Below are positions 1-64,000 of a stretch of DNA of 64,000 nt, one piece after another. Origin of the DNA: Thioalkalivibrio paradoxus ARh 1 (GTDB taxonomy: Bacteria > Pseudomonadota > Gammaproteobacteria > Ectothiorhodospirales > Ectothiorhodospiraceae). Every line of letters begins with the position of its first letter. Position 1 is the stretch's first letter. The position numbers were made by a program, and so were the translations under genes. The stretch lies in assembly GCF_000227685.2 (NCBI RefSeq), contig NZ_CP007029.1, positions 1,896,501 to 1,960,500 on the forward strand, given 5' to 3'. The notes beneath the pieces were generated by a model. The model was given only the letters and a program-made list of their open reading frames with translations. It had not been told where the DNA came from and searched no databases.

Positions 1-504
1 GCTTCGGCAGCCCGCGTCGGCGACCTGTTGGACGAAGCGCTGCAAATCCGCCTCCGAATCCTGCTCGTCGATCCCGATCCGATGCTTGACCGTCACTGGC
101 ACCGCAACCGCGCGCGCCATCGCCGCGACACAGGCCGCCACCGTTCCCGGCGTCGCCATCAGGCAGGCCCCGAAGGCTCCGGACTGAACGCGGTCGGAGG
201 GGCAGCCGACGTTCAGGTTGATCTCGCCGTAGCCCAGGTCGGCACAAATCCGCGCCGCCTCCGCCAGCACCGCGGGGTCGGAGCCGCCCAACTGCACCGC
301 CAGCGGCCGTTCCGCAGGATCGAAACCCAGCAGATGCTCGCGATCGCCGTGAACGACCGCATTCGCATGCAGCATCTCGGTGTACAGCAACGCCCGCCGG
401 GTGAGCAGCCGATGAAAGCGCCGACACCAGCGGTCGGTCCAGTCCATCATCGGCGCCACGCAGAAGCGATGCGAAGGCCTCGAGCCGCGCGTTGCCTGGT
501 CCAT
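1..504 (-). CDS. dusA: tRNA-dihydrouridine synthase A (3' part beyond window)
   Basis: Flavoenzyme that reduces uridine to dihydrouridine in the tRNA D-loop. The reverse-strand translation from the ATG at 504 reads RFCVAPMMDWTDRWCRRF near the N-terminus, the usual DusA opening. It continues with PLAVQLGGSDP and then GEINLNVGCPSDRVQSG, the FMN-binding TIM-barrel signature with the catalytic cysteine. Later VKHRIGIDEQDS is visible before the frame runs off the left edge, so only about 168 N-terminal residues are present. It starts 10 bp after the rhodanese stop and may be read through from the sulfide cluster. A large open frame on the opposite strand is only its shadow. Confidence 0.9.
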   Translation of the reverse strand, partial: MDQATRGSRPSHRFCVAPMMDWTDRWCRRFHRLLTRRALLYTEMLHANAVVHGDREHLLGFDPAERPLAVQLGGSDPAVLAEAARICADLGYGEINLNVGCPSDRVQSGAFGACLMATPGTVAACVAAMARAVAVPVTVKHRIGIDEQDSEADLQRFVQQVADAGCRS

Positions 505-513
505 GCGGGGGGG

Positions 514-1173
514 TCAGTCCACCACGGTGAAGCCCAGACTGTGCCAGGCCTGCATGCCGCCGCGATACCATTTCAGCCGTTCGGGCGGGTAGCCGAAATC
601 CAGCAGGGTCCGGATGTTTGACGGGGTCTGGCCACACCATGGGCCGTTGCAGTAGAGCACCAGCGTGCGCGCATCGGAGAAGTCCCAACCGTCGCCGTCA
701 CGCCGGACGCCGAACTCCTCCATGCGCATCTCGACGACGAAGTCGACCGCACCAGCGGTTCCGACCAGGTCGTTCCACGGCACGTTCACGGCGCCGGGGA
801 TGGCCCCGGCCGCGAACTCGTCGGCAGTGCGGGAATCGATGACCAGCACATCCGAATCGCGTCCGACGCGTTCCAGATACGCGATGAACTCGAGCTCACC
901 CAGGGTTTCGACCCCAGGCGCAAGCTGCATCGGTTGTATGCACAACGGCGGGCAGGGTCGCGAAGTCAGCGCATATTCGGGATCGACGGTGTTGCCGGTA
1001 TCCTGGTTGCGCTGCACCCAGACTGTCTCACCCTGGTGCTGGACCGCAAAGAAGTCCAGTTCCGGGGTGATCCCCACCTCCAGGGTATCGAAGTCGTCCG
1101 CGCTCGCCGCGGCGGTCGTCAGTGCGGCCAGTGCGATCAGGGTCGCCAGACCGGGTTTTCGCTGCTGTATCAT
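514..1173 (-). CDS. Periplasmic rhodanese-domain protein
   Basis: A 219-residue protein with an N-terminal signal peptide (about residues 1-24, cleaved near ASA-DDF) and one rhodanese domain in the C-terminal half. The active-site loop is LVLYCNGPWCGQT, with the expected catalytic cysteine and a second cysteine five residues later. The domain opening DVLVIDSRTADEFAAGAIPGA and the closing WYRGGMQAW are typical. The ATG at 1173 is preceded by a strong GGAGGT site; the longer open frame upstream is ignored. It is the last sulfur-related gene after fccAB, so handling of the sulfane sulfur released by sulfide oxidation is the likely job. That role is inferred from context; the fold is clear. Confidence 0.85.
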   Translation of the reverse strand: MIQQRKPGLATLIALAALTTAAASADDFDTLEVGITPELDFFAVQHQGETVWVQRNQDTGNTVDPEYALTSRPCPPLCIQPMQLAPGVETLGELEFIAYLERVGRDSDVLVIDSRTADEFAAGAIPGAVNVPWNDLVGTAGAVDFVVEMRMEEFGVRRDGDGWDFSDARTLVLYCNGPWCGQTPSNIRTLLDFGYPPERLKWYRGGMQAWHSLGFTVVD

Positions 1174-1230
1174 CGTCGGACCTCCAAAGCCAGGGTACCG
1201 CAGGCATCCCTGGCATGGCGAACCCCGGCG

Positions 1231-1264
1231 AAAAGGAAGGCGCCCCGGACGGATCCGGGGCGCC
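1231..1264 (-). terminator. Hairpin between fccB and the rhodanese gene
   Basis: A perfect 10-bp GC stem (GGCGCCCCGG / CCGGGGCGCC, 1239-1264) with a 6-nt loop. On the minus strand it is followed by a T-rich tail CTTCCTTTT. It lies 25 bp after the fccB stop, so it may attenuate transcription into the rhodanese gene. The tail is interrupted, so termination is probably partial. Confidence 0.55.
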
Positions 1265-1288
1265 AGACAGCTATCGTCGGGCGGGGCC

Positions 1289-2575
1289 TCAGCCCCAGAT
1301 GTCGCCGACGATGCCGGTGTACCAACCCTTGGTGTAGATGGCTTCCATTCTCCGAATCGGTGCCGGTGCGTGCGCGGGACTGACGCCCCCTGCCCCTTCG
1401 ACCGAGACGATGTTCCCGTCCTGGTAAGCGTAGACGCCCGCCACGCTGATCGCATGATCGGGCGTGATCAGGCTATAGCAGGTGTTCGCGGTCGAAGCCG
1501 TCTCGGGCTCGAGCCCCGCAAGATCGCGGATCACCGCGACGGCGGCGACCTTGCCCTGGTTGTTGGCCGAATGCCCCGATTTGGGCATCGCCCCAGCCAC
1601 GCAGGAATCGCCGATCACATAGATGCCGGGATGAATGGTCGACTCGAAGGTCTTGCCATCGACCGGGCACCACAAGCCGTCGCCGGTCAGGCCCGATTGC
1701 TGGGCGATTCGGCCTGCCTGCTGGGGCGGGATGTAGTTCAGCACGTCGGCCTTGAACTCGCCGAATCCGCCGTCGGAGTACGCGGTCAGGGTGGCCACGT
1801 CGATCTCCTCGACCTGGCCACCCTGGGAGCTTGGCAGCCACTCGATCATGTCGCCGTAGTGCTCGTCCCATCCGGACATGAACAGCCCTTGCTTGGAGAA
1901 GTTCTCCTTGTTGTCGAGGATGATGATCTTCGAGCGCGGCTTCGCCTGCTTGAAATAGTATGCGGCCATCGACGCCCGCTCGTACGGCCCCGGCGGGCAG
2001 CGGAACGGGTTGCCGGGCGCCACGATCACGAACACGCCGCCGTCGTCCATTGCCTCGAGCTGGCGGCGCAGCAATACCGTCTGCTCGCCGGCCTTCCAGG
2101 CATGTGGAACCCGCTCCGCATCGGCCTCGGTAATGCCCGGCACCGCGCCGTATCGGAAGTCGATCCCCGGCGACATGATCAGGCGGTCGTAGTTCATCGT
2201 CGCGCCGCCCGCGGTCGTCACGGTCCGGCGCTCGGGGTCGACTTCGGTCACCGTGTCCTGCACCACGTTCACGCCGTGGCGATCCTTCAGCGCGCCGTAG
2301 GTCTGCTCGATGTCGTCCATCGAGGCATGGCCGCCGAGCACCCAGTTGCTGCCGTAGCAGGTGTGATACTTGGCTTTCGGCTCGATCAGCGTCACCTGCA
2401 TTTCGGGCGCGAAGCGTTTTACGTACTTGGCCGCAGTGGCGCCGCCCGAACCGCCACCCACGACCACGACATGCGCCTTTTCCGACGAATGGGCGGCGGT
2501 CGTCCACCCGGCCGCCAGTGTCATGCCGCCGATGCCGGCGGCCTTCAAGAAACTGCGACGAGTCAGATCCGTCAT
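1289..2575 (-). CDS. fccB: Flavocytochrome c sulfide dehydrogenase, flavoprotein subunit
   Basis: Oxidises sulfide to sulfur or polysulfide in the periplasm and passes electrons through its FAD to the cytochrome subunit. The 428-residue protein starts with a Tat signal (TRRSFLKAAGIGG, residues 5-17), followed by the FAD dinucleotide fold VVVVGGGSGGATAAKYV (about 36-52). The two redox cysteines of the family are in CYGSNWVLGG (C73) and GDSCVAGAMPKSGHSANNQG (about C325). The C-terminus carries the FCSD flavin-binding region (AGVYAYQDG...). The ATG at 2575 was chosen over an upstream one because it begins the Tat signal and has a GGGGGTG site. It starts 19 bp after fccA, so the two are co-transcribed. 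Confidence 0.93.
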   Translation of the reverse strand: MTDLTRRSFLKAAGIGGMTLAAGWTTAAHSSEKAHVVVVGGGSGGATAAKYVKRFAPEMQVTLIEPKAKYHTCYGSNWVLGGHASMDDIEQTYGALKDRHGVNVVQDTVTEVDPERRTVTTAGGATMNYDRLIMSPGIDFRYGAVPGITEADAERVPHAWKAGEQTVLLRRQLEAMDDGGVFVIVAPGNPFRCPPGPYERASMAAYYFKQAKPRSKIIILDNKENFSKQGLFMSGWDEHYGDMIEWLPSSQGGQVEEIDVATLTAYSDGGFGEFKADVLNYIPPQQAGRIAQQSGLTGDGLWCPVDGKTFESTIHPGIYVIGDSCVAGAMPKSGHSANNQGKVAAVAVIRDLAGLEPETASTANTCYSLITPDHAISVAGVYAYQDGNIVSVEGAGGVSPAHAPAPIRRMEAIYTKGWYTGIVGDIWG

Positions 2576-2594
2576 GTTGTCACCCCCCTGTGGC

Positions 2595-2906
2595 TTATTG
2601 TTCGATGGTCGCAAAGTAGTCGGCCATCACGACGTAGTCCGCCTCGCTGTACCCCCTTGCGATCCGGTCCATGATGGTGGAAGGACGCGACCCATTGCTG
2701 AACATCTGCATCTGGGAAATCATCAGGTCGCGCGGGTACCCCACCAGATTCGGCATGTTGCCGGTCGCATCGATGCTGTGGCAGGTAAAGCAGGATGTGG
2801 TGAGCAGCGCCTCCCGGCCGGTGTCGGCCATCGCCTGCGACCCTGCGAGGCCGCACGCCAGCACCATCGCGCCCCCTGCTGCGATTCGAAACACGGGTTT
2901 CATCAT
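2595..2906 (-). CDS. fccA: Flavocytochrome c sulfide dehydrogenase, monohaem cytochrome subunit
   Basis: A small (103-residue) periplasmic class I cytochrome c that accepts electrons from FccB. A signal peptide (residues 1-27, ...SQAMA-DTG) precedes the single haem site CFTCH (about 39-43), followed by GNMPNLVGYP and several methionines that could be the distal ligand (MQMF, STIMDRIARG). The paired ATGATG start has AGGAGG five bases upstream. The length matches the monohaem form of FccA, not the dihaem form of Allochromatium. It lies immediately upstream of fccB. Confidence 0.92.
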   Translation of the reverse strand: MMKPVFRIAAGGAMVLACGLAGSQAMADTGREALLTTSCFTCHSIDATGNMPNLVGYPRDLMISQMQMFSNGSRPSTIMDRIARGYSEADYVVMADYFATIEQ

Positions 2907-3048
2907 GTACTCCTCCTATCTATTTGGTTGTTGCGGCTCCGTCCGCGCGGGAACGATGCCGTGGTCCTGCCCCGCCCCTATGCGCGAATGCGTACGCCCC
3001 GGACCGAACCGGTTGCATGCGAATCCCGCGACAGGCGAGTTTCTGGAA

Positions 3049-3570
3049 TCACCGAAACGGTGACATCGGCGCGAGACTCTCGGGCCGGGTAAACTTGTTG
3101 ATATCCACCGACATCCGGCCCATCGTGCCGGTCATCTGCCCCATCGACTGGTTCATCTGCGACATCGAACGGTTCATGGTTCCGATATTCCCGGCCATGC
3201 CGCGGATATTGCTTGCCAGGTCGTCCATGTTTTCCGCCATGCTGCGCACATCGCGCGCCATCAGCTCCATTCCGGACCGAACCCCGGTCAGATCCTGCGA
3301 CATCCCCGCCTGACCCTCGACCATGCTGTCGGCCATCACCGCCATGCGCCCGCTCATGAACGTCATGTCGTCGGCCATCGCCGAGACGTCCAGGCCCATC
3401 TGCGTGACCGCCCGGGTCATCGTGCTCATGTCGCGGCCCATGTTGAACATGAACAGCCCCATGCCGGCGAAGGCCAGTGCCATCACGATCACTAGTACCG
3501 CCAACCCGCTCAGTCGGGCCGCCGAAACCGCAGGCCTGCCGGGAACCGTCCCGGAGTTTTGCTCCGACAT
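3049..3570 (-). CDS. Methionine-rich membrane-anchored coiled-coil protein
   Basis: A 173-residue protein with no family I recognise. A short cytoplasmic N-terminus is followed by one membrane helix (about 21-42, SGLAVLVIVMALAFAGMGLF). About 120 residues then predict as a long periplasmic coiled coil. Some 28 of 173 residues are methionine, spaced 3, 4 or 7 apart (for example SMSQMNQSMGQMTGTMGRM), so methionine fills most of the heptad core. There are no cysteines. The start has GGAGGGAG upstream. It sits between the cytochrome c gene and fccA in the same direction, so it probably works with this electron-transfer set, for example as an assembly or docking scaffold or a copper or oxidant buffer. 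Function unknown. Confidence 0.8.
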   Translation of the reverse strand: MSEQNSGTVPGRPAVSAARLSGLAVLVIVMALAFAGMGLFMFNMGRDMSTMTRAVTQMGLDVSAMADDMTFMSGRMAVMADSMVEGQAGMSQDLTGVRSGMELMARDVRSMAENMDDLASNIRGMAGNIGTMNRSMSQMNQSMGQMTGTMGRMSVDINKFTRPESLAPMSPFR

Positions 3571-3701
3571 TGCTTGCTCTCCCTCCAGACCCTGTCAACG
3601 TGAACAGCTGATCGCTCGTTGCCCAGCCGGACGCCGCGATGCCAGCATCACCGCGCATCGGCGCACCCGAAGACGGGAATCGTCCCCGGGCGCCTGGTCG
3701 A

Positions 3702-4013
3702 TTACAGCGAGGCCATATAGGCCGCGAGATTGGCAATGTCCTCGTCGCTCAGGTTCACCATGTGGGGCATCATCATCATGCTGTTCGGACCCACCTGTTC
3801 CCCGGCGCGGTACTTTTTCATCACGTCTGCCAGGTACTCGGCATCCTTGCCGGCGACCGGCGGAAACATCGCCTGGCCCTGCCCTTGGGGACCATGGCAC
3901 CCCTGACAGGCCATGTACTTCGCCTGGCCGGCCTCCACGTCGGCGGCCTGTGCCGCGGTCATGCCAGCCGTCAGGATTACTCCGGTCACGATGCTCATCA
4001 GTAGTGGCTTCAT
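3702..4013 (-). CDS. Periplasmic monohaem cytochrome c
   Basis: A 103-residue class I cytochrome c, cytochrome c553/c5-like. A signal peptide (residues 1-23, cleaved after AAQA) precedes the haem site CQGCHGPQGQGQ and PPVAGKDAEYLADVMKKYRAG. The C-terminal helix is NLSDEDIANLAAYMASL. The axial methionine must be one of the cluster MMMMPHM, an unusual run of four methionines. The start at 4013 (MKPLLMS) begins the signal peptide and has GAGGAG about ten bases upstream. It probably carries electrons from FccAB or the pentahaem cytochrome to an oxidase; the partner is inferred. Confidence 0.88.
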   Translation of the reverse strand: MKPLLMSIVTGVILTAGMTAAQAADVEAGQAKYMACQGCHGPQGQGQAMFPPVAGKDAEYLADVMKKYRAGEQVGPNSMMMMPHMVNLSDEDIANLAAYMASL

Positions 4014-4061
4014 TCGTTCTGGACTCCTCTCATGCGTTGATAAGTCGATGGTTTGCACAAC

Positions 4062-4087
4062 TCCGCGCCACCGGCCGGTGGCGCGGA
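4062..4087 (-). terminator. Perfect 26-bp palindrome before the cytochrome c gene
   Basis: TCCGCGCCACCGG followed by its exact reverse complement, 49 bp upstream of the cytochrome c start. There is no U-tract, so an mRNA processing or stabilising stem is as likely as a terminator. It could also be a binding site for a dimeric regulator. Confidence 0.4.
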
Positions 4088-4135
4088 ACGAATGCCCGGG
4101 CAGGAGTGCCTGCGTACGCCTGCAACGGGCACGGC

Positions 4136-4164
4136 CGGGCCGAACCCCGCTGTTGCGGGGCCCG
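4136..4164 (-). terminator. Hairpin after the pentahaem cytochrome gene
   Basis: Stem CCCCGC/GCGGGG with a 4-nt loop, extended by outer CGGG/CCCG pairs, 12 bp past the stop of the pentahaem gene. It lacks a U-tract. Together with the palindrome at 4062 it could set the relative amounts of the upstream and downstream messages. Confidence 0.4.
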
Positions 4165-4176
4165 ACCCAGGTCGTA

Positions 4177-5670
4177 TCAGCGGTGGGCGACCGCGGAATC
4201 CCGATCGGCGTCGGCCTGCCCCAGGTCGGCGGCGTTGTAGCGGCGAGTCAGTTCGCGCATCGTCACCACCGGGACCTCGAGGGCCCCTTCGCCAAGCAGC
4301 TTGTCCGCCAGATCCTGGTGATAGGACTGGTAATTGAGCTTGGCGTCGACGGTGAAGCTCGAGGCATCTTCGGGCAGCCGGAACGAGTAGGTACCGTAGC
4401 GATACCCCTTGGGCGGGATCGTGTTCATGTGCACGAAGCCGGCGATCCGCCACGGGTCGACGGTCAGGTTGCCGTCCTGGTCGACCGACTTGTTGGTGAA
4501 CATCACCGCATCCTCGGGCACGCGGTTGTCTTCCAGTGCCCCGGACGACAGCAGCAACCGGCCCTGGTCGTCGCGGACCTCGACTTCGAGCCAGACCTGG
4601 CGGATGAAGGTCAGGCTGGTCGGCAGATGATGCCCGGCCCGGGCATTGGTGACCTTCACGCGTAGCAGGTTGGCACCCTGCATGCCCGGAATGATCTCGA
4701 TATCGAGATCGGCAACGTTCTGCAGGCGCTTGATCGCTTCGGCCCGGTTATCCTCGGCACCGGGAACACCCAGCACCCCGGCGATTACGGTGTTGCCTCC
4801 GACGAAGCCGTGATCGTGCACGATCTCCCGCGGACCGGCAGCACCCACGCCGGCCATTCCGCCCAGGCCGTGATCGGGAAGATCGCGTGCCCGAGTCATC
4901 GTGTCGGCGACACGGATCGCCGTTTCCACCGGAACCATGTGGCAGTCCTGACACTGGATGTCGTTTTGCGCGTAGGCCGACATCTTCCACTCGTCGTAGG
5001 TGTGTTCGATCGGGAAGTTGTTGTTGGGGTGGAAGATGTTGTGGCAATTCGCGCACAGCTCGGCCCGGCCGTGGAGTTCCGAGTACTCGGTGGCATGGAA
5101 CGGCGAAACCGCGTCCTTCAGCGTCGCCCTCTTGACATCGCCGGGGGCCAGTACCAGCGACGCGTTGCCCGGGTTACCGGTTGTCGTGTGCCGAGCGTTG
5201 GTGTCGGCCACACTGTGGCAAACGTCACACGACACCCCCATTGCCGCCACGCCCGGTGCCGTGAAACCACCGTACTTGCCGACGTCCGGATCGTACTTCA
5301 CGGTGCCGGTCATCACACCGATCGGCGTATGGCAGCCGCCGCAGAGGTTCAGCACCTCCCCATCCGTCTCCTGGTAGCCCTTGGCCCATTCGGCCTGGAA
5401 CACCGGGTCGATGAAGGCGTTCGCATGCATCGAACTCTTCCACCCCTCGTACTGCCGCGGATGGCAGCTCCCGCACACCATCGGATCGGACCAGTCTTCC
5501 AGCGAGGTGGTCTTCCCATCCTCGATTTGCAGGAAGCTCGGGTAGAAGGGAAACGTCACTCCCTCCTCGACCGCGTGTGCCGGAGCCGCCGACAGAAGCC
5601 CCCCGGAAAGCAGTACCCAAACCAAACCAAAGCCTAACCATGACCCCACCCTGCGTTTCGCAGCGTTCAT
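4177..5670 (-). CDS. Periplasmic pentahaem cytochrome c (c554-like)
   Basis: A 497-residue secreted protein with a signal peptide at residues 1-33 (cleaved near AHA-VEE). There are five haem-binding motifs: CGSCH (66-70), CGGCH (110-114), CDVCH (148-152), CANCH (206-210) and CQDCH (240-244). The start of the haem region (PRQYEGWKSSMHANAF) resembles the cytochrome c554 family. The C-terminal half (about 290-480) has no haem sites and looks like a beta-rich domain. It is the first gene behind the sigma54 promoter and leads the cluster that ends with fccAB. An electron-transfer or catalytic role in sulfur-compound oxidation is inferred; the substrate is not known. Confidence 0.85.
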   Translation of the reverse strand: MNAAKRRVGSWLGFGLVWVLLSGGLLSAAPAHAVEEGVTFPFYPSFLQIEDGKTTSLEDWSDPMVCGSCHPRQYEGWKSSMHANAFIDPVFQAEWAKGYQETDGEVLNLCGGCHTPIGVMTGTVKYDPDVGKYGGFTAPGVAAMGVSCDVCHSVADTNARHTTTGNPGNASLVLAPGDVKRATLKDAVSPFHATEYSELHGRAELCANCHNIFHPNNNFPIEHTYDEWKMSAYAQNDIQCQDCHMVPVETAIRVADTMTRARDLPDHGLGGMAGVGAAGPREIVHDHGFVGGNTVIAGVLGVPGAEDNRAEAIKRLQNVADLDIEIIPGMQGANLLRVKVTNARAGHHLPTSLTFIRQVWLEVEVRDDQGRLLLSSGALEDNRVPEDAVMFTNKSVDQDGNLTVDPWRIAGFVHMNTIPPKGYRYGTYSFRLPEDASSFTVDAKLNYQSYHQDLADKLLGEGALEVPVVTMRELTRRYNAADLGQADADRDSAVAHR

Positions 5671-5750
5671 CTCACTCCTCCTGCTGGTGTTATTTTTTGA
5701 ATGCTTCCGTTGGCGACGCGGCGCATCGCCGCGAGCCGCATCCAGGTCGC

Positions 5751-5768
5751 AAGCATCTACAGTGCCAA
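5751..5768 (-). promoter_or_regulatory. Sigma54 (-24/-12) promoter of the cytochrome/fcc cluster
   Basis: The minus strand reads TTGGCACTGTAGATGCTT, with GG and GC exactly ten bases apart as RpoN requires and a full TGGCAC -24 box. The predicted start is near 5740, leaving a leader of about 70 nt before the pentahaem gene. The adjacent upstream gene encodes a sigma54 activator. Confidence 0.8.
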
Positions 5769-5784
5769 CAGGGGAATCAGGAAA

Positions 5785-5797
5785 CAGGTGTTTGATT
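5785..5797 (-). promoter_or_regulatory. Possible IHF site between activator sites and promoter
   Basis: The minus strand reads AATCAAACACCTG, one mismatch from the IHF consensus WATCAANNNNTTR. It sits between the activator repeats and the -24 box, where IHF bends DNA at NtrC-type promoters. Confidence 0.35.
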
Positions 5798-5844
5798 TGC
5801 AGGGGGAATTAACACCATGAGCCCGCCACGGGAAACGCCGCGGA

Positions 5845-5903
5845 TTCTGCCAGATCTCTGCCAGAGTTCTGCCAGGTTTCTGCCACCGCCGAGGATGGCA
5901 GAA
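5845..5903. promoter_or_regulatory. Upstream activating array: four 11-bp-phased repeats plus an inverted copy
   Basis: The octamer TTCTGCCA (first base C in copy 2) occurs at 5845, 5856, 5867 and 5878, exactly one helical turn (11 bp) apart. An inverted copy, TGGCAGAA, lies at 5896-5903. The array is about 80-135 bp upstream of the sigma54 -24 box and starts 6 bp after the activator stop codon. It is most simply the binding platform of the neighbouring enhancer-binding protein. Confidence 0.7.
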
Positions 5904-5908
5904 CGGGG

Positions 5909-7249
5909 TCAGGTCAGGCCGAGGGCCTTCAGCCGTCGGTAGAGCGTGCGCTCGCTGATCTTCAGAAAGGCGGCCGTCTTGCGGCGGTTGCCGCCGAAGC
6001 GCGCCAGGGCGGCGCGGACGATTCCCGGGTCGTCGGCAGTACAGCCATCGTGGTAGCCGCAGTCCGTGCCGTCGTCGCATTTCGCCGAGGGCTGGGGATG
6101 CCGCAGCTCGGCCGGCAGATGCTGCGGCTCCAGCGTGCCGCCACGCGCGACCACGACCGCACGTTCCAGAGTGTTCTTCAGCTCGCGGACATTGCCCGGG
6201 AAGTCGTAGCGCAGCAGAGCCTCCAGCGCCCCGTCGCTGATCAGCGGGGCGAGGTTCGCCGGCATCAGTTTGCGCAGGAAGAAATCGACCAGCTGCGGGA
6301 TGTCCTCCTTCCGGTGGCGCAGCGCGGGCAGCGTGATCTGCATGCTGTTGACTCGGTAGAACAGGTCGGCCCGGAACGCGCCGGCCTCCACGCGCTGCGC
6401 GAGATTGCGGTTGGTCGCGCAGATCAGCCGGAAATTGGCCTTGCGCTCGCGGTTGTTGCCCAGCCGCCGGAAGGTCCCCCGGTCGAGTACCCGCAGCAGC
6501 TTCGTCTGGATCTCGGGGGAGATTTCGCCGAACTCGTCCAGGAACAGCGTGCCGCCGTCCGCGACCTCGACCAAGCCCTTGCGTGCCGCCGCCGCACCGG
6601 TGAACGCACCGGCCTCGTGCCCGAACAGTTCAGCGACGAACATCTCGTCGGACAGGGTGGTGCAATCGATGGTCACGAATTCCCGCTCGGCGCGCCGAGA
6701 CTTGCGATGCAGGAACAGCGCCGCCAATTCCTTGCCGGTCCCGGTTTCGCCATGGATCAGCACCGGCAGATCGGTCTGCGCCACCAGGCTCAGGTTGTCG
6801 AGCATGTTCATGAACGACGGGCAGCAGCCGATCAGCCGCTCCTCGTCGAAGTCCAGATCGTCCACCCGGCTGATCGGAGCCATGGCCTCGCCAAAATAGC
6901 GCACGCCCCCGCTCTGCGCCCGAATCGGGCTTCCATGCACGTTCACGTAGTACGGGGCCCGATCCCGATCGAAATGCTGGTGCACGACCTGCACCGGATG
7001 GCGGGACTCGAATACCCGCTCCAGTGGGCATTCCTCTCCGTTCAGGTCACAACGGTCGGTGCTCTTGTGCGAAACCTCGTGGCATTTCATCCCGACGATG
7101 TCGTCTGGAGTCAGGTCGGTATAGGCATCCGCGTACTTCCTGTTGCACGCGACGATCGTGTAGTGCTCGTCGATCAGTGCAAAGGGCTCCGGATGTGCCT
7201 CCACCAGGCTTTGCAACAACGCATGGTCGTCTTGGTGTGTCTTGCCCAT
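5909..7249 (-). CDS. PAS-domain sigma54-dependent transcriptional activator
   Basis: A 446-residue enhancer-binding protein. An N-terminal PAS domain (about 8-125) carries an inserted motif CHEVSHKSTDRCDLNGEECP (C56, H57, H61, C67, C74). The AAA+ domain has Walker A GETGTGKE (167-174), the sigma54 contact loop GAFTGA (214-219) and Walker B GTLFLDEFG. A cysteine-rich linker, KCDDGTDCGYHDGC, precedes a Fis-type helix-turn-helix ending in SERTLYRRLKALGL. The start MGKTHQ at 7249 begins just before the PAS domain. The gene lies directly upstream of the phased repeats and sigma54 promoter, so it very likely controls the cytochrome/fcc cluster. The cysteine/histidine PAS motif suggests redox, metal or sulfur sensing (inference). 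Confidence 0.88.
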   Translation of the reverse strand: MGKTHQDDHALLQSLVEAHPEPFALIDEHYTIVACNRKYADAYTDLTPDDIVGMKCHEVSHKSTDRCDLNGEECPLERVFESRHPVQVVHQHFDRDRAPYYVNVHGSPIRAQSGGVRYFGEAMAPISRVDDLDFDEERLIGCCPSFMNMLDNLSLVAQTDLPVLIHGETGTGKELAALFLHRKSRRAEREFVTIDCTTLSDEMFVAELFGHEAGAFTGAAAARKGLVEVADGGTLFLDEFGEISPEIQTKLLRVLDRGTFRRLGNNRERKANFRLICATNRNLAQRVEAGAFRADLFYRVNSMQITLPALRHRKEDIPQLVDFFLRKLMPANLAPLISDGALEALLRYDFPGNVRELKNTLERAVVVARGGTLEPQHLPAELRHPQPSAKCDDGTDCGYHDGCTADDPGIVRAALARFGGNRRKTAAFLKISERTLYRRLKALGLT

Positions 7250-7443
7250 CGCGATGAGATCTCGATTGTCGATAACCGCCGGAAACCGGAAAAAGGCGCC
7301 GCCGAGTCTATGGGCACCGCCGGCCCGGCCATCTTTCTCCAGACAATACATAGGGATTTCGGGCCCGGTACCCAGCGCCCGGGGCTGGCTGCAGGCCGGT
7401 CCGGGCGGCTATCCTCTGCCCGGAATCCAGCACATGGACCCTC

Positions 7444-7773
7444 ATGACCGATACGGCTGCCGTCCTCTGGATACGGGACTTTCTGTTCTTTCGGGAATTC
7501 GTGACACCGGGAGTGCTGTTCGCGGCCTATTACACCGGCGCCCTGCTGATTCCGGTCGTCGTGTTCGACCTTGCGCGGCGTTTTCGGAGGCGCGTACAGG
7601 CCCGACTGACCGCGGAAGGCGTGTTGCCCGGGCGTCTGCGCACCCCCGTGGCATGGACGGCCGGGTATGCGGTCGTCGCCTTTCTGCTCGCCGAACTGGC
7701 CTGGCGCATGATGTTCGAGTTCATGCTTGCCTATTTTCAGATGCACGCCGCGATCACCGGCCTCGGGGGGTAG
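7444..7773 (+). CDS. Small two-helix membrane protein, DUF4282-like
   Basis: A 109-residue protein with two hydrophobic segments (about 19-40, TPGVLFAAYYTGALLIPVVV, and about 72-100) and an arginine-rich loop between them. The opening RDFLFFREFVTPGVLFAAYY resembles DUF4282 (F-x-ITP followed by an Ile/Tyr-rich helix). Function unknown. It runs away from the sigma54 activator across a short shared intergenic region and is followed by gdh. I see nothing pointing to a specific role. Confidence 0.65.
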   Translation: MTDTAAVLWIRDFLFFREFVTPGVLFAAYYTGALLIPVVVFDLARRFRRRVQARLTAEGVLPGRLRTPVAWTAGYAVVAFLLAELAWRMMFEFMLAYFQMHAAITGLGG

Positions 7774-7905
7774 CGGGCGGCGCCGCATGGTCGCGCCGGC
7801 CGATGATCCGCGATGCCGCAGCCCTGCACTGTGGCATCGCAAGGCCCTGAATGCCCACCACGCCGGGCTCAGCGGGATCCCGGCAGCAGCGATGGAGACC
7901 CGACG

Positions 7906-9333
7906 ATGACCGAAGAACACGTTCCGGAGGGATTTGCGGCCAGCGTTGCGCGCATGGTCGACCAGGCGCTGTCGCGCTTGCAGCTGCCCGAAGGCACCGC
8001 GGACGCGCTGAAGGCCTGCGCATCGGTAATCCAGGTCAGCTTCCCGGTGCGTTTTCGCGAGCGCGTCGAGGTCTTCACCGGTTGGCGCGCGGTGCATTCC
8101 GCCCATCGTCTGCCGGTCAAGGGGGGCCTGCGCTACTCGCCCGACATGAACCAGGATCACGCCGAAGCCCTCGCGGCGCTGATGAGCTACAAGTGCGCGG
8201 TCGTCGACGTGCCCTTCGGTGGGTCGAAGGGGGGGCTGCGCCTCGATCCCAGGCACTACGACGAACCCTGCCTGGAAAAGATCACGCGCAGCTTCGCCCG
8301 CGAACTCATCCGGCGCGGATACATCAGCCCCGCGGAGAACGTCCCGGCGCCGGACATGGGAACCACGCAGCGCGAGATGGCCTGGATCCTAGACACCTAC
8401 CGCGACCTCCACCCCGAGGATCTGAACCACATCGCCTGCGTCACCGGCAAGCCGGTGGAACTCGGTGGCGTTCCGGGCCGTCTCGAGGCGACCGGGCGCG
8501 GCGCGCATTATGCACTGGAGGCGTTCTTCAGAAATCCGGACGCGGTGCGCGGAGCCGGGCTACACGGTGGCCTGTCGGACCAGCGCATCGTGCTGCAGGG
8601 GCTGGGCAATGTCGGTCATCACCTCGGCCTGTTCCTGCAGAAGAAGGACAAGGCCCCGATCATCGCGATCATCGAACGCGACGGGGCGTTGCTCGACGAA
8701 AAGGGGCTCGACGTCGCTACGGTGAAACAGTACATGCAGCGCACCGGCGGGGTCGAAGGCTTTCCGGGCGTCCGATTCGAACGCGACGGCGCGCAGCTGC
8801 TGGAGGCGGACTGCGACATTCTGATTCCGGCCGCGCGCGAGGCGGTGATCCACCGGGGCAACGCCGAGCGCATTCAGGCGCGGCTCATCGTCGAGGCCGC
8901 AAACGGCCCCTGCACCTGGCAGGCGGACCAGATCCTGCGCGCGCGCGGCGTGACCATCCTTCCCGACCTGTTCGTGAATGCCGGCGGCGTCGTCGTCTCC
9001 TACTTCGAGTGGATTCGAAATATCGGCCATATCCGGTTGGGGCGGCTCCAGCGCAGGCACGACGCGATCCGCGGGCAGCATGTGATTTCCGCGATCGAGA
9101 TGCTGACGAACCGCTCGGCGCCCGACTGGCTGCACGACTCCCTGACCCGGGGCACCAACGAGATCGACCTGGTCCGCTCGGCACTGGACGACACCATGCG
9201 CCTGGCGTTTCAGGAGATCTTCGAAACCCGCGAGATCGAGGGCAACTCCGAAGCACTCGACTACCGCACCGCGGCCTATCTGATCGCGCTGCGCAAGATC
9301 ATGCGTGCGCGCATGGACCTGGGCGTGGTCTGA
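7906..9333 (+). CDS. gdhA: Glutamate dehydrogenase (Glu/Leu/Phe/Val dehydrogenase family)
   Basis: Reversibly converts glutamate to 2-oxoglutarate and ammonia. The 475-residue protein has the family substrate-binding and catalytic region PVKGGLRYSPDMNQDHAEAL, then VPFGGSKGGLRLDP with the catalytic lysine, and PAPDMGT. The Rossmann domain includes VLQGLGNVGHHLGLFLQKK (about 230). The C-terminus is somewhat longer than in hexameric enzymes. The ATG at 7906 has GGAGA upstream; an in-frame extension to 7813 lacks a good site. Coenzyme preference cannot be read safely, though the family type is usually NAD-linked. Confidence 0.9.
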   Translation: MTEEHVPEGFAASVARMVDQALSRLQLPEGTADALKACASVIQVSFPVRFRERVEVFTGWRAVHSAHRLPVKGGLRYSPDMNQDHAEALAALMSYKCAVVDVPFGGSKGGLRLDPRHYDEPCLEKITRSFARELIRRGYISPAENVPAPDMGTTQREMAWILDTYRDLHPEDLNHIACVTGKPVELGGVPGRLEATGRGAHYALEAFFRNPDAVRGAGLHGGLSDQRIVLQGLGNVGHHLGLFLQKKDKAPIIAIIERDGALLDEKGLDVATVKQYMQRTGGVEGFPGVRFERDGAQLLEADCDILIPAAREAVIHRGNAERIQARLIVEAANGPCTWQADQILRARGVTILPDLFVNAGGVVVSYFEWIRNIGHIRLGRLQRRHDAIRGQHVISAIEMLTNRSAPDWLHDSLTRGTNEIDLVRSALDDTMRLAFQEIFETREIEGNSEALDYRTAAYLIALRKIMRARMDLGVV

Positions 9334-9435
9334 ACGCATCGGGTTCCCCGTCGCTGGTCACGCGCGGGCCGAGACCGCCATTCACGGCTCCGCCTAACTT
9401 TCATGGCCAGCGGCCACCCCCGATGATGAAAGACG

Positions 9436-9553
9436 CGTAGGGCGGAAAAGGCCGAAGGCCGTCATCCGCCATTCCCACGCCGGGGTTGCCGCAGGCCGCG
9501 CGGGGCGATCCGAACGCCATGTGGCGGATGACGCTGCGCTTTTCCGCCCTACG
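9436..9553 (+). repeat. MITE-like palindromic element, copy A
   Basis: Ends are CGTAGGGCGGAAAAGGCCGA and, inverted, GCGCTTTTCCGCCCTACG. Internal arms GTCATCCGCCA / TGGCGGATGAC can fold the whole element. The centre (CCACGCCGGGGTTGCCGCAG) is shared with copy C at 19290. No ORF of its own; short frames through it are artefacts. Confidence 0.85.
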
Positions 9554-9637
9554 GGTCGCCCGGGACACGAGACAGGCCGTTCTTTCACGCTAACTGTCAT
9601 GGCCAGCGGCCACCCCCGATGATGAAAGAGGCATAGG

Positions 9638-9752
9638 CGTAGGGCGGCAGAGGCCGAAGGCCGTCATCCGCCAGCTGGCGCCCGGATTGCCGCGGGCGCC
9701 TGGGCACTGCGAACGCCGTACGGCGGATGACGCTGCGCTTTTCCGCCCTACG
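9638..9752 (+). repeat. MITE-like palindromic element, copy B
   Basis: Same ends as copy A, 84 bp further on in the same orientation. The centre differs (GGCGCCCGGATTGCCGCGGG) and matches copy D at 39738, so two subtypes exist. The right flank GACTTTCACGCTAA follows, as in copy A. Confidence 0.85.
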
Positions 9753-9860
9753 GGTCGCCCGGGACACGAGACAGGCCGTGACTTTCACGCTAAGCAACCC
9801 TTCGAGTTCTGGGTCCTGCCGCGGTGCCACGGACGGCCCATGGCGCCGCATCCTTGCCGA

Positions 9861-11267
9861 TTACGCCGGTCCGGACGCGCCCTGCCCGTACCGGGCCTCG
9901 AGCAGCCCGAGCACCGCACGCAGCCCCATCGCCTCCCCGCCCTTCGGGCGTCCCGGCCGGGCACGCGTGTTCCAGGCCATCACGTCGAAGTGCAGCCAGG
10001 GCACGCCGGCGGGCGCGAACTCTTTCAGGAACAGGGCCGCGGTGATCGCGCCCGCATAACCGCCGGAGCTGCTGTTGACGAAATCCGCCACCCGGCTGTC
10101 GAGCAGATGGCGATACGGTTCGTGCAGCGGCAGGCGCCAGACCGGGTCGTCCCAGTACCCTGCCGGGGCCTGCAGATCGGCGGCAAGGACCTCATCGTCG
10201 CAGAAAAACGCTGCGATCTCGGTCCCCACCGCGACCCTCGCCGCACCGGTCAGCGTAGCGAAATCGATCACCAGGTCGGGATCGCACTCGCCCGCCCGCA
10301 CCAGCAGGTCGGCCAGCACCAGCCGGCCCTCGGCGTCGGTGTTGTCGATCTCGACGGTCTTGCCGTTGCGCGCCTTCAGCACGTCACCGGGGCGGAACGA
10401 ACGCGACCCCACCGCGTTTTCGACCGCGCCTACCAGCGCGGTGACGCGGACCGGGAGCGCCAGTGCCATGATCGCCCGGGCCAATCCCAGCACGATCGCC
10501 GCTCCCCCCATGTCCTTTTTCATCAGGCGCATGTGGTTGCCCGGCTTCAGATTCAGGCCGCCGGAATCGAAACAGACGCCCTTGCCCACCAGCACCACAT
10601 GCGGCGCATCGGGCCGGCCCCAGGCCAGTTCGATCACGCGCGGGCTGAACGCGCTGGCCGCACCGACCGCGCGAATGCAGGAAAAGCCCTGCTCCAGTGC
10701 CGCGTCGTCGCTGATCACGCGCAGCCCTGCCTGGAACTCCTCGGCAAGCTCCCGGGCCGCGTCGGCGAGGTGTACCGGCATCATGTCGGCAGGCGGCGTA
10801 TTGATCAGGTCGCGCACCAGCCGTTGCGCGGCCACCAGGGCCTCGACCCGGGTCCGGTCGACGCCATCCGGCCAGACGAGCTGGGGCGGCGGTTTCCCCG
10901 CTTTCCGGTAGCGCTCGAAACGATAGCTGGCCAACCCCCAGCCCACGAGCATCCGCTCCAGCGCGTCCGCGTCGACGGCCGCCGATGCTACCCGGTACAC
11001 GCCCGGCGACAGCTGTTCCAATGCTTGCGCGAGCACCCAGTGGGGGCTTGCCGGTTCGTGCCCCAGTAACACCGCGGCGGTGGTCCCGTCGGTAGCCGGA
11101 ATCCGCAGCAAGCTGCCCGACTCGGCCCGGAAATCGTTCTGCTCCGCCCAGTTGCGCCAGAGTTCGGGATTCCGGGCGAGCAGATCCGGAAGTTCCTCCG
11201 TGGTGACGGGGATCAGCGGGACGGCGCCGCCGGTATCTTTCGCGGTGGACAAGAAGATGGGTTCCAC
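9861..11267 (-). CDS. Leucyl aminopeptidase family (M17) peptidase
   Basis: Cytosolic dinuclear-metal aminopeptidase that removes N-terminal residues from peptides. The 468-residue protein contains VVLVGKGVCFDSGGLNLKPG with the catalytic lysine and a metal aspartate. The M17 signature follows as NTDAEGRLVLADLL, with KDMGGAAIVLGLARAIMAL between them. The N-terminal half is divergent, as in the PepB-like short branch. The start is GTG (11267), with GAGGCGAG upstream. It is convergent with gdhA and divergent from the ABC exporter; no operon partner. Confidence 0.88.
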   Translation of the reverse strand: MEPIFLSTAKDTGGAVPLIPVTTEELPDLLARNPELWRNWAEQNDFRAESGSLLRIPATDGTTAAVLLGHEPASPHWVLAQALEQLSPGVYRVASAAVDADALERMLVGWGLASYRFERYRKAGKPPPQLVWPDGVDRTRVEALVAAQRLVRDLINTPPADMMPVHLADAARELAEEFQAGLRVISDDAALEQGFSCIRAVGAASAFSPRVIELAWGRPDAPHVVLVGKGVCFDSGGLNLKPGNHMRLMKKDMGGAAIVLGLARAIMALALPVRVTALVGAVENAVGSRSFRPGDVLKARNGKTVEIDNTDAEGRLVLADLLVRAGECDPDLVIDFATLTGAARVAVGTEIAAFFCDDEVLAADLQAPAGYWDDPVWRLPLHEPYRHLLDSRVADFVNSSSGGYAGAITAALFLKEFAPAGVPWLHFDVMAWNTRARPGRPKGGEAMGLRAVLGLLEARYGQGASGPA

Positions 11268-11400
11268 GGTCTGTACTCGCCTCTTGGGGAAGGATTCGGC
11301 GCGGCGCCGCGTCCCCCTGCACCCGGCACCGCACGCGTCATGATACTGTCACGTCCGATTGCCGGGGCGCCACCACAACGAGCGACGAGGGCGAACACCA

Positions 11401-12351
11401 ATGACCGCAGCACTGGAGATCCGGGGCCTGCACAAGACCTATCGCAACGGCTTCGAGGCCCTGAAAGGCATCGACCTGACCGTTGCGCCCGGGAGCTTCT
11501 TCGCGCTGCTGGGGCCGAACGGCGCGGGCAAATCCACGACGATCGGCATCATCACGTCGCTGATCAACAAGACGGCCGGTGCGGTCCGGGTCTTCGGTCA
11601 CGACCTCGACCGCGAATTGCAGGAGGTCAAGCGCAGCATCGGCGTGGTGCCACAGGAGTTCAATTTCAACACCTTCGAGCCAGTGGGCGAGATCGTGGTG
11701 AACCAGGCCGGGTACTACGGGATCGCCCGCGGCGAGGCCTGGCGGCGGGCGCAGCACTACCTGGGCGAACTCGGCCTCTGGGACAAGCGCCGCGACATGG
11801 CGCGGACGTTATCCGGGGGAATGAAGCGGCGGCTGATGATCGCGCGCGCGCTGGTACACGAACCCCGGCTGCTGATCCTGGACGAGCCGACGGCGGGTGT
11901 CGACATCGAACTGCGGCGTTCGATGTGGGAGTTTCTGCAGGACGTGAACCGTGACGGGCGCAGCATCATCCTGACGACCCATTACCTGGAAGAGGCGGAA
12001 CGCCTGTGCCGCAGCATCGCGATCATCGACCATGGACGCATCGTCGAGAACACGACCATGAAGGCGCTGCTTGCACAACTGGATACCGAGACCGTGATTC
12101 TCGATCTGCAAGCCCCCGCCGAGCGTCTGCCCAAGCATTCGGGGATTGTGCTGCGCGCGATCGACGCCTTGACGCTGGAGGCCGACATCCATCGCGGAGA
12201 AAGCCTGAATAATCTATTCCAATTGCTTGACCAAGAAGGAATCCAGGTGCAAAGCATGCGCAACAAGTCCAACCGCCTCGAGGAATTGTTCATTCGCATG
12301 ACGCAGGCTGGAAACGGCCAGCTCCGGGACCTCGGCGGGAGTACTCGATGA
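11401..12351 (+). CDS. yadG: ABC exporter ATP-binding protein (YadG-like)
   Basis: ATPase subunit of an ABC-2 type exporter. The 316-residue protein has Walker A GPNGAGKST (about 40), the Q-loop in GVVPQEFNFNTF, the signature LSGGMKRRLMIARAL, Walker B LLILDEPTAGVDIE and the switch histidine in TTHYLEEAE. The C-terminal 80 residues are the usual regulatory extension. The start at 11401 has GAGGG upstream. Its stop overlaps the permease start (ATGA), so the two are translationally coupled. Substrate unknown. Confidence 0.9.
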   Translation: MTAALEIRGLHKTYRNGFEALKGIDLTVAPGSFFALLGPNGAGKSTTIGIITSLINKTAGAVRVFGHDLDRELQEVKRSIGVVPQEFNFNTFEPVGEIVVNQAGYYGIARGEAWRRAQHYLGELGLWDKRRDMARTLSGGMKRRLMIARALVHEPRLLILDEPTAGVDIELRRSMWEFLQDVNRDGRSIILTTHYLEEAERLCRSIAIIDHGRIVENTTMKALLAQLDTETVILDLQAPAERLPKHSGIVLRAIDALTLEADIHRGESLNNLFQLLDQEGIQVQSMRNKSNRLEELFIRMTQAGNGQLRDLGGSTR

Positions 12352-13130
12352 AGCCGCTGCACCTGCACGAACAGTGGACCGCGCTGCGCACGATCGCGAT
12401 CAAGGAGGTGCTGCGCTTCAGCCGCATCTGGGTGCAAACCGTGTTGCCCCCGATGATCACCACCGCACTCTATTTCGTGATCTTCGGCGGGCTGATCGGT
12501 ACCCGTATCGGAGAGATGGACGGCTACCGGTACATGGATTTCATCGTGCCGGGACTGATCATGCTGGCGGTAATCACGAACAGCTATGCCAACGTCGTGT
12601 CCTCCTTCTTCAGCTCCAAGTTCCAGCGCCACATCGAAGAACTTCTGGTCTCGCCGGTACCCAACAGCCTGATCATCCTCGGATTCATCGGCGGCGGCGT
12701 CGCGCGCGGTCTGACCGTGGGGGTCGGGGTGACCGCGGTGTCGCTGTTCTTCAGCCCGCCAAGCGTGCACAACCTGGCCGTCGCGCTCTCGATCGTCGTG
12801 CTGACCTCGATCCTGTTCTCGCTGGCGGGCCTGATCAACGGCGTGTTCGCGCGCACCTTCGACGACATCTCGATCGTGCCCACCTTCGTGCTGACCCCAC
12901 TGACCTACCTCGGCGGGGTGTTCTACTCGGTTTCGCTGCTGCCCGGTTTCTGGCAGGACGTGTCGCTGCTCAACCCGATCCTGTACATGGTGAACGCGTT
13001 CCGCTACGGCCTTCTGGGCACGAGCGACCTATCGCTGACGCTCTCCTACGCGATCATCATCGGCTTCATCGTTGCGCTCTACCTGTTCGCACTGGCCATG
13101 CTGAACCGCGGGGTCGGCATCCGGACCTGA
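12348..13130 (+). CDS. yadH: ABC-2 type permease (YadH-like)
   Basis: Membrane subunit partnering the upstream ATPase. The 260-residue protein has about six hydrophobic helices and the ABC-2 consensus MDFIVPGLIMLAVITNSYAN. Later segments include PLTYLGGVFYSVSLLPGFWQ and LNPILYMVNAFRYGLLG, typical of the YadH/DrrB group. ATG overlaps the ATPase stop by four bases. The cargo is unknown. Confidence 0.9.
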   Translation: MKPLHLHEQWTALRTIAIKEVLRFSRIWVQTVLPPMITTALYFVIFGGLIGTRIGEMDGYRYMDFIVPGLIMLAVITNSYANVVSSFFSSKFQRHIEELLVSPVPNSLIILGFIGGGVARGLTVGVGVTAVSLFFSPPSVHNLAVALSIVVLTSILFSLAGLINGVFARTFDDISIVPTFVLTPLTYLGGVFYSVSLLPGFWQDVSLLNPILYMVNAFRYGLLGTSDLSLTLSYAIIIGFIVALYLFALAMLNRGVGIRT

Positions 13131-13151
13131 CCCCCGCCGACCGGGGGCGCG

Positions 13152-13181
13152 TTTTCAATTGCGCACGAATGATGCTATAAA
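13152..13181 (+). promoter_or_regulatory. Sigma70-type promoter of the M23 peptidase gene
   Basis: A -10 box TATAAA (13176-13181) preceded at 18 bp by TTTTCA (13152-13157), a weak -35. It lies 28 bp before the M23 peptidase start. Confidence 0.4.
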
Positions 13182-13209
13182 TCCGCATCGTTGACCGCGG
13201 CAGGCATAC

Positions 13210-14739
13210 ATGCCCTCGACCAAAGCGATCATTTCATGGGTTATTTTCGGCGGTCTGGGTATCACGGCCATCACGGCCTCCAGCTTCCTGCCGGAAGATC
13301 AACTGGGCATCACCGGGACACCGGGTGCCGCATCCCCGGGATTCGCGCGCTCGGCCGACCCCGCCTATGCGCGTGCTCGGGACTCTGCATCGGCACGGGG
13401 CGGCGCTGACGCCAGCAGCGGGGACCTTGCTGAGGCGCTCAAGCACGCGGCCGGCGTCCGCCTTGGCATCGGCGAACTTCTCGACGATGCACATGCCTGG
13501 GAGCCGCTCGACTGGTCCGATCACGCGGCCGCGTTCGAAGCCTGGAGCGTGGAGCAGCCGGGTGCCGCGACCTCCTACGAACCGGTCGAGCTGGATCTGG
13601 ATCCCCCTCCTGCGCAGCGCACACAGTGGTTCCGGCACACGCTGCGCGCGGGCGAGAGCCTCGGCGCGCTCTGGAACAGCGCCTGGGATCTGCAGCTCAC
13701 GACGCTTTACGGCATGCTGGCCGATTCCGACAGCGCCCGCATCCTGAATCTGGTGCATCCCGGCCAGGAGGTCGAGTGGCGGGTCGACGACAACGGCGAA
13801 CTGCTGCATCTGCGCCTGTGGACCGACGAGGCCCTCGGGCATGAATGGGTCCGCGACGACGATGGCAGCTTCGCGCGGGGCGAGGTGCGCAACATTCGGG
13901 AAATCACGCATCTCGTGCTCAGCGCGGAGGTCCGTGGCAATATCGAGGCCTCGCTGGCCGCACGCAACGAGCTATCGCCGGATGCCGCCGAGGCACTCGG
14001 CGTGCTGCTCGATCGGCACCTGCCCGTGCGCAAGCAGGCCCGGACCGGGGACCGCTTCACGCTGCTGCTAGAGCAGGAAATGCTCGTGGGCGACGACACG
14101 CCATACGAAATCCGCCTGCTGGCGTTCGAGTATCGCGGCAAGGAGGTCGATATCAGCGCCGCCCGCTACACCGACGGGCGCTTCTACACCCTCGACGGCG
14201 AAAGCCTGCTGCCCCCCTTCGACCGCAAGCCCTTTGCCGGGAAGCACCCGGTGAGTTCGGGTTTCAACCTGCGGCGCCGCCATCCAGTAACCGGACGAAC
14301 CGCGCCGCATCCCGGAACCGATTTCGCGATGCCGATCGGCACTCCGATCCTCGCGCCGGCGGACGGCACGGTCACGCGCGTCGACTTCCATCCGTACGCC
14401 GGGCGCTATGTCGAGATCGAACACGGCCAGGGCTACAGTACCCGCTACCTGCATCTGCAGCGCGCGCTGGTGGCCAAGGGCGACGAGGTCCGGCGTGGCG
14501 AACGCATTGCACTCTCGGGCAACTCGGGCCGCACCACCGGGCCTCATCTGCATTACGAATTGCACGTCGACGGTCGCCCGGTGGATGTGCTTCGAGCCGA
14601 ACTGCCAAGCAACGAGACGCTGGCCGACCACGAACTCGAACAGTTCCAGCGCATGGCCGCGCCGATGATCGCCGAACTGCGGGACGCGGCACCCATGCGA
14701 CAGATCGCGATGCGGCCCTTCGCCGAGCTCGGCCCGTAG
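13210..14739 (+). CDS. M23-family murein endopeptidase (MepM/YebA-like)
   Basis: Cell-wall hydrolase that cuts peptidoglycan cross-links in the periplasm. The 509-residue protein has an N-terminal signal anchor (about 5-25) and a low-complexity linker. An OapA/LysM-like region follows (HTLRAGESLGALW near 140, NLVHPGQEVEW). The C-terminal LytM domain (about 345-460) has zinc ligands in HPGTDFA and the second motif GPHLHYE. Both metal motifs are intact, so it should be active. The ATG at 13210 follows a clear -10 element closely. Confidence 0.87.
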   Translation: MPSTKAIISWVIFGGLGITAITASSFLPEDQLGITGTPGAASPGFARSADPAYARARDSASARGGADASSGDLAEALKHAAGVRLGIGELLDDAHAWEPLDWSDHAAAFEAWSVEQPGAATSYEPVELDLDPPPAQRTQWFRHTLRAGESLGALWNSAWDLQLTTLYGMLADSDSARILNLVHPGQEVEWRVDDNGELLHLRLWTDEALGHEWVRDDDGSFARGEVRNIREITHLVLSAEVRGNIEASLAARNELSPDAAEALGVLLDRHLPVRKQARTGDRFTLLLEQEMLVGDDTPYEIRLLAFEYRGKEVDISAARYTDGRFYTLDGESLLPPFDRKPFAGKHPVSSGFNLRRRHPVTGRTAPHPGTDFAMPIGTPILAPADGTVTRVDFHPYAGRYVEIEHGQGYSTRYLHLQRALVAKGDEVRRGERIALSGNSGRTTGPHLHYELHVDGRPVDVLRAELPSNETLADHELEQFQRMAAPMIAELRDAAPMRQIAMRPFAELGP

Positions 14740-14773
14740 CTCCGGCCATCGGGCCGGTACCGGCGCTTGCGTC

Positions 14774-16618
14774 GTGTCCCCACCGCCTTCCCTGCTCGAC
14801 CCGCTCGCCCCAGCCCGTATCGGCTGGGAGAACGGCCAGCCGCGCGCGCTGACCTACGACGACGTGTACTTTAGCGAACGGAATCCCTGTGGCGAGGTGC
14901 GTGCGGTCTTCATCGAGGCCAACGGCCTGCCCGGTCGCTTTCGCAGAACCCGGCGGTTCGCGATCGGCGAGACCGGCTTCGGTACCGGTCTGAATTTCTT
15001 CCTGACCCTGCAGACCTGGCGTGAACATGCGTTGCCCGACGGCTTCCTGAGCTACCTGAGCACCGAGGCGCACCCGCTCCTGCTCGCGGATCTCCTGCGC
15101 GCATTGCGCGCCCAGGGCATCCCCGAAGCGGACATCGAACCGCTCTCCCGGCAATATCCACCGCCACTGTCGGGCGTCTACCGGATCCGCTTCCCCAACG
15201 ACCGTGTGGTGCTCACCCTCGTCCAGGGCGACGCAGCCCCGTCGCTGGCGCAGATCCAGGGACACGTCGACGCCTGGTTCCTCGACGGATTCGCCCCTGC
15301 GCGCAACCCTGCCCTGTGGAACGTCGCGGTCTTCCGGCAGGTTGCACGGCTTTCCCATCGCGGCACCACCTTCGGCACCTTCACCGCGGCCGGACAGGTG
15401 CGGCGCGATCTCGCCGAAGTGGGCTTCGCGGTACAGAAGGCCCCGGGATTCGCCGGCAAGCGGGAGCGCTGTTTCGGCGCGTTCCAGCCGAACTCGGCAC
15501 CGGCGGCAGCGCCTCCGCGCCGCGTCGCGGTGGTCGGTGCCGGCATCGCCGGTCTGAGTGCCGCCCGGGCCCTGCGGCAACGCGGCATCGAAGTCACCGT
15601 GTTCGACCCGATGGGGCCAGGAGGGCGTGCCTCGGGCAACCCGGCCGCACTGCTCACGCCACACCTGAGCGCGGCGGAACCGGAGCGCAATGCCATCGCG
15701 CTGGCGGGGGTTCGTGCCACGCATGCGTTGCTGGACGACCTGGGGGGCGACGCCGTTCCCGGGCTGATCCTGGCGCGCGGCGTCGAACACCATGGCGTGA
15801 CCCGGCACGCGGCGCGCCGTCTCGGCAGACTGGTGGCGCTCGACCCGGCGACCCTGGGGCATCTCTACCGCATCCGATCGCAGGCGCCGGAGCGGCCGGT
15901 CGTGGACTACCCCGGTGGCCTCGCGCTCGATCTCGGTTTGCTGTGCCGCCATCTGGCAGCGGATCTCGACCTGCGCCCGTTGCCGGTGGGTGCGGTCGAA
16001 TGCCGACCCGGGGACGTGCAGCTGCACGTTGGGCACGAAACACGCCGCTTCGACGCCGCGATCATCGCGACCGGCGCGGTGCGCGGCATCTGCTGCCCGG
16101 GGCAGCCCGTGCCGGCCGTGGTCGGCGGCCAGATGACTCGCATCGCGACGCGGCTGGCGGGCGTCCGCGAGTCGGCTCTCAGCGGGCAAGGCTACTGCCT
16201 TCCGGCAGACGAGGGACAACACTGGCTCGGCGCGACCTACCGGCATGGAGGTGAGATCGCCGGCGTGCGCGACGAAGACAACCGGGAGAATCTGGCTCGA
16301 CTGGCCTGGGTGGATGCCGCGCTTTCAGACCCCGAGCGCGTGCCCGTCAGCGGCGCCTGGTTCGGCGCCCGCGCGGTATTCCCGGATCGGCTGCCAGCGG
16401 TCGGCATATTGTCGAACACCGGCGGCGAACATGCGCCGGTCGCGATCAACGTCGGCTACGGTTCGCGCGGGCTGCTGTATGCACCGCTGTGCGGCACCCT
16501 CCTGGCGGACCGGATCTGCGGGCTTCCGGAACCCCTGCCTGCATTCCTGAGCCGCCTGTTCGCGCCCGACCGATTCGCCGAAAAGCCGGCGGCTCCGCCG
16601 GCACGGAACCAAAGCTAG
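14774..16618 (+). CDS. mnmC: Bifunctional tRNA U34 modification enzyme MnmC
   Basis: Completes 5-methylaminomethyl-2-thiouridine at the tRNA wobble position. The C-terminal FAD domain removes the carboxymethyl group and the N-terminal domain methylates the amine. The 614-residue protein has the SAM-binding stretch GETGFGTGLNFFLTLQTW near 55-72 and DGFAPARNPALW near 172, then the FAD fold VAVVGAGIAGLSAARALRQR (about 253-272). Both domains are complete. The start is GTG at 14774. Confidence 0.92.
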   Translation: MSPPPSLLDPLAPARIGWENGQPRALTYDDVYFSERNPCGEVRAVFIEANGLPGRFRRTRRFAIGETGFGTGLNFFLTLQTWREHALPDGFLSYLSTEAHPLLLADLLRALRAQGIPEADIEPLSRQYPPPLSGVYRIRFPNDRVVLTLVQGDAAPSLAQIQGHVDAWFLDGFAPARNPALWNVAVFRQVARLSHRGTTFGTFTAAGQVRRDLAEVGFAVQKAPGFAGKRERCFGAFQPNSAPAAAPPRRVAVVGAGIAGLSAARALRQRGIEVTVFDPMGPGGRASGNPAALLTPHLSAAEPERNAIALAGVRATHALLDDLGGDAVPGLILARGVEHHGVTRHAARRLGRLVALDPATLGHLYRIRSQAPERPVVDYPGGLALDLGLLCRHLAADLDLRPLPVGAVECRPGDVQLHVGHETRRFDAAIIATGAVRGICCPGQPVPAVVGGQMTRIATRLAGVRESALSGQGYCLPADEGQHWLGATYRHGGEIAGVRDEDNRENLARLAWVDAALSDPERVPVSGAWFGARAVFPDRLPAVGILSNTGGEHAPVAINVGYGSRGLLYAPLCGTLLADRICGLPEPLPAFLSRLFAPDRFAEKPAAPPARNQS

Positions 16619-16981
16619 TGCATCACGGCGCCCGACCCCAGGATCCAATACCGCAACGGCGAACCTGATTATCACGAAACCTCCTCAGCCAGTGCGATAC
16701 CTCTCCGCGTCGGTCGTCATTGCGAGCGAAGCGCGGCACTAATGCGCATAGCGCATTGAACAGCCGCAGGCTGGCCCGAAGGGCGAGCGCAGCGAGTAAT
16801 CCAGGCGGCGCGGGGGGACCATCGCCCTCTGGATCGCCACGTCGCTTCGCTCCTCGCGATGACGCTGGTTTCGAAGATGGCCCAGTCCAGCTTGCGGAGC
16901 TTCCGTGATAATCAGGACGGCGAATGACGGTTTGGGCCCTCTTCCGGCCAGCGCCGTCACCCAAAGGGCAAGCCGTGTGAT
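16619..16981. other. 363-bp gene-free interval with one inverted-repeat element
   Basis: Lies between the convergent ends of mnmC and the YgiQ gene. It contains the element at 16716-16864. I see no RNA gene or ORF of merit in the remainder. Confidence 0.7.
16716..16864. repeat. Inverted-repeat element of the CGTCATTGCGAGCGAAGCG type
   Basis: The left end CGTCATTGCGAGCGAAGCG (16716-16734) is nearly inverted at the right end, CGCTTCGCTCCTCGCGATGACG. About 149 bp, no ORF. This end sequence is a widespread bacterial repeat type. Unrelated to the CGTAGGGCGG element. Confidence 0.75.
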
Positions 16982-19165
16982 TCAGCCCGGACGCTTCGGT
17001 CCTGACCGCCGTGCCTTGCGCCCGCCTGGACCGGCCGCTTTCAACCCGGTGTGCTGGGTCCGAATGCGTCCCGCCGGGCGGGTACCCGTCGGGCCGCCCC
17101 GCCCCGTGCCCGCGGGCTGATACCGCGGCACCAGATGCCGCTTGCCATTGCCGATCAGGTCGGCGCGCCCCATCCGCTGCAGCGCGTCGCGCAATAGCGG
17201 CCAGTTTTCCGGATCGTGGTAGCGCAGGAACGCCTTGTGCAGGCGCCGCGCCCGCAGGCCTCGTGCAGCATGCACGCGTTCGCCCCCGTTGCGGCGGATG
17301 CCGCGCAGTGGGTTGCGCCCGGTGTGCCACATCGCAGTGGCGAGCGCCATCGGACCGGGTAGAAAAGCCTGAACCTGGTCGGCTCGAAAACCGTTGCGCT
17401 TCAGCCATAGCGCGAGTTGCAGCATGTCCTCGTCGGTCGTCCCCGGATGCGCGGCGATGAAGTACGGGATCAGGTACTGCTCCTTGCCCGCTTCCTTCGA
17501 GAAACGATCGAACATCGCCTTGAACCGGTCATAGGTACCCATCCCGGGCTTCATCATTTTCGATAACGGCCCGGTTTCCGTATGTTCTGGCGCAATCTTC
17601 AGGTAACCCCCCACATGATGCGTGACCAGTTCGCGCACGTATTCGGGGGATTCGACCGCCAGGTCGTAGCGCAGACCGGAGGCGATCAGCACCTTGCGCA
17701 CCCCCGGCAACGCCCGCGCCTTGCGGTACAGGCCGATCAGCGCCGAGTGATCCGTGTTCAGGTTCTTGCAGATGCCCGGGTATACGCAGGACAGGCGCCG
17801 GCAATTGCGCTCGATTTCCGGATCCTTGCAGGCCATGCGGTACATGTTGGCGGTAGGCCCGCCGAGGTCCGAGACCACGCCGGTAAACCCCTCCACCTTG
17901 TCGCGGATCTCCTCGACCTCGCGCAGGATCGATTCCTCGGATCGGCTCTGGATGATCCGGCCTTCATGCTCGGTAATCGAGCAGAAGGTGCAGCCGCCGA
18001 AGCAGCCGCGCATGATGTTGACCGAGAAACGGATCATCTCCCAGGCGGGGATGCGCGCGCCGCCGTAGGAGGGGTGCGGAGCCCGCGCGTAGGGGAGATC
18101 GAACAGCGCGTCCATCTCGGGCGTGGTCAACGGGATCGGCGGCGGATTCAGCCAGACATCCTTGTCCCCGTGGCGCTGCACCAACGCGCGGGCGTTGCCC
18201 GGGTTCGTTTCCAGGTGCAGCACCCGCGAGGCATGCGCATACAACACCGGGTCGGCACGCACGTGTTCGAACGCCGGCAACCGGATCACGGTGCGTTCGC
18301 GCGCGTGCCCGCGCGGGATCTCGCGCTGCAGTTGCACCACCCGGGCGCCCGCCGCGACGTCCTGCGCGCATTCCCCGGCGCGGGCCACGGCATAGGGATC
18401 CGGGTGCGCGTCGACCGGCCCGGGAGCATCGACATCGGTGGAATCCAGCACCACCCAGTCGGCCGGTGCGCCGTCGCAGATCCAGGCGGTGCCGCGCACG
18501 TCCCGGATCTCCCGGGGGTGTTCGCCTGCCGCGACCCGATGCGCGACTTCGACCAGCGCGCGTTCGGCGTTGCCGAACAGCAGCAGGTCGGCGCGGGAAT
18601 CCAGCAGCACGGAGCGGCGCACCTTGTCCGACCAGTAGTCGTAGTGCGCGATCCGGCGCAGGCTGGCCTCGATCCCGCCGATCACCATCGGCACCTCGGG
18701 CCAGGCCTCGCGCACCCGCTGCGCGTAGACGATGACCGCGCGATCGGGACGGCGCCCGCCCTCGTCGTTCGGCGTGTAGGCGTCGTTGCGGCGGATCCTC
18801 CGATCGGCCGTGTAGCGATTCACCATGGAATCCATGTTTCCGGCGGTGATGCCGAAGAACAGGTTCGGCCGGCCGAGCGTCCGGAAAGGATCGGCCGAGC
18901 GCCAGTCCGGCTGGCTGATAATCCCGACCCGAAATCCCTGCGCCTCCAGCAGCCGCCCGATGATCGCCATCCCGAAGCTCGGGTGGTCCACGTAGGCATC
19001 GCCGGTGACCAAAATCACGTCGCAGCGATCCCAGCCCAGCGCATCCATCTCCTCGCGGGTCATCGGCAGAAATGGCGCAACACCGAAACGCTGGGCCCAG
19101 TACTTGCGATAGGAAAACAGGGGCTTGGGGGTATCCACTGACAGGGCCTCGAAGGTTTCGACCAT
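16982..19165 (-). CDS. ygiQ: YgiQ-family radical SAM protein
   Basis: A 727-residue member of the UPF0313/YgiQ family. A vitamin-B12-type N-terminal region ([19 protein letters not shown]) is followed by the radical SAM core with the cluster motif [11 protein letters not shown] (CxxxCxxC) near residue 385. The core ends with [18 protein letters not shown] and [19 protein letters not shown] basic, proline-rich tail follows. The start at 19165 (MVETFEAL) is chosen because the upstream extension to 19357 runs through a MITE. The reaction of the family is not established. No operon partner is visible. Confidence 0.88.
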
Positions 19166-19289
19166 TACACGCCGGACCCCGGGGTTTTTCAAAAGACCCC
19201 GCGGACCTCTACCCCGCAACGCGCGACGTCCGCGACCCCGGCCCGGAGCTAGCGTGAAAGTCACGGCCTGTCTCGTGTCCCTGGCGACC

Positions 19290-19407
19290 CGTAGGGCGGA
19301 AAAGCGCAGCGTCATCCGCCACATGGCGTTCGGATCGCCCCGCGCGGCCTGCGGCAACCCCGGCGTGGGAATGGCGGATGACGGCCTTCGGCCTTTTCCG
19401 CCCTACG
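19290..19407 (-). repeat. MITE-like palindromic element, copy C
   Basis: Inverted relative to copies A and B, with the same ends and the copy-A type centre. Both long flanks are kept (AGCGTGAAAGTCACGGCCTG before, CTTTCATCATCGGGGGTCGC after), so the mobile or duplicated unit was about 195 bp (19250-19444). It lies in the gap between the YgiQ gene and the CDGSH/glutamate synthase gene. Confidence 0.85.
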
Positions 19408-19447
19408 CCTCTTTCATCATCGGGGGTCGCCACATAGGCCATGGAGG

Positions 19448-21028
19448 TTAGCCCGGATCGCGGTTGTGTACGCCGGCAAACGGCAGGTTCGCAAGCTGCA
19501 CCAGATCCCGGTCGAAGGTGATCAGGTCATCGCGACTCAGATCCGCCAGCCGGGCCCGGCCGATTGCGCGCGCCAGCGCCGTCATCAAGTCCAGCGACCC
19601 GGTCAGGAAGCGTTCCAGCCGCTCCGCACCCTGTTCGGGGTCCAGCCGCTGCCTCAGATCCGGATCCTGGGTCGCAACACCGCTGGGACAGCGGTTGGTA
19701 TGACAGATGCGCGCACCCACGCAGCCGACCGCCTGGATCGCGCTGTTCCCAAGCGCAATCCCGTCCGCACCCAGCGCCAGCGCCTTCACGAAGTCCGCCG
19801 GGGTACGCAGGCCGCCGGTCACGATCAGCGTCACCCGGCCGCTGCTTCCTCGCAGATCGAGGTAGTGCCGCGCCCTTGCGAGTGCCGGGATCGTCGGCAC
19901 GCTGATATGGTCGCGCAGCAACGCCGGAGACGCGCCGGTGCCGCCGCCACGACCGTCGAGGATCACGTAATCCGCCCCGGCCTCCAACGCAAAACCGAGA
20001 TCCTGCTCGATGTGGTTCGCGGAGAGCTTGAAACCGATCGGGATCCCGCCGGTGCGCTCGCGCACCTCGTCGGCAAAACGGCGGAAGTCTTCCGGCGATT
20101 CCAGGCCCGCGATCGCCGGCGGCGAGATCGCATCCTGTCCAGGCTCGATTCCCCGGACCCGCGCGATCCCCTCGGTGACCTTGGCGCCCGGAAGGACTCC
20201 GCCCACCCCGGTCTTCGCCGCCTGCCCGCCCTTGAAATGGAACGCCTGCACCCGGTCCAGGATCTCGTCGTGGTACCCGAATCGTGCCGGCCCCAGTTCG
20301 AACAGGTAGCGGGAATTTTCCGCCTGTTCCTCGGGCAGCATCCCGCCTTCTCCGGAACAGATTCCGGTCCCCGCGCGCTCCGCGCCGCGGGCCAACGCCA
20401 CCTTCGCCTCGCGCGACAGCGCACCGAAACTCATGTCGGTGATCAGCAACGGCGTTTCCAGACGCAACGGTCGCCGCGCCTCCGGTCCGATCACCAACCC
20501 CGTGTCCACCGGCACGTCGCCGGCCAGCGGACGGCGCGCAAGCTGCGCAGTCAGAATCTGGATATCGTCCCAGGACGGCAGCCGCGCCCGGGGCACACCC
20601 ATCGCCACAGTGGGGCCGAAATGCCCAACCTCGTCCAGTCCGCCCCGCGCCAGCGCATGGACGAATTCCAGATGGGGCTCGGTCTCCGTATTCCGCGGCT
20701 CGGGGGGCGCCGCTGCCGCCCCGTCCCCTTCAGCCGCCCCTTCGGTCACGGCCGATTCGGGCTCGAATACCTGCCCGACCGCGCTGTCCGGCACCTGCCC
20801 GTGGCTGCCATCGCAGTACGGAAAATCCTTCGACTGCTTGCACTGACACAACCAGGCCTCGCCGTCCTCGCGCGCCTTGAATGCCAGCGGTTCGATCCCG
20901 GTGCCCTCGTGCGAGCCGTCGCAGAACGGCTGTTCGCGGGAGCGCCCGCACCTGCAGAAGTAATACTCCCTGCCCTGCTCCAGTTGGACCGCCTTGGGTT
21001 CGTTTGCCGCCACGATCGGCTTTGCCAT
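19448..21028 (-). CDS. Double CDGSH iron-sulfur domain fused to FMN glutamate-synthase-like domain
   Basis: A 526-residue fusion. Two N-terminal CDGSH motifs are complete: CRCGRSREQPFCDGSH (C25, C27, C36, H40) and CQCKQSKDFPYCDGSH (C61, C63, C72, H76). After an alanine-rich linker (about 80-110) comes the FMN-binding glutamate synthase domain. It includes FSGEG-like GICSGEGGMLPEE, YVILDGRGGGTGASP, and CVGARICHTNRCPSGVATQ, which keeps the C-x5-C-x4-C spacing of the 3Fe-4S site. So up to three clusters plus FMN are predicted. There is no glutaminase domain, so it is not a normal GltB. An electron-transfer amidotransferase or oxidoreductase role is inferred. GAGGAGG precedes the start. Confidence 0.87.
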   Translation of the reverse strand: MAKPIVAANEPKAVQLEQGREYYFCRCGRSREQPFCDGSHEGTGIEPLAFKAREDGEAWLCQCKQSKDFPYCDGSHGQVPDSAVGQVFEPESAVTEGAAEGDGAAAAPPEPRNTETEPHLEFVHALARGGLDEVGHFGPTVAMGVPRARLPSWDDIQILTAQLARRPLAGDVPVDTGLVIGPEARRPLRLETPLLITDMSFGALSREAKVALARGAERAGTGICSGEGGMLPEEQAENSRYLFELGPARFGYHDEILDRVQAFHFKGGQAAKTGVGGVLPGAKVTEGIARVRGIEPGQDAISPPAIAGLESPEDFRRFADEVRERTGGIPIGFKLSANHIEQDLGFALEAGADYVILDGRGGGTGASPALLRDHISVPTIPALARARHYLDLRGSSGRVTLIVTGGLRTPADFVKALALGADGIALGNSAIQAVGCVGARICHTNRCPSGVATQDPDLRQRLDPEQGAERLERFLTGSLDLMTALARAIGRARLADLSRDDLITFDRDLVQLANLPFAGVHNRDPG

Positions 21029-21130
21029 CGATGCCTCCTCGCCTGTCGATTGGATTCCCGGAATATCCGTCCTGCAACCGGCAAAAGTGGAGTAATCTCA
21101 CCGTCAGCGCAAACTCAGGAGACCCCGCCG

Positions 21131-21775
21131 ATGGCCCGGACCGATCACCGCGATACCCGGCGCGACTACCGCAAGGGCACGCTCGACCGCCGCGATCTCG
21201 CGGCCGACCCGGTCGCACAACTCGCGGCCTGGATCGCCGATGCGCAGGGCGTCGACCACCCGGACCCGACCGCGATGGTCCTCGCCACCGTCGGAGCCGA
21301 CGGCCAGCCTTCGGTCCGCGCGGTGCTGCTGAAGCATTTGGACGACACGGGACTCAGCTGGTACACCGATTCTCGCAGCCTGAAAGGCCAGCAGCTTGCC
21401 GCCAACCCGCGCGCCTCGGTGCTGTTCTTCTGGCCGGAGCTCGAACGCCAGGTGCGCGTGAACGGGCGGGTCACAACGCTGCCACCGGAATTCGCAGAGG
21501 AATACTTCGCCAGCCGTCCGGAGGGCAGCCGCTACGCCGCGGCCACCTCCCACCAGAGCCAACCGATCGACAGTCGCGAAGAACTCGAGCGCCGCCTGGC
21601 CGAAATCCGCGCGCGCCACCCAGACGGCGACGTGCCCCGCCCCCCCAGCTGGATCGGCTACCGCCTGGAACCCGACCTGTTCGAGTTCTGGCAGGGCCGC
21701 GAAAACCGGCTCCACGACCGTTTCCAGTACACCCGCGGCGCCGACGGCTGGACGATCACCCGGCTGATGCCCTGA
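21131..21775 (+). CDS. pdxH: Pyridoxamine/pyridoxine 5'-phosphate oxidase
   Basis: FMN enzyme for the last step of pyridoxal phosphate synthesis and salvage. The 214-residue length is typical. Seen: an N-terminal RRDYRKGTLDRRDL, the core PDPTAMVLATVGADGQPSVRAVLLK, LSWYTDSRSLKGQQLAANP, and the PdxH-specific SHQSQPIDSREEL. The C-terminal FMN/PLP-contact region is FEFWQGRENRLHDRFQY. The ATG at 21131 fits the family start. Confidence 0.94.
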   Translation: MARTDHRDTRRDYRKGTLDRRDLAADPVAQLAAWIADAQGVDHPDPTAMVLATVGADGQPSVRAVLLKHLDDTGLSWYTDSRSLKGQQLAANPRASVLFFWPELERQVRVNGRVTTLPPEFAEEYFASRPEGSRYAAATSHQSQPIDSREELERRLAEIRARHPDGDVPRPPSWIGYRLEPDLFEFWQGRENRLHDRFQYTRGADGWTITRLMP

Positions 21776-21816
21776 AGCCGATCACGAACGATCGTGTACC
21801 TTGGGCGCGGCGCTTC

Positions 21817-21825
21817 TGCTATCAT
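21817..21825 (+). promoter_or_regulatory. Extended -10 promoter of tRNA-Ser
   Basis: TGCTATCAT, a TGn-extended -10 box about 50 bp before the tRNA, with a GC-rich discriminator after it. No good -35 at 17 bp. Confidence 0.4.
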
Positions 21826-21875
21826 CCGGCTCCTGTCGTGGCGCGACCCAGCGCGCAGCGCCAGCATCGACCCAT

Positions 21876-21965
<90 letters not shown>

Positions 21966-21981
21966 ATAATTTCTTGAACAC

Positions 21982-22003
21982 AGGCACTTAATTGTGCCTT
22001 TTT
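21982..22003 (+). terminator. Intrinsic terminator of tRNA-Ser
   Basis: Stem AGGCAC/GTGCCT with loop TTAATT, followed by TTTT, 17 bp after the tRNA. Confidence 0.75.
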
Positions 22004-22181
22004 CATGTACCCATCCAAGAACCCCGCCACCTGAAAGCGGTAGGCACGAAGCTACCCCTTATCCCCGGGCGGGACGCGAAGGCTTGGTGCCGTTCCCTAC
22101 CCTGCGACCACTATCAGGACGCACGAATACCCCGACACTGGCCCGAAGCCCGATCGCAGTCGATCAGGTGAGGGCTGAGGA

Positions 22182-22535
22182 TCAGACATACCTGGCTTCA
22201 CGCAGGATGCGCTCGCGGAGGGATGCGTTCATCGTCGGGCGCAGCCGAACGATGTCGACCGGGCACCCGAGCCACTCCTCCAGTTCCTGGCGCAGGTGGG
22301 CCGTGCGGAACAGGTTCGGGTCGTCGGTCTCGAACACCACATCGACGTCACTCTCGGCCCCGGCCTCGTCGCGCGCCACGGACCCGAAAACGCCCAGCCG
22401 GCTGACCCGAAACTCCGCTCCCCGCGCCTGCTTGAAACGCCGCAACTGTTCGAGGACGGCAGCGCGAACTAGGCTTCGCGACGGTGCCTCGGTTGGGGTC
22501 GACAATGCTCTCGGATCGGGATCAGTCTTCATCAT
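22182..22535 (-). CDS. MNT-type minimal nucleotidyltransferase (orphan)
   Basis: A 117-residue polymerase-beta-fold nucleotidyltransferase. The active-site signature GSVARDEAGAESDVDVVF (GS-x-DxD, about 51-68) is intact and the third acidic residue is in CPVDIVRL. The N-terminal helical part (LVRAAVLEQLRRFKQARG) is short. Such MNT proteins usually act as antitoxins that adenylylate a HEPN toxin. No HEPN gene is found on either side: downstream lies only the tRNA-Ser region, and upstream a divergent PEBP gene. GGAGG precedes the start. Confidence 0.8.
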   Translation of the reverse strand: MMKTDPDPRALSTPTEAPSRSLVRAAVLEQLRRFKQARGAEFRVSRLGVFGSVARDEAGAESDVDVVFETDDPNLFRTAHLRQELEEWLGCPVDIVRLRPTMNASLRERILREARYV

Positions 22536-22660
22536 GCGTATCCTCCGGACGCACCCATGCTACTGCAACCTCCAATCTGCGGGGCCCGTTCGGTGGCTGC
22601 ACCAATGCCACAGCGATTGACTAGACTCAAGAGCATTGTGCAACGGTCGAGGAGGCGGGA

Positions 22661-23140
22661 ATGGGTTTTGCGTTATCCGACATGCAGCTTGCGAGTGCCG
22701 CGTTCCGGGACGGCGGGGCGATTCCGAAACGCCATACCGGCGAAGGCGAGGATCTCTCGCCGGAGCTGTCCTGGACGCGCGTGCCCGACGGCACCCGCGC
22801 CCTTGCGGTCGTCTGCCACGATCCCGACGCCCCGCTGGTGACGTCCCAGGGCACCTATGGCTTCGTGCACTGGGTGCTGTACAACATCCCGGCGTCCGTG
22901 GCCGGGCTAGCGGAAGGCACACGCGAACACACAGCCGGCCGCAACGATTTCGGGAACACGGGCTACGGCGGGCCGATGCCGCCTCCGGGACACGGCAGCC
23001 ATCGCTATTATTTCTGGGTGCTGGCGCTGAACGACGCCGCCGAGCTTCCGTCGGGCCTGAGCCTCTGGGAGTTGCTTGCGCGTATCGAGCCCAGGGTGAT
23101 CGGCATGAACCGCCTGGTCGGCACCTACGCTCGTGGCTGA
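22661..23140 (+). CDS. PEBP/YbhB-family protein
   Basis: A 159-residue phosphatidylethanolamine-binding-protein-like (Raf kinase inhibitor-like, YbhB/YbcL) protein. Family landmarks are GEDLSPELSWTRVPDGTRALAV near 30-50, CHDPDAP, GFVHWVLYNIP, and the C-terminal GYGGPMPPPGHGSHRYYFWV with the anion-binding pocket. No signal peptide is evident. Physiological role unknown. It starts with a good GGAGGCGGG site. Confidence 0.87.
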   Translation: MGFALSDMQLASAAFRDGGAIPKRHTGEGEDLSPELSWTRVPDGTRALAVVCHDPDAPLVTSQGTYGFVHWVLYNIPASVAGLAEGTREHTAGRNDFGNTGYGGPMPPPGHGSHRYYFWVLALNDAAELPSGLSLWELLARIEPRVIGMNRLVGTYARG

Positions 23141-23290
23141 GCGCCGCGGATCGGTGGCGACGCTGCTTGAGAAACGCCGCGCAACTCGTTCCATTCAGCC
23201 GACCTGCCGGCTGGCGGCAGCCGCCGCTTCCCGGCACACTGGCACCCCGGGCTTGTCCTTACCGTACAGACCAACAGGGAGACCTTCTGA

Positions 23291-23686
23291 ATGAATTCCC
23301 CCATTCTAGACGATGCCGGCAAACTGATCCTACGCCTCGGATTCGGCGTGCTGTTCCTGATGCATGGCATTCACAAGGTGATGCATGGCATCGACGGCAT
23401 CGAAATGATGGTCGTGGAAGCCGGCCTGCCGGCGGAGCTCGCCTACGGGGTGTTCGTGGGCGAGGTGCTGGCGCCCATCCTGATCATCATCGGCTGGCAT
23501 GCGCGCATCGGAGCGGTCCTGACCGGGATCACGATGGCCTTCGCGTTCCATCTCGCGCATTCGCACGAACTCTTCGATCTCACCGCACAGGGCGGCTGGC
23601 AGCTCGAGCTGCAGGGGATGTTCCTGCTGGCGAGCATCGCGATCGCGCTGAGCGGACCGGGACGTTTCAGCATCAACGGTCGCTGA
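23291..23686 (+). CDS. DoxX-family membrane protein
   Basis: A 131-residue protein with four predicted membrane helices. The opening GKLILRLGFGVLFLMHGIHK and the loop GLPAELAYGVFVGEVLAPILI match the DoxX family. Some members pair with sulfur or thiol enzymes (thiosulfate:quinone oxidoreductase DoxD in archaea), but most bacterial copies have no assigned function. GGGAGA lies before the ATG. Single gene. Confidence 0.85.
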   Translation: MNSPILDDAGKLILRLGFGVLFLMHGIHKVMHGIDGIEMMVVEAGLPAELAYGVFVGEVLAPILIIIGWHARIGAVLTGITMAFAFHLAHSHELFDLTAQGGWQLELQGMFLLASIAIALSGPGRFSINGR

Positions 23687-23862
23687 CGCGTGCGGCCCCG
23701 CCCCGTTTGCACCCGGGGCGGAGCCGAGCCACCGGCCCGACCGTGCTGCGCCGCGCTGCCCCGGCGCCTGGCGTTTCGTGCTTCCGGGGTTCGCGGGTAG
23801 AATTCGCCGCGTAGTCATCCCGGCGTACGCGGCGTCCGGGAATCACGAACCCGGGGAATGCG

Positions 23863-25179
23863 ATGGCCGAAACACGGATCCTGAGTGCACGCTGGGTGCT
23901 CCCGGTCGTTCCCCGGGGCACCGTGCTGGAAGACCACTGCGTCGTCGTGCGTGGAGAACGCATCGTGGAAATCCTCCCCGATGCGCAGGCCCGCGTTCGC
24001 CATCCGGGCGCGGAATGGCTGGAATTCCCGTCGCATGCGCTGCTGCCCGGTTTCGTGAACGCGCATACGCACGCCGCGATGACCCTGTTGCGCGGGGTGG
24101 GCGGCGATCTCCCGCTGATGGAATGGCTGGAGCAGCACGTCTGGCCGGCGGAGGCGCGTCTGCTGTCGGCCGAATTCGTCGATGCGGGGAGCCGGCTTGC
24201 GGTGGCCGAGATGATCCGGGGCGGCACCACCTGTTTCAGCGACATGTACCTGTTTCCCGAGGAAACCGCCCGGGTGGTGGATGCCTCCGGCATCCGCGCG
24301 GCGCTGGGCCTGACGGTGATCGATTTCCCGACCCCCTGGGCGCGCACGCCTGGAGAGTACTTCGACAAGGGTGCGGCGCTGGTCTCGGCCTGGCAGGGGC
24401 ACCCGCGGATCGGCTTCACCGTCGCGCCGCATGCGCCGTACACCGTGGGCGACGACAGCCTGCGAAAGATTCGCGCCCGGGCGGAAGCGCTCGGCGTGGC
24501 CGTGCACATGCATGTGCACGAAACGGCCCACGAAGTCAGTTCCGCGCTGGCCGAGCACGGCGAGCGCCCGTTGCAGCGCCTGGCCCGGCTGGGTCTGCTG
24601 GAACAACCGCTGGCGGCGGTGCACATGACCCAGCTCGATGAGCACGAGCATGAACGTCTCCCCGAATCGCTGACATCCGTCGTGCACTGCCCCGAATCCA
24701 ATCTCAAGCTGGCCTCCGGGTTCTGCCCGGTGGCGCGTCTGCTGGGCAACGGCGTCAACGTCGCGCTCGGCACCGATGGCGTCGCCTCGAACAACGACCT
24801 CGACATGCTGGGCGAGATGCGTACCGCGGCGCTGCTGGCCAAGGGGGTTTCGGGCGATGCGACGGCCGTCTCCGCCAGCCAGGCGCTCGAAATGGCGACG
24901 CTGAACGGCGCCCGCGCGCTGGGCCTGGAGGCGCAGATCGGATCGCTGGAACCAGGCAAATACGCGGACCTGATCGCGATCGATCTCGGCGGGCTCGAGT
25001 TCCAGCCGGCCCACGACCCTCATGCGCAGATCGTCTATGCTGCCACCCGCGACGCCGTCAGCGACGTGTTCGTCGCGGGCCAGCCGCTGCTGCGGGGTCG
25101 CGAACTGCGCACGCTGGACCTGGACGAACTGGGCGCGATGACCCGGATCTGGCAGGAACGCGTGCAGGCTGCACACTGA
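23863..25179 (+). CDS. mtaD: 5-methylthioadenosine / S-adenosylhomocysteine deaminase (TRZ/ATZ family)
   Basis: Amidohydrolase-superfamily deaminase acting on by-products of SAM use. The 438-residue protein shows the metal site HTHAAMTLLRG (about 67), HMHVHETAHEV near 211, HCPESNLKLASG and GTDGVASNNDLDMLGEM near 305, which holds the catalytic aspartate. It leads a same-strand run with ubiG and gph, an arrangement common in gammaproteobacteria. That context supports the S-adenosylhomocysteine link, since UbiG releases that compound. Confidence 0.88.
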   Translation: MAETRILSARWVLPVVPRGTVLEDHCVVVRGERIVEILPDAQARVRHPGAEWLEFPSHALLPGFVNAHTHAAMTLLRGVGGDLPLMEWLEQHVWPAEARLLSAEFVDAGSRLAVAEMIRGGTTCFSDMYLFPEETARVVDASGIRAALGLTVIDFPTPWARTPGEYFDKGAALVSAWQGHPRIGFTVAPHAPYTVGDDSLRKIRARAEALGVAVHMHVHETAHEVSSALAEHGERPLQRLARLGLLEQPLAAVHMTQLDEHEHERLPESLTSVVHCPESNLKLASGFCPVARLLGNGVNVALGTDGVASNNDLDMLGEMRTAALLAKGVSGDATAVSASQALEMATLNGARALGLEAQIGSLEPGKYADLIAIDLGGLEFQPAHDPHAQIVYAATRDAVSDVFVAGQPLLRGRELRTLDLDELGAMTRIWQERVQAAH

Positions 25180-25196
25180 CAAGGAGCCCGAAGCCG

Positions 25197-25937
25197 ATGA
25201 CCTCCTCCGAAGCCCCGCGCGAGCCACACAACGTCGATCCGGCCGAACTGGCCAAGTTCACGTCGCGTGCGGACGACTGGTGGGACCCCACCGGCCCCTT
25301 CGCCACGCTGCACGCGATCAATCCGCTGCGCCTGAACTGGATCGACGAGCGGGCCGGTCTGCACGGCCGGGAGGTGCTGGACGTCGGCTGCGGCGCCGGA
25401 ATCCTGGCCGAGGCGATGGCGCTGCGCGGCGCTCGGGTCACCGGCATCGACGCCGGTGCCGAACACCTCGAGGTCGCCCGCGCCCACGCGGTCGAAAGCG
25501 AACTCGAGATCGCCTACCACCACACCACTGCGGAGGCCTTTGCCGAGCACCATGCGGGCCGCTTCGCAGTGGTCACCTGCATGGAAATGCTGGAGCACGT
25601 ACCCGAACCGGAATCGGCCCTCGCCGCGCTGGTCCGGCTGGTGGCGCCGGGCGGGCACCTGTTTCTGTCGACGATCAACCGCACGCCACGCGCCTTTGTC
25701 GAAGCCATCGTCGGCGCCGAATACCTGCTGCGGCTGCTTCCGGCCGGGACGCACGAATACGCGCGTTTCATCCGGCCCTCGGAACTCGCGGCCCCACTGC
25801 GCGCCGACGGCCTTGAGGTCCGCGCCCTGACCGGCCTCACCTACTCGCCGATCACGCGCGAATACCGTCTCACCCCGTCGGTTACGGTGAACTACCTGCT
25901 CCATGCGCAGCGCCCGGATCGCGGAGGCACCGCCTGA
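25197..25937 (+). CDS. ubiG: Ubiquinone biosynthesis O-methyltransferase
   Basis: SAM-dependent enzyme performing both O-methylations in ubiquinone synthesis. The 246-residue protein has the UbiG opening DDWWDPTGPFATLHAINPLR, motif I LDVGCGAGILAEAMA (about 61-75) and MEMLEHVPEP. The C-terminal GLTYSPITREYRL is typical of UbiG. AAGGAG lies before the start. Its stop overlaps the gph start (TGATG), so the two are coupled. Confidence 0.94.
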   Translation: MTSSEAPREPHNVDPAELAKFTSRADDWWDPTGPFATLHAINPLRLNWIDERAGLHGREVLDVGCGAGILAEAMALRGARVTGIDAGAEHLEVARAHAVESELEIAYHHTTAEAFAEHHAGRFAVVTCMEMLEHVPEPESALAALVRLVAPGGHLFLSTINRTPRAFVEAIVGAEYLLRLLPAGTHEYARFIRPSELAAPLRADGLEVRALTGLTYSPITREYRLTPSVTVNYLLHAQRPDRGGTA

Positions 25938-26626
25938 TGAAGCATTTGCTGCGCGGGGTGCTGTTCGACCTGGATGGCACCCTGCTCGACACCGCCCCGG
26001 ACATGCATGCCGCACTGGATCGGCTGCTGCAGGAAGAACGCCGTCCGCCGCTGCCGTTTCCGGCCGTGCGCAATCATGTCTCGCACGGCTCGAAGGCCCT
26101 GGTCGAACTCGGGTTTCCCGGTGCCAACGGCGCGACCCGCGAGCGGCTCAAGCAACGCTATCTCGAGATCTACGCCGAAGACCTCTGCCGGCATACCGCG
26201 CTGTTCCCGGGAATGGCCGAAGTGCTCGACGAACTCGAGCGGCTCGGCCTGCGCGTCGGCGTGGTCACCAACAAACCGGCCTGGCTGACCGAACCGCTGC
26301 TCGACGCGCTGGGTCTGTCCGCACGACTGGCCAGCATCGTCAGCGGCGATACCCTGCCGCAACGCAAGCCGGCCCCGGAACCGATGTGGCTGGCCGCGCG
26401 CCAAAGTGGCGCCGAACCCGGCGAGATGGTCTACATCGGCGACGCCGAACGCGACATCGCGGCCGGCCGCGCCGCCGGCATGCATACCCTGATCGCGGGC
26501 TGGGGCTACATCGACCCGTCCGAGGATCCGGAGAGCTGGCAGGCCGACGGCAGCCTGGCGGCACCCGCGGATTTCTGGGTCTGGGCGGACGCGCTGGCAA
26601 CCGGGCGCGAATGGCTGGCGAGCTGA
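25937..26626 (+). CDS. gph: Phosphoglycolate phosphatase (HAD family)
   Basis: Dephosphorylates 2-phosphoglycolate, which matters in a Calvin-cycle organism with RuBisCO oxygenase activity. The 229-residue protein has HAD motif I FDLDGTLLDTAPDM (about 10-23), motif II VVTNKP, motif III lysine in QRKPAPEPMW and motif IV YIGDAERDI. The cap domain is of Gph type. It overlaps ubiG by one base and rmuC by 16 bases. Confidence 0.92.
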   Translation: MKHLLRGVLFDLDGTLLDTAPDMHAALDRLLQEERRPPLPFPAVRNHVSHGSKALVELGFPGANGATRERLKQRYLEIYAEDLCRHTALFPGMAEVLDELERLGLRVGVVTNKPAWLTEPLLDALGLSARLASIVSGDTLPQRKPAPEPMWLAARQSGAEPGEMVYIGDAERDIAAGRAAGMHTLIAGWGYIDPSEDPESWQADGSLAAPADFWVWADALATGREWLAS

Positions 26627-27939
26627 ACACCCTGCCCGGTCTGTTCTGGGCCTTTGCGGCCGCACTGTTCGTACTCGGGATCGGGATCGGGCACGCCTGG
26701 GCCACCAGCCGGCTGAACGCGCGTGTGCAGGTACTGATGGCCGAGAACGCGCGCCTCGAAGCGGAACGCGATTATGCGGAACTGCGGCGCGAAGACCTGC
26801 ATGCCAGCTTCGATACCGCGCGCGAACAGCTCGGCAACGCCTTCTCGGCGCTGGCGAACAACGCATTGCGCGCGAACAACACGCAGTTCCTGCGCCTCGC
26901 CCAGTCGGTGATGAACCAGCAGCTCCTGCGCGGCCAGCACGAACTCAGCCGCAGCGAAACCCGCTTCGAGGATCTGGTCCGGCCGATCCAGGAAACGCTC
27001 GCGAAGACCGAGGCGGAACTGCAGACGATGGAAAAGACGCGCGAATCGGCCTTTTCCGCGCTGAACGAACAACTGCGCCGGCTGAGCAGCGACCACGGCG
27101 AACTGCAGAAGGAGACCCGGGCGCTGGTGCAGGCCCTGTCGCGTCCGGGCGTGCGCGGGCGCTGGGGCGAGCTGACGCTGCGCCGCGCGGTCGAACTGGC
27201 CGGCATGAGTGCCCACTGCGACTTCACCGAACAGGCGGCGCTGACCGGCGAACAGGGCCGGCAGCGGCCCGACATGATCGTACACATGCCCGGGCAGCGC
27301 GCGCTGGTGGTCGACGCAAAGACGCCGCTGGACGCGTATCTGGCGGCCGTCGATGCCAGCGAACCCGAGGCGCGAAGCGCCGCGCTGAAACGCCACGCCC
27401 AGCAACTGCGCGCCCGCATCGTCGAGCTCTCGGGCAAGCGCTACTGGGCGGGACTGGAGCACACGCCGGAGTTCAGCGTGCTGTTCCTGCCCGGCGATCA
27501 GTTTCTGGCCAGCGCGCTCGAACAGGAACCCGGTCTGCTCGAGCAGGCACTGGAACGGCAGATCCTGCTGGCGACCCCAAGTACGCTGATCGCGTTGCTG
27601 CGCGCGGTCGAATACGGCTGGCAACAGGCGCGCCTGACCGCGCATGCGCTGGAGATCCGCGACCTGGGCACCGAACTCACCACGCGCCTCGGCAGCTTCA
27701 CCGAGCACCTGACGCGTCTCGGCCGGGCACTCGAACAGGGTGCCGAGGCCTTCAACGCCACCGTGGGCAACCTGGAGCGCCAGGTGATGCCGAGCGCACG
27801 CCGCTTCGAGGAACTCGGCATCCGGGCCCGCAAGCGGCCCGAGCCGCCGGAGCGTGTCGATACGCCGCTGCGCAATGTCGACCGCGATGCGTCAGCGCAA
27901 TCCGATCCGCCAGGGCCAGGCCTTCCCGATGGGCGTTGA
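26611..27939 (+). CDS. rmuC: RmuC-family DNA recombination-limiting protein
   Basis: A 442-residue protein with an N-terminal membrane helix (about 8-28), then a coiled coil (about 35-160, NARLEAERDYAELRREDLHA). The RmuC nuclease-like domain (about 170-400) includes GRWGELTLRRAVELAGM and ALVVDAKTPLDAYLAA, then FSVLFLPGDQFL. RmuC limits inversions at inverted repeats in E. coli. The ATG at 26611 lies inside gph; a longer frame to 25903 only shadows gph. It overlaps the hpnC start. Confidence 0.9.
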   Translation: MAGELNTLPGLFWAFAAALFVLGIGIGHAWATSRLNARVQVLMAENARLEAERDYAELRREDLHASFDTAREQLGNAFSALANNALRANNTQFLRLAQSVMNQQLLRGQHELSRSETRFEDLVRPIQETLAKTEAELQTMEKTRESAFSALNEQLRRLSSDHGELQKETRALVQALSRPGVRGRWGELTLRRAVELAGMSAHCDFTEQAALTGEQGRQRPDMIVHMPGQRALVVDAKTPLDAYLAAVDASEPEARSAALKRHAQQLRARIVELSGKRYWAGLEHTPEFSVLFLPGDQFLASALEQEPGLLEQALERQILLATPSTLIALLRAVEYGWQQARLTAHALEIRDLGTELTTRLGSFTEHLTRLGRALEQGAEAFNATVGNLERQVMPSARRFEELGIRARKRPEPPERVDTPLRNVDRDASAQSDPPGPGLPDGR

Positions 27940-28807
27940 CCCGCTCACCGATGCGGCCTACCGGCACTGCCTGCAGCGGGCGGCCGCGCACTACGAGAAT
28001 TTTCCGGTCGCGTCGCGCTTGCTGCCGCGCCGGCTGCGCGGCCCAATCGCGGCGATCTACTGTTTCGCCCGCGATGCCGACGACCTCGCCGACGAGGACC
28101 CGCGCTCCGTCGGGCAACGCCGGCAGGCGCTGCAGGCATTGCAGCAGCGCATCCGGACGCTGGCCGCACCCGAGAGCGAGACCGAACCGCAGTGGCGTGC
28201 CCTGGCCGACACCGTGCAGCGTTTCGACCTGCCGCGCCAGCCATTCCTCGACCTCGCAGACGCCTTTCTGCAGGATCTCGAGAAAACCCGCTATGCGGAC
28301 TTCGGCGAGATCATGGCCTATTGCCGGCGCTCCGCGAACCCGGTGGGCCGACTGCTGCTGCACCTGGCCGGCGCGGCGACCCCGACTAATCTGGCCCACT
28401 CGGACGCGGTCTGCTCGGCGCTGCAGCTGATCAACTTCTGCCAGGATCTGCGCCAGGACTTCGCCGAGCACGGCCGCATCTACCTGCCGGCCGACGAAAT
28501 GGCCGAATACGGCGTGACCGAGGACCACTTGCGGGCAGGCATCAGCGATGTCCGGATGCGCCGACTGATGCAGCGGCAATACCGCCGTGCCGACCGCCTG
28601 CTGCGCTCGGGCGCACCGCTCGGGCAGGCATTACGCGGGCGCCTGGGCCTGGAGATCCGCGCGATCATCAACGCGGGCGCGCGCGTGCTCTGGCGGCTCG
28701 AGCAGCAGGACGACGTCTTCTCGAGACCGCGCCTGCGCCGTCGCGACCAGTGGGCGATCCTGCGCCACAGCCTGTTTCCTCCGCGCCGCCGCACGACGCC
28801 TCGTTGA
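27929..28807 (+). CDS. hpnC: Hydroxysqualene synthase HpnC
   Basis: Squalene/phytoene-synthase-like enzyme of the HpnCDE route, which converts presqualene diphosphate to hydroxysqualene. The 292-residue protein has HYENFPVASRLLPRRLRGPI, the first aspartate-rich motif YCFARDADDLADE and the second, INFCQDLRQDFAE. The start MGVDPLTDAAYRHCLQ (27929) aligns with the usual family beginning and overlaps rmuC by 11 bp. An alternative ATG is at 27887. hpnD follows after 82 bp. The product feeds hopanoid synthesis; no cyclase is in the window. Confidence 0.9.
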   Translation: MGVDPLTDAAYRHCLQRAAAHYENFPVASRLLPRRLRGPIAAIYCFARDADDLADEDPRSVGQRRQALQALQQRIRTLAAPESETEPQWRALADTVQRFDLPRQPFLDLADAFLQDLEKTRYADFGEIMAYCRRSANPVGRLLLHLAGAATPTNLAHSDAVCSALQLINFCQDLRQDFAEHGRIYLPADEMAEYGVTEDHLRAGISDVRMRRLMQRQYRRADRLLRSGAPLGQALRGRLGLEIRAIINAGARVLWRLEQQDDVFSRPRLRRRDQWAILRHSLFPPRRRTTPR

Positions 28808-28889
28808 CCTGGGCAGGCACGACCCTCGAGCCTCCCGGGCGCGGGCCTGTGGTATGTTGCCTGCCGAAATCCAGCCCGCCCCAGCGCCC

Positions 28890-29735
28890 ATGTCACCCGA
28901 CGAATACTGCCAGCAGAAGGCGGCCCGCAGCGGTTCCAGCTTCTATTACGCGTTCCGCTTTCTCGAGCCCGAACGACGACGTGCGATCATCGCGCTGTAT
29001 GCCTTCTGTCGCGAGGTCGACGATATCGTCGACGACTGCCGCGAGCCAGCCGTCGCCCACGCGAAACTCGACTGGTGGCGCGACGAACTCGATGCCCTGT
29101 TCCGCGGTGAGCCGCGACACCCGATCACGCGCGCCCTCCAGCCTCATCTCGAGACGCGCAACCTCGCCCGCGAATACTTCGACGAGATCATCGACGGCAT
29201 GCAGATGGATCTCGACTACGACGCCTACCCGGACTTCGCCACGCTGTCGCTCTACTGCTACCGGGTCGCCAGCGTGGTGGGCCTGCTGTCAGCGGAGATT
29301 TTCGGCTACTCGGACCGGCGGACCCTGAAATACGCCCACGATCTCGGGATGGCGCTGCAATTGACGAACATCCTGCGCGACGTGCACGAAGACGCGGTCC
29401 GCGGTCGGGTATACCTTCCACTGGACGAACTCGAGCGTTTCGGCGTCGATCCCCGCGAGTTTCGCGACAACATCACCCGCGATTCGCACCGGGCGCTGTT
29501 CGCCCATCAGGCGCAGCGGGCGCGCAGCTTCTACGCAAGGGCCGAGGAGCAGCTGCCGGCGGCCGACCGCCACGCCCAGCGCCCCGGTCTGATCATGGGT
29601 GCGATCTACCGTGCGCTGCTGGAGGAAATCGAACGCGACGGTTTCCGCGTGCTCGAGCACCGTGTCCGCCTCACGCCGCTGCGCAAGCTCTGGATCGCCT
29701 GGCGCACGGCCCGCGCAGCCGGCAAACGTCCGTGA
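28890..29735 (+). CDS. hpnD: Presqualene diphosphate synthase HpnD
   Basis: Condenses two farnesyl diphosphates to presqualene diphosphate. The 281-residue protein opens with SPDEYCQQKAARSGSSFYYA, the HpnD signature. Aspartate-rich motifs are FCREVDDIVDDC and NILRDVHEDAVRGRVYLP. The ATG at 28890 is the natural family start, although the frame is open further upstream through hpnC. Its TGA overlaps the GTG start of hpnE. Confidence 0.93.
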   Translation: MSPDEYCQQKAARSGSSFYYAFRFLEPERRRAIIALYAFCREVDDIVDDCREPAVAHAKLDWWRDELDALFRGEPRHPITRALQPHLETRNLAREYFDEIIDGMQMDLDYDAYPDFATLSLYCYRVASVVGLLSAEIFGYSDRRTLKYAHDLGMALQLTNILRDVHEDAVRGRVYLPLDELERFGVDPREFRDNITRDSHRALFAHQAQRARSFYARAEEQLPAADRHAQRPGLIMGAIYRALLEEIERDGFRVLEHRVRLTPLRKLWIAWRTARAAGKRP

Positions 29736-31057
29736 ACGCCGCGCCGGTGGCCGTGGTGGGCGCCGGCTGGGCCGGGCTCAGCGCGGCCCTGGTGCTGGCG
29801 CAGGCCGGCCGGCGCGTAACGCTGCTGGAGGCGGCGGCCATCCCCGGGGGCCGTGCGCGCACGCTCCGGCTTGGCGATGCCCTGCTCGACAACGGCCAGC
29901 ACATCCTGGTCGGGGCCTGCCACGAAGTGCTGGCCCAGCTGCGCGGTGTCGGCGTCGACCCCGACCGGGCGCTGCTGACCCTCCCGTTCCAGCTGACGCT
30001 GCAGTCCTCGTCCGATGCAACCGCCGGACACCGGTTCCACCTCGCACCGAACGCGGCGACGCCCTGGTCGCTGGCAGCCGCGCTGTACCGCGCGCTGGCT
30101 CCCCAGGCACGGAACCAGCGCCTGGCGACCGTCGCCGGCGCCGCCGCGATGCTGTATGCGCCGTTGCGCCGGGATGTCGATGTGCTCCGCTGGCTGCAGC
30201 GCCATCGTCAGTCCGAGGCACTCATCCGCATGCTGTGGGAACCGCTTTGCCTGGCGGTGATGAACGCGCCCCCGCATGCCGCTTCCGCCGCGATCTTCCG
30301 GAACACGCTGCGCCTGACCCTGCTCCATGGCCATCGGGATGCCCGGCTGATGATTCCGCGGCTGCCTCTCGGAGCGCTGTTTCCCGAACCGGCCGTCGCG
30401 CGGCTGCGCAGCCTCGGCGCCGAGCTGCGCATGTCCACCCGGGTCACCGCGATCGAGTCCCGCGGCGACCGCGATTTCCGACTGCGGCTGCGCGGCGGCG
30501 AGACCCTGCACTGCACCCAGGTCATCCTTGCCACGCCCCCGCGCGCGGCCCAGCGCCTGCTGCCCGACGCGCCCGGGCCGGATCCGGTCCGGTCTGCACT
30601 CTGTGCACTCGGCGAACGCGCCATTTGCACCGTGTATCTGCGCTATCCGGAGCCGCTCGGCCGGCTGCCCGCGCTGACCGGGCTGCTGGGACAGCACGGC
30701 CAGTGGCTGCTGCCGCGCGGGGTCAGCGGCGAGCCGCACTGGGCCGCGGTGGTCATCTCGTCCGCCGGGGACTTTCCGGAAGCCGAGCCCGGGAGGCGTT
30801 GGCACCAGGTCGGACAGGAACTGGCGGCCACGTTTCCCGGCTTGGGTCTGCCCGAACGCGGATACAGCATCTGCGAACGCGCCGCGACGTTCGACGCCCG
30901 CCCGGGAATCGACCCGCTGCGCCCCGGCCCGGACAGCGGCCGTCCGGGACTCCATCTCGCCGGGGATTACCTGGTTCCGGGGCTTCCGGCCACGCTGGAG
31001 GCCGCGGTACGCGGCGGGCTCCAGGCCGCGCGGGCCGCGCTCGCGTCGGATGCCTGA
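29732..31057 (+). CDS. hpnE: Hydroxysqualene dehydroxylase HpnE
   Basis: FAD-dependent enzyme that reduces hydroxysqualene to squalene. The 441-residue protein has the FAD fold VAVVGAGWAGLSAALVLAQA at 6-25 and LLEAAAIPGGRARTL. The C-terminal GLHLAGDYLVPGLPATLEAA is the typical end of the amine-oxidase/desaturase group. GTG start overlapping the hpnD stop (GTGA). With hpnC and hpnD it forms the complete three-enzyme squalene route. Confidence 0.92.
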   Translation: MNAAPVAVVGAGWAGLSAALVLAQAGRRVTLLEAAAIPGGRARTLRLGDALLDNGQHILVGACHEVLAQLRGVGVDPDRALLTLPFQLTLQSSSDATAGHRFHLAPNAATPWSLAAALYRALAPQARNQRLATVAGAAAMLYAPLRRDVDVLRWLQRHRQSEALIRMLWEPLCLAVMNAPPHAASAAIFRNTLRLTLLHGHRDARLMIPRLPLGALFPEPAVARLRSLGAELRMSTRVTAIESRGDRDFRLRLRGGETLHCTQVILATPPRAAQRLLPDAPGPDPVRSALCALGERAICTVYLRYPEPLGRLPALTGLLGQHGQWLLPRGVSGEPHWAAVVISSAGDFPEAEPGRRWHQVGQELAATFPGLGLPERGYSICERAATFDARPGIDPLRPGPDSGRPGLHLAGDYLVPGLPATLEAAVRGGLQAARAALASDA

Positions 31058-31061
31058 ACTA

Positions 31062-31718
31062 CTACCCAGTGCCTGACTCGGCGCGCCGCGCAACGCTGGT
31101 GCCGTCGAGCGCGGCCGGAACCGCCGCGACCATCTGGCAGAGGTCGGCCAGATTGGCAGCCTGCATCTTTTCCATGACTCTCGCTCGATATTTCTCGACC
31201 GTGCGCGGGCTGATTTCGAAACGCCGCGCGATTTCCTTGTTGCTCAGCCCGTCGGTGACCAGGGCCATCACCTCGCGTTCCCGCCCGGTGAGCTGGCGGG
31301 CGCGTTCTGCGATGCGCGAGCGCCAGTCCCGTTCGGCACGCATCGCCGAATCCGTTGCCAAGGCCTCCTCGACCCGGGTGATCAGGGACTCGGTGGAGAA
31401 CGGCTTTTCCAGGAAATCGAGCGCTCCGCCTTTCAGCGCGCGCACGGTCGTCGGAATATCGCCGAAGGCCGACATGAAGATCACCGGCAGCGCGCAGCCA
31501 CGTTCCGACAGTTCCTGCTGCAGTTCGAGGCCGCTCATGTCGGGCATGCGCAGATCCAGCAGCAGGCAGCCCACCTGTTCCATATCCAGATCCCGCAGCA
31601 AGTCCCCGCCGCAAGCGAACGCCTTTACCTCGTAGCCCGCCAGATTCAGCGCCAGCGACAGCGAGCGGCGCACTGCGGGATCGTCGTCGACCAGAACCAC
31701 CGTCCCTGTGCCGGTCAA
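31062..31718 (-). CDS. FixJ/NarL-type response regulator
   Basis: A 218-residue two-component regulator. The receiver domain has acidic pocket DDDP (11-14), phospho-acceptor D55 in LLLDLRMPDMSG and K105 in FLEKPF. A C-terminal LuxR helix-turn-helix follows (LTGREREVMALVTDGLSNKE, then ISPRTVEKYRARVMEKM). The start is taken as TTG at 31718: it overlaps the kinase stop (TTGA), and GGAGGG lies 7 bases upstream. Longer ATG frames only shadow the kinase. Targets are unknown. Confidence 0.88.
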   Translation of the reverse strand: MTGTGTVVLVDDDPAVRRSLSLALNLAGYEVKAFACGGDLLRDLDMEQVGCLLLDLRMPDMSGLELQQELSERGCALPVIFMSAFGDIPTTVRALKGGALDFLEKPFSTESLITRVEEALATDSAMRAERDWRSRIAERARQLTGREREVMALVTDGLSNKEIARRFEISPRTVEKYRARVMEKMQAANLADLCQMVAAVPAALDGTSVARRAESGTG

Positions 31719-33289
31719 CGCTCGCCCTCCGGCCGGTGCACAGGCAGCGTGAAGGTGAGCAGTGCCCCTCCTTCCGGCCCGGACTCGGCCCAAAGGCGTC
31801 CGCCGTGCGCTTCGACAATCGTGCGGCTGACTGCAAGCCCCATCCCCATCCCGCTCTCCTTCTCGGTTTCAAACACATCGAAGACCCTGGCAAGCCACTC
31901 GGGCGAAAATCCGGGGCCGGTATCGGTCACCGTGACCCGCGCCTCTCCGTCCAGGATCTCGGCCCGAATGTGGACCCTCCGCGTCTTGCAGTCGCCACGA
32001 TCGATCGCCTCGATGGCGTTGCAGAGCAAGTTCACCAGCACCTGCTCGATCTGCAGCGGGTTCACTTTCACGGGGATCGACTCATCACCGTGTTCCAGCG
32101 ATATCCGGACACGCTTGCGCCGCGCAAGCGGACCGACCAGGCCCATCGCCTGCTCGATCCGTTCCTCCAGAGCGCAGGGCTCGGTCTGCAGTTCGCCCCG
32201 CCGCATGAAGCGGCGGAGACCATCGAGAATCCCGACCGCCCGCGCCACCTGTTCCCGGAGTTCATCTGCGGCAGCAAGCAGGCGCGGCCGATCCAGCGGG
32301 TCGCTACGGGCCAGTGTGGCCACCGACTCGCCGAACAGATTCACCGCCGCGAGCGGCTGTGACAATTCGTGCACCAAAGATGCGGCGAGCACGGTCACCG
32401 AGCTCAGCCGGGCCGCATGTGCCGCCTCCTCGCGATGGACGCGGGCCTCCTGCTCCATGCGGACCCGTTCGCTGATATCGACGTGCGCGACGACGGCCCC
32501 GACGCGACCGGATCCCAACGGCGTGACGGTCATCAGAAACCAGCGTTGCCGGTTGGCAGAGTGACAGGGGTACTCCAGCACGAACTCCGAGCGTTCCCCC
32601 GCCAGCACCGCACCGATACCCTCGCGCGCCCGATCCGCCAGCTCGTCGGCATCGGTCACAAGTGCGTCGCGGCAAGTTTGAAGGTAGTCCAGGCCGACGC
32701 CGGCCTCGAGCTCCAAAGATCCGCCGTTTTCGCGCGCGAACCGCCGCCACGCCTCGTTGACCGCAGTGATGCGGCCGGCCGGATCGATCACCGCAATCAT
32801 TGCGGACAACGCGTCCAGCACCGCCTGCTGCAGCAGTTCGCTTTCGCGGCGCGCCGATTCGGCACGCGCCTCGGCGCTCGAATCGACCAGCACCGTCAGA
32901 CACCAGCCGTGGACCGCCGACGGGTAGGGTCTGGAATACAGCCGCACACGCCGGGGCGGCGCATCGGGTCCTTCGGGGCGCAGATCCAGCACATGTCGCA
33001 GCCACTCGCTGCGATCGATGATGGCGCAGACATCGCGCAGGTAGCTGCGCAAGCGATCCTGATGCCACGGCGCCACGTGCTTGGTCAAGGGCTGGCCCAG
33101 CAGCCGCTCGCGCGCAACGGCGAACAGCGTTGCCGCCGCGTCGTTGATCTCCAGCACCCGACCGTCTTCCTTCAGGGCCATGTAGCCCATCGGAGCCTGG
33201 TCGAACAATAGCGACAGTGCCTGCTGCACCGATTGCACGCCGGGATCCGCTCCATCCCTGCCTGTACCGATCCCGGTCGGTTCCGCCAT
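31715..33289 (-). CDS. PAS-domain sensor histidine kinase
   Basis: A 524-residue soluble kinase with no membrane helices. A first PAS domain (about 22-135) is followed by a second (about 150-275), then HisKA with H307 in LVHELSQPLAAVNLFGES, and HATPase with N box NLLCNAIEAID and G1 box DTGPGFSPEW. The layout matches FixL/TodS-like kinases paired with FixJ-type regulators, here the downstream gene. No haem or Cys motif is evident in either PAS, so the signal is unknown. AGGGGG precedes the ATG at 33289. Confidence 0.9.
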   Translation of the reverse strand: MAEPTGIGTGRDGADPGVQSVQQALSLLFDQAPMGYMALKEDGRVLEINDAAATLFAVARERLLGQPLTKHVAPWHQDRLRSYLRDVCAIIDRSEWLRHVLDLRPEGPDAPPRRVRLYSRPYPSAVHGWCLTVLVDSSAEARAESARRESELLQQAVLDALSAMIAVIDPAGRITAVNEAWRRFARENGGSLELEAGVGLDYLQTCRDALVTDADELADRAREGIGAVLAGERSEFVLEYPCHSANRQRWFLMTVTPLGSGRVGAVVAHVDISERVRMEQEARVHREEAAHAARLSSVTVLAASLVHELSQPLAAVNLFGESVATLARSDPLDRPRLLAAADELREQVARAVGILDGLRRFMRRGELQTEPCALEERIEQAMGLVGPLARRKRVRISLEHGDESIPVKVNPLQIEQVLVNLLCNAIEAIDRGDCKTRRVHIRAEILDGEARVTVTDTGPGFSPEWLARVFDVFETEKESGMGMGLAVSRTIVEAHGGRLWAESGPEGGALLTFTLPVHRPEGER

Positions 33290-33480
33290 GCATCCCCCTT
33301 GATTCCTATCAGGGTTTTCAGCCGCCAATAGACGCCGGTCATGCCGTGCCCGGCTCCCGGGAGCCCGGAGGCTACCATCGATCGCGCCGAATTCCGTGCC
33401 ACTACCAGCTGACACTAGTCAGAAACGCCATTGGAAACAAGCGCCGCCGGCGCCACCGGCTGCTCGTTTGCGGCGCATGC

Positions 33481-33534
33481 CTCGAAGCAGTACAGCGAAC
33501 TGGCCTACTCGAAGCAGCGCAGCAATCTGGCCTA
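33481..33534 (+). repeat. Two 27-bp tandem imperfect repeats upstream of the SDR gene
   Basis: CTCGAAGCAG...TGGCCTA at 33481-33507 and again at 33508-33534, about 23 of 27 bases identical. They end 32 bp before the start of the SDR gene and overlap a possible -10 (TAGAAT, 33533). Could be an operator. Confidence 0.55.
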
Positions 33535-33566
33535 GAATAGGCGCAGTTTTCGCCGGAGATCGCGCC

Positions 33567-34346
33567 TTGCCCGACCTGGACGTCCATGCCCTGCTCGCCT
33601 ACCAGCCCGCCCCGGAAACCCTGGCCGGGCGCGTGATCCTCGTCACCGGTGCCGCCGACGGCATCGGCCGGGCGGTAAGCCTGGCCGCGGCTGCCGCCGG
33701 GGCCACGGTGGTGCTGCTCGACCGGGACATCAAGCGCCTCGAGAAAACCTACGACGCGATCGAGTCGGCGGGCAGTCCTCAGCCTGCGATCTACCCGCTC
33801 AATCTGGAGGGGGCCACCATCAAGGACTACGCCGACCTGGCGGAGAACCTGCTGGGGTCCCTTGGCAGGCTGGACGGACTGGTCCTGAACGCCGGCTGGG
33901 CCGGCACCCTGACTCCACTGAAGTACTACGATCCCGAACTCTGGGCCCAGGTGATCCAGACCAATCTGAACGGCCCCGTGCTGCTGACCCAGGCGGTCCT
34001 ACCCATGCTCGAGGCCAGCGGCGACGGTGCAATCGTGGTGTCCGCGCAGAACGCACGCAAGGCGTTCTGGGGAGCGTTCGGAGTGGCCAAGGCGGGCCAG
34101 GATGCCCTGATCGATATCCTGTCCCGCGAACACTCCGGGGAACAGGGCTTCATTCGCGTGAACGGGGTCGATACCGGCCCGGTCCGGACGCGTTTTCGGG
34201 CATTGCACTACCCGGGCGAAAACCCCGAATCGCTGCCGACTCCGGACCAGATCGTCGGACCCTACCTGTACCTGCTGGGGCCTGAAGCGGGCCGTACGAC
34301 CGGGCAGCACATCTCCCTCGAGGGCCTGGTCACCGCACTGCGCTGA
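33567..34346 (+). CDS. Short-chain dehydrogenase-like protein with altered active site
   Basis: A 259-residue Rossmann-fold protein of the SDR family, YciK-like. The cofactor loop TGAADGIGRA (about 25-34) and NAGWAG (about 111) are normal. The catalytic YxxxK is FGVAK here (phenylalanine for tyrosine), within KAFWGAFGVAKAGQD; a serine sits at about the usual distance before it (IVVSAQN). The start is TTG at 33567 (LPDLDVHALL) with GGAG upstream; no ATG fits. An altered or lost dehydrogenase activity is inferred. No operon partner. Confidence 0.8.
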   Translation: MPDLDVHALLAYQPAPETLAGRVILVTGAADGIGRAVSLAAAAAGATVVLLDRDIKRLEKTYDAIESAGSPQPAIYPLNLEGATIKDYADLAENLLGSLGRLDGLVLNAGWAGTLTPLKYYDPELWAQVIQTNLNGPVLLTQAVLPMLEASGDGAIVVSAQNARKAFWGAFGVAKAGQDALIDILSREHSGEQGFIRVNGVDTGPVRTRFRALHYPGENPESLPTPDQIVGPYLYLLGPEAGRTTGQHISLEGLVTALR

Positions 34347-34400
34347 GTGCACAGGCGCCGGTGTGCCCGCAGCCATCGGGCACACACCAGCCGCCTGAAT

Positions 34401-34423
34401 CCCCCTTCGGATTACCGAGGGGG
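34401..34423. terminator. Hairpin between convergent genes
   Basis: CCCCCTTCGG-ATTA-CCGAGGGGG, a nine-pair stem with one bulge, centred between the SDR gene and the convergent small gene. No T-tract, so possibly a weak two-way terminator. Confidence 0.4.
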
Positions 34424-34433
34424 AACCTACGGC

Positions 34434-34964
34434 TCAACGGCCTCCGCGCTGGGCCTCCTGCTGGATTTGCTGCAGGCGCTCGATGATCCGGTCGACTTCG
34501 GGTTCCTCGCGCCGCATCGCCTCGAGCAGATCGTCCTCGTACGCCTGCTGCGCAGCAACCACCTCGGGATCCTGGGCCACGGCCTCCTGCGCTGCGCGCA
34601 GTTCCCGCTGCGCCTCCATCACTTCCGGCGATTCCACGATCTCGCGGCGCTGCGCATCCGTCAAATGCTCGTCCTGCAGGCGGCCCTGGGCTGCGAGCAG
34701 GGTTTCCATGATGCCGCCCGGGTCATAGCCCGCGTCGCGCATTTTCTGCGTGACGAGTTCCTCCATCGCCTCCGCCTGGTCCAGGAGTTCCGGATTGTTC
34801 TCCATCGCTGCATGCTGCGCCTGCGCCAGCCGCTGCTGGAGTTCCACGTATTCCCGTTCCAGCGGACCGGGCTGTTGCTGGCCCAGCGCCGCACCCGAGA
34901 ACACGAGTGCAAAAACGGTGACCGCCAAAACGGCCATAGCCTGTAGTCCATACCGATACTGCAT
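34434..34964 (-). CDS. Secreted helical protein of unknown function
   Basis: A 176-residue protein with a signal peptide (1-28, ...SGAALG-QQQ) and a nearly all-helical mature part rich in Glu, Gln and Ala, for example EREYVELQQRLAQAQHAAME and PEVDRIIERLQQIQQEAQ. No cysteines and no known domain. The heptad pattern suggests a periplasmic coiled coil. GGAGGAACTCC precedes the ATG. Function not recognised. Confidence 0.72.
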   Translation of the reverse strand: MQYRYGLQAMAVLAVTVFALVFSGAALGQQQPGPLEREYVELQQRLAQAQHAAMENNPELLDQAEAMEELVTQKMRDAGYDPGGIMETLLAAQGRLQDEHLTDAQRREIVESPEVMEAQRELRAAQEAVAQDPEVVAAQQAYEDDLLEAMRREEPEVDRIIERLQQIQQEAQRGGR

Positions 34965-35206
34965 AGTGGAGTTCCTCCGTTGCCGCGGCCAGCGGGCCGC
35001 ACGTCTGTTGAGCTTAGCAGCGAATCCCCCAAGGATAACAAACCGCCCTCATCCGTCGCCCCGCTCGGTTCCATACGTGCTCACGAGACGAGCGCCGGAT
35101 CCGGTATCATGGCCTGTCCTTCCAGCGCACGGGGTACTGCCGGTACCCTCATCCGACTGGCAGCAAAGCCAACCCCCACCTTCGTTGCATCGAGGCCACA
35201 TCCGTG

Positions 35207-36463
35207 ATGAGGATCGCCAGAAAGCTGCTGCCGCTCCTGATCGTCGCCGCAGCCGGCGCCGGATTCATCGCCCTGCGAATGACAGGGCCTTCCGCGCCCG
35301 CGCCGGCGACCAGCGAGAGGACCTGGCCGGTCCGCGGCATGGCGGTCGAGCCCGGGGTATACCACCCGAGTACCGAACTTTACGGGCGCGTGCAGTCACC
35401 GCAGACGGCCACGCTGCGTGCCGCCATCGAAGGCGTCGTCGACCATGTGCCCGTTCGCGCGGGCCAAGTCGTCGGACCCGGCGACGTGCTGGTGCAAATC
35501 GACCCCTCCGAGGCACGGCTGACGCTCGCCCAACGCGAGGCGGAGCTGCGCGAAGCGCAGGCGATGCTCTCCAGCGAACGGTTGCGTGCCGAAACCGACG
35601 AGCGCACGCTGAGGCGGGAACGGCAGCTGCTGCAGATCAGCCAGCGCGGTCTCGACCGCGCTCAGGATCTGCGCACCCGCAACCTCGGCTCGGACGCAGA
35701 CGTGGACGAGGCACAGCGGCTGCTGGAGCAGGCAAGGCTGGCGGTCATCGCCCGCGAGCAGGCGGTGGCCGACGCGCCAGCCCGTCTGGACCAGGCAGCA
35801 GCCCGCGAGGAACGCGCCCGTGCCGCCCGGGATCGGGCCGCGCTCGACCTGTCCCGTACCGAAATCGCCGCCACGGTTCCTGCCCGCCTGGTGGAACTGC
35901 AGGTGAGCGCCGGGGAACGGGTCCGGGTCGGTGACCCACTGCTGCGGCTGTACGCAACCGACGATGTCGAAATCCGCGTAAGCCTGCCCGATGCGATGGT
36001 CGCGACGATCACCAGGCTGCTGGAACAGCAGGATCCGTTGCCCGCACGCGCCCGGGTCGGCGGGGCTCCGATCCGGGCGGAGTTGGTCCGCATCGAGGGC
36101 GAGACCCGGCCAGGCGAGGCGGGAATCGGGGCGGTGTTCCGGGTCACCGAGGGCGGCGGTGCACTGCCGCTGAACCGCTTCGTGAATCTTCGGCTCGAGC
36201 TTCCCTCGGAGGCGGACAGCGTGCCCGTCCCGTTCGAGGCGCTGTACGGCCGCGATCGGGTCTACCGCGTGGTCGACGAGCGCATGCAGGGCCTGCGGGT
36301 CGAACGCCTGGGCGAGCAGGTGGACCACGACGGGCGCACCCTGGCGCTGATCCGGCATCCCGAACTGCGATCCGGCGATGTGCTCGTGGTCACGCGCCTT
36401 CCCAACGCGGTCGACGGCCTGCCCGTGGACGTGACATTGGACAGCGAAGGTGCCGACCAGTGA
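35207..36463 (+). CDS. RND efflux periplasmic adaptor (membrane fusion protein)
   Basis: HlyD/AcrA-like adaptor, 418 residues (419 from a GTG at 35204). An N-terminal signal anchor (about 5-24) is followed by the first half lipoyl motif VQSPQTATLRAAIEGVVDHV. A long helical hairpin (about 95-205, with EAQAMLSSERLRAETDERTL) and the second half lipoyl region, IAATVPARLVELQVSAGERV, come next, then the beta-barrel. Its stop overlaps the GTG start of the pump gene. No outer-membrane TolC gene is nearby. Substrate unknown. Confidence 0.9.
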   Translation: MRIARKLLPLLIVAAAGAGFIALRMTGPSAPAPATSERTWPVRGMAVEPGVYHPSTELYGRVQSPQTATLRAAIEGVVDHVPVRAGQVVGPGDVLVQIDPSEARLTLAQREAELREAQAMLSSERLRAETDERTLRRERQLLQISQRGLDRAQDLRTRNLGSDADVDEAQRLLEQARLAVIAREQAVADAPARLDQAAAREERARAARDRAALDLSRTEIAATVPARLVELQVSAGERVRVGDPLLRLYATDDVEIRVSLPDAMVATITRLLEQQDPLPARARVGGAPIRAELVRIEGETRPGEAGIGAVFRVTEGGGALPLNRFVNLRLELPSEADSVPVPFEALYGRDRVYRVVDERMQGLRVERLGEQVDHDGRTLALIRHPELRSGDVLVVTRLPNAVDGLPVDVTLDSEGADQ

Positions 36464-39400
36464 CCCCGAACGGCGCACCCCCCGCGGCGACGGGCACGGG
36501 GATTCCGGGGGGCCGCGGACTGATTCAGCTTTTTCTTCGTCACCGGCTAGCGGCGAACCTGCTGATCGCCCTGATGATTCTCGGCGGTGCTTTTGCACTG
36601 CTGAAGCTCAATACCCAGTTCTTCCCGAACTTCGAGCTGGACTTCGTTTCAGTGCGAGTGGTCTGGACCGGGGCCAGCGCCGAGGACGTGGAACGCGGGA
36701 TCACCGACCCGCTGGAACAGGATCTGCGCACTGTCGACGGGCTGCGGAACCTGACGTCCACGTCGGCGCTGGGCGTCGCCGCGATTACGCTGGAATTCGA
36801 GGCCGGCACCGACATGACCCTGGCGCTGGAACAGGTCAAGGACCGGGTGGACCAACAGCGCAACCTGCCGGACGAGGCCGAGACCCCGATCGTCACGCGT
36901 ATCGTGCGGTATGAGCCGGTCGCGCGGCTGCTCGTCAGCGGTCTCGACGACATCTACGACCTGCGCACTCTGGGCCGGCAATTCGAACGCGAACTGCTGG
37001 ATCGCGGGATCGCCCGAGTGGAATTCACCGGCCTCCCGGAAGACGAGATGGCGATCCAGGTGCCGGCGATCCAGCTCTACAATACCGATCTCACCCTGGG
37101 GGATATCGCTCAGCGGATCACGAGCCTGAGCCGCGACATCCCCGCGGGCAGCGCGGGCCGTGCGGACACCGCGCGCCAGATCCGCAGCCTCGACCAGCGC
37201 CGGGATATCATCGCGTTCGAAGATCTGCCATTGCGGGCCGACCCGGAACTCGGGCTGCTCAAGCTCGGGCAGATCGCCGAAATCGAACGCGTACCCCGCG
37301 ACGGCCAGGTCAGCGTGAGCGTCGAAGGCCGCCCGGCGCTGGAAATGCAATTGATGCGCACCGAGACCGGGGACTCGCTGCAGGCCGCCCGCATCCTCGA
37401 GGAGTGGCTGGCCGAAACGCGCCCGATCCTGCCGCCCGGCGTCCAGGTGGAGGCGATCGACGCCTTCTGGGAGTTGCTGCTCGAACGCATCCTGCTGCTG
37501 CTGAAAAACGGCGCCGGCGGGCTCGTCCTGGTGCTCGCCATCCTGTTCCTGTTCCTGAATCGCCACGTCGCGCTGCGCGTGGCGCTGGGCATCCCGATCG
37601 CATTCACCGCGGCGCTGATCGTGCTTTGGCTGGTCGGCGGGTCGATCAACATGATCTCGCTGTTCGGCTTCATCATGTCGCTGGGGATCATCGTCGACAA
37701 CGCCATCGTCGTCTCCGAGCACGCGTACACGCTGCACCAGCAGGGCCAGGAGCCGGCCGAGGCCGCCGGCAACGGCGCCCAGCGCATGCTGGCCCCTGTG
37801 ATCTCGGCCTCGCTGACGACGATCGCGGCCTTCCTGCCGCTGATGCTGATCGGCGGGATCATCGGCAACATCCTGTTCGACATTCCATTGGTCGTGATCT
37901 GCGTGATCGCCGCGACGCTGGCGATTGCGTTCCTGATCCTGCCGGCGCACCTGAAGGGCGTGCTGACTCGCCTGCAGCCGCCGCCTGCCGGCAGTCTGCG
38001 GGCCCGGTTCGACGCCGGCTTCGAGCGCCTGCGCAACGGCCCCTTCCGCCGCCTGGTATCGCAGGCGGTCGATCATGCCGGGGTAACGCTGGCGCTGGCC
38101 GTCGCCGCGCTGATCCTGGCCATCGGCCTCGCGGCCAGCGGGCGCATCGGCTTCACGTTCTTTCCTGCACCCGAAGGGACCGTGCTGAACGCCGGCGTAA
38201 ACTTCGTCGCCGGCACCCCGCCGGAACGCGTCACCGCGTTCCTCGTCGCCACCGAGGAGGCCCTGTACGAAGCCGAGCGTGCGCTGGGTGGCGGACTGGT
38301 CCGCGCCACGGTGGTCCGGCGCGGACTGGGCATCGACCCGGGCGACGGCAATGCTCCCCAGGGCGAACAGTTCGGCAACATCCAGGTCGAGCTCGTTTCC
38401 CCCGAGGCCCGCAACGTGCTGAACCGCGAGATCATCCGGGCCTGGCAGGAGCGCGTGCGGCTCACCCCGGGCGTGGAAAACTTCAACATCAGCGAGCGCC
38501 AGGGCGGGCCACCGGGACGCGACCTCGACATCCGCCTGACCGGAGACGACCCGGAGCGGCTCAAGGACGCGGCGCTGGCGCTGGCCGAAACCTTCGCGGA
38601 CATCCCCGGAACCTATGCCATCAACGACGACACCCCGTTTGGCCGCGAACAGCTGATCTACTCGATCCGGCCCGAGGGACTCGCGGCAGGCCTGACCACC
38701 GAGAGTGTGGGCACCCAGCTGCGCGACGCGTTCGACGGACGCCTGGCCCAGATCTTCCAGGACGGCCTGGAGGAGGTCGAAGTCCGTGTGCGCCTGCCGG
38801 ACCGCGAGCGCCACCACACCGAGACCCTCGAACGCCTGTCGATCCACCTCCCTTCCGGGGCGCTCGTGCCGCTGGATACCGTCGTCGAGCTGGAATCCCG
38901 GCAGGGTTTCGAAACCCTGCGGCATGCCGACACGCGGCTGGCGATCCACGTCTCCGCGGAAGTCGACCGCGCCGTGAACAACGCCGCTCGAATCCGCGCC
39001 GCGCTCGAAGCCGGCCCGCTCGACGAACTGGCCCAGCGCTATGGCGTGAACTACTCGTTCGAGGGGCGTGCGGCGGACCAGGCCGATACCTTCGCCGACA
39101 TGCGCTTGGGACTGGTGCTGGCGCTGGGGCTGATGTATCTGACGCTGGCGTGGGTGTTCGCGTCCTGGGGCTGGCCGCTGATCGTGATGTCGATCATCCC
39201 GTTCGGGATCCTCGGCGCGATGCTCGGGCACTGGATGATGGGAGTCGAGCTGACCATTCTGTCGATTTTCGGCCTCTTCGGGCTGACCGGCATCGTCGTC
39301 AACAACTCGATCATCCTGGTGAGTTTCTACCAGGGACTGCGCGACCAGGGCCTGGCGCTGCGCGAGGCCATCATCGAGGCTTCGTGCCAGCGGCTGCGGG

Positions 39401-39612
39401 CAGTGATCCTGACCTCCGCCACGACCATTGCCGGTCTCACGCCGCTGCTGTTCGAGCGCTCGCTCCAGGCGCAGTTCCTGATTCCGATGGCGATCTCGAT
39501 CGTGTTCGGCCTCGGTGTCGCGACGCTGCTGGTGCTGCTGGTGATCCCGGCACTGCTGCGGCTGTACGAAAACCGCTTCGACCGGGGCGCTCTGGCCGGC
39601 GCCACCGGCTAG
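36460..39612 (+). CDS. RND-family efflux transporter (AcrB/HAE1 type)
   Basis: A 1050-residue proton-driven inner-membrane pump. The first helix (LFLRHRLAANLLIALMILGG) is followed by the porter domain, then helices with LFGFIMSLGIIVDNAIVVSEHA carrying the conserved GxxxDNAIVV segment of TM4. The second half repeats the layout, with FGLFGLTGIVVNNSIILVSF. GTG start overlaps the adaptor stop (GTGA). A large reverse-strand frame across it (36649-39231) is a shadow. The substrate cannot be read from sequence. Confidence 0.92.
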   Translation: MTPNGAPPAATGTGIPGGRGLIQLFLRHRLAANLLIALMILGGAFALLKLNTQFFPNFELDFVSVRVVWTGASAEDVERGITDPLEQDLRTVDGLRNLTSTSALGVAAITLEFEAGTDMTLALEQVKDRVDQQRNLPDEAETPIVTRIVRYEPVARLLVSGLDDIYDLRTLGRQFERELLDRGIARVEFTGLPEDEMAIQVPAIQLYNTDLTLGDIAQRITSLSRDIPAGSAGRADTARQIRSLDQRRDIIAFEDLPLRADPELGLLKLGQIAEIERVPRDGQVSVSVEGRPALEMQLMRTETGDSLQAARILEEWLAETRPILPPGVQVEAIDAFWELLLERILLLLKNGAGGLVLVLAILFLFLNRHVALRVALGIPIAFTAALIVLWLVGGSINMISLFGFIMSLGIIVDNAIVVSEHAYTLHQQGQEPAEAAGNGAQRMLAPVISASLTTIAAFLPLMLIGGIIGNILFDIPLVVICVIAATLAIAFLILPAHLKGVLTRLQPPPAGSLRARFDAGFERLRNGPFRRLVSQAVDHAGVTLALAVAALILAIGLAASGRIGFTFFPAPEGTVLNAGVNFVAGTPPERVTAFLVATEEALYEAERALGGGLVRATVVRRGLGIDPGDGNAPQGEQFGNIQVELVSPEARNVLNREIIRAWQERVRLTPGVENFNISERQGGPPGRDLDIRLTGDDPERLKDAALALAETFADIPGTYAINDDTPFGREQLIYSIRPEGLAAGLTTESVGTQLRDAFDGRLAQIFQDGLEEVEVRVRLPDRERHHTETLERLSIHLPSGALVPLDTVVELESRQGFETLRHADTRLAIHVSAEVDRAVNNAARIRAALEAGPLDELAQRYGVNYSFEGRAADQADTFADMRLGLVLALGLMYLTLAWVFASWGWPLIVMSIIPFGILGAMLGHWMMGVELTILSIFGLFGLTGIVVNNSIILVSFYQGLRDQGLALREAIIEASCQRLRAVILTSATTIAGLTPLLFERSLQAQFLIPMAISIVFGLGVATLLVLLVIPALLRLYENRFDRGALAGATG

Positions 39613-39737
39613 TCGGGCAAGCGCTGCGAACGCGCGTCAGGCGGTCGTGCGCCGCTGGATCAGCGCAGCCGCCACCGGGACGCACGCGCGCCGTTGTTGG
39701 GCCGCCGCGCAGGTCAGCCGACCTCTGCGGCCAGACC

Positions 39738-39853
39738 CGTAGGGCGGAAAAGCGCAGCCGTCATCCGCCGTACGGCGTTCGCAATGCCCAGGCGCCCGCG
39801 GCAATCCGGGCGCCAGCTGGCGGATGACGGCCTTCGGCCTTTTCCGCCCTACG
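39738..39853 (-). repeat. MITE-like palindromic element, copy D
   Basis: CGTAGGGCGG ends and the copy-B type centre, in the same orientation as copy C. The long CGGGACACGAGACAGG flank is missing and only the CTTTCATCATCGGGGG flank remains. It lies in the convergent gap between the RND gene and pyrD. Confidence 0.85.
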
Positions 39854-39889
39854 CCTCTTTCATCATCGGGGGTTGGGCCGGCGCGCAGG

Positions 39890-40912
39890 TCAGTTGACCT
39901 CTCCGGCCAGCGCCTGCACGCATTCGCGCACCAGCCCCGGGCCGCGGTAGATCAGGCCGGTGTAGATCTGCACCAGGCTCGCCCCGGCGCGGATCTTGTC
40001 GACCGCATCCTGTCCCGACAGAATGCCGCCGACGCCGATGATCGGCACGGCTCCGTCGAGGGTCCTGCTCAAGGTCCGGATCACCCGTAGCGACGGCGCA
40101 GCCACCGGGGCGCCCGAGAGGCCGCCGGCTTCGTCCGCATGCGGCAACCCGGCGACGGCCGAACGATCGGTGGTGGTGTTGGTCGCGATCACGCCGTCAA
40201 TGCCATGCCGGACCAACAGCCGGGCGATCGCCTCGATCGCGCCCTCGTCCAGGTCCGGGGCGATCTTCAACGCCAGCGGCACATAACGGCCATGGCGGTC
40301 GGACAGTCGCGCCTGCTGCGTCTTCAGTGCGCCGAGCAACCCATCCAGGGCCGCGTCCTGCTGCAGTTCCCGCAGGCTCTCGGTGTTGGGCGACGAGATG
40401 TTCACAGCGACGTAGCCGGCCCAGGGATAGACGGTGTCGAACGCAGACCGATAGTCGTCTGCCGCCCGTTCGTTCGGGGTCGTCTTGTTCTTGCCGATGT
40501 TGATGCCGAGAATGCCCGGGTAGTGCGTCCCAGCCGCGCGAACGTTCTCGACCAGCCGTTCGGCACCCTCGTTATTGAACCCCATGCGGTTGATCAGCGC
40601 CTGCGCCTGCGGCAGGCGGTAGAGCCGCGGGCGCGGATTGCCGGGCTGCGCACGCGGGGTCACGGTACCCAGTTCGAGGTGCCCGAATCCGAATCTGGCC
40701 AACCCGCGGATATGCTCGCCGTTCTTGTCCAGCCCCGCAGCCAGCCCCACCCGGTTCGGAAACTCCAGGCCCATCACCTGCACGGGATTCGCGTTGAGGA
40801 CGCCACCCGGCACCAGATGCAGCCGGGCCGCAACATCCAGAGCCGCAAAGCTCACCCGGTGCGCGGTTTCGGGAGACATCGCGAACAGCAGCGGGCGAAT
40901 CAACCGGTACAT
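39890..40912 (-). CDS. pyrD: Dihydroorotate dehydrogenase (quinone), class 2
   Basis: Membrane-associated FMN enzyme of pyrimidine synthesis, using ubiquinone. The 340-residue protein has the N-terminal amphipathic helix [20 protein letters not shown], then [40 protein letters not shown] and [14 protein letters not shown] with the class 2 catalytic serine. It ends with [21 protein letters not shown] and [12 protein letters not shown]. The start at 40912 matches the family; a longer open frame is ignored. Confidence 0.94.
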
Positions 40913-41235
40913 GAGCGATCCCTGTGCTGGGGTGGGGCAGATACCTGCAAGGCAGGAACCAGTGTACGCGCGATCCCCGGCCCGCGCGCGCCTCCCGCAA
41001 GCTGCGCGCAGAGAACCTTTCCCCCGGGGTATCGGGCGGGTTTTACCGGCGAGACCCCGAGGGATGGCGACCGGGCCCAGGCGCTCCGCCGTTCGCTGCC
41101 TTGCGCTTCGCGCGCGATTCTGCGATGAAGGGAGCCAGCAAGAAGGCCGGGACAGCGGCCGACGGAGGGCCTGCCGGCGCCAGGGCACCCCCGAGTCGGC
41201 CGCCCGTGCCGCCGGGTGCAACGGAGTGGCAGGCG
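40913..41235. other. 323-bp interval between divergent pyrD and TVP38 genes
   Basis: No convincing gene or RNA seen. The TVP38 frame is open through much of it, and an ATG at 41125 would add a 37-residue Ala/Pro-rich N-terminus unlike the family. Promoters for both flanking genes must lie here, but I see no clear -35/-10 pair. Confidence 0.5.
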
Positions 41236-41931
41236 ATGAGCAGCCCCTTGGTCACGCGCATGATCCGCAGGCTCGGCCGACACTGGCGCGGACTCGTGCT
41301 GCTGGCGCTGGTAGTCACCGGACTGGTCCTGGCGTCTTGGTACTCGCGCGACCTCGCCGTTTTTCTGGAATGGGGCGACCGGATCGCGGATCAGCCCTGG
41401 GCCATGGTCGGCGTGGTGGTGCTGATGGCCGTGTTGTTCAGCTTCGCGCTGCCCGGAAGCCTCGCGTTCTGGCTGATCGCCCCGTTTCACCCGCCGCTGG
41501 TATCGGTGGCCATGCTGCTCGCCGGCAGCCTGCCCGGCGCCCTTGGTGCCTATTTCCTGTCGCGTCGCCTCGGCCGCCAGCACGCGCCACGCGGTGGCGA
41601 ACGCCTGCTTGAACTGCTGCAGCGCCGCGGAGATCTGCTGACCCAGACCGCGCTGCGCATCCTTCCGGGCTTTCCGCACTCGGTGGTGAATTTCGCAGGC
41701 GGCATCCTCCGCCTTCCGCTGGGCAGCTTCCTGCTGGCCGCGCTGGTCGGCCTTGCGGTCAAGTGGGGCGTGTACTCGAGCGCCGTGTACGGTGCCGTCG
41801 AGGCGATCGAGACCGGAGAACCGCTACAACTCGGGACCGTCCTGCCACTGTTCGCGCTGACCGCATTGCTGTTGCTCGGCGCCCTCGCCCGCCGGCGCCT
41901 CGACCGCCGCTCCGACAAGCCGCCCCCGTAG
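41236..41931 (+). CDS. TVP38/TMEM64-family (VTT domain) membrane protein
   Basis: A 231-residue protein with about five hydrophobic segments. The VTT/SNARE-associated core is visible as [20 protein letters not shown] and [34 protein letters not shown] then matches the family motif (R-x-x-P-x-x-P-x-x-x-x-N-x-x-x-G). Family members are thought to act as lipid scramblases or transporters of the DedA superfamily. The C-terminus is arginine-rich. Start ATG at 41236 with GGAG upstream. Confidence 0.82.
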
Positions 41932-42064
41932 TAATCGGCCCCGTCGCGTCACCGGTGCCACGACGCACAGCGGCCCACGCGACCGCCGCCGCTGGCCGCT
42001 GCGCCGGCACGCCGAAGCCCACCGCCCCGCTGCGCCGGCCGCCACGGTAACCAGGCGTCGCGTC

Positions 42065-43054
42065 TTACCCCGCCGGCGGCGTCGATTCGCCGGGCTTGGC
42101 GCTGGCGCCGAGCCCGGGGACGTGGCCCGTCGCCTTCTCGCCAAGCTCCCGGAACTTGCTGCTCGCGCCCTCGAGCCGCGCCACCCAGTCCTCGCGCGGC
42201 TGTTGGCCGTCGGTGATCTTGAAATAGGCCTGGATCAGCGCAGCCATCGCGAACGGATCGATGATCGCGGCCTTCAGCGAGATCGCGAACACGAACGCGA
42301 CCACCACGGTCCAGAACCCCGCCCCTTCCGGGAAGAAGCTGACCAGCGCAAGGAACGGCGCCAGGGTGACCAGGAAGATCAGCAGCGTCAGCACCCATAC
42401 GATCACCGCCAGGAACAGCGCGTTCTTGAGCATCTTCCCGTAGTTCTGCGCGTACAGCACCAGCGCCTCGCGACTGCTCGCCCAGGGGTTGGTCGACTGC
42501 GTCCGGATATTGTGGGCCAGGATCACCTCGTCGACGTAGGTCAGCGACAGGTTGATCACCGTGGTCAGGAACTTCATCACGCCTTGCAACGCCGGAATCG
42601 GCAGGAGATTGCCGATCGTCATCAGCAGCCGGTTGATCACCTTCAGCACGCCCTTGATCAATTGATCCACCGCGAACAGCACCGAAGCCTCGACGAAGCG
42701 GCTGCGCACCTCGCCGGTTGCGTAGGCGATCTGCCCCTTGCCCTCGGGCAGCGGCTTGCCGTCGATCGCGTGCACCAGCACCGCGATATGGCCGGCCTTG
42801 ACCAGGTACAGCAGGTACTCGCGCAGGAAGTAGATGACCCCCGAGACGACCGCGAACCCAACGAAGCCGCCGAAGAACGCGTACCCGGCCGGCTCGTCGC
42901 CCACGCGGCCGACCAGGTACCCGATCCCCGCACCGCCACCGGTGGCGATCACGTAGGCGAGCGTGATCCCGAAGAACACCACAAGCCGCAGCAGGATGAA
43001 CGGAAGGGTCTTGCCCATCAGCTGCAAGGTTCGGCCTACACGAAAGTCCATCAT
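42065..43054 (-). CDS. Polytopic membrane protein of unknown function
   Basis: A 329-residue protein that I cannot place. Predicted helices lie near 17-55 (LPFILLRLVVFFGITLAYVI), 60-85, 215-260 (FLAVIVWVLTLLIFLVTLAP) and 265-290. A middle region (about 110-200) has SLTYVDEVILAHNIRTQS. The soluble C-terminal tail (about 300-329) is Pro/Gly-rich. The paired ATGATG at 43054 has GAGGAG upstream. It is divergent from fbp; no partner genes. Confidence 0.75.
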   Translation of the reverse strand: MMDFRVGRTLQLMGKTLPFILLRLVVFFGITLAYVIATGGGAGIGYLVGRVGDEPAGYAFFGGFVGFAVVSGVIYFLREYLLYLVKAGHIAVLVHAIDGKPLPEGKGQIAYATGEVRSRFVEASVLFAVDQLIKGVLKVINRLLMTIGNLLPIPALQGVMKFLTTVINLSLTYVDEVILAHNIRTQSTNPWASSREALVLYAQNYGKMLKNALFLAVIVWVLTLLIFLVTLAPFLALVSFFPEGAGFWTVVVAFVFAISLKAAIIDPFAMAALIQAYFKITDGQQPREDWVARLEGASSKFRELGEKATGHVPGLGASAKPGESTPPAG

Positions 43055-43210
43055 GGAGCACTCCTCGGTGGGGATGGGGGGCTGGGCGCGGCGGTATGGT
43101 CCCAGCATGGCCGGGCGATGACAACACCCGCAGGCGACGCCTCCGGCCGGCGCACGGCGACGGACCGGGCGTATACTGGGCGCGAGTAGCGGCGCATGCG
43201 AGGTTCGGAA

Positions 43211-44233
43211 ATGAAGGCCAGTGCAGGGTATCCGATCGTCACCCTGAACGAGTTCATCATCAACCGGCAGGCGGAACACCCGGAGGCGCGGGGCGATCTC
43301 TCCCGCTTGCTGCACCACATCGGCGTCGCCGCGAAGATCGTCAACAAGAAGATCAACAAGGCCGGCCTGGTGGACATCCTCGGCGAAGCCGGCGGAATCA
43401 ACGTGCAGGGCGAGGATGTTCAGAAACTCGATGTCTTCGCCAACGACCATTTCACCGCCGCACTGCAGGCGTCGGGCGAAGTCTGTGCGATTGCCTCCGA
43501 GGAGAACCAGGAAATCGTCACCTTCGACGAAGGCCTGTCGCGCGACGGCCACTATGTGTTCTGCATGGACCCGCTGGACGGCTCGTCCAACATCGAGGTG
43601 AATGTATCCGTCGGCACCATCTTCTCGATCTACCGGCGCCTGAGCCCGGAGGGCGAGCCGGCGGCGCTGAGCGATTTCCTGCAGCCCGGGACACAGCAGG
43701 TCGCGGCCGGTTATGTGATCTACGGTTCGTCGACCATGCTCGTGTACACCACCGGCAACGGCGTCGACGGATTCACGCTGGATCCGGGAATCGGCGAGTT
43801 CTGCCTGTCACACCCGGGAATCCGGACGCCCGATGCGGGGCGCATCTACAGCATCAACGAAGGCAACTACGTTCATTTTCCGATGGGCGTGAAGCAGTAC
43901 ATCAAGTACTGCCAGGAGATCGACCCGGCAAGCGGGCGCCCCTATACCTCGCGCTACATCGGATCGCTGGTGTCCGATTTTCACCGCAACCTGCTGCAGG
44001 GCGGCATCTTCATCTACCCCGAGACGCAGAGCGCCCCCAAGGGCAAGCTGCGGCTGATCTACGAATGCAACCCGGTCGCGTTCGTCGCCGAGCAGGCCGG
44101 TGGCTCGGCGACGAACGGCAGGATCCGCACCCTTCAGCTCACCCCGGAAGGCCTGCACCAGCGGGTGCCGTTCTACGTCGGATCGCGCAACATGGTTGAG
44201 AAAGCGCACGAGTTTCTCAACACATACCACTGA
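43211..44233 (+). CDS. fbp: Fructose-1,6-bisphosphatase, class I
   Basis: Hydrolyses fructose-1,6-bisphosphate in gluconeogenesis and the Calvin cycle. The 340-residue protein has ASEENQEIV, the metal-site signature [60 protein letters not shown] and the active-site end [20 protein letters not shown]. The start at 43211 ([15 protein letters not shown]) has GAGG seven bases upstream; an ATG at 43196 is possible. Consistent with autotrophy. Confidence 0.94.
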
Positions 44234-44365
44234 AATACAAATTCCTTCGAAACCGATCCGGGTGGCACCGTCCGGTGTCGGCACCACTTGCGGGCGGCAC
44301 CGGAGCCCGGCGACTCCGACACCCGCCCGCGCAGGTCGTGCCGGACGGCATCGAGGCGGGCCGCC

Positions 44366-45265
44366 TCAGTCGAGGAACTCCACGACCGCGTCCGCGACGT
44401 CGTCGGCGAAGAAATCGCGGAAGAAGTGATCCGCGCCGTCGATGGTCGCGGTGGTCACGTTCGCGGCATCGGCAAGGCCCGCCATGCGTTCCGGCAGGTC
44501 TGCCACCACATCGTCCTCGGAACCGATGATCACCAGCGTCGGCACGTCCACCCCGTCGATCACGCTGGGCGTGTCGTGCGCCGCCTCGGGCCGGTAATAG
44601 CCGAGGAACGCAGCCGGCGCGACATCGAGTTCCTCACAGTAGAGGAAGCGCACGCCCTCGAGCCGCGTATCGGGCTGCTCCATGCGCAGCAGCTCCTCTG
44701 CCTGTTCGAGCGGAGTGGCCAGCGGCATGCCGCTCTGCACCTCGTAGTCGGCCGCCGCGCGGTCGGCGTCATAGGTCGACGGCGCGATCAGCACCAGTGC
44801 GGGCACGTCGCTCGGGCCGTACTCCTGGTAGAACCGCGCGATCTGATTGCCGCCGCGCGAGTGACCCAGGAGCGACACCGGGCCGTAGCCCTGCTCCGCA
44901 AGCCAAGTGCGCCAGGCCTGCAATTCCGAGAAATGCGCGTCCAGCCCGTGGGTCACCGGCCGGTCGCATTCGAACATGCCTTCGCGCCCGTCGATCCCGT
45001 AGCTGAGATTCACCGACAGGGAATTGACGCCACGCTCGGCCAGCAGATCCTGCACCGTGGCCATCGTCTCCATGCGCCCGTGGGCGAGCGTGCCGTGCAG
45101 CATCAGCACCACGCCGTCGCCGGGGTCGGCCGGGGCCTGCAGGTGACCGACCAGGGTCAATCCATCGTGCTCCAGGGTAACGCGTTCGGCGGCCGCTGCC
45201 GCGAGCGGCAACCACAGGATCAGGGCCAGCCAAACGGCATGCAAGGGCTTGCGCAAACCAGACAT
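44366..45265 (-). CDS. Secreted alpha/beta hydrolase
   Basis: A 299-residue protein with a signal peptide (1-26, PLAAAAA-ERV). The alpha/beta-hydrolase core carries the nucleophile elbow LLGHSRGGNQ (about residue 134), the oxyanion region VLMLHGTLAHGRMETM, the acid in IIGSEDDVVADLPERM and the catalytic histidine in DGADHFFRDF. The triad is intact. Substrate unknown; acyl ester or thioester hydrolysis is plausible. GAGGAGG precedes the ATG. Monocistronic, convergent with fbp. Confidence 0.85.
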   Translation of the reverse strand: MSGLRKPLHAVWLALILWLPLAAAAAERVTLEHDGLTLVGHLQAPADPGDGVVLMLHGTLAHGRMETMATVQDLLAERGVNSLSVNLSYGIDGREGMFECDRPVTHGLDAHFSELQAWRTWLAEQGYGPVSLLGHSRGGNQIARFYQEYGPSDVPALVLIAPSTYDADRAAADYEVQSGMPLATPLEQAEELLRMEQPDTRLEGVRFLYCEELDVAPAAFLGYYRPEAAHDTPSVIDGVDVPTLVIIGSEDDVVADLPERMAGLADAANVTTATIDGADHFFRDFFADDVADAVVEFLD

Positions 45266-45396
45266 CGAGACCTCCTCGGGTCGGTGGTGGGGATGCCCTT
45301 ATAGACGCAGGCGTGACCCGATAATTTCCCGGCCGAGTCGTGATAGAGTCTGCGACCCAGCCTTTACCAGCCGGTATCGCAACCGGAAGAGACCTT

Positions 45397-47064
45397 ATGG
45401 CGCAGTACATTTTCACCATGAACGGCGTGGGCAAGATCGTCCCGCCGAAGAAGCAGATCCTGAAGGACATCTACCTGAATTTCTTCCCCGGCGCCAAGAT
45501 CGGGGTGCTCGGCTACAACGGCTCGGGCAAATCCACCCTGTTGCGGATCATGGCCGGGGTGGACAAGGACATCGTCGGCGAGGCGCGTCCGCAGCCTGGC
45601 ATCCGCATCGGCTACCTGCCGCAGGAGCCGCAACTCGACGGCAGCAAGGACGTGCGCGGCAATGTCGAGGAAGGCGTGCAGCCGATCAAGGACGCGCTCG
45701 CGCGCCTGGACCAGGTCTACGCGGCCTATGCCGAGCCCGACGCCGACTTCGACAAGCTCGCCGCGGAACAGGGCGAACTCGAGGCACTGATCCAGGCCAG
45801 CGATGGTCACAACCTCGAGCGCCGGCTCGAAGTCGCGGCCGACGCGCTGCGCCTGCCGCCCTGGGACGCCGACGTGCAAACCCTCTCCGGCGGCGAGCGC
45901 CGCCGCGTCGCGCTGTGCCGGCTCTTGCTGTCGAGCCCGGACATGCTGATCCTGGACGAGCCGACCAACCACCTGGATGCCGAGAGCGTCGCCTGGCTGG
46001 AGCGGTTCCTGCAGGAATTCCCGGGAACGGTCGTTGCGGTCACCCACGACCGCTACTTCCTCGACAACGTCGCCGGCTGGATCCTGGAACTCGACCGCGG
46101 CCACGGCATTCCCTGGGAAGGCAACTACTCGTCGTGGCTGGAACAGAAGGAGAAACGGCTCGCGCAGGAAGAAAAGGCCGAGCAGGCGCGCATCAAGGCG
46201 ATGGAGTCGGAGCTCGAATGGGTGCGCAGCAACCCGAAGGGGCGCACCGCGAAGAGCAAGGCGCGGCTGAAGCGCTTCGAGGAGATCGCCTCGAGCGACT
46301 ACCAGCGGCGTTCGGAAACCAAGGAACTCTACATCCCGCCCGGCCCGCGGCTCGGCGAGAAGGTGCTCGACGCCGAGACCCTGGGCAAGGCGTATGGCGA
46401 CCGGCTGCTCTACCAGGGGCTGTCGTTCTCGGTTCCGCGCGGCGCGATCGTCGGCGTGATCGGTCCGAACGGCGTCGGGAAGACGACGCTGTTCCGAATG
46501 ATCACCGGCAAGGAACAGCCCGACCAGGGCAGCATCAGCCTCGGTGAGACCGTGGAAATCGCCTACGTGGACCAGAGCCGCGACGCGCTCCAGGACGAGA
46601 AAACGGTCTGGGAGGAGATCTCGAACGGCCAGGACGTGGTTCAGGTCGGCAGTTTCCAGATGCCTTCGCGCGCCTACGTCGGGCGTTTCAACTTCAAGGG
46701 TTCGGACCAGCAAAAACGGATGAAGGAACTCTCCGGGGGCGAACGCAACCGGGTGCACCTGGCCAAGGTGCTGATGCGCGGCGGCAACCTGCTGTTGCTC
46801 GACGAACCGACCAACGACCTCGACGTCGAGACGCTGCGGGCGCTGGAAGAGGCCCTGCTCGACTTCCCCGGTTCCGCGATCGTGATCTCGCACGACCGCT
46901 GGTTCCTCGACCGCATCGCGACCCATATCCTCGCCTTCGAGGAAGACGGCAACGTCGTGTTCTTCGACGGCAACTTCCAGGAATACGAGGACGATCGGCA
47001 CGACCGCCTCGGCGCCGCGGCCGACCAGCCGCACCGCGTGAAGTACAAGCGGCTGGCCTCGTAA
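45397..47064 (+). CDS. ettA: Energy-dependent translational throttle protein EttA (ABC-F)
   Basis: Ribosome E-site ATPase that gates the first elongation step according to the ADP/ATP ratio. The 555-residue protein has two ABC domains: Walker A GYNGSGKST and GPNGVGKTT, signatures LSGGERRRVALCRLL and LSGGERNRVHLAKVL. Walker B is LILDEPTNHLDAES in the first and LLLDEPTNDLDVET in the second. The N-terminus AQYIFTMNGVGKIVPPKKQI and the arm and linker (KGRTAKSKARLKRFEE) are EttA-specific. Start at 45397. Confidence 0.95.
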   Translation: MAQYIFTMNGVGKIVPPKKQILKDIYLNFFPGAKIGVLGYNGSGKSTLLRIMAGVDKDIVGEARPQPGIRIGYLPQEPQLDGSKDVRGNVEEGVQPIKDALARLDQVYAAYAEPDADFDKLAAEQGELEALIQASDGHNLERRLEVAADALRLPPWDADVQTLSGGERRRVALCRLLLSSPDMLILDEPTNHLDAESVAWLERFLQEFPGTVVAVTHDRYFLDNVAGWILELDRGHGIPWEGNYSSWLEQKEKRLAQEEKAEQARIKAMESELEWVRSNPKGRTAKSKARLKRFEEIASSDYQRRSETKELYIPPGPRLGEKVLDAETLGKAYGDRLLYQGLSFSVPRGAIVGVIGPNGVGKTTLFRMITGKEQPDQGSISLGETVEIAYVDQSRDALQDEKTVWEEISNGQDVVQVGSFQMPSRAYVGRFNFKGSDQQKRMKELSGGERNRVHLAKVLMRGGNLLLLDEPTNDLDVETLRALEEALLDFPGSAIVISHDRWFLDRIATHILAFEEDGNVVFFDGNFQEYEDDRHDRLGAAADQPHRVKYKRLAS

Positions 47065-47162
47065 GGCCGCCGCTTGCCTGTCTGAGGCGTTCCCCCTCTC
47101 GCGCAGGCAAAAGGGGGCGAGATGCGCGCACGACCTCGTCGAAGTGCGCGCCTCCCCGCCCC

Positions 47163-47196
47163 CCGCCCCGTCAGCCGCAGCCGCGCGACGGGGCGG
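47163..47196 (-). terminator. GC hairpin after the Hsp20 operon
   Basis: CCGCCCCGTC / GACGGGGCGG, a perfect 10-bp stem with a 14-nt loop, ten bp past the Hsp20 stop. No U-tract. Confidence 0.45.
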
Positions 47197-47205
47197 TCGG
47201 GCCGA

Positions 47206-47601
47206 TCAGGCCACCTGCACGTCGATGCGCCGCGGCTGGGCGTGTTCCACCTTGGGAATGTGCAGCTTGAGCACGCCGTTGCGCAACTCGGCGCTCACCT
47301 TGTCGGTGTCGAGTTCCCGCGACAGCGTGAACACGCGCCGGTAGCGCGGCATGCTGACCTCGGCATGCGTGGCCTCCATGTCCTCGGGGATATTCAGCGC
47401 CACCTCGCCCTCGATGGTCAGCGTATCGGCCTCGACGTGCAGGTGCAGCCCCTCCTTCGACACGCCAGGCAGATCCGCGTACATGGTGATGCCGGTGCCC
47501 TCCTCGAACACGTCCACCGGCGGCATCAGCGTCCCTTCCGGAGTATCGGAACGCGCGGCCTGCCTTTCCTGTTGCTGCGCAACCCGGGTACGTTCATTCA
47601 T
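47206..47601 (-). CDS. Small heat-shock protein Hsp20 (second gene of pair)
   Basis: An ATP-independent chaperone of 131 residues. The alpha-crystallin domain (about 27-118) shows ITMYADLPGVSKEGLHLHVE, YRRVFTLSRELDTDKVSAEL and the closing motif NGVLKLHIPKVEHAQPR (the A-x-x-x-G-V-L signature as NGVL). The N-terminal arm is short and Gln/Arg-rich. It starts 17 bp after the other Hsp20 gene and shares its heat-shock promoter. The two paralogues are quite different, so they may form mixed oligomers. Confidence 0.9.
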   Translation of the reverse strand: MNERTRVAQQQERQAARSDTPEGTLMPPVDVFEEGTGITMYADLPGVSKEGLHLHVEADTLTIEGEVALNIPEDMEATHAEVSMPRYRRVFTLSRELDTDKVSAELRNGVLKLHIPKVEHAQPRRIDVQVA

Positions 47602-47618
47602 CGCTCTGCCCTCCTCGC

Positions 47619-48056
47619 TTACTGAACATTGATCCGGCGCGGCATCGCCGCTTCGCGCCGCTGGATACTGATGTGCAGAACCCCGTCACGGTACCGGGCC
47701 GTGACCTTGTCCGGGTCCACGTCGTCGGGCAGGCTCACGACCCGTCGGAAACGGCCGGCGAAGCGCTCGTCGATATGCACGGTGGCTTTCGTGTCCTCGC
47801 CGGGCAGGTCGGAGGCCCGCTCACCGGCGACGATCAGCACGCCTTGCTCCAGCTGTACGTCGATCGACGCGGGATCGATCCCGGGCGCGAACGCATAGAT
47901 CTCGACCGAGCGCGGCGTGTTGCCGACGTTCATCGCGGGAAACCCGCCCCGACTCAGCCCCCGAATGCTCGGCGAAAGATCGAAGGCCCGGTTCATCTCC
48001 CGCTGCAAACGGTCGAGCTCCGCGAACATGTCGTGTGGAAACAGCGAACGGTACAT
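47619..48056 (-). CDS. Small heat-shock protein Hsp20 (first gene of pair)
   Basis: A 145-residue alpha-crystallin-type chaperone. N-terminal MYRSLFPHDMFAELDRLQRE is the typical IbpA/Hsp20 opening. The domain includes VEIYAFAPGIDPASIDVQLE, FRRVVSLPDDVDPDKVTARY and RDGVLHISIQRRE. The ATG at 48056 has GGAGGAACTC upstream. The gene follows a sigma32-type promoter and leads the two-gene Hsp20 operon, divergent from cbpA. Confidence 0.92.
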   Translation of the reverse strand: MYRSLFPHDMFAELDRLQREMNRAFDLSPSIRGLSRGGFPAMNVGNTPRSVEIYAFAPGIDPASIDVQLEQGVLIVAGERASDLPGEDTKATVHIDERFAGRFRRVVSLPDDVDPDKVTARYRDGVLHISIQRREAAMPRRINVQ

Positions 48057-48115
48057 AATGAGTTCCTCCATTGGCTCGGTTCGGGCGTCCTTCCACGGTG
48101 CCCCCGAGATCCAGT

Positions 48116-48140
48116 ATGGGGGTTCCAGAACGCGGTTCAA
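48116..48140 (-). promoter_or_regulatory. Sigma32 heat-shock promoter of the Hsp20 operon
   Basis: The minus strand reads ATTGAA, 14 bp, then CCCCATAC, close to the RpoH consensus CTTGAAA-N(11-16)-CCCCATNT. It lies about 60 bp before the first Hsp20 start. Confidence 0.75.
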
Positions 48141-48144
48141 TGGG

Positions 48145-48171
48145 TTGAAATCGCGATGGATGCAGCCATCT
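48145..48171 (+). promoter_or_regulatory. Sigma32-like promoter of cbpA
   Basis: The plus strand reads TTGAAA (48145-48150), 13 bp, then AGCCATCT (48164-48171), six of eight matches to the RpoH -10. Its -35 is only 4 bp from the -35 of the Hsp20 promoter on the other strand. Confidence 0.6.
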
Positions 48172-48217
48172 CGTGTCAGGAGGAATCCGGTCGCGCTGCC
48201 CAAGCAAAGGAGGCCGA

Positions 48218-49171
48218 ATGGAATTCAAGGATTACTACAAAATCCTCGGTGTCGCCCGTGATGCCACGGTTTCAGACATCAAGAAGGCCTATCGCAAGCT
48301 TGCCCGCAAGTACCACCCCGATGTGTCCAAGGAAACCGACGCCGAAGCGCGGATGCAGGAGGTGAACGAAGCCTATGCGGTACTTTCGGATCCCGAGAAG
48401 CGCGCCGCATACGACCAGCTCGGCCGCGGCTACCAACCCGGCGAGGAATTCCGCCCACCGCCCGACTGGGACGCCGGTTTCGAGTTTTCCGGCCGGGGCT
48501 TCTCGCCGTCCGAGGAAGCGGCGTTCAGCGACTTCTTCTCCGAACTCTTCGGGCATATGGGTGCCGGCCGTGGCGGCTTCCACACCGAGCGCGGGTCGTT
48601 CCGGGCGCGTGGCGAAGACCACCATGCGAAGGTGCTGCTCGATCTCGAAGACGCGTTCACTGGCGCGACCCGGCAGATCTCGCTACGCGTACCGAAACTG
48701 GACGCGCAGGGCCGGGTGGCGCTCGACACGCGCACGCTGAACCTGCGCATCCCCAAGGGCGTGCACGAAGGCCAGATCATCCGCCTGGCCGGACAGGGTG
48801 CCCCCGGGATCGGCGGCGGGCCCACCGGCGATCTGCTGCTGGAGGTCCACTTCCGGCCGCATCCGCGCATCCGGGCCGTCGGCAAGGATCTCCACCTGGT
48901 CCTTCCGGTCGCCCCCTGGGAGGCGGCACTGGGCGCGGTGATTCCGGTCGATCTGCCCGGCGGCGAGGTGAAGGTCCGCATTCCCGCCGGAGCCCAGAGC
49001 GGGCGCCAGCTTCGGGTGCGCGGCAAGGGCATCCCGGCCACCCCGCCCGGCGACCTGCTGTTGGAACTGCAGGTCGTGCTGCCGCCCGCGGACAGCCCGG
49101 CCGCGCAAAGGATCTACCAGACCATGGCGCGCGATCTCGCCTTCGACCCGCGCCGCGAACCGAGGACGTAG
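48218..49171 (+). CDS. cbpA: DnaJ-family co-chaperone CbpA
   Basis: Hsp40 co-chaperone that stimulates DnaK. The 317-residue protein has an N-terminal J domain (1-70, KDYYKILGVARDATVSDIKK) with the essential HPD in KYHPDVSKET. A Gly/Phe-rich linker (about 75-125) and the C-terminal substrate-binding domains (KVLLDLEDAFTGATRQISL, IPKGVHEGQIIRLAGQG) follow. It lacks the zinc-finger region of DnaJ, which makes it CbpA. AAAGGAGG lies before the ATG. cbpM follows after 2 bp. Confidence 0.93.
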   Translation: MEFKDYYKILGVARDATVSDIKKAYRKLARKYHPDVSKETDAEARMQEVNEAYAVLSDPEKRAAYDQLGRGYQPGEEFRPPPDWDAGFEFSGRGFSPSEEAAFSDFFSELFGHMGAGRGGFHTERGSFRARGEDHHAKVLLDLEDAFTGATRQISLRVPKLDAQGRVALDTRTLNLRIPKGVHEGQIIRLAGQGAPGIGGGPTGDLLLEVHFRPHPRIRAVGKDLHLVLPVAPWEAALGAVIPVDLPGGEVKVRIPAGAQSGRQLRVRGKGIPATPPGDLLLELQVVLPPADSPAAQRIYQTMARDLAFDPRREPRT

Positions 49172-49173
49172 CC

Positions 49174-49482
49174 ATGCACGACGACGACATCCTCATCGGC
49201 AGCCTGATCGAAGACAGCTGGCTGACGCTGGAACAGGTCGCGGGCGCCTGCACGGTCGAGCCCCAGTGGCTGCTGCGGCATATCGAGGAAGGCCTGTTCC
49301 CGCACGCGGAGTCGGTGGCCGGCACCTGGCGCTTTTCCAGCGGCCATCTGCGTCGCGCCCGGCGCATGCGCGAGATGGAGCGCGTGTTCGACGCCGAACC
49401 CGAACTGGCGGCGCTGGTGGCCGACCTGCTCGAAGAGATCGACGACCTTCGGACCGAATTGCACCGCGCGGGCCTAAAATAG
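49174..49482 (+). CDS. cbpM: Chaperone modulator CbpM
   Basis: A 102-residue MerR-like helical protein that binds the J domain of CbpA and inhibits it. Seen: LIEDSWLTLEQVAGACTVEP, then LLRHIEEGLFPHA and the C-terminal coiled coil ELAALVADLLEEIDDLRTEL. It begins 2 bp after cbpA, the standard arrangement. Its last four codons and stop lie in the first unit of a 19-bp tandem repeat. Confidence 0.88.
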   Translation: MHDDDILIGSLIEDSWLTLEQVAGACTVEPQWLLRHIEEGLFPHAESVAGTWRFSSGHLRRARRMREMERVFDAEPELAALVADLLEEIDDLRTELHRAGLK

Positions 49483-49524
49483 GGATGCGGGTCTAAAATA
49501 GGGATGCGGGTCTAAAATAGGGAT
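49468..49524 (+). repeat. Three tandem 19-bp repeats at the 3' end of cbpM
   Basis: Unit GCGGGTCTAAAATAGGGAT, three times (first unit with one change, GGCC for GGTC). The first unit contains the cbpM stop codon TAG; the two extra units repeat it in the same register of the repeat. Confidence 0.9.
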
Positions 49525-49735
49525 AACGCACGGCATTGCCGGTACCGTTGCGTTGCACCGCCAGCTACGGTCGCCGCGGCGATCGGGAAACCCGCCAACG
49601 GCCTGTGCCTGGAGGCTGCCATCGGACCTCGCGTCCGATAGACTGCGGCACTTGGAGCCGGCGCGGGACCGTTGCGGATGCCCCAGCCTGTGACCACGGC
49701 CATGGCCGTGCCGCATTCCCAGGGAGGAGACACCG

Positions 49736-52228
49736 ATGCAGGATTCCCATGGACACCCGCCACACCGCCGCAATCGCCCGCCCGGGCGCGACGAACCTGG
49801 TTCCCGATTCCAGTCGGTGCTGCCGCTGCAACTCGACGAATTGATCGAGCACTGGCACCTCACGCGTTCGCGGTCGTGCCCACTGCCCGATCTGAAAGAG
49901 CTGCGCGGCCTGACCAAGGTTCTGATCGGAAACCTGACGGGAAGCGACCTGACCCGCCTGTTCACGCTTGCCCGCCGGATCGACGAGCGCCTGGGCTTCT
50001 TCCTGAACAGCGGCGCGCAGCCCCAGCGCCACGAGCAGGAAACCATTGGCGGTCTGTTCTCGAACCTGCGCAGTACCATGGAGCAGGAGTTGCTGGAGCG
50101 GCGACAGCTGTCTCAGGGCCTCGAACCCGGCGAGGTCCGGCACACGACGTACAACGATGAGGCGCGCGACGACCGACTGCTCTACTTCCTCCGCCCCGAG
50201 CCTTCCCACTCCGAACAGCTCGTGCCCCAAATCGAATCCCGCGGCCTCTGTGTCCAGAGCCTACGGCATGTCGATCAGCTGCGCACCGCGCTATCGGAGC
50301 GGATCCCTGCCGGTGTACTGGTGCACGTTCCGGGCGACGGCACGCCGGCGGGCCCGATCGCCGCAATCCAAACGCTGCGGCATTCCGCGCACCCGGATAC
50401 GCCCTGGGCATGGCTTCTCGACTGCGACGACCCCCGGGCTCGTCTGGAAGCTGTTCGAGGTGGTGCCGACGCATGCTTCTCGCGCCAAATGCCCGCTCCG
50501 GACGTTGTGGACCGACTGGTCGACCTGATCCATGGACACCGGCCGGAACCCTACAAGGTGCTTGTGATCGACCCGGATCCCGCCGAAGCCATCACGCTCT
50601 TCAGCACCGTTTGTGACGACGCGCCGTTGGAATTCCGATGCACTGCGGACCCGTTCCAGGCGCTGGAGTTCGCGGCCATCGAGCGGCCCGAGGCCATCGT
50701 GTCAGCGATGCGCTTCCCTGGCATGGACGGAATCGAGCTGAGCCGCCTGCTGCAGCAGGCAGACCCGAGTCTGCGGCCCCCGATTCTTCTGCGCGGAGAC
50801 TCGCGGGCCATCGCGCTCGACCACGATCGCATCCATGCCGAAGGGCTGGAGCTCCTGGTCGACGGCGAGTCTCCGGAATGGGTCCTTCGGCGCGTATGCG
50901 ACCAGGCACGCCGGTATCGGCGGGATGCAGCGAGACTGCAATCGATCTCGAAAATCGATCACCCCACAGGCTGGTACAGCCGCCACTACTTCGAAGCGCT
51001 GCTCGGGCAATGGCTGTTGGCGGAGGACAGCGGCTCCGAAATCCCTGCGCTGCTTTTCGCCGACCTGGATGCCGCTTTCGAGCAACCGGCGGGCGCCGGC
51101 AGAGGGGCTGTTCCACACCCCGCTGCGTTACCGCGGGAACTGGTAAAGCGGCTGTGGAAAATCCTGGGCCCGGAGGACATCGTCGGTCGGTACAGTGCCA
51201 CGGGCCTGGCCATCCTGGCACGACGATCCGATGCCGGGCAGATCGAAATCCTCGCCGCTGCGGTGCGACAAGCCCTGGCCTGCCCCACGCCCGGTGACCT
51301 CGACGAGAGCCCCGCAGTCACTGCCGGCGTCGGTGTGGTGCCACTACAGGGGAGCAACGCGCAGGCGCTGATCAACGATGCCATCGAACTCGCCAGCCGC
51401 GCGCGCAACCAGAACGGGACCGGTATCCTGCTGGCAAGCGAGTTGGGGATGCCCGCGATCGAACCGGAGCAGCGTACCCAATGGACCCGGATCATCCACG
51501 GCGCGGTCAGCGACAAGCGGCTGTTCCTCGTTTATCAGCCGGTCGCAAGCCTCGTACCCGCAGACTCCGCCGAACGCTTCGAGGCGCTGCTGCGCATGCG
51601 CGACCCTTCAGGGCAAATCCTGCTGCCGGGGCAATTCGTCGGCATGGCCGAGCGCCTTGGCCTGATCCGTTTGATCGACCGTTGGGTACTCGCCGGCGCC
51701 GCGGCGATGCTGGCCCAGCACCAGGAAGCGCATCCCGAGGCAATGGTCTTCATGAAGGTCAGCGCCGGTTCGATCCTCGACCCCGGATTCGGTCCCTGGA
51801 TCGGCGAAACGCTGCAGGGATGCCCGCCCCGCCCAGGCAGTCTCGTGCTGCAGATCCGCGAGGCCGATGCACGAACCTACCACGAAGCCGTACGGCTGCT
51901 GATCCGCCACCTGCGCCAGCTGCACATCCCGATCGTGATCGAGCATTTCGGCACGCGCGCGGATTCCATCCGGCTGCTGCGCGACCTCCGGCCCGATTTC
52001 GTGAAGCTGGACCGCAGTTTCACGCAGGAGCTGCACGCGCAGCCCGAACGGGTGCGTGCCCTCGACCACATCGTGCAACAGGCACGATCGCTGGGCGTGA
52101 AAACCATCGCTGCGTATGTCGAGGATGCCGGCAGCCTTGCAATCCTCTGGCAGCAGCACCCGGACCTGATCCAGGGCAACTTCCTGAAGCAACCCGACAC
52201 CCTGCTCCTGCACGACATCGTTCTCTGA
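49736..52228 (+). CDS. Multidomain signalling protein with degenerate receiver, GGDEF and EAL domains
   Basis: An 830-residue cytoplasmic protein. After a basic N-terminus and helical region come receiver-like segments. The better one (about 275-395, YKVLVIDPDPAEAITLFSTV) has lost its phospho-aspartate (VSAMRFPGMDG). A GGDEF-like domain (about 405-565) has no GGDEF motif. The EAL domain (about 585-825) keeps FEALLRMRD but has KVSAG for the usual NLS, and EHFGT for DDFGT. So phosphodiesterase activity is unlikely, and a c-di-GMP-binding effector like FimX is the best guess. GGGAGGAG precedes the ATG. Monocistronic. Confidence 0.82.
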   Translation: MQDSHGHPPHRRNRPPGRDEPGSRFQSVLPLQLDELIEHWHLTRSRSCPLPDLKELRGLTKVLIGNLTGSDLTRLFTLARRIDERLGFFLNSGAQPQRHEQETIGGLFSNLRSTMEQELLERRQLSQGLEPGEVRHTTYNDEARDDRLLYFLRPEPSHSEQLVPQIESRGLCVQSLRHVDQLRTALSERIPAGVLVHVPGDGTPAGPIAAIQTLRHSAHPDTPWAWLLDCDDPRARLEAVRGGADACFSRQMPAPDVVDRLVDLIHGHRPEPYKVLVIDPDPAEAITLFSTVCDDAPLEFRCTADPFQALEFAAIERPEAIVSAMRFPGMDGIELSRLLQQADPSLRPPILLRGDSRAIALDHDRIHAEGLELLVDGESPEWVLRRVCDQARRYRRDAARLQSISKIDHPTGWYSRHYFEALLGQWLLAEDSGSEIPALLFADLDAAFEQPAGAGRGAVPHPAALPRELVKRLWKILGPEDIVGRYSATGLAILARRSDAGQIEILAAAVRQALACPTPGDLDESPAVTAGVGVVPLQGSNAQALINDAIELASRARNQNGTGILLASELGMPAIEPEQRTQWTRIIHGAVSDKRLFLVYQPVASLVPADSAERFEALLRMRDPSGQILLPGQFVGMAERLGLIRLIDRWVLAGAAAMLAQHQEAHPEAMVFMKVSAGSILDPGFGPWIGETLQGCPPRPGSLVLQIREADARTYHEAVRLLIRHLRQLHIPIVIEHFGTRADSIRLLRDLRPDFVKLDRSFTQELHAQPERVRALDHIVQQARSLGVKTIAAYVEDAGSLAILWQQHPDLIQGNFLKQPDTLLLHDIVL

Positions 52229-52485
52229 GGCCAATGCCGGAAAACCGAATACCGGATTGCGCCGGACGATCGCTCGTAGCCAAGACGCTATCACGGGCGC
52301 ATGGTGGTTCCATGTGACCGTGATGGCAACGCAGCGGATAATCGAAACGACTGGCAAGACGGGTTCCGGTTTGACAGCAATGGCCTACTGAGCCCCAGCA
52401 GACCACTTCGGCCGGGCGCGGTCCGTTTCCCTCCGCGACGGCGCAATCGCTATGATGGCGGCCCGGATTCCAAGCCCGAAAGCGC

Positions 52486-54030
52486 ATGTCCTACAGCACC
52501 TTCAGTCACCTGGTCGCCGACAAAGCCGCGTTGTACCGGCGCATCATGGCCGCCTTTGTCGACGCCAAGGCGCACTTCACCGTGCACCTGCGCCCGGAAG
52601 ACGTGCGCGAGCGCACCGGCATCGACACGCTCGAGGACGTGCAGGCGGCGCTGGCACAACTGGTCGCCTGGGGCAACCTGGAGGCCGACCCGGACACCTC
52701 GCGCGTGACCAGCGTCGAGGAGTTCTACCGTGCCCGCTTCCTCTACCAACTCACGCGCGCCGGCGAGGCGGCCGAGCAGGCGCTGCAGGTGTTCGACCGC
52801 GAGCTGGGCCGCCGCGGCGCGCTGCAGGCGGTCGCGCTCGACGACATCCGCCTGCGCCTGCAATCGCTGCTCGAACTCTCGAGGCAGGCGCATCCCGACG
52901 CGACCCAGACGCAGTTACTGCTGCGCGACCTGACCCACGTATTCTCGGACCTCGCCGAAAACGCCCGCGCCTTCATGAGTGGGCTGTCGCGAACCCTGGA
53001 ACTGCGCGGCGACGACCAGCAGGCGCTGATCGCGTACAAGGAGCGCCTGATCGGATACATCGAGCGCTTCATCGGCGACCTGGTGACCAGTTCCGCCGAA
53101 ATCGCCGGCACCATCCGCGCACTCGACCGCGACGACGACGGTCGCCGCCCGATCACCCCGCTGCTGCGGCTGGCGGTCGAACGCGAACTCGACGACCTCG
53201 CCCCCGACCTGGCCGATCCGCTCGACATCGACGCGGCCCGGGACGCAGAGCGCCGGCGCGTGAACGCGCACTGGGAAGGCCACTGGGAAGGACTGAAGGC
53301 ATGGTTCCTGGACCGGCCCGAGCGACGCTCTCAGGCCAGCCTGCTGCGTGCCCAGGCCCGGCGCTCGATCTCGCAGATGCTCGAGGCCGTGCAGCGGCTG
53401 AACGAACGCCGGCTCGGTCGCAGCGACCGCTCCGCCGACTTCCGCGCGCTGGCGCGCTGGTTCCTCGAATGCGAGAACGACGACCAGGCGCACCGGCTCT
53501 GGCGGGCCGCGTTCGGCCTCGGCCCGGCGCGGCACCTGGGCGTCGATGCGGAAACGCTGGCCCAGTGGCGCGCCGACCCGGTCCCGGCGAGCCAGCCCTG
53601 GCGCGATGCCCCGCCGCTGCGGATCAGCCCCCGGCTGCGCGCGACCGGCAGCTACCAGAAGCGCGGTGCGATGCCCCGGCTGCAGCGGCGCGACCGCGAG
53701 CGGGCGTTTCTCGCCCAGCAGATGTCCCGCGAGGCCGCCGAAACGCGCGCAGCCCGGGCCGCGCTCGCAACCGGCGAGATGCTGCGCCTGTCCGAACTCG
53801 ACCGGCTCGACCCCGGCGCGTTCTCCCTGCTGCTGCAACTGCTCGGCGACGCGCTGAGCCACGCCGCGCACCCCGACCATGCGGTCGCCGCGACCACCGG
53901 CGACGGCAGCCTGCGCATCGAGATGGAGCCTCTGGGGGCCGACACCGAGGCGGCGATCCGCACCGAAGCGGGTACGCTGTCGGGCCGCGATTACCGGATT
54001 CGGATCACCGAACTCGAGGCGGCGCCCTGA
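52486..54030 (+). CDS. jetA: Wadjet type II protein JetA (DUF2397/TIGR02677 family)
   Basis: A 514-residue kleisin-like subunit of the SMC-type anti-plasmid complex. The opening FSHLVADKAALYRRIMAAFV and the winged-helix-like EDVQAALAQLVAWGNLEADP are characteristic of TIGR02677. The rest is mainly helical, with VFSDLAENARAFMSGLSRTL near 150. The C-terminus includes an arginine/glutamate-rich region. It is the first gene of a four-gene same-strand set; its stop overlaps the jetB start (TGATG). In type II systems JetA-JetB-JetC load on DNA and JetD cuts plasmids; this is family knowledge. Confidence 0.88.
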   Translation: MSYSTFSHLVADKAALYRRIMAAFVDAKAHFTVHLRPEDVRERTGIDTLEDVQAALAQLVAWGNLEADPDTSRVTSVEEFYRARFLYQLTRAGEAAEQALQVFDRELGRRGALQAVALDDIRLRLQSLLELSRQAHPDATQTQLLLRDLTHVFSDLAENARAFMSGLSRTLELRGDDQQALIAYKERLIGYIERFIGDLVTSSAEIAGTIRALDRDDDGRRPITPLLRLAVERELDDLAPDLADPLDIDAARDAERRRVNAHWEGHWEGLKAWFLDRPERRSQASLLRAQARRSISQMLEAVQRLNERRLGRSDRSADFRALARWFLECENDDQAHRLWRAAFGLGPARHLGVDAETLAQWRADPVPASQPWRDAPPLRISPRLRATGSYQKRGAMPRLQRRDRERAFLAQQMSREAAETRAARAALATGEMLRLSELDRLDPGAFSLLLQLLGDALSHAAHPDHAVAATTGDGSLRIEMEPLGADTEAAIRTEAGTLSGRDYRIRITELEAAP

Positions 54031-55283
54031 TGCCCGCCCTGCCCCAGCCGCTGCCCGATGTGCTCGAACGCGCCCGAGCCGAAGAGCGCCAGCGGGCATT
54101 GCGTGCGTTGCTGATGCAGCCACTGATGGACGCCCGCCATCCGGCGTTCGCGCTGGTGCGCCGGCACCAGGCGCCGCTGCGCGAATGGCTCGCCGCCGAA
54201 ACCGGCTGGCACCTGCAGGTCGAGTCCGAGTTCGCCCGCCTGTACAAGAGGCCCGCGGAGCTGCGCGACGCGACCCGCGGTGCGGCCCTCGGCAGCGGAA
54301 CCCAGACCACGCCGTTCAGCCGCCGGCGTTACGCGCTCCTGTGCCTGATCCTGGCCGATCTCGAACGCGGCGATCAGCAGATCACGCTGGCGCGCCTGGG
54401 CACCGGCCTGATTCAGGCCGCCGCCGACCCGGCGCTGGAAGCCGCCGGCCTGCGTTTTCGGCTGGACCATCAGGACGAGCGCCGCGACCTGGTCGCGACG
54501 GTGCGCCTGTTGCTGGACTACGGCGTACTGGCCCGCGTCGCCGGCGACGAGGAGGCCTTCGTGCGCGACCAGACCGGCAGCGACGCGCTCTACGACATCA
54601 ACCGCCGCATGCTGGCCGCGCTGCTGGTCAGCGTGCGCGGCCCCTCGCTGGTCGAGATGGAGGGGCCGACGAGCGATCTCGAAAAGCGCCTGCAGGCCCT
54701 GACCGAATCCTTTGTGCCGGACACCCAGGAAGGGCGCAACCGCGCGCTGCGCCACGCACTGACCGCGCGCCTGCTCGACGACCCGGTGGTGTACTGGGAC
54801 GAACTGCCGGACGACGCCCGCCAGTACCTCACCAGCCAGCGCGCGGCGATCACCCGGCGCATCGCCGACGCCACCGACCTGGTCCCGGAAATTCGTGCCG
54901 AGGGCGTCGCGATGGTCGACCCGGCCCAGAACCTGAGCGACCAGTCGCTGCCCAGCGAGGGGACCGAAGGCCACGTAACGCTGCTGATCGCGGCCCATCT
55001 GGCGGAGGCGCCGGAGGGCAGCCGTTTTACGCTCGACGCGCTCGCCGAGCGGGTCGCCCGCTGGCGCCCGCAATACCGCGGCTACTGGCGCCGCTCGGCA
55101 CTCGCCGCCGGCTCCGAGCGGGCACTGGCTCGGCAGGCGGTCGAACAGCTCCGCCGTCTGCGCCTGGTCGCGCTCGGAGCCGACGAGCAGATCCACCCCC
55201 TGCCCGCACTCGCCCGCTTCGCGGTCGAGCCCGCGCGCAGCCCGCAGGGCAAGCCCCTCGCCGAGGCCGCCGATGCAAGCTGA
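54030..55283 (+). CDS. jetB: Wadjet type II protein JetB (DUF2398/TIGR02678 family)
   Basis: A 417-residue KITE-like subunit. Recognisable TIGR02678 stretches are ERQRALRALLMQPLMDARHP near 20, LREWLAAETGWHLQVESEFA and FSRRRYALLCLILADLERGD, then LLDYGVLARVAGDEEAF with a winged-helix look. DALYDINRRMLAALLVS follows. It overlaps jetA by one base, while a 135-bp gap with a half MITE separates it from jetC. Probably bridges JetA and the JetC ATPase heads. Confidence 0.88.
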   Translation: MPALPQPLPDVLERARAEERQRALRALLMQPLMDARHPAFALVRRHQAPLREWLAAETGWHLQVESEFARLYKRPAELRDATRGAALGSGTQTTPFSRRRYALLCLILADLERGDQQITLARLGTGLIQAAADPALEAAGLRFRLDHQDERRDLVATVRLLLDYGVLARVAGDEEAFVRDQTGSDALYDINRRMLAALLVSVRGPSLVEMEGPTSDLEKRLQALTESFVPDTQEGRNRALRHALTARLLDDPVVYWDELPDDARQYLTSQRAAITRRIADATDLVPEIRAEGVAMVDPAQNLSDQSLPSEGTEGHVTLLIAAHLAEAPEGSRFTLDALAERVARWRPQYRGYWRRSALAAGSERALARQAVEQLRRLRLVALGADEQIHPLPALARFAVEPARSPQGKPLAEAADAS

Positions 55284-55320
55284 CGCCGCGCGCTTCCGCC
55301 CGACAACGCATCCCGCCCAG

Positions 55321-55358
55321 GTAGGGCGGAAGAGGCCGAAGGCCGTCATCCGCCATTC
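55321..55358 (+). repeat. Half copy of the MITE-like element between jetB and jetC
   Basis: GTAGGGCGGAAGAGGCCGAA followed by GGCCGTCATCCGCC matches only the left arm of the dispersed element; the right arm is absent. It lies in the only sizeable gap of the Jet operon. Confidence 0.8.
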
Positions 55359-55418
55359 CCGGGCGAAGGAACGCACCCCGGCATCGGCATCGCCCCCCTG
55401 CCCCGCAGGCCTCCCGCG

Positions 55419-58400
55419 ATGAGCGATCTCCCGCAACCGGGCAAGACGCGCTGGCAACCACTGCGCGCGGGGCTGATCGAACTCTTCTACTACGACCACG
55501 AGGAGTTCCGCTTCCACGACGGGCGCCTGTTGCTGCGCGGCAACAACGGCACCGGCAAGTCCAAGGTGATGGCGCTGACGCTGCCGTTCCTGCTCGACGG
55601 CCGACTGAGCCCCTCCCGGGTCGAACCCGACGGCGACGGCAGCAAGCGCATGGAGTGGAACCTGCTGATGGGCGAAACCGGCGAGCGCCAGGGCTACGCC
55701 TGGATCGAGTTCGGCCGCCAGGGCGACAACGGCCCCGAGTTCCTGACCCTCGGCTGCGGTCTGAAGGCGGTCGCCCAGCGCGGCGTGCGTTCCTGGTTCT
55801 TCATCACGCCGCAGCGTGTCGGCGACTCGCTGTTCCTGGTCGAGGATGGCCGCACGCTCAGTCGGGACCGGCTGATCCAGGCGCTCGGATCCAGCGGCCG
55901 CCCCTACGACCAGGCCACCGCCTACCGCTCGGCGGTCGACCAGCAGTTGTTTCAACTCGGCACCGAGCGCTACGAAGCGCTGCTCGACCTCTTGCTGCAG
56001 CTGCGCCAACCGCAACTGTCCAAGCGCCCGGACGAGTCGCGGCTGTCGAACGCGCTGACCGAAGCGCTGCCGCCTCTGGACTCCGCGGTGATCGCCGACG
56101 TCGCCGAGGCCTACCGCAACCTGGAGGCCGAGGCGGACGAAACCCGCGGGCTGGAAGAAGCCCATCACGCAGTCACCGAATTCCTGCACCACTACCGCCG
56201 CTACGCCGGCATCGCGGCCCGGCGCCGCGCCGGCGAAGTGCGCCGCCGCCATCGCGAGTACGAGGACACGCGCGCCCGGGTCGGCCACCAGCGCAAGACC
56301 CTGGACGCAGCCCGGGAGCGCGACGAAGCGCTGGAGGAACGCGAAACGCGGAACGAACGCGCGGTGCAGGAAGCCGAGCAACAACGCCAGACATTGCGCG
56401 ACAGCCCGGCGATGCGTTCCGCCCAGGCCCTGCACGCGGCCGAGGACACCGCCCGCGAGCGCCGCGCGTTCGCCCAGTCGCGGGCCACGCTGCAGGCACA
56501 GACCGAACAGACCCGCCAGCGGCTCGAACAACAGGCGCAGGAGCAGGAAGCCGCGGCGGCGGAAACGGCGCACGAAGCCGCGACCACGCTGCAGGGGCTG
56601 GCCACCGCGGCAGAGGTCGGCGGCATCGCCGAGCCGCATGGCGCCGCACTCGCCCGGCTCGGCCTGCCGGATTCCCGCGACGTGCCGCTGGATCAGGTCG
56701 AGCGGCAATTGCAGAACCTGCACGACCGGCGCCGGGACTCGATCCGGCTGCTACAGCAGCACAACCGCGAACTCGCCGACGCCGAACGGCGCGTCGACTC
56801 GGCCCGCGAGCACTGGCAGCACCAGGTCGACGAACACGACCGCCTGACCCTGCGGCACCAGGACGCCCGCTCGGCCGCCGAAGCTGCGGCCGAGCGCCTG
56901 CTCGACGCCTGGCGCGACTGCCTCGCCGGCCTGCGCGAACTGCGCCTCGACGACACCGAAGAGACGCTCGCCGATCTCGCCGCCTGGCTGCGCGGCCTCG
57001 AGGGCGCGAATCCCGCCCAGCAGCAACTGGAAGCGCGCCGTGACCAGCGCGTTCGCGAGATCGCCGCCGAGCGCAGCCGGCATCAGCACGACACGATGCA
57101 GCAGGCGCTGGACGCACTGGAGGCCGAACGCCTGCACCTTGAAACCGGCGCCGAGATCGCGCCGCCCGTGCCGCATGTGCGCGACGACGCGCTGCGCATA
57201 TCCCGGGCCGGCGCGCCGCTCTGGAAGCTCGTCGATTTCCACGCCGAAGTGCCCGACGAGACCCGCGCCGGGATCGAGGCCGCGCTGGAATCCGCCGGCC
57301 TGCTGGACGCCTGGATCCTGCCCGATGGCCAGTTGCTCGATCCCTACACCTGGGACACCTGGCTCGCCGCCGACCTCCCCATCCCGGAGCAATCCCTCGA
57401 CCGCATCCTGCACCCCGCGGTCGACTGGCAGGATCCGGCGCAACAGCCGGTCGGGGCTGCCGAGGTCGCGGCGATTCTCGCCCGGATCGGCCTCGGCGAG
57501 CAGCCCGATCAGGCGCACTGGATCGGCGAGGACGGGCGCTGGCGGCTCGGACCGGCGCGCGGCGCCTGGGGCAAGGGCGAAGCGCAGTACATCGGCCACG
57601 CCGCCCGCGAAGCGGCACGCCAGGCGCGGCTCCGGCAGATCGCCAGCGAAGCGCAGGCCTGTCGCGACGCGATCGACGCCGCAATGCAAGCGCTGCAACG
57701 CCTGGACCAGCGCGAGCGCCGGCTCCGCGAGGAATGGCGGACACAGCCCGAGGACGGCCCGCTGCGCACCGCCTATGCCGAGGAAGCCTCTGCGCTGCGC
57801 ACGCTGGAGAGCCAGACCGAACGCACCGAGGCAGCGCGCAGGGCGCTCGAGGCGCGCAGCCACGAAGCCGCCGAGCAGCGCCAGCAGCGCGACGAACTGG
57901 CCGCCGACCTGGCGCTTCCGAGCGCCGACGAGCCACTCGCCGCGGTAGCCCGGGCGGTCGAAACCTATGGCGCGGGCATTCGCGAACTGACCCGGGCGCT
58001 GCGCGACCAGCGCCGGGAACAACTCCGGCTCGAACGCATGCTGCAGGACCTGGAACAAGCCCGGGCCGAAGCGCAACAGGCCACCGCCGACGCCGCCACC
58101 GCCGAGAGCAACGCCCGCAATGCGGAAACCCAGCGCGATACGCTGCGCGAGACCATCGGCGCCGATGTCGCGGAACTCGAGCAGCGGCTCGCCGAGGTCG
58201 AACGGCGCCAGGCCGCGTTGAAGTCGGAACGCCAGTCACTCGGCCAGGAGCGCACTCGGATCGCCCGCGAGATCGGCCGCCTCGAGGCCGACATCTCGAA
58301 CGGCGAGCAGCAACTGGTGGCGATCGGCGACCAACGCGCGGTGGCAATCACGCGCCTGCGCGAACTCGCCGATGCCGGGCTGGTGCCAATGGCCACCGCC

Positions 58401-59546
58401 GACCGGGTAACCGTCGACCCGGAACTGTCGTGGGCGCCGGAACCGGCGGTGCTGCTCAGCCGGCGCATGGAACAGGCACTGGCCGAGGTCGACGAAAGCG
58501 ACACCGCATGGCAACGCCACCAAAAGGGCCTGCACCAGCATTTCGCGGTGCTCCAGGGCGCGCTCGGCCGTCACGGCCACGATGCGCACATCGAGCAACA
58601 GGACGACCTGCTGCTGGTGCGCATCATCTTCCAGGGCCGCCACCACGGCCCGGACGCGCTCGCCGCGCAACTGGCACGCGAGATCGAACGCCGCCGCGAG
58701 CTGCTGACCGCGCGCGAGCGCGAACTGGTCGAGAACTACCTGCTCGACGAAGTCGCGAGCCATCTGCAGCTGCGGCTGATGGAAACCGAACGGCAGGTCC
58801 GGCAGATCAACGACGAACTCGCCGAACGCCCGACCAGCACCGGCATGCGCCTGCGCATCCAGTGGCAACCGCTCGCCGAAGGCCAGCAGGCCGCGGGCCT
58901 GACCGCACCGGCCGGGCTCGACATCACCCGCAACCGGCTGCTGCGCCAGAGCATGGACGCCTGGTCCGCCGACGACCGACGCGCAGTGGGCGAGTTCATC
59001 CAGGGCCGGATCCGCGAGGCACGCGAAACCGATAGCGCCGGCGCCCTCACGGACGTGCTGGAACGCGCGCTGGACTATCGGCACTGGCATCGCTTCGTCG
59101 TCGAACGCTGGCAGAACGGCCGCTGGCGACCCGCCTACGGCCCGGCCTCCGGTGGCGAACGCGCGCTGGTGATCACCCTGCCCCTGTTTGCCGCCGCCGC
59201 CAGCCATTACGAGAGCGCCCAGCCTGCCGCCCCGCGGCTGATCATGCTCGACGAGGTCTTTGCCGGCGTCGACGACGACGCGCGCGCCAAGAGCATGGGC
59301 CTGCTCGCGCAGTTCGATCTCGACGCGATGATGACCTCCGAACGCGAGTGGGGCTGCTACCCCGAGGTGCCCGGGCTTGCGATCGCGCAACTGATCCGGC
59401 GCGAGGGCATCGACGCGGTCTACGTTTCGCGCTGGCGCTGGGACGGCGCCCACCGGATCCGCGAATCCGACCCGCAGACGCCGATGGAAGCCACCGCCGG
59501 ACCGGAGAAGGCCGCGGAGGGGCCCGCCACCGAGGAGCTGTTTTGA
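55419..59546 (+). CDS. jetC: Wadjet type II SMC-like ATPase JetC (TIGR02680 family)
   Basis: A 1375-residue condensin/MukB-like ATPase. Walker A GNNGTGKSK is at 41-49, inside LLRGNNGTGKSKVMALTLPF. About 250-1150 is alternating coiled coil and hinge (for example DRRRDSIRLLQQHNRELADA). The C-terminal head has the ABC signature ASGGERALVITLPL (about 1245) and Walker B PRLIMLDEVFAGVDDDA (about 1272). It extrudes DNA loops that mark circular plasmids for cutting by JetD (family knowledge). The start at 55419 follows a good context; the stop overlaps the jetD TTG start. Very large reverse-strand frames here are GC-driven shadows. Confidence 0.93.
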   Translation: MSDLPQPGKTRWQPLRAGLIELFYYDHEEFRFHDGRLLLRGNNGTGKSKVMALTLPFLLDGRLSPSRVEPDGDGSKRMEWNLLMGETGERQGYAWIEFGRQGDNGPEFLTLGCGLKAVAQRGVRSWFFITPQRVGDSLFLVEDGRTLSRDRLIQALGSSGRPYDQATAYRSAVDQQLFQLGTERYEALLDLLLQLRQPQLSKRPDESRLSNALTEALPPLDSAVIADVAEAYRNLEAEADETRGLEEAHHAVTEFLHHYRRYAGIAARRRAGEVRRRHREYEDTRARVGHQRKTLDAARERDEALEERETRNERAVQEAEQQRQTLRDSPAMRSAQALHAAEDTARERRAFAQSRATLQAQTEQTRQRLEQQAQEQEAAAAETAHEAATTLQGLATAAEVGGIAEPHGAALARLGLPDSRDVPLDQVERQLQNLHDRRRDSIRLLQQHNRELADAERRVDSAREHWQHQVDEHDRLTLRHQDARSAAEAAAERLLDAWRDCLAGLRELRLDDTEETLADLAAWLRGLEGANPAQQQLEARRDQRVREIAAERSRHQHDTMQQALDALEAERLHLETGAEIAPPVPHVRDDALRISRAGAPLWKLVDFHAEVPDETRAGIEAALESAGLLDAWILPDGQLLDPYTWDTWLAADLPIPEQSLDRILHPAVDWQDPAQQPVGAAEVAAILARIGLGEQPDQAHWIGEDGRWRLGPARGAWGKGEAQYIGHAAREAARQARLRQIASEAQACRDAIDAAMQALQRLDQRERRLREEWRTQPEDGPLRTAYAEEASALRTLESQTERTEAARRALEARSHEAAEQRQQRDELAADLALPSADEPLAAVARAVETYGAGIRELTRALRDQRREQLRLERMLQDLEQARAEAQQATADAATAESNARNAETQRDTLRETIGADVAELEQRLAEVERRQAALKSERQSLGQERTRIAREIGRLEADISNGEQQLVAIGDQRAVAITRLRELADAGLVPMATADRVTVDPELSWAPEPAVLLSRRMEQALAEVDESDTAWQRHQKGLHQHFAVLQGALGRHGHDAHIEQQDDLLLVRIIFQGRHHGPDALAAQLAREIERRRELLTARERELVENYLLDEVASHLQLRLMETERQVRQINDELAERPTSTGMRLRIQWQPLAEGQQAAGLTAPAGLDITRNRLLRQSMDAWSADDRRAVGEFIQGRIREARETDSAGALTDVLERALDYRHWHRFVVERWQNGRWRPAYGPASGGERALVITLPLFAAAASHYESAQPAAPRLIMLDEVFAGVDDDARAKSMGLLAQFDLDAMMTSEREWGCYPEVPGLAIAQLIRREGIDAVYVSRWRWDGAHRIRESDPQTPMEATAGPEKAAEGPATEELF

Positions 59547-60805
59547 GCCTCGACCGCGAGCGCCTGCAGCGGCTCCTGGGCGGCCCTGGTACCGAACGCC
59601 TCCGCCGGCGTCTGCGCGAACGCCTCGGGCGCGGCGGCGGCGACACGCTGACGCTCACCCGCAGCACCCCGGAAGAACGCGCGGCGGTCGAGCGGCTGCT
59701 CGGCCGTGCGCCACGCAGCGGCAGCAGCCTGCGCGTGTCGCTGCCGGAAATCGACGCGACGCTGGCACGCGCCGGAATCGCGCCCGGCCTGCGCGCGGCG
59801 CTGGAGGCGCTCGACGGCCCGATCCGCGACCAGCAGGCGGAACAGCAGGCCGAAACCCGGCGCTGGCAGGCACTGTTCGAAGCGGTGCGCGAGCGCGCCG
59901 CGCCTCTCGGGCTGGAAGCCTGGCTCGACGAACTCGCGGCGCGCGGACTGCTGAAGCGGCTGGCGCGACGGGATCCGGCGCGCGCCGCCGCGCTGCTCGA
60001 CCAGAGTCTCACGGTACTCGAAGCGCTCCCCGATCCGGGCCTGAACCGCAGTACCCTCGCCGCCCGCTGTCTCGGCGACGCGCATGGTCTCGACCCGGGC
60101 CAGCCCGCCGCCGCACTGGTACGCCGGGCGCTGCACCGCCACTGGCGCGGCGGCATCGGCGACGACCGGCCCGACGAGCGCACGATCTGGGCGCATGCCG
60201 GCATCCTGGTCGGCGGCGACATCACCAGCACCGTGCTGGTCTACCAACTGCCGGTGCAGGGCGACACCCCCGGCTCGCGGATGCTGCGGATTCAGAATCA
60301 GGTCGGCGAGCCGGCCTACCTCACGCTGCGCCAGCTGCTGCGGCACCCGCCGCGCTGGGATTGCGCGGACCGCGACGTGTTCGTCTGCGAGAACCCCACC
60401 GTGGTCGCGGAAGCGGCGGAACGCCTGGGCACCGAATGCGCCCCGCTGATCAGCACCGGCGGCCGACCCGGTGCCGCGGTGTGGCTGCTGCTGGAACAAT
60501 TGCGCGACGCCGGCGCGCGCCTGCAGTACCGCGCCGATTTCGACTGGGCGGGATTGTCGATCATGAACAGTGTGCTCGCGCGCTTCGAGGCGCGCCCCTG
60601 GCGCATGGATGCCGCGACGCTGCAGCGCCACGCGGAGGTTCCCGGCCCGCCCCTGGAGGGGCCGGCCGCGGCCGCTCCGTGGGACCCCGACCTCGCCCCC
60701 ACGCTCGCCGCCCGCGGCACCGCACTCCACGAGGAGCGGCTCCTGGACGAGCTGCTGGCAGACCTTTCTCGATCTCCGGCGAACGCCTGCGCAGTATCCC
60801 CCTGA
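59543..60805 (+). CDS. jetD: Wadjet type II nuclease subunit JetD (DUF2399/TIGR02679, Toprim)
   Basis: A 420-residue protein whose C-terminal half is a Toprim nuclease domain related to Spo11/TopoVI-A. The Toprim glutamate is in VFVCENPTVVAEAAERLG (about 285) and the DxD in YRADFDWAGLSIMNSVL (about 333). The N-terminal half matches TIGR02679, with LGGPGTERLRRRLRERLGRG. The start is TTG at 59543, inside the jetC stop (TTGA), with GAGGAG upstream; no ATG fits. It completes the Jet system with both catalytic motifs intact. Confidence 0.9.
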   Translation: MSLDRERLQRLLGGPGTERLRRRLRERLGRGGGDTLTLTRSTPEERAAVERLLGRAPRSGSSLRVSLPEIDATLARAGIAPGLRAALEALDGPIRDQQAEQQAETRRWQALFEAVRERAAPLGLEAWLDELAARGLLKRLARRDPARAAALLDQSLTVLEALPDPGLNRSTLAARCLGDAHGLDPGQPAAALVRRALHRHWRGGIGDDRPDERTIWAHAGILVGGDITSTVLVYQLPVQGDTPGSRMLRIQNQVGEPAYLTLRQLLRHPPRWDCADRDVFVCENPTVVAEAAERLGTECAPLISTGGRPGAAVWLLLEQLRDAGARLQYRADFDWAGLSIMNSVLARFEARPWRMDAATLQRHAEVPGPPLEGPAAAAPWDPDLAPTLAARGTALHEERLLDELLADLSRSPANACAVSP

Positions 60806-60916
60806 TTCCGACGCCGCGGGCGGAGCCTCGAGCCGTCGACCGGCTGCAAAATGCCGCGCGGTTCACCATTGCGGCGGCGCACTCGAAAGGCGCCCGCGGT
60901 TGTGCTTGCGCGGCCG

Positions 60917-61834
60917 CTACGGCACCGGCGGCGCACCGAGCAGCTGCAGGTAGGTGGCGGGCGCATGCTGCAGTCCGGCCTCGTCGAACCAGCTATCACG
61001 GTTGCGAACCCTGCCCTCGAGTGCGATTCCCTGCCCCGGCTGCAGGTACCGATCCCCGAGTACCGTCAGCAGTTCACGCATCGCGACGACCAGCGGACGC
61101 AGACCAGCGGGCAGCTTCGGCGCCCCCGGGAACGAATCCTCGATCCGCGCAAACGTCTGCCAGGCATGCGGCACTAGATCGATCGTGTTATAGAATCGCC
61201 CGGCACTAGCCGCGAACTCGTCCTCCATCCACTTCGCGAACGCCGGATTGCCCGCGGTGGGGGCCCCAAAGGTCACCGGCCAAAACTGCAGCGATCTATC
61301 CCCGATGTGCTGCTGCAAATAGCCGGCCAGCATATACGCCAGCGTCCCGCCAACGCCGTGCCCGACCACCGGAACCACCCCGGGAAACGGCTGCTGCGCA
61401 GCCAGGTACTCGACCAGCGTGGTTTCAGGGGTTGTTCGTTCGTCCACCAGGCTCAACAGGCTGGTCAAGCCATCGAGCGAACCCCAGGACACGTAGGCCC
61501 CGCGCGGCCCATCGCCGTAGAGCCATGGGGACAGCCCCAGGGTGTTCAGGTCTTGCTCGAACCAGTCGATCCAGAACTCTTCGGTCTGCGGGCTGGCCGC
61601 CGAGCCCCGAATCGAGATCGCGATCTGCCCCGTCAGATCGTCGCGCGCAACGAACATCTGGCATCCATCGCCCCAGACCCGCCATTCGAGCGCCCAACGC
61701 CCCTGCGTCGCCAGATCCGGGTTTGCCAGCGCGTCCGCGACACGATCCAGGGGCTTGTACGCGATCGTGGCCAGCGTCATTCCGACACGGCCCGCGGTAC
61801 CAGCGTCGTCCATCCGGATCATGGGCTTCATCAA
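60917..61834 (-). CDS. Class 3 lipase-fold protein lacking the nucleophile serine
   Basis: A 305-residue protein with the lipase class 3 layout: substrate-loop IAISIRGSAAS near 85, the nucleophile elbow near 160, the acid in YNTIDLVPHAWQTF and a C-terminal histidine in LQHAPATYLQLL. The elbow reads VVGHGVGGTLAYMLAGYL, where GHSxGG is expected. The codon is GGC, so the catalytic serine is glycine. It has no signal peptide. Activity as a lipase is unlikely unless another residue substitutes. It lies between the Jet operon and the CRISPR array, in the opposite direction to Jet. AGGGAG precedes the ATG. Confidence 0.78.
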   Translation of the reverse strand: MMKPMIRMDDAGTAGRVGMTLATIAYKPLDRVADALANPDLATQGRWALEWRVWGDGCQMFVARDDLTGQIAISIRGSAASPQTEEFWIDWFEQDLNTLGLSPWLYGDGPRGAYVSWGSLDGLTSLLSLVDERTTPETTLVEYLAAQQPFPGVVPVVGHGVGGTLAYMLAGYLQQHIGDRSLQFWPVTFGAPTAGNPAFAKWMEDEFAASAGRFYNTIDLVPHAWQTFARIEDSFPGAPKLPAGLRPLVVAMRELLTVLGDRYLQPGQGIALEGRVRNRDSWFDEAGLQHAPATYLQLLGAPPVP

Positions 61835-61995
61835 ACACTCCCTGTCGGTTCCGGGGATCCGAAATCTCTTCTACGCGCCCATGTTCCGACCGACGCGACA
61901 CCCCGTCAAGCCGTGTGATTCCCCACCTCGCCAGCGTCGTTCGCCCGGAAGCAAGGGGATCTCACCGGAGGCGGTCACCCCGATGATGAGAGGGA

Positions 61996-62110
61996 CGCGG
62001 GGCGGAAAAGGCCGAAGGCCGTCATCCGCCATCCAGCGCTGAGGCCGCCGCCAGCGCCCGGGCAGCACGAACGCCGCACGGCGGATGACGCTGCGCTCTT
62101 CCACCCTACG
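61996..62110 (+). repeat. MITE-like palindromic element, copy E, abutting the CRISPR array
   Basis: Left end CGCGGGGCGGAAAAGGCCGA and right end CTTCCACCCTACG, slightly diverged from the other copies. The internal GTCATCCGCCA / GGCGGATGACGCTGCGCT arms are intact. The right end at 62110 runs directly into a truncated CRISPR repeat. Confidence 0.82.
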
Positions 62111-63120
62111 GGCTACTTCATCAGGGAGGTCGTTCTGACGCGGTGCCCCCGCACACTACCCATGCCACAACGTCTTAATCCCTTCTTCATCAGGGAAGTC
62201 GTTCTGACCAGCAGCCTCCGCGCTTTCGTCGTCCGCGACGCCGTCTTAATCCCTTCTTCATCAGGGAAGTCGTTCTGACATTGGCGGCGCACGAAGGAAT
62301 GGATTGCCAAGGTCTTAATCCCTTCTTCATCAGGGAAGTCGTTCTGACGTCGGTGCCGAGAAAGCCGCCACGGCTGCGGGAGTCTTAATCCCTTCTTCAT
62401 CAGGGAAGTCGTTCTGACAACGGTCTGGGAGCTCATGCCTGAGTACTCCTAGGTCTTAATCCCTTCTTCATCAGGGAAGTCGTTCTGACTCAACGGCACC
62501 GAGTACACCATCGGATTCAGTCGTCTTAATCCCTTCTTCATCAGGGAAGTCGTTCTGACGCGTGCGACCGACCCACCGGTGGCACTAATGGAGTCTTAAT
62601 CCCTTCTTCATCAGGGAAGTCGTTCTGACCTGGGATGACAGCAAAGCGGCCTGCGATAACAAAGTCTTAATCCCTTCTTCATCAGGGAAGTCGTTCTGAC
62701 TCAGGTGGACGCGGTACGCGATGGCTCGAAGGGTCTTAATCCCTTCTTCATCAGGGAAGTCGTTCTGACTCGAGCGCCTGGAAAACCTGCTCGCACCCGA
62801 CATGTCTTAATCCCTTCTTCATCAGGGAAGTCGTTCTGACCTCAGATGATCGCGAATGAGGAGTGGGGCTAGTGTCTTAATCCCTTCTTCATCAGGGAAG
62901 TCGTTCTGACCATTTGGGAGGTGTGGCATGACAACCACTGAAGTCTTAATCCCTTCTTCATCAGGGAAGTCGTTCTGACACAAGCGGTCCTACACCCTTG
63001 CGGCCCTTGCGGTGTCTTAATCCCTTCTTCATCAGGGAAGTCGTTCTGACAAGGCGACCAGCGCCAAGGCGACCAGCGCCAAGGTCTTAATCCCTTCTTC
63101 ATCAGGGAAGTCGTTCTGAC
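62103..63120 (-). CRISPR. CRISPR array: 14 intact 37-bp repeats plus one broken repeat, 14 spacers
   Basis: Intact repeats start at 62172, 62243, 62312, 62382, 62453, 62523, 62593, 62664, 62733, 62804, 62874, 62943, 63014 and 63084. All 14 are identical: GTCTTAATCCCTTCTTCATC then AGGGAAGTCGTTCTGAC. A degenerate repeat (62103-62139) keeps only CTTCATCAGGGAGGTCGTTCTGAC. Spacers are 32-34 bp. The degenerate end at the left and cas2 at the right indicate that the leader is on the right and crRNA is made from the minus strand. In that sense the repeat starts GTCAGAAC, can form a 5-bp TCCCT/AGGGA stem, and ends ATTAAGAC, a plausible 8-nt handle. Type not determined. Confidence 0.98.
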
Positions 63121-63242
63121 TGCATGGCCTGAAAACACCTTTTAGAACAACCACTTGCAGATGGGGTTCGCGGGTTTCGGGGGCGGTGGCAGACTGATGC
63201 ATTTCTTGACGGCGATTCGGGCACGTTCCGGGCAATCTTAGC
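63121..63242 (-). promoter_or_regulatory. Probable CRISPR leader
   Basis: A 122-bp non-coding stretch between the cas2 stop and the first repeat. The part touching the array is A/T-richer (CTGAAAACACCTTTTAGAAC), as leaders often are. No clear promoter boxes. Confidence 0.55.
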
Positions 63243-63572
63243 TCACTCGGCCAGCGCCTGCAGCAAGGTGACCAGGCCCGGGTTCTCGTGGGAGTGAAGC
63301 AACGCGCCGTCCGGAAGCGCGCCGCGGCCGAGCGTGTCGACCTGGGCGGGGTTTGGAATCGGATAGGCCCGCACGTCGTCTTCGCGGTGGTCGATGCGAC
63401 CCGCGATGTCGTGCAAACAGCGCGCGAGCTGGGCGCTGCTGCCCTCGTAGTAGAACACCGAGTATTGCACCGGCTGGGCAAACCGCTTCAGGAAGCGATG
63501 CAGCCGGATCAGCCGCCGCGGGTCGGCGATGTCGTAGCAGATAAGCCACGCGCGCGGTGCGTTCAGTGCCAC
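63243..63572 (-). CDS. cas2: CRISPR adaptation endonuclease-fold protein Cas2
   Basis: A 109-residue partner of Cas1 in spacer integration. The ferredoxin-like opening AWLICYDIADPRRLIRLHRF carries the conserved aspartate (D14). QPVQYSVFYYEGSSAQLARC and IDHREDDVRAYPIP follow, all typical of Cas2. GTG start at 63572 (VALNAPRAWLI), overlapping the preceding gene by 10 bp; longer frames shadow that gene. The gene points toward the array, from which it is separated by the leader. No cas1 is within the window. Confidence 0.88.
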   Translation of the reverse strand: MALNAPRAWLICYDIADPRRLIRLHRFLKRFAQPVQYSVFYYEGSSAQLARCLHDIAGRIDHREDDVRAYPIPNPAQVDTLGRGALPDGALLHSHENPGLVTLLQALAE

Positions 63573-64000
63573 GATCCAAGCTCCGTGCGCAGGTGGCGCT
63601 TCAAGTCGCCGAGATGCTGCAGCAGTCGGTTCTGGTTTCGCTGCGCCCAGTTCTCGAAGAACAGCAGCGACGCGGCCCCCGTTTCGACCTGCTCGGCCAG
63701 GGTGCCACAGTGCAGGTTGAGGTCGGCCCAGAACAGGCCGGCGATGTCGTCCGCGAGATCCATCGAGGTTCCGTCGAACCCCCAGTACTGGATATCGACG
63801 CCCTCGGCCAGCAGGCGCTGAACAGTCACGCTGGCGCACCAGGCCCGGGCCTCCGGCACGAAATGATCGGCAAGCCTGCCCTGGTATACGAACTGCCGCT
63901 TGAGATCGTTGAACAGGCGAACCGGAACCCGCAGCCCGGGGCCGATGCTGCCCGCCCAGTGCGCGAGCACGTTCATGCGGCGGCTGCGCAGCCAGTTGCG
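63563..64000 (-). CDS. Unrecognised protein overlapping cas2, C-terminal part only
   Basis: The frame is open to the right edge of the window, so only the last 145 residues are seen. It includes an ATG at 63976 (MNVLAHWAGSIG), but coding continues upstream (RNWLRSRR). Visible stretches are VRLFNDLKRQFVYQGRLADH, VQRLLAEGVDIQYWGFDGTS, DDIAGLFWADLNLHCGTLAE and FFENWAQRNQNRLLQHLGDL. I do not recognise the family. It lacks the acidic/His pattern of a Cas1 C-terminus. It ends 10 bp inside cas2, so it is co-translated with it and is probably CRISPR-associated. Confidence 0.6.
   Translation of the reverse strand, partial: RNWLRSRRMNVLAHWAGSIGPGLRVPVRLFNDLKRQFVYQGRLADHFVPEARAWCASVTVQRLLAEGVDIQYWGFDGTSMDLADDIAGLFWADLNLHCGTLAEQVETGAASLLFFENWAQRNQNRLLQHLGDLKRHLRTELGSWH

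What the first reader, a model, noticed from the sequence alone, without database searches (positions are those of the whole stretch)
52486..60805. Complete Wadjet type II (JetABCD) anti-plasmid system
All four TIGR02677/02678/02680/02679-type genes are present, overlapping or close, with intact ATPase and Toprim motifs. It should restrict small circular plasmids. The TTGA coupling of jetC and jetD suggests tight stoichiometry.
Basis: partly seen in the sequence, partly recalled or inferred. Interest (0 to 1): 0.6.

Follow-up and report, generated by a model that had tools for sequence, protein, structure and literature searches.

The report
Complete type II Wadjet anti-plasmid operon
A sulfur bacterium carries an intact-looking four-gene machine of a well-known kind that finds and cuts small circular DNA such as plasmids; it lies at one edge of a larger block of defence genes that a sister species shares.

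Summary
The four genes at 52486-60805 match the Wadjet type II families nearly end to end and far above curated cut-offs (504.9, 329.8, 1248.2, 340.9 bits), and type II PADLOC models fit best. ATPase and Toprim residues are invariant among the relatives aligned. The TTGA overlap of jetC and jetD is real and conserved in near relatives; it argues for coupled translation, not for a given stoichiometry. A solved JetABC complex is the closest structure (9qe0/9qe1; JetB only weakly), and a type II complex is reported to cleave circular DNA (passage). So: a new member of a known kind; activity is inferred, not shown. Additions: (1) jetABCD is the left edge of a block of about 40 kb with type III CRISPR-Cas genes that is mostly 96-99% identical to a sister species outside the arrays, with flanks of 71-92%. 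(2) The sister's jetC frame is broken. (3) A genome-wide repeat sits between jetB and jetC.

The parts
52486..54030 (+). jetA (DUF2397, kleisin-like subunit), 514 aa
   Evidence: TIGR02677 504.9 bits (cut-off 165.85), residues 5-509; PADLOC JetA2 625.9 bits; 9qe0 JetA E 1.3e-28
54030..55283 (+). jetB (DUF2398, KITE-like subunit), 417 aa; ATG overlaps the jetA stop by one base
   Evidence: TIGR02678 329.8 bits (cut-off 124.65; scanned from 54027); PADLOC JetB2 454.3 bits; joint
55321..55360 (.). copy of a genome-wide palindromic repeat (REP-like) in the 135-base gap between jetB and jetC
   Evidence: I8 and I10 (and D2); core pattern, up to 2 mismatches, 227 sites in the genome against 4 for the reversed-pattern control
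55419..59546 (+). jetC (SMC-like ATPase, MukB-like), 1375 aa; Walker A 41-48, signature 1244-1248, Walker B 1278-1279
   Evidence: TIGR02680 1248.2 bits (cut-off 462.85), residues 11-1346; PADLOC JetC2 1419.8 bits against JetC1 42.2; 9qe0 JetC E 2.5e-78
59543..60805 (+). jetD (DUF3323 + DUF2399, Toprim nuclease), 420 aa, TTG start overlapping the jetC stop (TTGA)
   Evidence: TIGR02679 340.9 bits (cut-off 196); PADLOC JetD2 455.5 bits against JetD1 18.4; E283, D332, D334 invariant in 9 sequences; Foldseek matches to MksG, Top6A, P. aeruginosa JetD
52425..52485 (.). left edge of the block that is highly similar to sister genome G010
   Evidence: 97.3% identity begins at window 52425, while the GGDEF/EAL gene upstream is 71% or 72-78% in pieces
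62172..63120 (-). neighbouring CRISPR array, 14 exact 37-base repeats (part of the same block, not of Wadjet)
63243..64000 (-). cas2 (63243-63569) and the cut-off diverged cas1 (from 63563, continuing beyond the window) of the neighbouring CRISPR-Cas locus
   Evidence: PF09827 57.2 bits; PADLOC 'Cas1, diverged variant, second in the loci' 450.3 bits on the longer frame in L008

Best explanation
A complete chromosomal type II Wadjet system of a Thioalkalivibrio. JetA, JetB and JetC form an ATP-driven SMC complex that loads on DNA and extrudes loops; on a small circle the two motors run out of DNA and stall against each other, and the Toprim nuclease JetD then cuts the circle. Shown here: family membership of all four genes, intact motifs, gene order, coupling overlap, one copy in the genome. 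Inferred from published work on relatives: loop extrusion, size and shape sensing, cleavage, plasmid restriction. The confidence is for what it is and how its kind works; that it is active in this very host I hold for somewhat less likely (see the second rival, which shares this identity).
For: Full-length matches above curated cut-offs and type II models best; invariant catalytic residues; closest PDB matches of JetA and JetC are a solved JetABC, 9qe0/9qe1, JetB weakly the same entry (E 0.087); the JetD model resembles C. glutamicum nuclease 8b7f (E 1.2e-5), Top6A 1d3y (1.7e-3) and P. aeruginosa JetD 7til (2.6e-3). Low dN (0.004-0.014) against dS (0.06-0.09) between the window and G010 for jetA, jetB, 407 codons of jetD and the first 700 codons of jetC. 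PMC12647877 (passages): a type II complex from Neobacillus vireti cleaves naked circular DNA. Review and in vivo work: PMC10586767, PMC12287153 (passages).
Against: No activity was tested. In sister genome G010 the near-identical operon has a broken jetC frame, so the system may be dispensable there. JetB finds its PDB relative only weakly, and JetD finds none by sequence; the JetD fold matches have TM-scores of only about 0.3 and just one is below E 0.001. The hinge model was poor (mean pLDDT 58.2).
Confidence: 0.93

Rival explanations
1. An SMC complex that mainly organises or segregates the chromosome (MukBEF/MksBEF-like), with JetD as accessory.
For: JetC is MukB-like by model description, and weak matches to chromosomal SMC models occur, far below their cut-offs.
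Against: JetD with intact Toprim residues is coupled to jetC; patchy presence: 7 of 30 genomes of the genus above the TIGR02680 cut-off, own included; frame break in G010; it lies in a block with CRISPR-Cas genes.
Confidence: 0.04
2. A type II Wadjet by descent that is decaying or silent and no longer works in this host (same identity as the best explanation, different state).
For: Near-identical operon broken in G010; repeat inserted between jetB and jetC; only one weak promoter-like site upstream.
Against: All frames open, motifs intact, dN well below dS.
Confidence: 0.1
3. The complex acts mostly on phage or other circular intermediates rather than on plasmids.
For: It lies beside CRISPR-Cas type III genes.
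Against: The published targets of Wadjet in the passages read are circular plasmids. The JetD search of phage records, which had no match, does not bear on targets.
Confidence: 0.05

Closest known systems
JetABC in PDB 9qe0/9qe1, which I take to be the type II Wadjet of Neobacillus vireti (nvJET); the PDB listing gave only the names JetA, JetB, JetC, and the link is inferred from the structure paper cited in PMC12647877
   Same: Same kinds of subunits, similar JetC length (1375 and 1371 aa), JetC aligned at residues 10-799 and 1065-1349
   Different: Diverged (JetC 267.5 bits by phmmer); whether the hinge lacks a channel as reported for nvJET could not be settled
Type II operon of Thioalkalivibrio genome G010
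   Same: 97% identical DNA, same genes to the left and a CRISPR-Cas locus to the right, same TTGA overlap
   Different: jetC frame broken near codon 720; no match to the lipase-like gene in the 18 kb examined
Type II operon of genus mate G007
   Same: All four genes, 60-76% identical proteins
   Different: A Uma2-like gene lies between jetC and jetD
Wadjet type I (P. aeruginosa PA14 and others) and MksBEFG of C. glutamicum
   Same: Architecture (passages); JetD fold
   Different: Type I models score far lower on JetC and JetD and are not listed for JetA and JetB

Membership tests
Wadjet type II | jetA, jetB, jetC, jetD together in this order on one strand | tested here: met
Wadjet type II | TIGR02677, TIGR02678, TIGR02680, TIGR02679 above curated cut-offs | tested here: met
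   504.9/165.85, 329.8/124.65, 1248.2/462.85, 340.9/196 bits
Wadjet type II | type II models fit better than type I or III | tested here: met
   JetC2 1419.8, JetC1 42.2, JetC3 15.9; JetD2 455.5, JetD1 18.4; no type I or III match listed for JetA and JetB at E up to 0.1
Wadjet type II | SMC-type ATPase motifs in JetC | tested here: met
   Walker A, signature, Walker B invariant in 6 JetC; PF13558 76.1 bits, cut-off 27
Wadjet type II | Toprim acidic residues in JetD | tested here: met
   E283, D332, D334 invariant in 9 JetD (their role assigned from general knowledge); fold match to MksG, Top6A, JetD
Wadjet type II | hinge without central channel, as reported for nvJET | tested here: inconclusive
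   the stretch that holds the hinge aligns with 9qe0 JetC, but the predicted model is poor (mean pLDDT 58.2)
Wadjet type II | ATP-dependent cleavage of small circular DNA, loss of plasmids | not testable with these tools
   needs experiment
Wadjet type I | best match to type I JetC and JetD models | tested here: not met

The most novel reading that the evidence does not exclude
Wadjet II and the adjoining type III CRISPR-Cas genes travel and work as one anti-plasmid unit: the whole block moves between Thioalkalivibrio lineages by recombination near a tRNA-Ser gene, Wadjet cuts small circles, and type III CRISPR deals with the large elements that Wadjet cannot measure. The repeat between jetB and jetC may set the ratio of the JetAB and JetCD parts.
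Probability: 0.08. Interest if true: 0.45.

Novelty: new member of a known kind. Interest (0 to 1): 0.2.

Why it matters
By 2023 most Wadjet work had been on type I (PMC10586767, passage). This copy adds a type II member from Thioalkalivibrio, with a near-identical sister copy whose jetC is broken: a natural pair for comparing plasmid content. The block comparison suggests that Wadjet can move together with CRISPR-Cas genes. None of this changes what is known of the mechanism.

Tried and rejected
Spacers of the neighbouring array (window 62100-63140 as one query) against phage and plasmid records: phages no match; plasmids 4 records: two (H19, H20) match in 6 and 7 pieces, read by me as CRISPR repeats without opening the records, and two (H21, H22) are single short matches at E about 1 inside query 58-93, which I read as chance; so no target was identified. 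The arrays beyond the window were not searched.

RNA structure as the role of the 135-base jetB-jetC gap: the fold is no better than shuffles (z -0.75, 47 of 200 fold at least as well). Intrinsic terminators in 52100-61000: 3 found, 4.1 expected.

Duplicated tRNA end (att site) at the left edge of the block: the 12 bases at the tRNA 3' end occur only once in the 55 kb examined; the words of 11-12 bases shared between the two edges are of the kind chance gives (E 0.16-0.62). An empty site in relatives was not shown: in the 10 genomes other than G010 the match to the genes left of the block covers only about 256 bases of the J-domain gene, and it lies on another contig than the tRNA-Ser/right-hand gene in 9 and about 0.88 Mb away in 1.

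Hinge structure: model too poor to use. JetD by sequence in PDB: nothing below E 0.4.

Large-plasmid test: 18 of 72,556 plasmid records match JetC at E up to 1e-20, the smallest 148,985 bases; this fits the size rule but is weak, for no base rate was taken, no place covers 80% of the query, several matches cover under 20%, and one record is 11.85 Mb, thus probably a chromosome.
Full report
Check of the observation. Each matches its NCBIfam family nearly end to end and far above the curated cut-off: JetA TIGR02677 504.9 bits (cut-off 165.85), JetB TIGR02678 329.8 (124.65), JetC TIGR02680 1248.2 (462.85), JetD TIGR02679 340.9 (196). Pfam agrees: DUF2397, DUF2398, SbcC_Walker_B, DUF3323 and DUF2399 above their cut-offs; a DUF4194 match to JetB and others to JetC are below theirs. 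In PADLOC the type II models are best for all four; type I and III models score 42.2 and 15.9 bits on JetC against 1419.8 for type II. JetB was scanned from 54027, one codon early.

Motifs. In an alignment of 6 JetC (the other five 42-85% identical to the window's) the Walker A residues 41-48, the signature SGGER 1244-1248 and D1278/E1279 are invariant. In 9 JetD (the other eight 43-97%) E283, D332 and D334, which I read as the Toprim residues from general knowledge, are invariant.

Operon joints. jetA and jetB share one base (TGATG). jetB and jetC are separated by 135 bases. jetC and jetD overlap in TTGA with a TTG start for JetD, and a GGAG stands upstream. The same TTGA joint is seen in 7 of the 8 genomes of the family in which I could read it: the window's own, G010, G016, G003 (as L027), G023 (as L029), G014, G037; in G007 a Uma2-like gene (PF05685, 99.1 bits) stands between jetC and jetD. 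A more distant Micromonospora operon (L030) has a GTG start in the same 4-base overlap. This favours coupled translation. It does not give a stoichiometry.

Structure and mechanism. The only significant PDB relative of JetC is 9qe0/9qe1, named JetC (E 2.5e-78; 3.5e-128 with the profile); JetA matches the same entries (E 1.3e-28), JetB weakly (E 0.087). JetD has no sequence match in PDB, but a predicted model (6 sequences, mean pLDDT 71.7, pTM 0.49) is closest to the C. glutamicum nuclease 8b7f (E 1.2e-5), Top6A 1d3y (1.7e-3) and P. aeruginosa JetD 7til (2.6e-3), with low TM-scores of about 0.3. PMC12647877 (passages read) states that a type II complex of Neobacillus vireti cleaves naked circular DNA and lacks a hinge channel, and lists the structure paper (Structure 2025) among its references; that paper I did not read. 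PMC10586767 and PMC12287153 (passages) give the model: loop extrusion on a small circle until the motors meet, then cleavage by JetD; circles above about 50-100 kb and linear DNA escape. From this I infer the mechanism for the present operon. Whether its hinge also lacks a channel I could not settle (model mean pLDDT 58.2).

Host and spread. The window is G000:C1:1896501-1960500 of a single 3,756,729-base contig with one TIGR02680 match. Three of the five named loci that encode a relative of JetC are from Thioalkalivibrio metagenome-assembled genomes, at 82-85% identity in the best segment, so the host is taken to be of that genus. Among 96 genomes searched, 14 match TIGR02680 at E up to 0.001 and 8 exceed the cut-off: 7 of 30 in the genus (own included), 1 of 17 in other genera of the family, 0 of 49 elsewhere in the class. 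Of these 8, G003 and G014 are split over contigs, G023 is a fragment, and G010 is in two frames.

The block. Compared with G010, identity is 97.3% and 97.5% in the two pieces from window 52425 (61 bases before jetA) through jetD; then, after a gap that holds a lipase-like gene with no match in the 18 kb of G010 examined, 96.5% over 18.9 kb; and, after a second array and a stretch of about 1.7 kb without a good match, 95.6% over 8.1 kb, to genome position 1988874 at most (the last two figures include CRISPR arrays). In 1-kb blocks with the best match of each, those inside the block and outside the arrays are mostly 96-99.7%. The exceptions are 1957000 (95.6% over 272 bases), 1958000 (79%, lipase and array start), 1972000 (94%), 1979000 and 1980000 (only 100 and 162 bases match) and 1988000 (91%, the right edge). 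The array blocks are 77-84%. The left flank is 73-88%; the right flank is 84.6-92.5%, leaving aside one 41-base match elsewhere. Other pieces of the window farther left are 87-90% with one of 2 kb at 95% (rows for the genome-wide repeat left aside); the GGDEF/EAL gene just left of jetA is 71%. dS is 0.090, 0.065, 0.068 for jetA, jetB, jetD and 0.062 for the first 700 codons of jetC; no dS was computed for other genes. The block holds, besides jetABCD, a Cas10 of the III-B kind, Cmr6- and Csm3/Cmr1-like proteins, a second Cas10 of the Csm1 kind, an ordinary and a diverged cas1 in tandem, a further cas1-like and cas2 pair and a Csx1/CARF-PDDEXK protein; not every frame in it was scanned.

The right edge lies in the last kilobase before a tRNA-Ser (GCT) gene at 1988959-1989049. 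With a query that begins 60 bases before that tRNA, the match begins at query base 60 or 61, the tRNA's 3' end, in all 10 genomes other than G010 (as a separate tRNA piece in 5 of them), and at 16 in G010. This is what an island beside a tRNA would give, but it is weak: diverged intergenic DNA would end the match at the same place, and what lies beyond was not read. No duplicated att site was found. Recent exchange of the block between the two lineages is the simplest reading of the identity step; strong local conservation is a less likely alternative, since the noncoding stretch between jetB and jetC is also similar (by eye).

Broken sister copy. In G010 jetC falls in two frames that meet near codon 720. 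The frame from the start codon runs on for 1207 aa, so its end would not contain the signature and Walker B part. A sequencing error cannot be excluded.

The repeat between jetB and jetC. Positions 55321-55360 are a copy of a palindromic repeat found also at about 9.4-9.8, 19.3-19.4, 39.7-39.9 and 62.0-62.1 kb of the window; its core pattern with up to 2 mismatches occurs 227 times in the genome against 4 for the reversed pattern. By eye, G010 and G014 have a similar, longer insert in the same gap, while G016 and G003 have a gap of about 70 bases without it. Its RNA fold is no better than shuffles.

Verdict. An ordinary, complete type II Wadjet operon: new member of a known kind. Wadjet and Thioalkalivibrio are not named together in any paper of the held library (0 papers), which says little.

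Noticed in passing
window 62172-64000 and genome 1958672-1981651 (L008, L009): Three CRISPR arrays share one 37-base repeat (46 copies with up to 3 mismatches) beside type III effector genes and a tandem pair of an ordinary and a diverged cas1, plus a second diverged cas1-like gene with a cas2.
   Followed up: partly
window 61978-62138: A repeat element of the genome-wide REP-like family abuts the degenerate last CRISPR repeat, as if inserted in or beside it.
   Followed up: no
L033 (G007) between jetC and jetD, about 5850-6620, minus strand: A Uma2-like gene (PF05685, 99.1 bits) stands between jetC and jetD of a related operon.
   Followed up: partly
window 60917-61834, minus strand: Lipase class 3-like gene (PF01764, 46.5 bits) between jetD and the array, without a match in the 18 kb around the G010 operon.
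   Followed up: partly
L010:4960-5050 (genome 1988959-1989049): tRNA-Ser (GCT) gene close to the right edge of the defence block; in 10 other genomes DNA similarity ends at its 3' end, which may or may not mean an island site.
   Followed up: partly
window 49736-52228: GGDEF/EAL gene left of jetA: by DNA search found in only 2 of 19 genomes of the genus (own and G010), and only 71% identical in G010.
   Followed up: partly
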